Shown here piece after piece: positions 1 to 22,897 of a stretch of DNA of 22,897 bases (the first letter of the stretch is position 1; every line of letters starts with the position of its first letter). The DNA is from a virus. The notes beneath the pieces were generated by a model. The model was not told the origin of the DNA. It saw nothing but the letters and a program-made list of their open reading frames with translations, and made no database searches. The stretch covers positions 1 through 22,897 of IMG/VR virus record IMGVR_UViG_3300020001_000009. One strand, written 5' to 3'. A program made the translations under genes and the position numbers.

Positions 1-551
1 TTCAACGACTTTTGCTTATCACACAACTTTAACTTAACATAGTCAACCTGTATCTCCACCTCCTCCGGATTCCCATCATCGTCCAGACCTTCACCTTCTG
101 CTACCTCACGCCGTGTCTGTGTTGTAATTTCTTCAATACAGTATTTTTGCTCCTCTGTCAGCTTATCAAAATCATTTAACGTTATCCATGTATCATGTAA
201 ATGCGCTATGGAACTACGCGCGATCTTAAGATGCTGTTCAATAATCCACGACTTAGATAAGCCGATATTAAACTCTACATTATCACTAAGGTATTTGCAA
301 TATGCCTGTATCCGCTTACGCCTTACTATCTGTGACGCATTGGTTTTCGCGTTATTATCTCCGGCGTTAGGATATAGAACCTGGTACGCACGCCTTCCAT
401 TCCAATCCAATATGTATTCTTTGCAGAATGCGCGATCCTTATCACTAAGGCTCTTAAACATATCGGGCTCCACCTCTCCATCCTCGTCTATAACATCGAC
501 TGCCTTAGACTCCTGTACTTTACCCACTGCCTTAGATTTCTTACCCTTCAT
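1..551 (-). CDS. Terminase small subunit (partial, cut by left edge)
   Basis: This is an open leftward frame starting with ATG at 551 and still open at base 1 (183 codons visible). The product should be the DNA-recognition subunit of the packaging terminase. After a Lys-rich, acidic N-terminal tail of about 32 residues comes a Terminase_2-like helical region: LSDKDRAFCKEYILDWNGRRAY, then a YPNAG turn, then NAKTNASQIVRRKRIQAYCKYL. This fits the family pattern of a Phe-Cys-x-x-Tyr helix, an Asn/Ala helix and a basic final helix. The C-terminal part is acidic (about residues 150-165, rich in E, D and G). Its start overlaps the stop of the upstream small lipoprotein gene by ATGA, which suggests translational coupling. 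The large subunit is expected beyond the left edge but is not visible. The family call comes from reading the translation, not from a search. Confidence 0.75.
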   Translation of the reverse strand, partial: MKGKKSKAVGKVQESKAVDVIDEDGEVEPDMFKSLSDKDRAFCKEYILDWNGRRAYQVLYPNAGDNNAKTNASQIVRRKRIQAYCKYLSDNVEFNIGLSKSWIIEQHLKIARSSIAHLHDTWITLNDFDKLTEEQKYCIEEITTQTRREVAEGEGLDDDGNPEEVEIQVDYVKLKLCDKQKSL

Positions 552-739
552 TGCTTCGGTAGATTAGTCCCGCATCGTACCAACACCACACTATCTTCGG
601 GCGAGATTTTTTCAGCCTTTAAAATTTTTTCACCTTGGGGCCTAACATCCTCCACACTACACGAAAACAAAATAGATAAGACTATAATAGCTATTATTGA
701 TAACGAATACAAAAATGCTTTTAACAAACTTTTTACCAC
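548..739 (-). CDS. Small putative lipoprotein (63 aa)
   Basis: This short leftward gene begins with a GTG codon; no ATG lies in frame upstream before a stop. Residues 1-26 form a signal sequence with a basic start (VKSLLK) and a long hydrophobic stretch. It ends in a lipobox-like L-F-S-C at residues 24-27, so C27 would be the lipidated residue and the mature part is about 37 residues. The stop overlaps the terminase start (ATGA). The function is unknown. Small phage lipoproteins can be outer spanins or superinfection-exclusion factors, but nothing here decides between these. The start codon is the weakest point of the call. Confidence 0.55.
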   Translation of the reverse strand: MVKSLLKAFLYSLSIIAIIVLSILFSCSVEDVRPQGEKILKAEKISPEDSVVLVRCGTNLPKQ

Positions 740-760
740 AGTGGATTTATTTTCTTCCTA

Positions 761-949
761 CTACTTCCTTATAATCATTTCCTCACCGCTAAATGGTACG
801 CCACCTAATGGATATTTAGGTACTGTCTTTCTCCAATCTGCTGAATGCTCATAACAGTACTGAAGTAAAACTATGGCCGCAAAATATTCCTTCGCAATTA
901 ATAGCTTCGTTACCTTTATTAAACATAGCAATTGTAATTTAGTACTCAC
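761..949 (-). CDS. Hypothetical protein (about 62 aa)
   Basis: The leftward frame can start at either of two adjacent GTG codons (952 or 949). The second is preferred because it gives a GTGA overlap with the stop of the upstream Cys-rich gene, the same coupling used by neighbouring genes. The product has a hydrophobic N-terminal half with Leu, Ile, Ala and two Cys (residues about 6-35) and a polar C-terminal part with YPLGGVPFSGEE. I do not recognise a family. Coding status rests on the compact gene spacing. Confidence 0.45.
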   Translation of the reverse strand: MSTKLQLLCLIKVTKLLIAKEYFAAIVLLQYCYEHSADWRKTVPKYPLGGVPFSGEEMIIRK

Positions 950-1299
950 CACAACGGATTATTTTTCTTTGGGCAGTGCTGTCCTGGTATTCTTGCTTTC
1001 TTCATTAAACCACAACCACAAAGTCCACACGTCCCTTTAGTATTATACATTGGACACGGCCCCTGCCGACACAATTTTAAGCGCTGCTCCATCAAACTCT
1101 CATTCGCATTTACTAATTGTAATACTGTGCCTTGAACTATTCCAACTACATCCATAAACTTATAATTAAAAAACCATTCCGGCAAACGAACAATTTTAAG
1201 CCCTGCGCTGGGCGTTCGTCCTCTAGGGAATGGTTTTACGGTTGTTTCACCATGATGTAAAATTACTATAAAATTTAGGGCTTTGCTAATGCCTACCAT
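946..1299 (-). CDS. Cys-rich, probable zinc-binding small protein
   Basis: The last 50 residues hold a cluster of cysteines: MEQRLKLCRQGPCPMYN, then GTCGLCGCGLMKKARIPG, then CPKKN. This is a C-x4-C then C-x2-C-x-C layout followed by a last Cys. It resembles a recurring type of small phage protein with a metal-binding C-terminus, often listed as a hypothetical zinc-ribbon-like protein. The longest frame begins at a TTG at 1323. I prefer the in-frame ATG at 1299 (117 aa), because the TTG lies inside one of the CTCGGTAACAAAAA repeats that characterise the upstream control region. The role is unknown. The N-terminal half carries no motif I recognise. Confidence 0.6.
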   Translation of the reverse strand: MVGISKALNFIVILHHGETTVKPFPRGRTPSAGLKIVRLPEWFFNYKFMDVVGIVQGTVLQLVNANESLMEQRLKLCRQGPCPMYNTKGTCGLCGCGLMKKARIPGQHCPKKNNPLW

Positions 1300-1394
1300 T
1301 TTGCTTAAAGTCCTCGGTAACAAAAAAAGTCCCGTAAAGGTAGTCTATACAAAATATTGTGTGGCTACTCTTAGAGAATATTTTTTGTTATCGT

Positions 1395-1437
1395 GTTACC
1401 GAGTTGGTTATCAAGCAGTTACAAGCGACTCGGTAAC
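1395..1437. repeat. Perfect 10-bp inverted repeat (arms GTTACCGAGT / ACTCGGTAAC)
   Basis: The two arms lie at 1395-1404 and 1428-1437, with 23 nt between them. They are an exact inverted pair of the iteron word. As RNA, the leftward transcript could form a hairpin here. As DNA, the layout suits a dimeric binding protein. Confidence 0.7.
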
Positions 1438-1498
1438 AAGGGTAACAAAAACCTAAACCCATACTGTGTACTTTTGACCTAAAAATTTGCTGTTTTTT

Positions 1499-1549
1499 CT
1501 CGGTAACAAAAACCTATACAGCCCTAAAAAGTAAGTTTTTGTTACCGAG
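1499..1549. repeat. Perfect 14-bp inverted repeat downstream of the primase-helicase gene
   Basis: Arm CTCGGTAACAAAAA (1499-1512) and its exact inverted partner TTTTTGTTACCGAG (1536-1549) are separated by 23 nt. It begins 28 nt past the stop of the PrimPol-helicase gene on the leftward transcript. It could act as an mRNA 3' stem-loop or as paired protein-binding sites. It lacks the short loop and trailing U-run of a classic terminator. Confidence 0.7.
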
Positions 1550-1576
1550 TTTTACCATCAATTTCATTAAATTTTG

Positions 1577-3976
1577 TTAAACGTTACTTCGCCCTACTTT
1601 AATAACATGTAGATATATACCGCGTTCCGAGTCTCCATTTTGCAGTTTATATAATGTTTCAACTATTCCTATATTCTTTAAATCTTCGGCAAAGTGTTTA
1701 CGAATTTGTATTTTAATCTCTGGTACATAACCGCCTTCTTCAGTCACGAGCCATTCCCGATATAAGCCATACATTTTCGATATACTTATAAGTTCTATAT
1801 CAAGTTTAGGGTTTTGTTTTTGTAATTTTTGTAACGCCGTAAACTTATTACTTTTTTCCTCGCTTACTTTAGGTACAATGTATCGTGACCTAAACCACAG
1901 TATTGCATCTTTATCCCGCATATGAAAGTCCTCAGTAGCTTTGCGCATTGCGTCTGTTATTTTAATTTGCCCGCCATTCTCGATTAGGTGTTTGATTCCA
2001 ATATTTAGTATATGGTTAAAAATACCTGCTAGTTCATTGTCATATATCGCAGGCATTACAGTGTTATCTTTTTCCACTCTCACGTCCATTGCGATAGTAA
2101 TAAGACGGCGGGCAACAGCCGGATTAAAAACACTATAACTAAATCTATTCATAGCAATAAGCAATCTACCATAATTTATTACAGGCCTCCTTGTTACGTG
2201 CATCTGCCATCCTGGTAACGGCTCTTGTGCTGCGACCTTTAATAGCATCTCTAATTTTTGAAATGGTTGAGAGTCGAAATCGTATGCAAGTAGTTTATTC
2301 TCCATTTGCATCGCTTGCGTTTGTGCCTCTGCCGTCCCACCGAATAATATACCCGCCGATACTGCGGCAGAATTTTCGAGCCCAATGACCCGGCGCGTGA
2401 TTTCAATGAGCGACGATTTGCCCGTACTTGTATCGCCAACCAATAGCATAATGATATCTGCTCTATGCTTGGAAAGACAAGACGCCACAAATGCAAAGTA
2501 AGCTGTGTGTAACGTCTTGTCCGGTATCTGAGTGTTAATCCACTGGTCAAACTTAGGACAAAGCGCCGCCGGTTCGTAGCAGTACGGTAAAAGTGTAGTG
2601 AAATTATAGGACGACTCATGGTCAAGCAATTTACGTTTACCAGTTTTTATATTCACATGCAACACTCCATTCTCTAGGTTTATAAATATCCCATCGTGTA
2701 AGTTACCCGTACGTGGCTCTAAAGCATCCCGCATAGTAATTAACTTAAGTTCCCGTATTGCCATATCCAAATACGGCAACGTCCTGAGTAATTTACGGTA
2801 ACGATCTTCCACGTCACTACGATCCACAAAATTATTAAGCAGGTCCACCACATATTTAGCGTTACGCTTAATCCAATGCGTCTGCTCAAATATATAAAAG
2901 CTAGCCTGATCGATGCAACATATTTCAACGTGTTGGAGGAACGCAGACACGAGCGTATGAACATGCTCCGGCATCCTTTCCTTCTTACTAAGCGTTAATT
3001 CAAACTCTTTAGAACTTGGTAAAGGGTGGGCCTTAAGCGTTGCCAAAGTGCTAAGGTCGTTAAGGCCATTATCCGCGCATATTTTAAAAAACGTAGCGAT
3101 AGTGATTTTACGATCACGCGGAGTCACCTCGCCATTACAAAAGTTTTCATATTGTGTCTCTATTGTGTCTGCGTTATACTTAGGACTAAACTGGCTTAAC
3201 CTGTTAAACATATCATAACCCTTCACACCGAATGCGTTTGCAAACGCTTTACCAATCTTAAACCATTCCGGGTTGTCACCCGTAATATCTAGTTCCTTAT
3301 CCTCTAGTTGTTTAACGTATGCCTCGGCTTGGTCCCAGGTCTCTTGATCGGCGGGGCCGTGTTGGCGAATTTTTTTTGGCTTAGAATTTTTTTCGGCCTT
3401 ACGGTATGGCTGGAGAATGGAAATAAGCTGCGCGTGTTGTTTGGTGGTAAGCGGTTTAAGTTTTAATAAATCACCGTGTTCAAGTTGGTACTTCTTAGAA
3501 TTACTAAGGTAGCATGCAATAAACCGCTTCGAATAATATAGTTCGATCCAGTTAGCTCCACCTAGTCCCGTCCAATCCGGCTGATTGTCTTCACGTTTTT
3601 CGTAAAGGAAGTATATGTGATACCCATCCGATTTGGTTTTTTCCACTACGACATTGGCGGCCATTTTTTTAATAATGGAATTTTTTAGCTCCAAAGTCTC
3701 TGCGGGCGTGACCTTCTTAGTATCCAGGTCAATGCAGCATAAGTTACCGTGCCCCAGGTAAAACCCGCAGTGAGACCGAGAAAGAATGCTGGCGCTAAAG
3801 GTAGAATGGTACACGGTTAGAAGTGGGTCTGCCATTTCCGCCGCGTACCCCCACTTAATCTTATTAGTCGGGTTTGGCTTACGTTTCCATCCTATCGGCG
3901 CATTGGTGGCACGCGCCGCTCGCAGGATAACAAAGCCACGGTCGTATAGCTTTTTAATCTCGGATTCATTACTCAT
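1577..3976 (-). CDS. PrimPol-SF3 (D5-like) primase-helicase, 799 aa
   Basis: This is a multidomain replication protein expected to prime and unwind phage DNA. The N-terminal prim-pol-like domain (about residues 1-190) has the acidic pair CIDLDTK (D83, D85) and KSDGYHIYF with H120. A PriCT_2-like middle (about 210-305) has EWFKIGKAFAN and RLSQFSPKYNADT. The C-terminal superfamily 3 helicase (about 400-640) has Walker A GDTSTGKS (514-521), Walker B KLLAYDFDS (561-569), motif C LLIAMN (605-610) and an arginine-finger candidate at ARRL (R623/R624). All key residues are present, so it should be active. ATG at 3976 overlaps the upstream stop (ATGA). A repeat-rich non-coding block follows directly downstream. 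Confidence 0.9.
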   Translation of the reverse strand: MSNESEIKKLYDRGFVILRAARATNAPIGWKRKPNPTNKIKWGYAAEMADPLLTVYHSTFSASILSRSHCGFYLGHGNLCCIDLDTKKVTPAETLELKNSIIKKMAANVVVEKTKSDGYHIYFLYEKREDNQPDWTGLGGANWIELYYSKRFIACYLSNSKKYQLEHGDLLKLKPLTTKQHAQLISILQPYRKAEKNSKPKKIRQHGPADQETWDQAEAYVKQLEDKELDITGDNPEWFKIGKAFANAFGVKGYDMFNRLSQFSPKYNADTIETQYENFCNGEVTPRDRKITIATFFKICADNGLNDLSTLATLKAHPLPSSKEFELTLSKKERMPEHVHTLVSAFLQHVEICCIDQASFYIFEQTHWIKRNAKYVVDLLNNFVDRSDVEDRYRKLLRTLPYLDMAIRELKLITMRDALEPRTGNLHDGIFINLENGVLHVNIKTGKRKLLDHESSYNFTTLLPYCYEPAALCPKFDQWINTQIPDKTLHTAYFAFVASCLSKHRADIIMLLVGDTSTGKSSLIEITRRVIGLENSAAVSAGILFGGTAEAQTQAMQMENKLLAYDFDSQPFQKLEMLLKVAAQEPLPGWQMHVTRRPVINYGRLLIAMNRFSYSVFNPAVARRLITIAMDVRVEKDNTVMPAIYDNELAGIFNHILNIGIKHLIENGGQIKITDAMRKATEDFHMRDKDAILWFRSRYIVPKVSEEKSNKFTALQKLQKQNPKLDIELISISKMYGLYREWLVTEEGGYVPEIKIQIRKHFAEDLKNIGIVETLYKLQNGDSERGIYLHVIKVGRSNV

Positions 3977-4176
3977 AACATATTATTGTAATCAAGTATG
4001 AGTTTATTTTTTAGATTATGGAAAACCTCATACAAGATACTGGTATCATGGATGGGGATACTTGCAATTAATATTTTATCCCGTTCGCGGTATGCTTCAA
4101 GCGTAGAGCCGTCATAAACAAGTGAAAAGGTTTTACTGTAGTAGCAGTAAATGTCGGTTAAGCGTAAGTTTGTCAT
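3973..4176 (-). CDS. Hypothetical protein (67 aa)
   Basis: This small leftward gene lies between the DUF4406-like gene (12-nt gap) and the primase-helicase, whose start overlaps its stop (ATGA). The predicted product is Tyr/Leu/Ile-rich with mixed charge, and I recognise no motif. It has no signal peptide or membrane segment. Coupling to the primase-helicase suggests it belongs to the replication operon. Its role is unknown. Confidence 0.6.
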   Translation of the reverse strand: MTNLRLTDIYCYYSKTFSLVYDGSTLEAYRERDKILIASIPIHDTSILYEVFHNLKNKLILDYNNML

Positions 4177-4188
4177 TTGGTTTGTTTT

Positions 4189-4500
4189 TTAATGTATAAC
4201 AATAGGAATATTAAGCTCTTGGCAAAGCGCAATTTCAGTCATACAGCCATTTGAATTTTCATAATCGCCGTATACCCATAACTCATCGATACATGTTCTA
4301 ATAACGTGCGTATCGTTAGCTATGCCGCGCTTACGTTCGGCGGGTACGGTATCATCTAATGCCAGTATATCTGTGTAATACGGGGCAAGTGGTACAACGT
4401 CTGCGTGTGTGAGATTTATATGGCGGATAATTTTTATAACCTCCGCGAGATTGTGTTGTATGTTACCGCTAATTGGGTGGGCGATGTAGACGATTTTCAT
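4189..4500 (-). CDS. DUF4406 / nucleoside 2-deoxyribosyltransferase-like protein (103 aa)
   Basis: The product opens with VYIAHPISG (residues 4-12), the nucleotide-binding start typical of DUF4406 and related nucleoside 2-deoxyribosyltransferases. Near its end it has DELWVYGDYENSNGCMTEI, matching the family's 'lwvyG..S.G...Ei' segment with the catalytic-type Glu. The length (about 100 aa) suits the family. Known relatives cleave or exchange the glycosidic bond of deoxynucleosides. The exact substrate here cannot be read from the sequence. The gene shares an ATGA overlap with the upstream adenine methyltransferase, so it may serve nucleotide metabolism or DNA modification. Confidence 0.75.
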   Translation of the reverse strand: MKIVYIAHPISGNIQHNLAEVIKIIRHINLTHADVVPLAPYYTDILALDDTVPAERKRGIANDTHVIRTCIDELWVYGDYENSNGCMTEIALCQELNIPIVIH

Positions 4501-5201
4501 AAGGTAAAAAGTTTTTCGGTACGATCTTTAACTCCGTTAATCGCATTAAGGCGAACTTTATGTGACTTTTCAAACACACATTTAAAATCCTTTGGCATAC
4601 GGTATTCAGAGATGAAAATTTGGCGCCCTTTTGCTTTTTGAAGTCTGCACCAATCATAAAACTCGTTACCGTTAAATGGATCAGTTTTGTAATTTTGTGT
4701 CCCCGCGTAAGGCGGATCACAGTATATAATGCTATCGCCGGGAATGCGTAGGGTTTTATAGTCAGAGAGAAAAAAGTTAACTTCCTGTAATAAAGGCACT
4801 TGTACAATAAACGATGCATACACTTGTGCATTCATTTTGCTAATTGAATAGTACCCGCCCTTAACCCGTTCATGGCGAGCGATTGAATTAAAGAAGCCAC
4901 CGCCAAACGAAAACCCAAAACCAACATAGCCACGTAGGGCGAGGTCATTTGATTTATCACGCACCATTAACCAATCCTCCTCTTTAATGTATTTAGGTTG
5001 AAGCCAACCGTTTTGCATAGCTTTAAACATTGCGATAATCTCTGGCATAGCGTCAGCGGCAATACGCGGACCGGTAACTTTATCTGTTATATTACATCCA
5101 CCACAAAATGGTTCCACAAACCACTGATTTGGTTTACGGTCTTTAAGTATAACTGGTAAAATATATTTAGCTATTCTACCTTTGCTTCCCATATATCTCA
5201 T
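4497..5201 (-). CDS. D12-class (Dam-like) DNA adenine N6-methyltransferase, 234 aa
   Basis: The protein has the Dam-family order of motifs: MRYMGSKGRIAKYI at the N-terminus, SAM-binding motif I FVEPFCGGCNI (residues 28-38), catalytic motif IV IIYCDPPYAGT (158-168), and the C-terminal ISEYRMP and RTEKLF elements. It should transfer a methyl group from SAM to adenine N6; the target site is not predictable. It is slightly shorter than E. coli Dam (278 aa) but nothing essential is missing. It overlaps the ParB-like gene upstream and the DUF4406 gene downstream by ATGA, forming a coupled modification block. No restriction enzyme is nearby, so a protective or regulatory orphan role is more likely than a full R-M system. 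Confidence 0.9.
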   Translation of the reverse strand: MRYMGSKGRIAKYILPVILKDRKPNQWFVEPFCGGCNITDKVTGPRIAADAMPEIIAMFKAMQNGWLQPKYIKEEDWLMVRDKSNDLALRGYVGFGFSFGGGFFNSIARHERVKGGYYSISKMNAQVYASFIVQVPLLQEVNFFLSDYKTLRIPGDSIIYCDPPYAGTQNYKTDPFNGNEFYDWCRLQKAKGRQIFISEYRMPKDFKCVFEKSHKVRLNAINGVKDRTEKLFTL

Positions 5202-5830
5202 AACTTTCTTAGCGCCTTAAGCACCGTGTCAGATGTGGAAACAGTCTTATATCTAACCTTTAATTTTTCTTCAATCTTACGAAATTCAGCCTCTTGCTTT
5301 TTATTAAAATACAAAGTTACTGGGTATTCATCAGACTCTATGAGTACTGGAGTATCTGGCGAATTTTTTTCATCTTTAGAATTTTTCGCCATGTTCCCCA
5401 TCGTACTTAGCTTTTCCATAGGCACTTCAAGCCCGTATTTTTCAAAAAACGATTTTGTTGTACCGAGTTCTTTTTCTATACGGTTCATGTCCACGTCCCC
5501 AGCTTTTGCCAGATCAAATATTGCACTCATTTCTTTAAACTCCGATGCTGTTAACAGCCGTGACGGCAGTGAGGCCCAAATTTTTGTTTCCCTATTATCT
5601 TTTGCCTGTTCTAAGCGGCTATTGCCATCAATAAGAACGAGTTTAGTTATATCACCAAACTTTCCTACATAATTGCATACAACAGTTCCAGCACGGCCAA
5701 AACTTTTTATTGACGCCAGGAACCGCGCCTTACCCATATCCGTTTTAATCTTATAGTTTCCGGGCGTGGGTGCAATGGAACTAACAAGAACTTCTTTACT
5801 AATCCATTGAATTGTTGGTTGTTTTTTCAT
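5198..5830 (-). CDS. ParB/sulfiredoxin-fold N-terminal domain protein (210 aa)
   Basis: The first 110 residues follow the ParB-N pattern: a 'vssIaptPgNYKIKTdmGkarFLaSIksFG' region (about 15-45), then the hallmark LVLIDGNSRLEQA (65-76, with GNSR). The C-terminal half is charged and ends in a helical segment resembling DNA-binding tails (YPVTLYFNKKQEAEFRKIEE). There is no central HTH of plasmid ParB size, so this is not a partition protein. Phage ParB-like domains of this type commonly sit beside DNA methyltransferases, as here, between cytosine and adenine enzymes with ATGA overlaps on both sides. It might be a nuclease or CTPase-like accessory of modification. The biochemical role is an inference. 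Confidence 0.75.
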   Translation of the reverse strand: MKKQPTIQWISKEVLVSSIAPTPGNYKIKTDMGKARFLASIKSFGRAGTVVCNYVGKFGDITKLVLIDGNSRLEQAKDNRETKIWASLPSRLLTASEFKEMSAIFDLAKAGDVDMNRIEKELGTTKSFFEKYGLEVPMEKLSTMGNMAKNSKDEKNSPDTPVLIESDEYPVTLYFNKKQEAEFRKIEEKLKVRYKTVSTSDTVLKALRKL

Positions 5831-6660
5831 TTGTATAGTTGTTTAAATATATGTTTGATTGTTTGTACATTCCAACCATTACCTAAAACTACGTGACGTT
5901 GGTTAGTTGAAATCCCTTCTGTATAATTATCGGGAAGACCTTGTAATCGTTCTGCTTCGATAGGGAATAATTCGCGGGCCGTTTTCCAGGAGGTTGCTAT
6001 ATGGTTAGAACGTTGATCGCAGAGTAAACAATTAGCTTTCTGCTTTGCAGGATTGTTTTTAATCTGGCCAAAGTTATTAAAATTACATCTGTTTGTTAAA
6101 ATAGCATTACGGTCTAGTTTTATCCAAGGTTGTTGTAATACGGAAGAAAGAAATATTTTTTGATCAACAGGTTGTTGTACTAACCAGTTGCACCAATACA
6201 ACCTAAATCGTGTTTGTGCACTAACTAATGCTGATTGAATTTTAACAGGCTTAACATTCATGTATTTAGTTATAACAGCTTCGCTTTCTTTTTGCATTCT
6301 TACATTTTCAAGTAAAAAGTTTTTCGGTTTACATTCCTTTTTCAATCGGATATATTCATAAAATAGCTTAGAACCTGGATGATCAAAATTTTCCATCTTG
6401 CCTGTAAACGAAAAGCCTTGGCATGGACTACCGCCGATAAATAAATCAATTTTTGGAAAATGTTTTAACCACTTAATCCTTTGTATATCACCTAGTTGTA
6501 TAGTATTCGGAAAGTTTTTTTGCGTGATTTTAATTGATGGTAGATGAATTTCGCTTGCATAATAAGCCCTAACCGATATACCTAATTCCTTTAGAGCTTG
6601 CTGGCCACAGGAAATCCCGTCAAACAAAGAAAGTACTGTAATCGGTTTAATATTTTGCAT
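5827..6660 (-). CDS. DNMT3-like C5-cytosine DNA methyltransferase, 277 aa
   Basis: All core C5-methyltransferase motifs are present in order: motif I VLSLFDGISCGQQAL (9-23), motif IV GGSPCQGFS with catalytic C80, motif VI FLLENV with E118, motif VIII QTRFRLYW (149-156), and motifs IX-X ERLQGLPDNYT and LGNGWNV. The FDG-SCGQQALKELG start and the compact size are closer to DNMT3-type enzymes than to typical bacterial Dcm. The target-recognition stretch between motifs VIII and IX is short (about 70 residues). The start overlaps the polymerase stop by 14 nt, and the stop overlaps the ParB-like start (ATGA). The recognition site cannot be read here. Confidence 0.92.
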   Translation of the reverse strand: MQNIKPITVLSLFDGISCGQQALKELGISVRAYYASEIHLPSIKITQKNFPNTIQLGDIQRIKWLKHFPKIDLFIGGSPCQGFSFTGKMENFDHPGSKLFYEYIRLKKECKPKNFLLENVRMQKESEAVITKYMNVKPVKIQSALVSAQTRFRLYWCNWLVQQPVDQKIFLSSVLQQPWIKLDRNAILTNRCNFNNFGQIKNNPAKQKANCLLCDQRSNHIATSWKTARELFPIEAERLQGLPDNYTEGISTNQRHVVLGNGWNVQTIKHIFKQLYK

Positions 6661-8428
6661 AGTCTGTTTGTATTTTTACATCCGCCTTTATAAGTCCATG
6701 TATTCCCGTGATATAATCCGCCGAATCTTCCATTATTTTTACCATTGCCTTAAAGCACGATTTTGCCTTCGCCTTTGGAACTTCACATACTATCTCATCG
6801 TGAAACGGAAGTATAATATCGTATTCGTCTGGCATACTTGCAACAGCTAATTTGAGGCAATTTGCTCCGGCGCTTTGAATCGGATTATTCATTCCCTGAT
6901 TTCGTATTTGCCAATCCTCTTGTCCTTGTAACATGCGCCGTCTGCGATATGGATCAGCCGAATAACTCACGCCGGTTTTTATAGCGTCTCGTCCATTAAT
7001 ATCTAAATAACGGACAAGTTTTCGTAGTGCTCTTTTATGCTTGTGGATAAATTTTTGCGCATCGAGTCGTGACATAACCAAAGCAATATCATTTTCCGTA
7101 GGTATGCCTTTTTCAAATATACCTTTAATGATGCGGGACAGTAGTTGATCCACTCCACCACCATATGCGAGCAAAAAATTGGATTCTTTGGCCGGCATAC
7201 GTTGCGCGATATGGCCAGGGCATTTACACTTCTTAGGAAACGTGCATCCAGGTTGTTTGGCTTGCATCCATCGTTCACTACTTATAATAGATGCCATGAG
7301 TCCGTGAATATCTTCGCCACGGAGTAATGCATCAATCCAGAAATCTTCTTTTGCAGCGGCGGCCATGATGGCGATCTCTTGCCCAGCAAAGTCCCCTATA
7401 ACAAATACATTTCCTTTCTTCGGTACTATACAACTTCGCTGTTTGCCCTTACGTGGAAATCCAAGTACATTAGGATTAGAAGTGGAAAAGCGTCCTGTAT
7501 TTTTATTTTGATCGTACGATGGTCTAACACGACCATCTGAATCAATATAACAAGTACCATCATCCCTGTATAACCAAGTCTTGCCATATCCGGTAGCATC
7601 CGAGTATAGCATTTGCGTTTTAATGAATAATCCTAACATTGGGTTACGGGTTTCCAGGTAAATCTTCTTTAAGTTTTTGTATGTATCAATTACAATACCG
7701 TATTTCTGCTTAAAGTAGTATTTGACTTGTTGATTGCTACCCCAATTAGCTACGGACTTAGGAAGCATTGCAACCGCTCTTTTATATTCATTTAGATTTG
7801 CGTCCGCAACCTCCAGCCATTTTTGTTTGTCAACTCCAATACCGATGACCCGCATACGCGAAATTTTTTCCACCACTTTGTTATCAAGCAAAGCACACTC
7901 AAGTAGTTTGTCACGGGTCAATAAGTATTCTTGTGCTTTGCGTAATGGTAGCAAACTTCTAACATCGTCGCCCGCATATTTAATTTCGTCTTTCGTGAAT
8001 GGCAAATTTTTTTTTCGCCTTATAAAATTTTCGCGCACGCTTTTATCGGGTACTGGCAAACCGTATCGAGTGAGAGTATATTTTAATGATGCACTGTGGA
8101 CAATGTTAAACGCCTCGCTTACTTTTCTATCATCCGCTGTAACCCCCTGAATATTTTTTTCTGCGACCATTGTATCCCATACGTTGCGAATTCGTATCCC
8201 CCAATTCAACTCTATGTACGGTAGATCGAATTCGCCGTTATGTACTACTTTACAGATGGTTTTATCTTGTAGAATGGTAATAAGTTCTTTGGGACAACTT
8301 TTCATGCCGTTACAATCATGATAGACTTTCGGCTTAAGGTCCGCGCCACATACGGAGATCATCCAAATGGTTCCACCAAAAGGCGAAAGGCCGATCGTCT
8401 CAATGTCAACAGCAATAAATTTTTGCAT
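6647..8428 (-). CDS. Family A DNA polymerase with 3'-5' exonuclease, 593 aa
   Basis: This is the replicative polymerase candidate. The N-terminal DnaQ-like exonuclease has Exo I VDIET (D8, E10), Exo II VHNGEFD (D68) and Exo III YAGDD (Y151, D155). The polymerase domain has motif A VFVIGDFAGQEI with D346, motif B KESNFLLAYGG with K414 and Y422, and motif C LPFHDEIV with H543-D544-E545. There is no 5'-3' exonuclease domain, as in T7-type polymerases, and it is shorter than T7 gp5 (704 aa). An unusual insert between motifs A and B (about 394-407) holds C395, C401, C403 and H406, a possible metal site. It is the first gene of the leftward operon. ATG at 8428 follows a 145-bp divergent region. Confidence 0.93.
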   Translation of the reverse strand: MQKFIAVDIETIGLSPFGGTIWMISVCGADLKPKVYHDCNGMKSCPKELITILQDKTICKVVHNGEFDLPYIELNWGIRIRNVWDTMVAEKNIQGVTADDRKVSEAFNIVHSASLKYTLTRYGLPVPDKSVRENFIRRKKNLPFTKDEIKYAGDDVRSLLPLRKAQEYLLTRDKLLECALLDNKVVEKISRMRVIGIGVDKQKWLEVADANLNEYKRAVAMLPKSVANWGSNQQVKYYFKQKYGIVIDTYKNLKKIYLETRNPMLGLFIKTQMLYSDATGYGKTWLYRDDGTCYIDSDGRVRPSYDQNKNTGRFSTSNPNVLGFPRKGKQRSCIVPKKGNVFVIGDFAGQEIAIMAAAAKEDFWIDALLRGEDIHGLMASIISSERWMQAKQPGCTFPKKCKCPGHIAQRMPAKESNFLLAYGGGVDQLLSRIIKGIFEKGIPTENDIALVMSRLDAQKFIHKHKRALRKLVRYLDINGRDAIKTGVSYSADPYRRRRMLQGQEDWQIRNQGMNNPIQSAGANCLKLAVASMPDEYDIILPFHDEIVCEVPKAKAKSCFKAMVKIMEDSADYITGIHGLIKADVKIQTDYAKY

Positions 8429-8504
8429 ACAAGGTATTTGCGGGCCTTAAATATACCCAAATTTTGACATTTCTATTAAAAAATAAGTCGTTTTTAAACA
8501 AAAC

Positions 8505-8535
8505 TTTTTATTTCTCTTATAATATAGTATGTTTG
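8505..8535 (+). promoter_or_regulatory. Candidate Bacteroidota-type promoter for the rightward SSB operon
   Basis: TATGTTTG at 8528-8535 fits the TAnnTTTG -7 element. A TTTT at 8505-8508, 19 nt upstream, stands where TTTG is expected. The start codon at 8574 would give a leader of about 33 nt. The call is by pattern only. Confidence 0.5.
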
Positions 8536-8554
8536 CCTAGCCTTAAAGGTTAGG
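8536..8554. promoter_or_regulatory. Operator-like inverted repeat at the predicted transcription start
   Basis: CCTAGCC (8536-8542), a TTAAA spacer and GGTTAGG (8548-8554) form an inverted repeat with one G-T mismatch. It touches the end of the -7 element and covers the expected start point, so a repressor bound here would block the promoter. It could instead act as a 5' mRNA hairpin. Confidence 0.4.
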
Positions 8555-8573
8555 GCTATAAACAATAAACGCA

Positions 8574-9146
8574 ATGAGTAAACAAACAAAAAACACAAAA
8601 CAAGCAAACGATGACGCGTTTGTATCCGACGATGTTGTTGGGTCTGGCAAAGCCTCGTACTTCAAATTGGAGACTGGTGACAATGAGGTCCGGCTTATTT
8701 CTAAACCCATAACCGGGTGGATCGCATGGGGCGAAGACGAGGAAGGCAACAAGAAGCCAACGCGTACGCCGATTACCGAAGAGCCGGACGACGAGTCCGA
8801 CGGAGAAAATCCACCAAAGAAGTTTATGGCATGCGTGGTTATCGACGCAGCCGACGACGAGGTGAAGATTTGGGAGATTACGCAACAGTCAATTATCAAA
8901 GCGATTAAAGCGTTAAGTTCCAACCCGAAATGGGGTAACCCCTTCACTTACAGCCTGTCTATTGAGAAAAAGGGTGAAGGTATGAAGACACGGTACACTG
9001 TGAACCCGAATCCGAAGGCTCCAATTTCCAAAGCCGCCATTAAAGTCGCCAGTGAGAAGCCTTGTAACCTGGATGCGTTATATGAAGGTGCAGACCCTTG
9101 GGATGAAAAGAACCACGACGAAGTAACAGAATATCATTTTAAGTGA
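8574..9146 (+). CDS. Phage single-stranded DNA-binding protein (gp32-like group), 190 aa
   Basis: The sequence follows a recurrent phage SSB pattern: ASYFKLETGDNEVRLISKP, GWIAW, a very acidic loop (about 60-80), KKFMACVVIDAADDEVKIWEITQQSI, then NPKWGNPFTYSLSIEKKGEG and TRYTVNPNPKAP. This matches the 'WG.Pf.Y...I.k.GeG..T.Y.v.p.p' core of gp32-type SSBs rather than the bacterial OB-fold SSB. It has no classical acidic DDDIPF tail. It should coat ssDNA during replication and recombination, in keeping with the exonuclease and ERCC4 nuclease genes that follow. It is the first gene of the rightward arm and has its own promoter candidate and downstream terminator, as suits an abundant protein. Confidence 0.85.
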   Translation: MSKQTKNTKQANDDAFVSDDVVGSGKASYFKLETGDNEVRLISKPITGWIAWGEDEEGNKKPTRTPITEEPDDESDGENPPKKFMACVVIDAADDEVKIWEITQQSIIKAIKALSSNPKWGNPFTYSLSIEKKGEGMKTRYTVNPNPKAPISKAAIKVASEKPCNLDALYEGADPWDEKNHDEVTEYHFK

Positions 9147-9172
9147 GTTTGGTTGAGTAGTTTGTAAGCAAG

Positions 9173-9196
9173 AGGCGGCTGAACGATTGGCCGCCT
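9173..9196 (+). terminator. Rho-independent terminator after the SSB gene
   Basis: AGGCGGC (9173-9179) and GCCGCCT (9190-9196) form a perfect 7-bp GC-rich stem with a 10-nt loop, extendable by G-T and A-T pairs. The T-run after it is short (TTT in all), so termination may be only partial. An alternative stem, GAACG (9181-9185) with CGTTC (9202-9206), uses the same sequence. Confidence 0.65.
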
Positions 9197-9215
9197 TTAA
9201 CCGTTCGTATAGAAT

Positions 9216-9860
9216 ATGCCAACAGTTGAGTTCAATGACGATAAACCCGCCCTAGCATACATCCGTAAACGTGGTTACGCCTCATACTCTAGTATAAAGA
9301 ATGTTAGAGATGCGGTTATACCTTCATACGCAGACGAGGCGTGGTTTAAATTTGGAAAGGAACTACACTCTAGGTTCCTGGAGGGTGTTAAGTTGTTTAC
9401 GTTATCCGTAGAGGAAGAAGTCAGGCTAACGTTAATGTTAGATAAATTGGAGCGGCACCCTATTGTGCGGCGACTTTTGGCAAAATCGAAAAATGAAATC
9501 GCCTTTGGCCCGCGTAAAGTTTTGGAAAAATATAAGTGCTTGGATGGTGGTATCGTTGTACCAGACGTGTTGGGGCTGCCCGTATTAGGGTATATTGATA
9601 TAGCCAATCGTCCAGACAATTTAGCCGACTTAAAAACCACGCGCCTAAGTAACATGAAGGCGTTTGTAGAATCAATGGACCTGCTACAAGCTGCTTTGTA
9701 CTTAGAGGCGACTAAGGTGCGGGATTTTTATTATATAGGTATATGCAAACAAGCCCCGTACAATGTGATGGTGTTTAGCGTGAAGGAGTATCCGGAACGA
9801 TTGGCAGAAGCTAGGAAAGATATGGTAAGGTTATTGAAATATATAAAAAGTGAATTATGA
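9216..9860 (+). CDS. PD-(D/E)XK exonuclease (RecB/Cas4-like fold), 214 aa
   Basis: The likely product is a recombination exonuclease. Visible motifs are the early His in GKELHSRFLEG (H51), KNEIAFGPR (E94), the catalytic core GYIDIANRPDNLADLKTTR with D128 and the D138-x-K140 pair, and the Q in LLQAALYLEA (Q158) followed by a YYIGIC strand. This is the full PD-(D/E)XK order with the late Gln of the RecB/YqaJ group. Such phage enzymes degrade DNA ends and pair with SSB or annealing proteins. The SSB gene lies directly upstream, separated by a terminator. The stop overlaps the next start (ATGA). Confidence 0.8.
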   Translation: MPTVEFNDDKPALAYIRKRGYASYSSIKNVRDAVIPSYADEAWFKFGKELHSRFLEGVKLFTLSVEEEVRLTLMLDKLERHPIVRRLLAKSKNEIAFGPRKVLEKYKCLDGGIVVPDVLGLPVLGYIDIANRPDNLADLKTTRLSNMKAFVESMDLLQAALYLEATKVRDFYYIGICKQAPYNVMVFSVKEYPERLAEARKDMVRLLKYIKSEL

Positions 9861-10045
9861 ACAGCTTAGACGAAAGTATAATAAAAATTGTCTCCGGCCC
9901 AACAAGAATTAACACAAAAACAACGTTAGGTTTTAAAGTTGTGGCTATTGTGGATTGCTGGGGGTGCAAACAGAAAAAAACATTTTGGGCAATAACCTTA
10001 AAAGAAGCTAAAAAATTCAAACCTGGATACACCTATATAGTATAA
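9857..10045 (+). CDS. Hypothetical protein with CxxC (62 aa)
   Basis: The gene starts in an ATGA overlap with the exonuclease stop, which supports real translation. The product is Lys/Thr-rich with a single DCWGCKQKK motif (C-x2-C) in the middle. One CxxC pair alone cannot build a zinc ribbon, so a dimeric metal site or none at all is possible. The function is unknown. Confidence 0.6.
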   Translation: MNSLDESIIKIVSGPTRINTKTTLGFKVVAIVDCWGCKQKKTFWAITLKEAKKFKPGYTYIV

Positions 10046-10049
10046 AATT

Positions 10050-10241
10050 ATGACTACTATTCAAAAAATCGCCAGGCTCCGTACGCTCTCCATACTTCAC
10101 GAGAAGCAACGCATGCGAATAGCAAACGCGGAAAAACGTATTTTAGGTTTCCATAAAGAACAAGAAACGCTTTTGAGGTCCATACCCAATAAGGAGTGCT
10201 CTTTGTATGCAGAGAAGATTGCCAAGTACGTCTGCGCATAA
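10050..10241 (+). CDS. Hypothetical helical protein (63 aa)
   Basis: This small basic protein is almost wholly predicted helix (heptad-like Leu/Ile spacing in residues 5-45), with two late Cys. It begins 4 nt after the previous gene and lies 20 nt before the ERCC4 nuclease start. No family is recognised. Confidence 0.55.
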   Translation: MTTIQKIARLRTLSILHEKQRMRIANAEKRILGFHKEQETLLRSIPNKECSLYAEKIAKYVCA

Positions 10242-10261
10242 GGCAAAAAATTTTTGGCCCG

Positions 10262-10690
10262 ATGAAAATTTTAGTTGACTCGCGAGAACAATTACCACTA
10301 TTTCCAGGTAACCGCGCCACACTTCTTTGTGGCGACTATACCACACACAAACTAAAAGGTTGCTTTGTTATAGAACGTAAGTCATTACAAGACCTTTATG
10401 GTTCCATCGTGCAGGGGAATCAACGATTCAAAGCTATGCTCTTTGCTGCTGCATGGCATCGTATTTCCATTTGTATATACGTTGAAGGGACACGCGAAGA
10501 CTTTATAAATAAGCGTTTCCCAAAAGGCAACGAAAGAAAGTTCTCTACTGATGGCCTGGATAAGTTGATTAAGACCTTTGAACGTAAGTACCATTTACAA
10601 TTTCATTGGCACCGGAATCGCGCGCATTGCAGGCGAGAGGTGGAAAAACGATTGCAAATGGAAGAAAAACGCCTAAAACAGGCTAAATAA
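10262..10690 (+). CDS. ERCC4-type (XPF/Mus81-like) nuclease domain protein, 142 aa
   Basis: The product opens with MKILVDSREQLPLF, followed by CGDYT and VIERKSLQDLYGSI, then QRFKAML. This is the ERCC4 nuclease core with D6, D25 and the ERK triad at 38-40. The fold cuts branched or flap DNA and fits a role in recombination or replication restart beside the exonuclease. A longer frame reaches back to 10196, but those 22 residues overlap the previous gene and precede the domain, so ATG at 10262 is chosen. The C-terminus is a highly basic helix (REVEKRLQMEEKRLKQ). There is no helix-hairpin-helix domain. Confidence 0.85.
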   Translation: MKILVDSREQLPLFPGNRATLLCGDYTTHKLKGCFVIERKSLQDLYGSIVQGNQRFKAMLFAAAWHRISICIYVEGTREDFINKRFPKGNERKFSTDGLDKLIKTFERKYHLQFHWHRNRAHCRREVEKRLQMEEKRLKQAK

Positions 10691-10725
10691 GGCCATTTTA
10701 CGGCCTAAAATAAATATGTAAATTT

Positions 10726-10758
10726 TGGTATACAAATAACTTATTCGTTGTATATTTA
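10726..10758 (+). promoter_or_regulatory. Candidate promoter upstream of the 10793 gene
   Basis: TATATTTA (10751-10758) is one base off TAnnTTTG. The nearest TTG (10725-10727) is 23 nt upstream, longer than the usual 19. The preceding CTAAAATAAATAT also precedes the stronger promoter at 18.96 kb, which supports the call. Confidence 0.4.
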
Positions 10759-10780
10759 CATAACGAAACAAAGGAACAAA

Positions 10781-10789
10781 AAACTATCA
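10781..10789 (+). promoter_or_regulatory. AAACTATCA start-site box, copy 1
   Basis: The box ends 3 nt before the ATG at 10793. The 20-nt stretch from 10780 through that ATG is identical to 12274-12293. There is no Shine-Dalgarno here, so the box may guide translation start. Confidence 0.6.
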
Positions 10790-10792
10790 ACC

Positions 10793-11065
10793 ATGAAAAC
10801 TACAAAATCTATCCAGTACAAAGGGTTTATAATCGAAACCGTCTTTGATTCAGAAGATGGTAAGACATGGTATCAAGTTAAAGAAAACGGGAAAATCCTT
10901 GAAGAGGGCACGCCTTGTATTCAAGATCATTCTGAAGCTTTGACCGATGGCAAGGAAATGGTAAACAATATTATTGTTGAAAGATACCCCGGTTCTTTTG
11001 AAGACGAAGAGCATGATGACACACCATCGCTTGGCGATACATTTGACCACGCTAAAAACCCTTAA
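10793..11065 (+). CDS. Hypothetical acidic protein (90 aa)
   Basis: ATG at 10793 is chosen over an upstream in-frame ATG (10748) because the promoter-like element and the AAACTATCA box lie between them. The N-terminal part reads like a small beta-sheet domain (SIQYKGFIIETVFDSEDGKT, then YQVKENGKIL), followed by a helix and a very acidic C-terminus. I recognise no enzyme motif. It is probably the first gene of its own transcript. Confidence 0.65.
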   Translation: MKTTKSIQYKGFIIETVFDSEDGKTWYQVKENGKILEEGTPCIQDHSEALTDGKEMVNNIIVERYPGSFEDEEHDDTPSLGDTFDHAKNP

Positions 11066-11118
11066 CGACTTTGCGCGTACTCCTCGATTGCGCTGATAAA
11101 TGTAATGAGGAACGGTCC

Positions 11119-11145
11119 AAGCGTACCAGTAAACGCTTAATTTTT
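11119..11145 (+). terminator. Probable terminator after the 10793 gene
   Basis: AAGCGT (11119-11124) pairs perfectly with ACGCTT (11133-11138) across an 8-nt loop and is followed by AATTTTT. The stem is only 6 bp, so strength is uncertain. Confidence 0.5.
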
Positions 11146-11245
11146 GGTTCATACGGCTCCGCTCAAACGAAGTATTCCGTGCAGCCAATCCTTTAGAGTA
11201 CAGACGCGCGACTAACGGCGCTACAGTTCGATCTGATCTGTACTC
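11145..11245 (+). other. Non-coding region rich in potential RNA stems
   Basis: No convincing gene lies between 11066 and 11265. The second half can fold. GGCT...AGCC brackets a stem-loop near 11153-11186. GAGTACAGA (11196-11204) and TCTGTACTC (11237-11245) form a perfect 9-bp helix that encloses a GCGC...GCGC hairpin and a CAG...CTG hairpin, giving a possible three-way junction. It ends 10 nt before the next AAACTATCA box, so it may be a structured leader or a small RNA. It does not fit a tRNA. Confidence 0.45.
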
Positions 11246-11254
11246 CACATTTAA

Positions 11255-11263
11255 AAACTATCA
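11255..11263 (+). promoter_or_regulatory. AAACTATCA start-site box, copy 2
   Basis: The box ends 2 nt before the ATG at 11266. The only other start-proximal signal is the A-rich context. Confidence 0.6.
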
Positions 11264-11265
11264 GT

Positions 11266-11469
11266 ATGAAAAAGAAGGTAATGACTATTGATTGCACACC
11301 GACATGGCAAGCAGCGGCACAAATTTACTTAGCTGTTTTAGAGAACGGGTCGGAGGAAGGTAAAAAACAAGCGCGTGAGGGTATTATGCACATGGCAAGA
11401 ATCGCACAAGCGTTTGTGGGAATTTCCAGCGCGCATACGCCGGATAATGTTATCAAAACCAGGGTTTGA
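11266..11469 (+). CDS. Hypothetical helical protein (67 aa)
   Basis: The product begins MKKKVMTIDCTPTW and then reads as two or three amphipathic helices (AAAQIYLAVLENG, EEGKKQAREGIMHMARIAQAF). It resembles small conserved proteins of Bacteroidota phages by eye, but I cannot name a family. The start is fixed by the AAACTATCA box 2 nt upstream. Confidence 0.6.
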   Translation: MKKKVMTIDCTPTWQAAAQIYLAVLENGSEEGKKQAREGIMHMARIAQAFVGISSAHTPDNVIKTRV

Positions 11470-11484
11470 TAGTCCTTGGTTTTA

Positions 11485-11523
11485 CCACGTAACGTCGAAG
11501 CGCCGTAAGGTTTCGCGCCGTGG
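11485..11523 (+). other. Stem-loop between the 11266 gene and the tRNA-like gene
   Basis: An outer helix CCACG (11485-11489) with CGTGG (11519-11523) encloses an inner hairpin CGAAGC (11496-11501) with GTTTCG (11510-11515), which has one G-T pair. It starts 15 nt after the stop codon. It could be a processing signal for the downstream tRNA-like transcript or a terminator lacking a U-run. Confidence 0.4.
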
Positions 11524-11530
11524 GTTATAC

Positions 11531-11539
11531 AAACTATCA
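11531..11539 (+). promoter_or_regulatory. AAACTATCA box, copy 3 (no start codon follows)
   Basis: This copy lies 5 nt before the first base of the tRNA-like gene rather than before a CDS. It shows that the box is not tied only to translation starts. Confidence 0.6.
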
Positions 11540-11544
11540 TTTAA

Positions 11545-11639
11545 AGGTGGTTAACCAAGCGGTCTACGGTCGAGGTAAAAGAACATGGCTAAACTATTCG
11601 CTGCCTCTTAGTACACTGGTTCGAATCCAGTACCACCTG
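11545..11639 (+). tRNA. tRNA-like gene with enlarged anticodon arm, isotype unclear
   Basis: The acceptor stem is a perfect 7 bp: AGGTGGT (11545-11551) with ACCACCT (11632-11638). The T-arm is perfect: ACTGG, loop TTCGAAT, CCAGT (11615-11631). The D-arm is ACC, an 11-nt loop with the conserved GG, then GGT (11554-11570). Between D- and T-arms lie 44 nt instead of about 23, and no normal 5-7-5 anticodon arm fits. The best pairing is GAGGTA (11572-11577) with TGCCTC (11602-11607), around a 24-nt loop. No CCA is encoded. It could be an interrupted tRNA, a decayed tRNA or a tRNA mimic. Confidence 0.6.
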
Positions 11640-11650
11640 CTAACTTTATA

Positions 11651-11659
11651 AAACTATCA
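11651..11659 (+). promoter_or_regulatory. AAACTATCA start-site box, copy 4
   Basis: The box ends 3 nt before the ATG at 11663, in the context TTATAAAACTATCA that is shared with copy 5. Confidence 0.6.
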
Positions 11660-11662
11660 TAT

Positions 11663-11938
11663 ATGAAACATTCAATCAAAGATCAAATCGGTGCCGTGAA
11701 TTGGGCACGCAAAGTGGTTAAGCAAGTTGTGCCAACGGAAAAGAAATTGGAGCAGCTTAACGACGCAGCTTCCACCCTATCGGCTTTAAATTTTATCGGC
11801 CAAGATGTTGTACTCGTTGCACCTGAACTGTTAACCATAGTTCGTGAATTTTGTAAACGTGTAGAGGATGGAGAGGTTAGAAGCGTTACTACATACGGGA
11901 AATTTAAAGCTATTCTAAAGCGTCTTGACCATGAATAA
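11663..11938 (+). CDS. Hypothetical protein (91 aa)
   Basis: This mostly helical, basic protein (DQIGAVNWARKVVKQVVPTEKKLEQLNDAAS, given in parts) has no signal peptide and no motif I recognise. The start lies 3 nt after an AAACTATCA box and 23 nt after the tRNA-like gene. Its end overlaps the start of the next gene by 8 nt. Confidence 0.65.
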   Translation: MKHSIKDQIGAVNWARKVVKQVVPTEKKLEQLNDAASTLSALNFIGQDVVLVAPELLTIVREFCKRVEDGEVRSVTTYGKFKAILKRLDHE

Positions 11939-12266
11939 GATAGTAACCAAAGAGTATCTAATCAGGGAATTGGGTATTAGGCCTATCGAGGTTATCGGTC
12001 GCACCCTTGTCGCGATATTCAAAAATCAAACGCAAGAAGAACGGAGCAATAACGTTACGAGATTCCATAACGGTATCGGCTTCACAGGTACCGACGGCAG
12101 GATTGGAGCAATAACGGCTAAGTATTATTTAAAGCATGGTACATTGTTAGATTGGCAAATCAGGAATTGGACGCTACCAAACCGTAAAGGCACGCCGCGG
12201 ATCGTGAAGTATGCCGACCAACTTGACAAGATCGCCAAACAAAAACTAAACTTGCAAATCGCGTAA
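11931..12266 (+). CDS. Conserved-type hypothetical phage protein (111 aa)
   Basis: The product reads MNKIVTKEYLIRELG, then PIEVIGRTLVAIFKNQT, GFTGTDGRIGAITAKYYLKHG and LLDWQIRNW. It resembles a small phage protein type with a GFTG-D-x-x-G segment that I believe is widespread, but I cannot name a function. ATG at 11931 is used rather than the TTG at 11925, since it gives an 8-nt overlap with the previous gene. It has no AAACTATCA box of its own, which fits translational coupling to the gene before it. Confidence 0.65.
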   Translation: MNKIVTKEYLIRELGIRPIEVIGRTLVAIFKNQTQEERSNNVTRFHNGIGFTGTDGRIGAITAKYYLKHGTLLDWQIRNWTLPNRKGTPRIVKYADQLDKIAKQKLNLQIA

Positions 12267-12274
12267 ACCTTATA

Positions 12275-12283
12275 AAACTATCA
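12275..12283 (+). promoter_or_regulatory. AAACTATCA start-site box, copy 5
   Basis: The box ends 3 nt before the ATG at 12287. The flanks are nearly the same as copies 1 and 4. Confidence 0.6.
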
Positions 12284-12286
12284 ACC

Positions 12287-12439
12287 ATGAAAAATCCCCT
12301 CAAGCAATATCGTTTCGTTAACCGCACGTTCAAGAAGTATTGGAGCGTGTGGGAATTTGCGTTTCCGGATTACGTGAACGAGCAACAATGGCAACTTGTA
12401 AGTGTTTCGAAACTTAACCGGTTAGTTCCAACTAACTAA
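12287..12439 (+). CDS. Small hypothetical protein (50 aa)
   Basis: This frame, shorter than usual cut-offs, encodes a basic, aromatic-rich peptide (RTFKKYWSVWEFAFPDYVN). The start stands 3 nt after an AAACTATCA box, exactly as for longer neighbouring genes, which is the main support. The function is unknown. Confidence 0.6.
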   Translation: MKNPLKQYRFVNRTFKKYWSVWEFAFPDYVNEQQWQLVSVSKLNRLVPTN

Positions 12440-12440
12440 G

Positions 12441-12581
12441 ATGAAAGCGCAGAAAACTATCCCATACCTAATTGCAGATTTGCATTTTCGTATTACGCTT
12501 TTGTGTATTAAACGCGGCGCAGTACACTTTACATATGACTGTGCAACTGGAAGTAAAAAATATTGGTATATACCTAACTAA
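12441..12581 (+). CDS. Small hypothetical protein (46 aa)
   Basis: ATG follows the previous stop by one base. The frame ends at 12581, just before the helicase start. The peptide is Ile/Leu/Tyr-rich and ends SKKYWYIPN. An AAACTATCC variant of the box falls inside its codons 5-7 (12454-12462), so the box there may be relict or chance. It overlaps a spurious upstream extension of the helicase frame. Confidence 0.45.
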   Translation: MKAQKTIPYLIADLHFRITLLCIKRGAVHFTYDCATGSKKYWYIPN

Positions 12582-12589
12582 AACTATCA
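12581..12589 (+). promoter_or_regulatory. AAACTATCA start-site box, copy 6 (overlaps ATG)
   Basis: The last A of the box is the A of the helicase ATG at 12589, and its first A is the end of the previous stop codon. Spacing therefore differs from the other copies. Confidence 0.5.
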
Positions 12590-13893
12590 TGGAAACTTAT
12601 CCTTTAACACACGATCAGCAACGAATTTTTGATATATGCGAAACCACAAGCTGCAATATTTTGATTTGTGGAAAACCAGGAACAGGAAAGACTGTACTAG
12701 AACGTGCCTTACTTGAGTACTCCCAAAAGGCGTGGACAATGTGTGCACCTACGGGCTTGGCGGCAATTAACGGCGGTGGGAAGACGTTGCATAGTGTATT
12801 CGGTATACCAGTGTCGGATGGAATTTTCCATCCCGACTTCAACAAGTTTACCACCTTCGATAGCATCGTTAAACATCTTACGTATAGTGTCAAGTACCTT
12901 ATCATTGACGAAGTAAGTATGGTACGCGCCGACACAATAGATTTTATCGACCGCGAACTGCGCTACTTTAAACAAGTGGATAAGCCATTTGGCGGGATAC
13001 AAGTTGTTTTTGTTGGAGATTTTTACCAACTCCCGCCCGTTGTTGGTAGGGATGGTAAAGAAATGAAACTGTACTACGATTCTCCATTCGTGTTCAGTTC
13101 CAAAGTGTTTGCCGAGGCTGATTTTCAAATTTTGGAACTTACCGAAGTACTCAGGCAAAAGGGCGACGATAAATTTATAAAAATTCTGCACTCGGCCCGT
13201 ACGGGCGACGTATCTGCCAAGCAACTAATGGAACTGAATAAGAACGTAAAGCCCAAAGTTGAAGACGTGCGCATACGTTTAGCTGGAACAAATAAGGAGA
13301 CGGAAATTATTAACCAGCAATTTCTTCGTTCCATCCAATCCGAACCAAAGACTTACGTATGTAAGGAGTATGGTAAATGGCCGGAAAAAATCGACGTAGT
13401 TCCACTTGTTCTAAAGATTGGTGCCCAGGTTATGATTACTGTGAATAATGCCGACGTTCCCCCCAATACCAAAGGTAAGGGCGTTACAGTTAACGGCTCA
13501 CTCGGAACTGTTACCGAGATGCAAGACGCTTGTGTGATGGTACAACTAGATGGGGGGCCGTTGGTGCCAGTGTATAAGAAACGTCGCGAGCATAAGGTTA
13601 AAGAGGTACAGGACGGTCAGCGTGCAGAGGTTTTAAAGGCGGCTATCGAACAGGTTCCACTTAAACTTGCCTGGGCGATAAGTATTCATAAATCACAGGG
13701 GCAATCGTTTGATAAGGTACACGTGGACGCAAATAAAATTTTTGCGGCCGGGCAGTTGTACGTGGCACTTAGCCGGGCAAGAAGTTTAGAGGGGTTGACG
13801 TTGGCGTCGAAGCTGACGGCGGCAAAATTTTTCGCAGACGAAGACGTAGAAAACTTTTTCAAAACAATAAAAACAATAGCATATGCCAACTAA
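12589..13893 (+). CDS. Pif1/RecD-like SF1B DNA helicase, 434 aa
   Basis: The domains of a Pif1-type 5'-3' helicase appear in order: Walker A CGKPGTGKT (27-35), motif Ia CAPTGLAA, motif II YLIIDEVSM (103-111), motif III GDFYQLPPV (143-151), a Pif1-family feature, and C-terminal motif V-VI SIHKSQGQSFDKV and YVALSRARSLEGL. It also has the family's SH3-like insert (NGSLGTVTEMQDACVMVQLDGG). It likely helps replication or recombination by unwinding or removing barriers, as T4 Dda does. ATG at 12589 gives the exact Pif1-like beginning. The frame stays open upstream to 12472, but that part covers another small gene. It overlaps the following gene by 11 nt. Confidence 0.92.
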   Translation: METYPLTHDQQRIFDICETTSCNILICGKPGTGKTVLERALLEYSQKAWTMCAPTGLAAINGGGKTLHSVFGIPVSDGIFHPDFNKFTTFDSIVKHLTYSVKYLIIDEVSMVRADTIDFIDRELRYFKQVDKPFGGIQVVFVGDFYQLPPVVGRDGKEMKLYYDSPFVFSSKVFAEADFQILELTEVLRQKGDDKFIKILHSARTGDVSAKQLMELNKNVKPKVEDVRIRLAGTNKETEIINQQFLRSIQSEPKTYVCKEYGKWPEKIDVVPLVLKIGAQVMITVNNADVPPNTKGKGVTVNGSLGTVTEMQDACVMVQLDGGPLVPVYKKRREHKVKEVQDGQRAEVLKAAIEQVPLKLAWAISIHKSQGQSFDKVHVDANKIFAAGQLYVALSRARSLEGLTLASKLTAAKFFADEDVENFFKTIKTIAYAN

Positions 13894-14080
13894 ACCAAAA
13901 ATTCAAAGTTACAAATCAGGTTCGCGCACCGTTAGCCGATCCGCGCAACATGGCGATATGTGGATAATAAGTTTTCCAGATGGCGGATGGTACTCCGTGA
14001 GCGCGGGTGAAGAAGGGATACAGGTTACCAATCCGCCAAACCCGGGAAGTGTTAAGTTTAGTGGAAACTTTTTTGAATAA
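13883..14080 (+). CDS. Hypothetical protein (65 aa)
   Basis: The gene starts inside the last codons of the helicase gene. The N-terminal 20 residues are Lys/Ser/Arg-rich. The rest looks like a small beta domain (WIISFPDGGWYSVSAGEEGIQ). There is no known motif. Confidence 0.55.
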   Translation: MPTKPKIQSYKSGSRTVSRSAQHGDMWIISFPDGGWYSVSAGEEGIQVTNPPNPGSVKFSGNFFE

Positions 14081-14094
14081 GGGGCGAAGTTTAT

Positions 14095-14382
14095 ATGGAA
14101 AAACCAATCAACTGTATATACTGGACAACCGGAGCCGTGGCAAAGCTATTACACGTAGCTCCATCTGCCATTCGTTATTGGCTTATGGAATTTAACTTTG
14201 ATTCTAAAAAACGTTCCACCAATAACCGTAAATTTAATACCAGTGAAGTGAATAAACTTATAGTTATAAAAAGATTGTTGCATAACCATCCACAACATAC
14301 AATCTTAGGGGCGAAAAAAATTTTTGCCAAAGGCCCAGAATGGGCGAAAAAGAAAATTGATGAAATATGGAAAACAAATTAA
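14095..14382 (+). CDS. MerR-type HTH DNA-binding protein (95 aa)
   Basis: The N-terminal 60 residues follow the MerR winged-helix pattern: IYWTTGAVAKLLHVAPSAIRYW (recognition helix around 15-30), then a wing with NNRKFNTSEVNKL and the IKRLL helix. There is no effector-binding domain, only a basic C-terminal helix, so it may be a phage transcription regulator, or a DNA-binding factor related to excisionases. Its position in the middle of the early rightward arm suits a switch of gene expression. Target sites are unknown. Confidence 0.8.
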   Translation: MEKPINCIYWTTGAVAKLLHVAPSAIRYWLMEFNFDSKKRSTNNRKFNTSEVNKLIVIKRLLHNHPQHTILGAKKIFAKGPEWAKKKIDEIWKTN

Positions 14383-14389
14383 ATTGTGT

Positions 14390-14551
14390 ATGGCACGAAA
14401 AAACATAACAGGTATATCGTTCTGTGGCTGGGAACTAGAAACTAAAGAAGAACAAGCGGTAAAGAAATGGTTAAAGGATAAGGGTATAAGCGCGAAACAT
14501 TTTATGCGATATTTAATTAGGCAACATTTAAAAAAAGAAAAACTAAGCTAA
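14390..14551 (+). CDS. Small basic protein, possible ribbon-helix-helix (53 aa)
   Basis: The C-terminal part (GISAKHFMRYLIRQHLKKEK) resembles the second helix of CopG/Arc-like ribbon-helix-helix proteins, preceded by a helix-like ELETKEEQAVKKWLKDK. ATG at 14390 follows the MerR-like stop by 7 nt. Longer starts (14324, 14366) would overlap the MerR gene. Assignment to the fold is tentative. Confidence 0.5.
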   Translation: MARKNITGISFCGWELETKEEQAVKKWLKDKGISAKHFMRYLIRQHLKKEKLS

Positions 14552-14555
14552 AGTT

Positions 14556-14744
14556 ATGCGTATAATTTGTTTACTTGTAATAATGTGTGGATGTTCGCAA
14601 AAAACATATACCAGTTCTTTAGTAGATCAAAGAAAAAAGCATACGCAAAAAATAACATCTAAGGATGTTAAGAATACCAGGTTAGTTATGTTTACCTGTA
14701 TTGCATTAGGTATTTATATTCATTCAATTTTTGTAAAAGACTAA
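14556..14744 (+). CDS. Small putative lipoprotein or membrane protein (62 aa)
   Basis: The N-terminus MRIICLLVIMCGCSQK looks like a short lipoprotein signal with G12-C13 as the processing pair. A second hydrophobic stretch (about 44-60, MFTCIALGIYIHSIF) could cross the membrane. A basic linker lies between. Possible roles include superinfection exclusion. Nothing decides it. Confidence 0.5.
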   Translation: MRIICLLVIMCGCSQKTYTSSLVDQRKKHTQKITSKDVKNTRLVMFTCIALGIYIHSIFVKD

Positions 14745-14766
14745 TAAACGTATTACCATCACACTT

Positions 14767-15378
14767 ATGACGACCACAGAAAAAAATTTAACAAAATTAG
14801 GCCACCAAAAACCGGCGCCACAAGAAATATCAACAGCAATAGTTATTGCAAGCCTGGAAAAGCAAGCAGCCCCATCCATTCGCCGAGTAACAGACTTAAA
14901 GATTAAGACCAAGGATGATTTTGAATTAGCGGCTACACTTGTTAAGCAGCTTAAAGGGCTTAGCGCCTTAGCCAAGCAAGAAGAAGATACTATGGTTAAT
15001 CCGGCAAAGGCAACCATCAAAGCTATACAAGCGCACTTTAAACCGTTTCAAAACAAGGTGGCAGAGATTGAGACGGAAGTTAAGACAAAAATGGGCGAAT
15101 TTTTGGTGGCACAAAAAAAATTATCTGCCAAAGTAGAACAGGATTTTGAGGATGGGAAAATAAGAAAGATTTCCACTATCGTCGCGAAGCAAGCCGAATT
15201 GCGTGTGGATAATGGAACGGCACAAGTACGTAAGGTTTGGACCTTGCTTATAGACAACGAGTCTAAAATACCCCGCGAGTACTTAGAGCCGGCAACTGAT
15301 CTTATTCGCTCAGCTTTAAAAGATGGTAAGACCGTACCTGGGTGTAGATGGGAACAGGTAGATAGTATCGCTATATGA
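14767..15378 (+). CDS. Coiled-coil phage protein, possible recombination accessory (203 aa)
   Basis: Residues about 50-140 form a long charged helix (AATLVKQLKGLSALAKQEED, then QNKVAEIETEVKTKM), resembling Gam/Gp157-like coiled coils. The C-terminal 45 residues, with VWTLLIDNESKIPREYLEP, IRSALKDG and VPGCRWEQ, match by eye a short domain that recurs at the end of phage recombination-locus proteins (pattern 'iPreYl...I..a...G...iPG.r'). The function of that domain is not established. It ends in an ATGA overlap with a small membrane protein gene. Confidence 0.55.
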   Translation: MTTTEKNLTKLGHQKPAPQEISTAIVIASLEKQAAPSIRRVTDLKIKTKDDFELAATLVKQLKGLSALAKQEEDTMVNPAKATIKAIQAHFKPFQNKVAEIETEVKTKMGEFLVAQKKLSAKVEQDFEDGKIRKISTIVAKQAELRVDNGTAQVRKVWTLLIDNESKIPREYLEPATDLIRSALKDGKTVPGCRWEQVDSIAI

Positions 15379-15497
15379 AATATACGTGGGGCAATCATGG
15401 GTTTTTTTGCAACGTACTTTTAAGCGCTATTGCCGGACAGTTGGTTAGTATAGTAATAGCAATTTTAGCTTGCTATATAGTATTTACGAACTTATAA
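15375..15497 (+). CDS. Tiny single-span membrane protein (40 aa)
   Basis: This short frame starts by ATGA overlap with the upstream stop, strong evidence of coupling in this genome. After a short polar start (MKYTWGNHG), residues about 15-38 are hydrophobic (LLSAIAGQLVSIVIAILACY), forming one membrane helix. The function is unknown. Confidence 0.5.
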   Translation: MKYTWGNHGFFCNVLLSAIAGQLVSIVIAILACYIVFTNL

Positions 15498-15524
15498 GCG
15501 ATTGAATCAATAAAATAAAAGAGT

Positions 15525-15935
15525 ATGAAAATCAAAATACACGTAACGAAGGAGATTTACCGTAAGGCGATGATGTGTGGCACGCAAAAGAGATATGACT
15601 CCAGTGTCCCCACCTCTTGTGCGATAGCTTTAGCCGTGAGAGAGGTGGCACCAAAAGCATATATAACAAACACGGGGATTTCGTGGCTTGGTATTGACCA
15701 AGTTACTGGACTTTACATAGGTAGATTTTCAGGAATGCCTGATTTTGTTAACGGGATAGTTTCAGCCTTCGATGCCTTATGGGATAAGCCAGAAGAACGC
15801 TTACTACTCCCTGAATTTTCCTTCAAGGTAGATTTCCCTGACGAACTTATTGAAGAGATCGGCCTTGATGAAGTGAAAGCTATCATGGAAAAGAGCGAGA
15901 CTTTGGAATTTTGTAGCTCCCTGACCCCCTCTTGA
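15525..15935 (+). CDS. Hypothetical protein (136 aa)
   Basis: The product begins MKIKIHVTKEIYRKAMMCG, followed by CAIALAVREVAP, SWLGIDQ and FSFKVDFPDELIEEIG. It looks like a compact alpha/beta phage protein, and I have an impression of relatives with the same 'CAIAlAvre..P' segment in Bacteroidota phages. No catalytic motif is seen. It has a normal ATG with a purine-rich AAAAGAGT upstream. Confidence 0.6.
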   Translation: MKIKIHVTKEIYRKAMMCGTQKRYDSSVPTSCAIALAVREVAPKAYITNTGISWLGIDQVTGLYIGRFSGMPDFVNGIVSAFDALWDKPEERLLLPEFSFKVDFPDELIEEIGLDEVKAIMEKSETLEFCSSLTPS

Positions 15936-15956
15936 GCCCTATAAAATGAAGATACG

Positions 15957-16466
15957 ATGAAGCCAATATTTTCAAGAGAATGGGCAATGCCGAATAAATG
16001 GACTTTTAAAATAAAGCCCATAAAAAACCTTATTGAGCGCTATGTGGGTAATGGGAAAAACTGGATAGACCCGTTTTCAGGCGAATCTCATTTTACTGAG
16101 ATTACCAATGACTTAAATCCTGATCGAAAGGCACAGTACAATCTTAAATGTGAGGACTTTATTAAGCTACTACCAGGGCCATTCAAAGGTTGTCTTTTCG
16201 ATCCCCCTTATTCCAACGAGCAAACAAAGCGGTCTTACGAATCGTTGGGGATAAGATACACCTTTGAGGATAGTCATGGACTTTTTCAAAGTGAAAAGAA
16301 ATTGATTGCGCCTAAAATAAAAGTTGGTGGATTTGTAATTTGCTTGGGATGGAATAGTAACGGGTTTGGCAAAAAATTAGGATTTGAATTAATAGAAGTC
16401 CTTTTAGTCGCCCATGGATCCATGCACAATGACACAATAGTAACAGTCGAACGGAAGCAACCTTAA
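15957..16466 (+). CDS. Small DNA methyltransferase-like protein (169 aa)
   Basis: The sequence carries methyltransferase landmarks: WIDPFSGES (37-44, in the place of SAM-binding motif I), NDLNP (51-55, the ribose-contact position) and FDPPYSNEQT (81-90, catalytic motif IV). At about 170 aa, with almost no target-recognition region, it is shorter than typical N6-adenine enzymes. It may rely on a partner or act as a minimal orphan enzyme. Its N-terminal FSREWAMPNKWTF segment is typical of a phage group with the same motif order. This would be the third methyltransferase in the window, on the opposite arm from the other two. Confidence 0.75.
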   Translation: MKPIFSREWAMPNKWTFKIKPIKNLIERYVGNGKNWIDPFSGESHFTEITNDLNPDRKAQYNLKCEDFIKLLPGPFKGCLFDPPYSNEQTKRSYESLGIRYTFEDSHGLFQSEKKLIAPKIKVGGFVICLGWNSNGFGKKLGFELIEVLLVAHGSMHNDTIVTVERKQP

Positions 16467-16478
16467 CCCCCTTCCCCC

Positions 16479-16760
16479 ATGCCCCTAAGTGAGAACGAGA
16501 TGAAACAGATTGAACAAGACGCTAGAAAGTATGTTGCCGATTCTTGGAACGTTAGTGAGGAAGTTATAAATCTAGAATGTACCCATGTAATGCTTCGTTA
16601 CGAAGGCTACATCGCCGGAGCCACAGCCCAGGCCGAGAAATACCAAAGCGAGATTGAGCAGTTGAAATTGGAAATAAAAATACTCAGGCGGGAATCAAGA
16701 GACGTAGACATTGATTATAACTTGCACGAAGGTAAAGGCGAAAACAACGAACTACTATGA
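16479..16760 (+). CDS. Hypothetical coiled-coil protein (93 aa)
   Basis: An N-terminal helical part containing DSWNVSEEVINLECTH leads into a coiled coil (KYQSEIEQLKLEIKILRRES). The C-terminus is acidic. The stop overlaps the next gene by ATGA. No known family. Confidence 0.6.
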   Translation: MPLSENEMKQIEQDARKYVADSWNVSEEVINLECTHVMLRYEGYIAGATAQAEKYQSEIEQLKLEIKILRRESRDVDIDYNLHEGKGENNELL

Positions 16761-17101
16761 CTGATAAAGAACACATCACAAACCTAGAAGAAACCATTCG
16801 GCAACTTAAAATAGAAGCTGAAAATTTCAAATCTGTAATGGTTGCCGCCGCTGAGGAAATTCAAGAGCATTGGCAGGCGCATTGCGACGCGGAAGGATAT
16901 GGCCCGTCCAATTTAATGCACCGATTAGAGAAAGGATTAGCGTCAGACTATGCAGGCTACAAACCGGGAGAATTCACAAAGCTAGAAGCCTTACTCGCCT
17001 CCCGCGATTCTGAACTTAGGGAATTGAGACAACAGGCAAAACGGGACTTTAATCGCATTAACGAACTAGAAGATATTATTATACTTTTAGCGGTTCATTA
17101 G
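16757..17101 (+). CDS. Hypothetical coiled-coil protein (114 aa)
   Basis: Two helical stretches (HITNLEETIRQLKIEAENFK and LLASRDSELRELRQQAKRDF) flank a polar centre with HCDAEGYGPSNLMHRLE. It is coupled to the previous gene by ATGA, and the two may form a pair. Similar coiled-coil accessory proteins are common in phage early regions. The function is unknown. Confidence 0.6.
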   Translation: MTDKEHITNLEETIRQLKIEAENFKSVMVAAAEEIQEHWQAHCDAEGYGPSNLMHRLEKGLASDYAGYKPGEFTKLEALLASRDSELRELRQQAKRDFNRINELEDIIILLAVH

Positions 17102-17379
17102 GATGGACTGGACCGGTTACTGAGGGCGGTCCCGTACAGTATTGTCATTCCTTTGTGGAAAACGGAATGATTAGATTTTTAGATGATAGTCACCACGAAC
17201 TAAAAGACAAGACTGTAGAACTGCCTGAAATAGACGAAGCAACATGTTTGGGCTGATTCAGATTTACATAACTATCGGTTCAACCAACACGAAGTGACAA
17301 CCTACCTTCTCTCTAAGCGCTTCGATTTATTCGGGTGGATCGCGGAAGGTTTAGCACTAGACAAAAATCAAAGGGTATG
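17092..17379 (+). pseudogene. Two out-of-frame coding remnants without start codons
   Basis: No proper ORF covers this 275-bp gap, yet two frames read as protein. Frame 1 (about 17092-17257) gives GWTGPVTEGGPVQYCHSFVE, then RFLDDSHHELKDKTVELPEI, resembling the end of small phage proteins with an 'HSF...G...F..D..HeL.g.TVeLP' pattern. Frame 2 (about 17232-17379) gives ADSDLHNYRFNQHEVTTYLL and ends in a stop that overlaps the DUF551 start as ATGA. The frames join by a +1 shift near TTTGGGC (17247-17253). A decayed gene is likeliest. A sequencing error or programmed shift is possible. An internal ATG at 17168 could express 29 residues. Confidence 0.45.
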
Positions 17380-17589
17380 AAAGATGAATGGATAAGCGTT
17401 AAGGATAGATTGCCCAAAAGCACAATCAGAATTAGCGGTAAAAAATATCTAACTTATCCACTGGAGGTAGTTTCTCATTTCATTAATCACAGATTTACAA
17501 ATTACAATGGAAGCACTGGACAAATGGATGATGTTTATAAAGTTACCCACTGGATGCCCTTCCCTTCACCCCCTAATCAAGGACACTAA
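17377..17589 (+). CDS. DUF551-type protein (70 aa)
   Basis: The product starts MKDEWISVKDRLPKS and ends with THWMPFPSPP. This matches the DUF551 signature (W-I-S-V-x-x-R-L-P ... H-W-x-P-x-P-x-P) of small phage and prophage proteins of unknown function. ATG at 17377 is chosen because the domain begins there and it overlaps the stop of the upstream remnant (ATGA). A start at 17335 would add unrelated residues. Confidence 0.8.
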   Translation: MKDEWISVKDRLPKSTIRISGKKYLTYPLEVVSHFINHRFTNYNGSTGQMDDVYKVTHWMPFPSPPNQGH

Positions 17590-17601
17590 ACGGAATAGAA
17601 T

Positions 17602-17898
17602 ATGAAAACAGGAATCGAACAGATAGCAGATGAACGTCAAAAGCAAATTGATAAGCACGGATTCACAGGGAAGCATCACGCAGAGCATCCAGAATGGTAT
17701 GATAACTACCAACTTCAGTTTGCGGCGACTACGCTAATGATGCATGAATTTGAGGAACAACTTGATATTGATGCATTGCTACCGGATGGGTGGGATAAGG
17801 AGTGGTTTGCTGACCTTAATAATCGTTCGCGTGAAAAACGCCTCATCATTGCCGGTGCCCTTATTGCCGCTGAAATCGACCGCCTTCAAAACTCTTAA
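17602..17898 (+). CDS. Conserved phage accessory protein, ERQxQI type (98 aa)
   Basis: The pattern GIEQIADERQKQIDKHGFT, LQFAATTLM and RLIIAGALIAAEIDRLQ is a recurring phage small-protein type that I have seen without an established function. The helical arrangement is sometimes compared to MazG-like folds, but the metal-binding EExxE pairs are not evident here. It is a cytosolic protein within a run of small accessory genes. Confidence 0.7.
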   Translation: MKTGIEQIADERQKQIDKHGFTGKHHAEHPEWYDNYQLQFAATTLMMHEFEEQLDIDALLPDGWDKEWFADLNNRSREKRLIIAGALIAAEIDRLQNS

Positions 17899-17917
17899 AG
17901 CCTAGCGCATAGACACC

Positions 17918-18136
17918 ATGAAAACACCGACTTTTAAACTTACTAAAGGGCAAGTATATACAACCGACGCTCAACTAAACATTGTGCCTGGAGAGGGTAA
18001 TCACACATCAGGAACTTATCTATGGATAGGCGATGATGACAATGGATGCTACGGCACAATTTCAGGGGTAAAGACGCTTGAGAAATTAGCAATGGGTATT
18101 CTAAGGCATTTAGGACATAAGGTAACGCTGCGATGA
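17918..18136 (+). CDS. Hypothetical protein (72 aa)
   Basis: This small, probably beta-rich protein has TYLWIGDDDNGCYGTISG, followed by a C-terminal helix. It ends in an ATGA overlap with the zinc-ribbon protein gene. There is no recognised family. Confidence 0.6.
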   Translation: MKTPTFKLTKGQVYTTDAQLNIVPGEGNHTSGTYLWIGDDDNGCYGTISGVKTLEKLAMGILRHLGHKVTLR

Positions 18137-18936
18137 AAAACATTTTATTCCACTCCGGCGAGTTTTGGTTTAATGAGAAGGGTTTTCCGCAATTGCTTGA
18201 TTTTGGTGTGCGGGAGAATCAATCTGACAAAACAGAATACTTCAATGCCCTCCAACTCGCCCTGGCGGATTCAGTTAAGTTCGAGGACCAAGACGCAATA
18301 CTTTTTGAGGTTCGCGATGTGTTATTTAAAACTTCTACCGGAATGGACGGACGGAACGGGTGGCAACCCATTAAAGGCCAGACATTTTTCATCGAGGGGG
18401 TTGAGGTTAAAGGGCTTAATTTTGACAAATGCCCTGAATGTGGTTCTAAAAATATTAGATACGATGAAACTTGGGGATGCGGAGATTGCAGCTATGAGTG
18501 GGAAAAAAGATATAGTCGCAAAGTTGCCGTCCTCTCCAACAGCCCGGTAAAGAGCGAGACACCCCGCCGAATCAGACTTGACTTAAACAGTCCGGTTGAA
18601 TTGGCAATCTATGAAGTAATGCAAATGATTGAGAAAATGCCAGCCGATATAAAACTGACACTCGCGGGTGAAAAGTTGCGTGAGGCGCGAGAATTGGTTG
18701 CTGACTTCATTGATAAAGTTGAACCCAAGGCCGAACCTACCGTAGAAGGGGAGACATGGAAAGTAGGAACTTTTTTAAATGGTGAGTTATTTCTTTCAAC
18801 CGGAATACAGGCACTTTATCCACATGGTACTGTGACACAAGCCGAACTTCAATCCATCGCCGCCCTCCTCAATCGTGCCCCCTTGGGGGAAGAGACAAAG
18901 GAGAAAAAGCCTAAATCAGCCCAAAAACAAGGCTAA
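18133..18936 (+). CDS. Hypothetical protein with internal zinc ribbon (267 aa)
   Basis: Residues about 100-125 form a zinc ribbon: KCPECGSKNIRYDE, then GCGDCSYEWEK, giving two C-x2-C knuckles 14 residues apart. The N-terminal 95 residues, with FGVRENQSDKTEYFNALQLA and GQTFFIEG, are acidic and of unknown fold. The C-terminal part has a helical DLNSPVELAIYEVMQMIEKM segment and a Lys-rich tail. Zinc ribbons usually bind nucleic acid or protein. Its role is unknown. The last gene of its run, it is followed by a promoter. Confidence 0.65.
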   Translation: MKNILFHSGEFWFNEKGFPQLLDFGVRENQSDKTEYFNALQLALADSVKFEDQDAILFEVRDVLFKTSTGMDGRNGWQPIKGQTFFIEGVEVKGLNFDKCPECGSKNIRYDETWGCGDCSYEWEKRYSRKVAVLSNSPVKSETPRRIRLDLNSPVELAIYEVMQMIEKMPADIKLTLAGEKLREARELVADFIDKVEPKAEPTVEGETWKVGTFLNGELFLSTGIQALYPHGTVTQAELQSIAALLNRAPLGEETKEKKPKSAQKQG

Positions 18937-18956
18937 AATAAATATCTTGAATTGTG

Positions 18957-18986
18957 TTGCAAATATCAAGAAAGGATGTATATTTG
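18957..18986 (+). promoter_or_regulatory. Strong Bacteroidota-type promoter
   Basis: TTG (18957-18959), a 19-nt spacer and TATATTTG (18979-18986) match the TTTG-N19-TAnnTTTG consensus almost exactly. Transcription should start near 18991-18993, at or next to the ATG of the following gene, so the mRNA may be leaderless or nearly so. Confidence 0.75.
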
Positions 18987-18990
18987 ATTC

Positions 18991-19251
18991 ATGAAAGGTA
19001 CAGAAAATCAAATCAAATTCGCAACTTCTCTTAGAGAAGAGTTTGTGAAAGAAGCTACCGAAAGAATGAATTTGTTAGCCCCTAAAATGGAAGGACACGA
19101 AAAACGTACTGCTGACTACAACGCAAAAAAATCGCAAGTTGAGGCTATTAATTTAGCGGATGATGCAGCTTTGATTATTCATGTGATTCAGAACTGCTGG
19201 AGAGGCGGTACAATGTCAGTGAGTGAATTTTGTGAAGCATTCAAAAAATAA
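18991..19251 (+). CDS. Hypothetical helical protein (86 aa)
   Basis: The product begins MKGTENQIKFATSLREEFV, an opening that resembles phage and bacterial proteins with a 'GTekQikfA' N-terminus. The rest is helical and ends SVSEFCEAFKK. Its ATG is only 4 nt after the -7 element of a strong promoter, so its start should be leaderless or its transcript may begin elsewhere. The function is unknown. Confidence 0.65.
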   Translation: MKGTENQIKFATSLREEFVKEATERMNLLAPKMEGHEKRTADYNAKKSQVEAINLADDAALIIHVIQNCWRGGTMSVSEFCEAFKK

Positions 19252-19261
19252 AAACAACATT

Positions 19262-19480
19262 ATGGAAAACAGGATGAATGAAGTAAAAGCACTTAAATCA
19301 GAAGTTCTCGACCGGGCTCATACATGTGTGAGGGGTATGAACTATATATTGGTTACTGACGACATGAATATAACTGTTATGCAGGAGGATCAATATAACA
19401 CACATCATCTAATTAGTTTCCCCGCTAATTGTACCGGGGAACAATTCGATCGAATTGTTTCCAATTATGTAACCCAATGA
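19262..19480 (+). CDS. Hypothetical protein (72 aa)
   Basis: ATG at 19262 gives MENRMNEVKALKSEVLDRAH, then YILVTDDMNITVMQEDQYNT. A start at 19223 would run through the previous gene. It has a small alpha/beta look. The stop overlaps the next start (ATGA). Confidence 0.55.
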   Translation: MENRMNEVKALKSEVLDRAHTCVRGMNYILVTDDMNITVMQEDQYNTHHLISFPANCTGEQFDRIVSNYVTQ

Positions 19481-19632
19481 AAAAGAAACCCAAACACGGC
19501 GGTAAGCGCCCAGGCTCCGGCCGACCGAAAGGAGAGCCGACAAAGACGATGCGTGTCCCGGTTTCTAAAGTTGAGGAAGTAAATCTGATTTTGTCTCGCC
19601 GTTCCCCCGACAAGAGCGTAGGGGAGGATTAG
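19477..19632 (+). CDS. Short basic 'GGxRPGSGRPKG' protein (51 aa)
   Basis: The opening KPKHGGKRPGSGRPKGEPTK followed by TMRVPVSKVEEV is a common phage signature: a flexible Gly/Arg/Lys arm, then a strand that often begins a ribbon-helix-helix-like domain. These proteins probably bind nucleic acid. ATGA coupling to the previous gene fixes the start at 19477. An upstream start at 19429 would read through that gene. Confidence 0.7.
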   Translation: MKKKPKHGGKRPGSGRPKGEPTKTMRVPVSKVEEVNLILSRRSPDKSVGED

Positions 19633-19655
19633 AAGAAAAACCGTAAATTAACGTT

Positions 19656-20054
19656 ATGAAACCATACCTTAAATACCTGATCTTAGCCGCCGTTATCGTT
19701 ATCTTGTTTATCACGGTTTACTTCGTCGGCCGCCACCAAGGCAAAATATCAGCAATAGATAACATTATGATGGATAGCCTTAACCGGGATATAGCCAATC
19801 GGGATAATAGAATCAAAAAATCGGAACTAATCATTGAGAAGAAAAACGACACGATAAAAATGCTCCAAGCCAATATTGCCGTTACCGATGCACTTATGGC
19901 TAAGCGCGAACTAAAATCAAAACAAACCATTACCTATTATGAAACCCTACAGCATCGTTACGTTAATGTTACTGTGTCTCATTACGACCGCTTCATTTGG
20001 GCAAGATTTCCCGATTCTATATCCACGGTGGCAAAAAGAGGCAATCGTCCATGA
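19656..20054 (+). CDS. N-terminal-anchored coiled-coil protein, spanin-like (132 aa)
   Basis: Residues 5-24 are one strong membrane helix (YLKYLILAAVIVILFITVYF), followed by a long charged helix (IANRDNRIKKSELIIEKKND, then MLQANIAVTDALMAKREL). An inner-membrane anchor plus periplasmic coiled coil is the layout of an inner spanin (Rz-type). The last 116 nt overlap the next gene in another frame, as in Rz/Rz1 nests. The lysis genes lie just beyond, in the opposite direction. No sequence motif proves a spanin, so the call is by architecture. Confidence 0.5.
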   Translation: MKPYLKYLILAAVIVILFITVYFVGRHQGKISAIDNIMMDSLNRDIANRDNRIKKSELIIEKKNDTIKMLQANIAVTDALMAKRELKSKQTITYYETLQHRYVNVTVSHYDRFIWARFPDSISTVAKRGNRP

Positions 20055-20349
20055 CCTCATTACCGGCGACCGCTGTGATTCATTATTCAGTATTCAACAG
20101 CAATTAATGGCGGATCTCCAAAACAAGATTGCGGACCAAGCCGGCATAATCGTTCAACTCCATGACCAGACCGGAGAGTTCCAAAACATCAAAACGCAAT
20201 GGCTGGGCAAGCAGGTTGATTACCAGGGCGAAATCAAAATACTGGAGAAAAAAGTTAGGCGTCTGAATTTTAACGGGATTCTGAAAGATATTGGATTGGC
20301 GCTGGCCGCCATTGGGATTATTGCTGTTGTGGCTAAGCATGGGATTTAG
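19939..20349 (+). CDS. Exported coiled-coil protein overlapping the previous gene (136 aa)
   Basis: The first 21 residues are a signal peptide with a predicted cut after ASFG (MKPYSIVTLMLLCLITTASF then GQ). A helical segment follows (QQQLMADLQNKIADQAGIIV), and a C-terminal hydrophobic helix (about 113-131, DIGLALAAIGIIAVVAKHG) could anchor it. It is not a lipoprotein, unlike classical Rz1. Starting 116 nt inside the previous gene suggests the two work as a pair, perhaps a two-component envelope-disruption system. The function remains an inference. Confidence 0.5.
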   Translation: MKPYSIVTLMLLCLITTASFGQDFPILYPRWQKEAIVHDLITGDRCDSLFSIQQQLMADLQNKIADQAGIIVQLHDQTGEFQNIKTQWLGKQVDYQGEIKILEKKVRRLNFNGILKDIGLALAAIGIIAVVAKHGI

Positions 20350-20394
20350 GCTAAGGGCCTTAATACGGCTATTTGATGGTGTAGAGTAAGCCGG

Positions 20395-20420
20395 AAAAAA
20401 TAAAGCCTCCAATGGCCTTT
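20395..20420 (-). terminator. Terminator for the leftward lysis genes
   Basis: Read leftward, AAAGGCC (20420-20414) pairs with GGCTTT (20407-20402), with one bulged base and a 6-nt loop. It is followed by ATTTTTT (20401-20395). It lies 17 nt past the stop of the membrane protein gene, in the gap between the convergent gene sets. Confidence 0.6.
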
Positions 20421-20436
20421 AAATCAATAATCCTGC

Positions 20437-20883
20437 CTATACTACATAACTCATAAAAAAATATATAGAGAACCCAAGCAGGAAAATCCAGAATTTCAGG
20501 AACAATATACCATACCATGGGAGCATGGTATATATCCTATCTGTCAAGGATTGCTTACCGTCAAGCCCTTCATCCACATACCACCAATTCAAACCGCGTA
20601 ATAAGTTAAGCGCGTAATCAAAAAATAAAACGAACACCCCAAACGATAGAATTAGTGGTTGGAAATAGAATTTTGTTGGGCCCAGCGCCCAATCAAATAT
20701 AGAAACAACAGCCATCATAACCCCCGTGAGTATTGTGTGTGCAGCGTGGTCAACTTCTTTTTTCTGGTTGACGATGGTATGGTAATCCCACCAAAGTCGT
20801 AACCCCAATGGGATAACGAGAAGAAGCATAGCCCAACGAAAACCAAAGTCAGATTGCATACCAAAAAAGATAAATGCTTTCAT
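20437..20883 (-). CDS. Four-helix integral membrane protein, holin candidate (148 aa)
   Basis: Hydrophobic stretches at about 17-33, 47-66, 72-92 and 121-146 predict four membrane helices with short loops. A DHAAHTILTG segment precedes helix 2, and a polar loop (VDEGLDGKQSLTDRIY) precedes the last. It lies 9 nt after the amidase gene on the same strand, where a holin or another lysis-cassette membrane protein would be expected. Four spans are more than in most holins, and no family is recognised, so holin is only a context-based suggestion. Confidence 0.6.
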   Translation of the reverse strand: MKAFIFFGMQSDFGFRWAMLLLVIPLGLRLWWDYHTIVNQKKEVDHAAHTILTGVMMAVVSIFDWALGPTKFYFQPLILSFGVFVLFFDYALNLLRGLNWWYVDEGLDGKQSLTDRIYTMLPWYGILFLKFWIFLLGFSIYFFMSYVV

Positions 20884-20892
20884 ACAATTTAG

Positions 20893-21486
20893 TTAAAGTA
20901 AAGGTAAGAAATTTACTTGCATAGACTCCAAAGTATTTCCTCCGAAAAAGTTAGTGCCCGGACAGCTTTTTGTAACCGGGTTAGGATATTTTTCCGGATC
21001 ATCAACCCATCTCGCGCCCGTAACTATATCGTAGAAATGATGATATACGATTGACTCCGTTGATGGCACTAATTTAAACTTTAACAGTAAAGCAGTATTC
21101 ATTTTGATGATCGTCTCCCGGTGGACATCCGTCATGTCATCCCCATCTATATCAAAATTTCCCAAATGCTCAATGCAGATTCCATATTGATTCGCGCCCT
21201 TGATTCCCGCTGGTATAGTATCAAATGGCCTGCCCAGTGCTATGGTTCCGTCTGGGAACGAAGTTAAATTCTGCGCTATTTGCGCAAATCCATTTTGCAT
21301 CTGAAATGCTTCCATGCTTTCCAGCCAATGGAAATGATCTGGTAACTTTTGCCAGCTCTCATAGTCGGGTTTCCATGTGTGATGCTGTTGGATTAATCCA
21401 ATCCTGCGTGTAACGTTTAACGTTGTTAACCACGTCTCGAAAGCCGGGAAATCAAATAGAATGAATTTACCTTTTACTGTTTTCAT
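20893..21486 (-). CDS. N-acetylmuramoyl-L-alanine amidase (Amidase_2, endolysin), 197 aa
   Basis: This is the likely cell-wall lysis enzyme, cutting the amide bond between N-acetylmuramic acid and L-alanine. Zinc-site residues can be followed in order: IQQHHTW (H35/H36), YGICIEHLGN (E106), IVYHHFYD (H149/H150) and KSCPGTNF (K173-x-C175, matching K128-x-C130 of T7 lysozyme). There is no signal peptide or separate wall-binding domain, so it needs a holin or spanin route. The neighbouring membrane genes agree with that. ATG at 21486. Confidence 0.85.
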   Translation of the reverse strand: MKTVKGKFILFDFPAFETWLTTLNVTRRIGLIQQHHTWKPDYESWQKLPDHFHWLESMEAFQMQNGFAQIAQNLTSFPDGTIALGRPFDTIPAGIKGANQYGICIEHLGNFDIDGDDMTDVHRETIIKMNTALLLKFKLVPSTESIVYHHFYDIVTGARWVDDPEKYPNPVTKSCPGTNFFGGNTLESMQVNFLPLL

Positions 21487-21535
21487 TTTTTTTGTGTTTG
21501 GCTTTCATTAAATCTAGTAAAAAAAGTAACAATAC

Positions 21536-21904
21536 CTATTCACTTACCCTCAAAAAGTCTAGCACCTCGCTTACAATTCCCTGCACCCCGGCTTTCATTA
21601 CGTAACTATCTACCCCCGAGTTTCGAGCCAGATCCAGGTCCTCATCATCCGGTGGAAACTTAGACGAGTACAGCAGAAATGGAATATGTCTCTTTTTTTC
21701 TCCGTGCCTAATAAGTTTCGCGAGTTCAAAACCACTTATATTAGGCATATTAACATCCGATATGATCAATGAAAATTCAAAATCCCCCATCATCTTTAAT
21801 GCTTGTTGGCCGTTTGACGCACTCATGGTCTTGAACCCCTTTTGCCTGAAGTTCTCCTCCAAGAGCTTACGTTGCAACTCATTATCTTCTACGATTAACA
21901 TCAT
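21536..21904 (-). CDS. Stand-alone CheY-like response-regulator receiver (122 aa)
   Basis: This is a complete receiver domain with no output domain. The acidic pocket is E6-D7 (LIVEDNE), the phospho-acceptor is D50 (LIISDVNMPNISGFELA), the switch Ser is S80/S81 (FLLYSSK), and the conserved Lys is K104 (SYVMKAG). All residues needed for phosphorylation are present. The length equals CheY. It overlaps the upstream membrane/coiled-coil gene by 23 nt and precedes the amidase. A phage-borne receiver is unusual. It might intercept a host histidine-kinase signal, or it may be cargo acquired from the host. No kinase gene is in the window. Confidence 0.85.
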   Translation of the reverse strand: MMLIVEDNELQRKLLEENFRQKGFKTMSASNGQQALKMMGDFEFSLIISDVNMPNISGFELAKLIRHGEKKRHIPFLLYSSKFPPDDEDLDLARNSGVDSYVMKAGVQGIVSEVLDFLRVSE

Positions 21905-22139
21905 TTCCTGAGAATGCTTTTATCGCGTCTTGAATGTTATCCGCTATGGACTTGAGTTCTGTAATCTCGCTTTTGATGAAGTTGTCAAGCCTTTTTGTAA
22001 CTGAATTCATGCTTATGATTAATTTCTCTACATCTTTTTGCATCCCAGATATTTTTATAATTGAAAAACTTACCCACGACAGCCATCCAGCAAAAGCCAG
22101 TAAAGCTATACCGAAAACGAAATCAGTTGACGCCGGCAT
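21882..22139 (-). CDS. Membrane-anchored coiled-coil protein (85 aa)
   Basis: An N-terminal membrane helix (about 6-29, DFVFGIALLAFAGWLSWVSF) is followed by a charged helical region with heptad spacing (GMQKDVEKLIISMNSVTKRL, then SIADNIQDAIKAF). Its stop lies 23 nt inside the receiver gene. It could be a spanin or holin-associated protein. Its coupling to the receiver gene hints at a shared function, but it has no histidine-kinase motifs. Confidence 0.6.
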   Translation of the reverse strand: MPASTDFVFGIALLAFAGWLSWVSFSIIKISGMQKDVEKLIISMNSVTKRLDNFIKSEITELKSIADNIQDAIKAFSGNDVNRRR

Positions 22140-22142
22140 CCT

Positions 22143-22667
22143 TTATGGTACTTTAGGCGAATCAACAGTTGTTTTTGTTTCCGTTGTAACCGTTGTTGCT
22201 TCCTGTTGTTTTACTGGCGGCACGGATGACAAGCCTCCTTTAAATGCCAATGCCCAATCGAAAATATATCGTCCGAATACTTGGTAGGCAATTAACCCGG
22301 TAATGATATATAGCGCAATTACTTGCGTGTTTGAGCTATTCGTAAAAAAGGCAACACGGCCAATTATTGGTGGGAAAATAAGTATTGAATAAAATGTCAC
22401 TTGTTCCCCTCCCTCCCATGCTTCGTTTTTACCTGTCATTCTCAGACCCGCGATCATTTCTTTTTTGTAGTAAAGAAACAAAGCCCAAAAGAACAAAGTC
22501 ACCCCACCCCACATCAAAAGACTGTCAATCCGCTCAGGGTTTTTTGCCAGGTGAAAGAAATAACTTTCAAACACATTGAACTTTCCATGGGTGATATTTT
22601 GTACCCTTGCCATGGTGTCTACTGACTTATGAATTATTGAATCTGGCAATGTTTGAAATAAGGTCAT
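22143..22667 (-). CDS. Multi-span membrane protein (174 aa)
   Basis: Three hydrophobic spans are predicted (about 48-66 LLMWGGVTLFFWALFLYY, 92-110 and 115-135). A preceding soluble N-terminal part has ARVQNITHGKFNVFESYFFH, and the tail is a Thr/Val/Pro-rich flexible stretch. It lies 3 nt upstream of the coiled-coil membrane gene in the same operon. A holin or other lysis-cassette role is possible from context. No family is recognised. Confidence 0.6.
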   Translation of the reverse strand: MTLFQTLPDSIIHKSVDTMARVQNITHGKFNVFESYFFHLAKNPERIDSLLMWGGVTLFFWALFLYYKKEMIAGLRMTGKNEAWEGGEQVTFYSILIFPPIIGRVAFFTNSSNTQVIALYIITGLIAYQVFGRYIFDWALAFKGGLSSVPPVKQQEATTVTTETKTTVDSPKVP

Positions 22668-22684
22668 GATTTATTTGTTTACGG

Positions 22685-22897
22685 TTAATGTCTCAATCCT
22701 CTGTATCCCCAATCGTACCAAGGTGATGTACTTTCCTGCAAACCCTGCACGGGGTAGTTGTCGGGGTCGCTATACGAACCCACCATTACAGGTGACCCGC
22801 AGGTTCCAATAACGTTACCGTGATTCCCAACCTGGCCCGTGATTGTATTTGTATAGCCTACTACCCTGTTATCCAGATACATTGTCGTAGAGCCATC
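22685..22897 (-). CDS. C-terminal end of a probable tail/structural protein (partial, cut by right edge)
   Basis: The frame is open through the right edge; the ATG at 22882 is internal, since DGSTT precedes it. The visible 70 residues are Gly/Tyr/Val-rich: MYLDNRVVGYTNTITGQ, then GSPVMVGSYSDPDNYPVQG, ending PWYDWGYRGLRH. This resembles the final strands of a LamG/concanavalin-like domain ('lYldG..v......G..vm.G'), as in phage tail fibres or other virion surface proteins. The assignment is tentative because most of the gene lies outside the window. Confidence 0.5.
   Translation of the reverse strand, partial: DGSTTMYLDNRVVGYTNTITGQVGNHGNVIGTCGSPVMVGSYSDPDNYPVQGLQESTSPWYDWGYRGLRH

Follow-up and report, generated by a model that had tools for sequence, protein, structure and literature searches.

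A stand-alone receiver domain paired with a membrane coil in phage lysis cassettes, a candidate regulator of lysis timing

What does a complete receiver domain do in the lysis operon of a phage? The question is raised by the IMG/VR virus record IMGVR_UViG_3300020001_000009, which was analysed over 22,897 nucleotides (hereafter, the window). An initial sequence-only reading had noticed the receiver beside the endolysin gene, and had suggested that it could couple host two-component signalling to lysis timing or titrate phosphate from a host kinase. In the following, we examine the gene and its neighbours, their relatives, and the comparable loci of Alteromonas phages, and weigh the roles that such a protein could fulfil.

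The receiver gene and its lysis cassette

The gene located at 21536-21904 (-) codes for a protein of 122 residues and is the sole place in the record matching PF00072 (profile search, E 5.1e-18, 65.7 bits against a curated cut-off of 30.2). The match spans residues 3-105, which corresponds to the single-domain layout of the CheY/DivK type, and a Pfam scan of this receiver and of those of the phages H4/4 and R9Y2 detected neither a DNA-binding domain nor any other output domain. Alignment places E6 and D7 at the acidic pair, D50 at the phospho-Asp, S80 at the Ser/Thr and K104 at the Lys position, so that the complete active site first described is indeed present, at canonical positions. Not mentioned in that description is the residue following K104, an alanine (A105) where most receivers have a proline; this K-P pair is also absent or unaligned in 5 of 18 panel receivers, and is thus usual rather than strictly required. 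The AlphaFold model of the protein has a pLDDT of 90.6, and the structure-based search that had been advised, carried out with Foldseek, gave CheY4, RR468, and DivK as top matches, with TM-scores of about 0.75-0.87. The ORF is an intact stand-alone receiver, as originally observed.

Directly upstream, and sharing exactly 23 nt with the receiver gene, lies a gene (21882-22139 (-)) coding for an 85-residue helical membrane protein, referred to below as the coil. Hydropathy reveals a single N-terminal hydrophobic stretch, and a single-sequence AlphaFold model consists of one helix over residues 5-81 (pLDDT 81). The flanking charges favour a cytoplasmic tail and so lend no support to an Rz-like inner-membrane spanin (N-in, with a periplasmic helix). 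The window coil contains no His, and a conserved phospho-His was not found among the coils. PHROG matches for the coils are weak and restricted to those of L004 and L005, two related records in which coil genes occupy the matching place. On the other side, the gene for the endolysin (20893-21486 (-), 197 aa), recognised by Amidase_2 (PF01510, E 3.3e-8) and by PHROG lysis families, starts 49 nt past the receiver gene. The reported placement between a membrane-anchored helical protein and an amidase is therefore borne out by the ORF coordinates and the Amidase_2 match.

Further genes lie on both sides. The 174-aa multi-TM protein encoded at 22143-22667 (-), with two to three hydrophobic stretches and relatives in L001, L004, and L012, can be termed holin-like from its position and TM segments. 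After the endolysin gene comes that of a 148-aa protein with about three TM segments by hydropathy (20437-20883 (-)), whose position is occupied in the gene order of L004 by a 136-aa TM protein. Two overlapping ORFs in different frames on the plus strand (19656-20054 and 19939-20349 (+), 132 and 136 aa), the former with an N-terminal TM segment and a helical tail and the latter with a signal-peptide-like start, may code for an inner and an outer spanin; the two ORFs run towards the lysis cassette.

Selection, relatives and origin of the receiver

A megablast search of the window against 50,697 phage records returned zero matches. A close relative is L001 (IMG/VR 3300019877_000084), with an identical cassette layout and a receiver 98% identical to that of the window. 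The 22 nucleotide differences between the two receiver genes are distributed 4/1/17 over codon positions 1/2/3, giving a dN/dS of 0.033 (0.070 for the amidase), and the GC content of the gene resembles that of the phage. The receiver gene is under strong purifying selection.

IMG/VR scans with alignments of the amidase, the holin-like protein, proteins of 206 and 261 aa, and the receiver added only L004, L005, L010, L012, and L017. In L017 (3300010375_000019), which shares 49-58% identity with L001 in its structural proteins, the gene of a receiver (PF00072, 48.6 bits) is flanked by those of a one-TM helical protein and of an endolysin, with ATGA-type overlaps of 4 nt at both ends. This receiver shares 29% identity with that of the window and has lost the conserved Lys. 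Since the L017 endolysin is GH19-like (phrog_181) rather than of the Amidase_2 type, the receiver slot has persisted through an endolysin exchange. The earlier proposal that the receiver has been kept functional is thus supported both by the dN/dS value and by the matching slot in this diverged relative.

With regard to L004 and L005, their amidases are 61-65% identical to that of the window and a coil gene is present, but no receiver was found, and both lyse without one. PF00072 was likewise detected in 0 of 59 more distant records sharing a structural protein of roughly 1200 aa, for which IMG/VR holds >500 relatives, mostly at 25-31% identity. Whether the gene is conserved at the same lysis-side position, a question raised at the outset, thus receives a divided answer, positive for L001 and L017 and negative for L004, L005, and the 59 distant records. 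This distribution gives the receiver the appearance of an accessory acquired at the level of a clade, next to a pre-existing coil gene. Of note, L012 (IMGVR 3300021339_000085, 5858-6519) has the opposite gene order, with a TM-coil gene of 79 aa ahead of the holin-like gene; the C-terminal half of the latter is near-identical to that of the window, which suggests recombination within holin genes.

Concerning the origin of the receiver, no cellular gene exceeding about 36% full-length identity was found in plasmids, in phage records, or in one scan of 84,980 genomes, and a Sphingobium match reaches 45% over a shorter stretch (71% of the query). The genome scan constitutes weak evidence because its queries were two 7-residue patterns, which a moderately similar host gene could escape. 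In phylogenetic analysis, the Alteromonas-phage receivers cluster together (90/88, not starred), and those of window/L001 and of L017 lie among bacterial receivers. A single clade of all lysis receivers is disfavoured (AU p 0.07) without being rejected, the best tree requiring 3 changes; a clade uniting window, L001, and L017 is compatible with the data (p 0.36). More than one recruitment of receivers by phages is therefore likely, as judged from these trees.

Coil-receiver pairs in Alteromonas phages

Weak tblastn matches led to unrelated, cultured Alteromonas phages. In R9Y2, H4/4, XX1924, PB15, A5, V22, PT11-V19, and R22Y, a coil gene followed by a receiver gene occurs among the lysis genes or next to them. 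In H4/4 (Autographiviridae), gp42 to gp44 are the holin, the one-TM coil, and the receiver, followed by gp45 and the terminase, with 4-nt overlaps; the receiver of R8W shows 92% identity. R9Y2 has a one-TM coil, the receiver, and a GH108 endolysin, with 4-nt overlaps on both sides, and the receivers of R9Y1 and R9Y3 match at the same coordinates. An XhlA-like coil precedes the receiver in PB15, followed by an M15 endolysin and a holin-like gene, and in XX1924, followed by DUF5675 and a holin. In PB15 (KX982260), the annotation probably puts the beginning of the receiver gene 21 nt too far downstream (L129:3989-4010), since an ATG at L129:3989 restores the overlap with the coil stop seen in XX1924. 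The order is coil (gp10), receiver (gp11), spanin-like (gp12), 2-TM (gp13), and endolysin (gp14) in A5, and papain-like amidase, coil, receiver, spanin-like, 2-TM, and DUF5675-like gene in V22, while in PT11-V19 and R22Y the coil and receiver face holin-like and DUF5675-like genes on the opposite strand; the spanin-like, 2-TM, and DUF5675-like labels in these four phages come from reading the sequences and not from profile searches. Location in a lysis cassette is thus established in more than one phage lineage, namely, in the window, L001, L017, and the Alteromonas phages. The opinion that phages rarely carry complete receivers agrees with the wider viral group as sampled (0 of 59), but several Alteromonas phages have them.

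The location is not a general rule. In ct7ZZ929, a lone receiver ('rec', L124:227-613) lies beside a DNA polymerase gene, with no upstream coil and no adjoining lysis genes. Regulator-kinase pairs were found in prophiGD05-1 and probably also in Bhz63. Two of the unannotated top matches in INPHARED were inspected and rejected, since they carry bacterial-type multidomain proteins (in L107 a hybrid kinase, in L109 a protein with GGDEF), and the many other unannotated 'fecal', Listeria, and Staphylococcus records were excluded as evidence.

The constant element of these loci is the coil: in each of the seven annotated loci that we examined, the gene immediately preceding that of the receiver has the features of a one-TM, charged, helical protein. 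When coils are defined by a length not exceeding 130 aa, a single hydrophobic stretch close to either end, and a charged remainder poor in P and G, 8 of the 89 annotated genes around seven receivers qualify, and seven of these eight lie directly upstream of the receiver; the count describes these loci and should not be read as a p-value, because the definition was set post hoc and not every phage is an independent case. In most cases, the flanking charges predict that the helical part is cytoplasmic, alongside the receiver; for the L017 coil the prediction is ambiguous, and the coils of A5 and V22 have a weak hydrophobic stretch. Across groups, the coils have no sequence homology, and the TM segment is at the opposite end in some. 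No description of a receiver-coil lysis module was found in the open-access literature, the scope of our search; stand-alone phage receivers were already known, and it is their pairing with a membrane coil at lysis cassettes that appears to be undescribed.

The active site is more variable than this arrangement. The acidic pair, Asp, Ser, and Lys are all kept in the window, L001, R9Y2, H4/4, XX1924, PB15, V22, and A5, although K-A or K-S stands in place of K-P in the window, XX1924, and PB15. Degenerate sites occur in L017, without the Lys, and in PT11-V19 and R22Y, without the phospho-Asp; in these two schitoviruses, the Asp is replaced by T or P, and the proteins (L130:3998-4450 and L132:4001-4465, respectively) are pseudo-receivers following a TM-coil gene. 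Because of these losses, phosphotransfer cannot be a function common to all. An input of phosphate is plausible for the intact sites, without being universal, and the residues lost in L017, PT11-V19, and R22Y show that a receiver can be retained in the module in its absence.

A proposed role in lysis timing and comparison with known systems

Given the intact fold, the purifying selection, the slot retained in L017, and the recurrence of the coil-receiver order, we propose that the receiver is a dedicated lysis-timing regulator acting with the membrane coil encoded just upstream, a reading to which we give an even chance and whose mechanism we infer. Speaking against it are L004 and L005, which lyse with no receiver, the degenerate active sites of three phages, the coils themselves, which differ between groups in sequence and in part in the position of the TM segment, and the lone receiver of ct7ZZ929. 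The coupling to lysis timing suggested by the sequence-only reading gains from the recurrence of the pair in other lysis regions, while its host-signalling and phosphate-titration part is weakened by the sites of L017, PT11-V19, and R22Y. The overlapping genes would ensure that coil and receiver are made together. Receivers bind the helical dimers of histidine kinases, and the phage receiver could dock in a similar manner on the coil, at its helical portion in the cytoplasm. Docking would hold or release the coil, which may in turn tune holin triggering as LysF1b does (see below). In receivers with an intact site, phosphate supplied by host kinases or by small phosphodonors could shift the affinity, and burst time could therefore read the host state; with a degenerate site, the receiver would act as a phosphate-blind partner.

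On a broader scale, we tentatively advance, as possible rather than probable, that unrelated phage families repeatedly recruited a bacterial receiver, paired with a one-TM cytoplasmic coil, as an input gating holin triggering, so that lysis time answers host phospho-signalling, and that some lineages later became phosphate-blind. Taken together, the observations suggest that a switch borrowed from bacteria helps some viruses to time the burst of their host. Outside the lysis inhibition of T4 and N4, little is known of how phages match the time of burst to the condition of the host, and a recurrent receiver and membrane coil by holin and endolysin genes represents a concrete candidate for an input device, directly testable since cultured Alteromonas phages carry both.

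Other roles have to be considered. The receiver could be a decoy or mimic that drains or imitates host kinase signals, such as those for motility or envelope stress, late in infection, the lysis operon being then merely a late operon. The intact active site in the window and most other phages would suit such a role, and the phage protein PIT4 binds several host kinases (PMC10714779); we nevertheless regard it as unlikely, given the constant pairing with a membrane coil instead of scattered late positions, the degenerate sites of L017, PT11-V19, and R22Y, and the failure to find a close host receiver to mimic in plasmids, phage records, and the genome scan. That the receiver fold is a mere coil-binding module, a structural adaptor with no phosphate switch in any of these phages, agrees with the loss of Lys or Asp in three of them and the K-A/K-S changes in three others, but leaves eight intact sites to explain and seems to us quite improbable. 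A transcriptional or metabolic regulator, PhoB-like or encoded by an auxiliary metabolic gene, has been annotated in R8W, V22, and A5 (PMC8228385, PMC7289586, PMC10579305); the receivers of the window, H4/4, and R9Y2 have no output domain, in particular no C-terminal DNA-binding domain, which leads us to reject a PhoB/OmpR-type transcription factor and makes this role as a whole very improbable. Finally, a recent passenger useless to the phage, which would be expected to be absent from relatives and near-identical to one host gene, and which the absences from L004, L005, and the 59 distant records might recall, is scarcely credible and was rejected in view of the dN/dS value, the phage-like GC, the L017 slot kept at 29% identity, and the lack of a close cellular gene in what was searched.

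Returning to the proposed lysis-timing regulator, its closest counterparts in structure are CheY, DivK, and Thermotoga RR468, which the window receiver resembles in fold, active-site residues, and the absence of an output domain; it differs from them in being phage-encoded in a lysis cassette and in carrying K-A instead of K-P. The R8W gene has been published as PhoB, involved in low-phosphate adaptation (PMC8228385), whereas the H4/4 'PhoB / DNA-binding response regulator' has a one-TM coil on one side and a TM protein on the other, in the neighbourhood of the holin. Similarly, the V22 and A5 gene was described as CheY-like and as an auxiliary gene belonging to the host-recognition module (PMC7289586, PMC10579305), but the gene of this stand-alone receiver directly follows that of a weakly hydrophobic coil and is itself followed by genes for spanin-like and holin-like proteins; these receivers are only about 15-27% identical to that of the window. 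If the proposal is right, annotations as PhoB, hybrid kinase, or host-recognition auxiliary gene would have to be corrected.

As for lysis control itself, a cytoplasmic signal has been proposed to gate the holin in the lysis inhibition of phage N4 (gp62/gp63), where the 'receiver domain' is a pinholin region and not a CheY-type fold (PMC12642591). Nearer to the coil is LysF1b of mycobacteriophages, a one-TM, N-out/C-in protein with a charged helical cytoplasmic tail, encoded in the lysis cassette; no receiver is mentioned in that system (PMC13056207). Deletion of LysF1b alters lysis timing, and recovery mutations map to its 2-TM partner (PMC13056207). Because proteins of this type can control lysis timing, the coil may, by analogy, be the effector and the receiver its cytoplasmic regulator.
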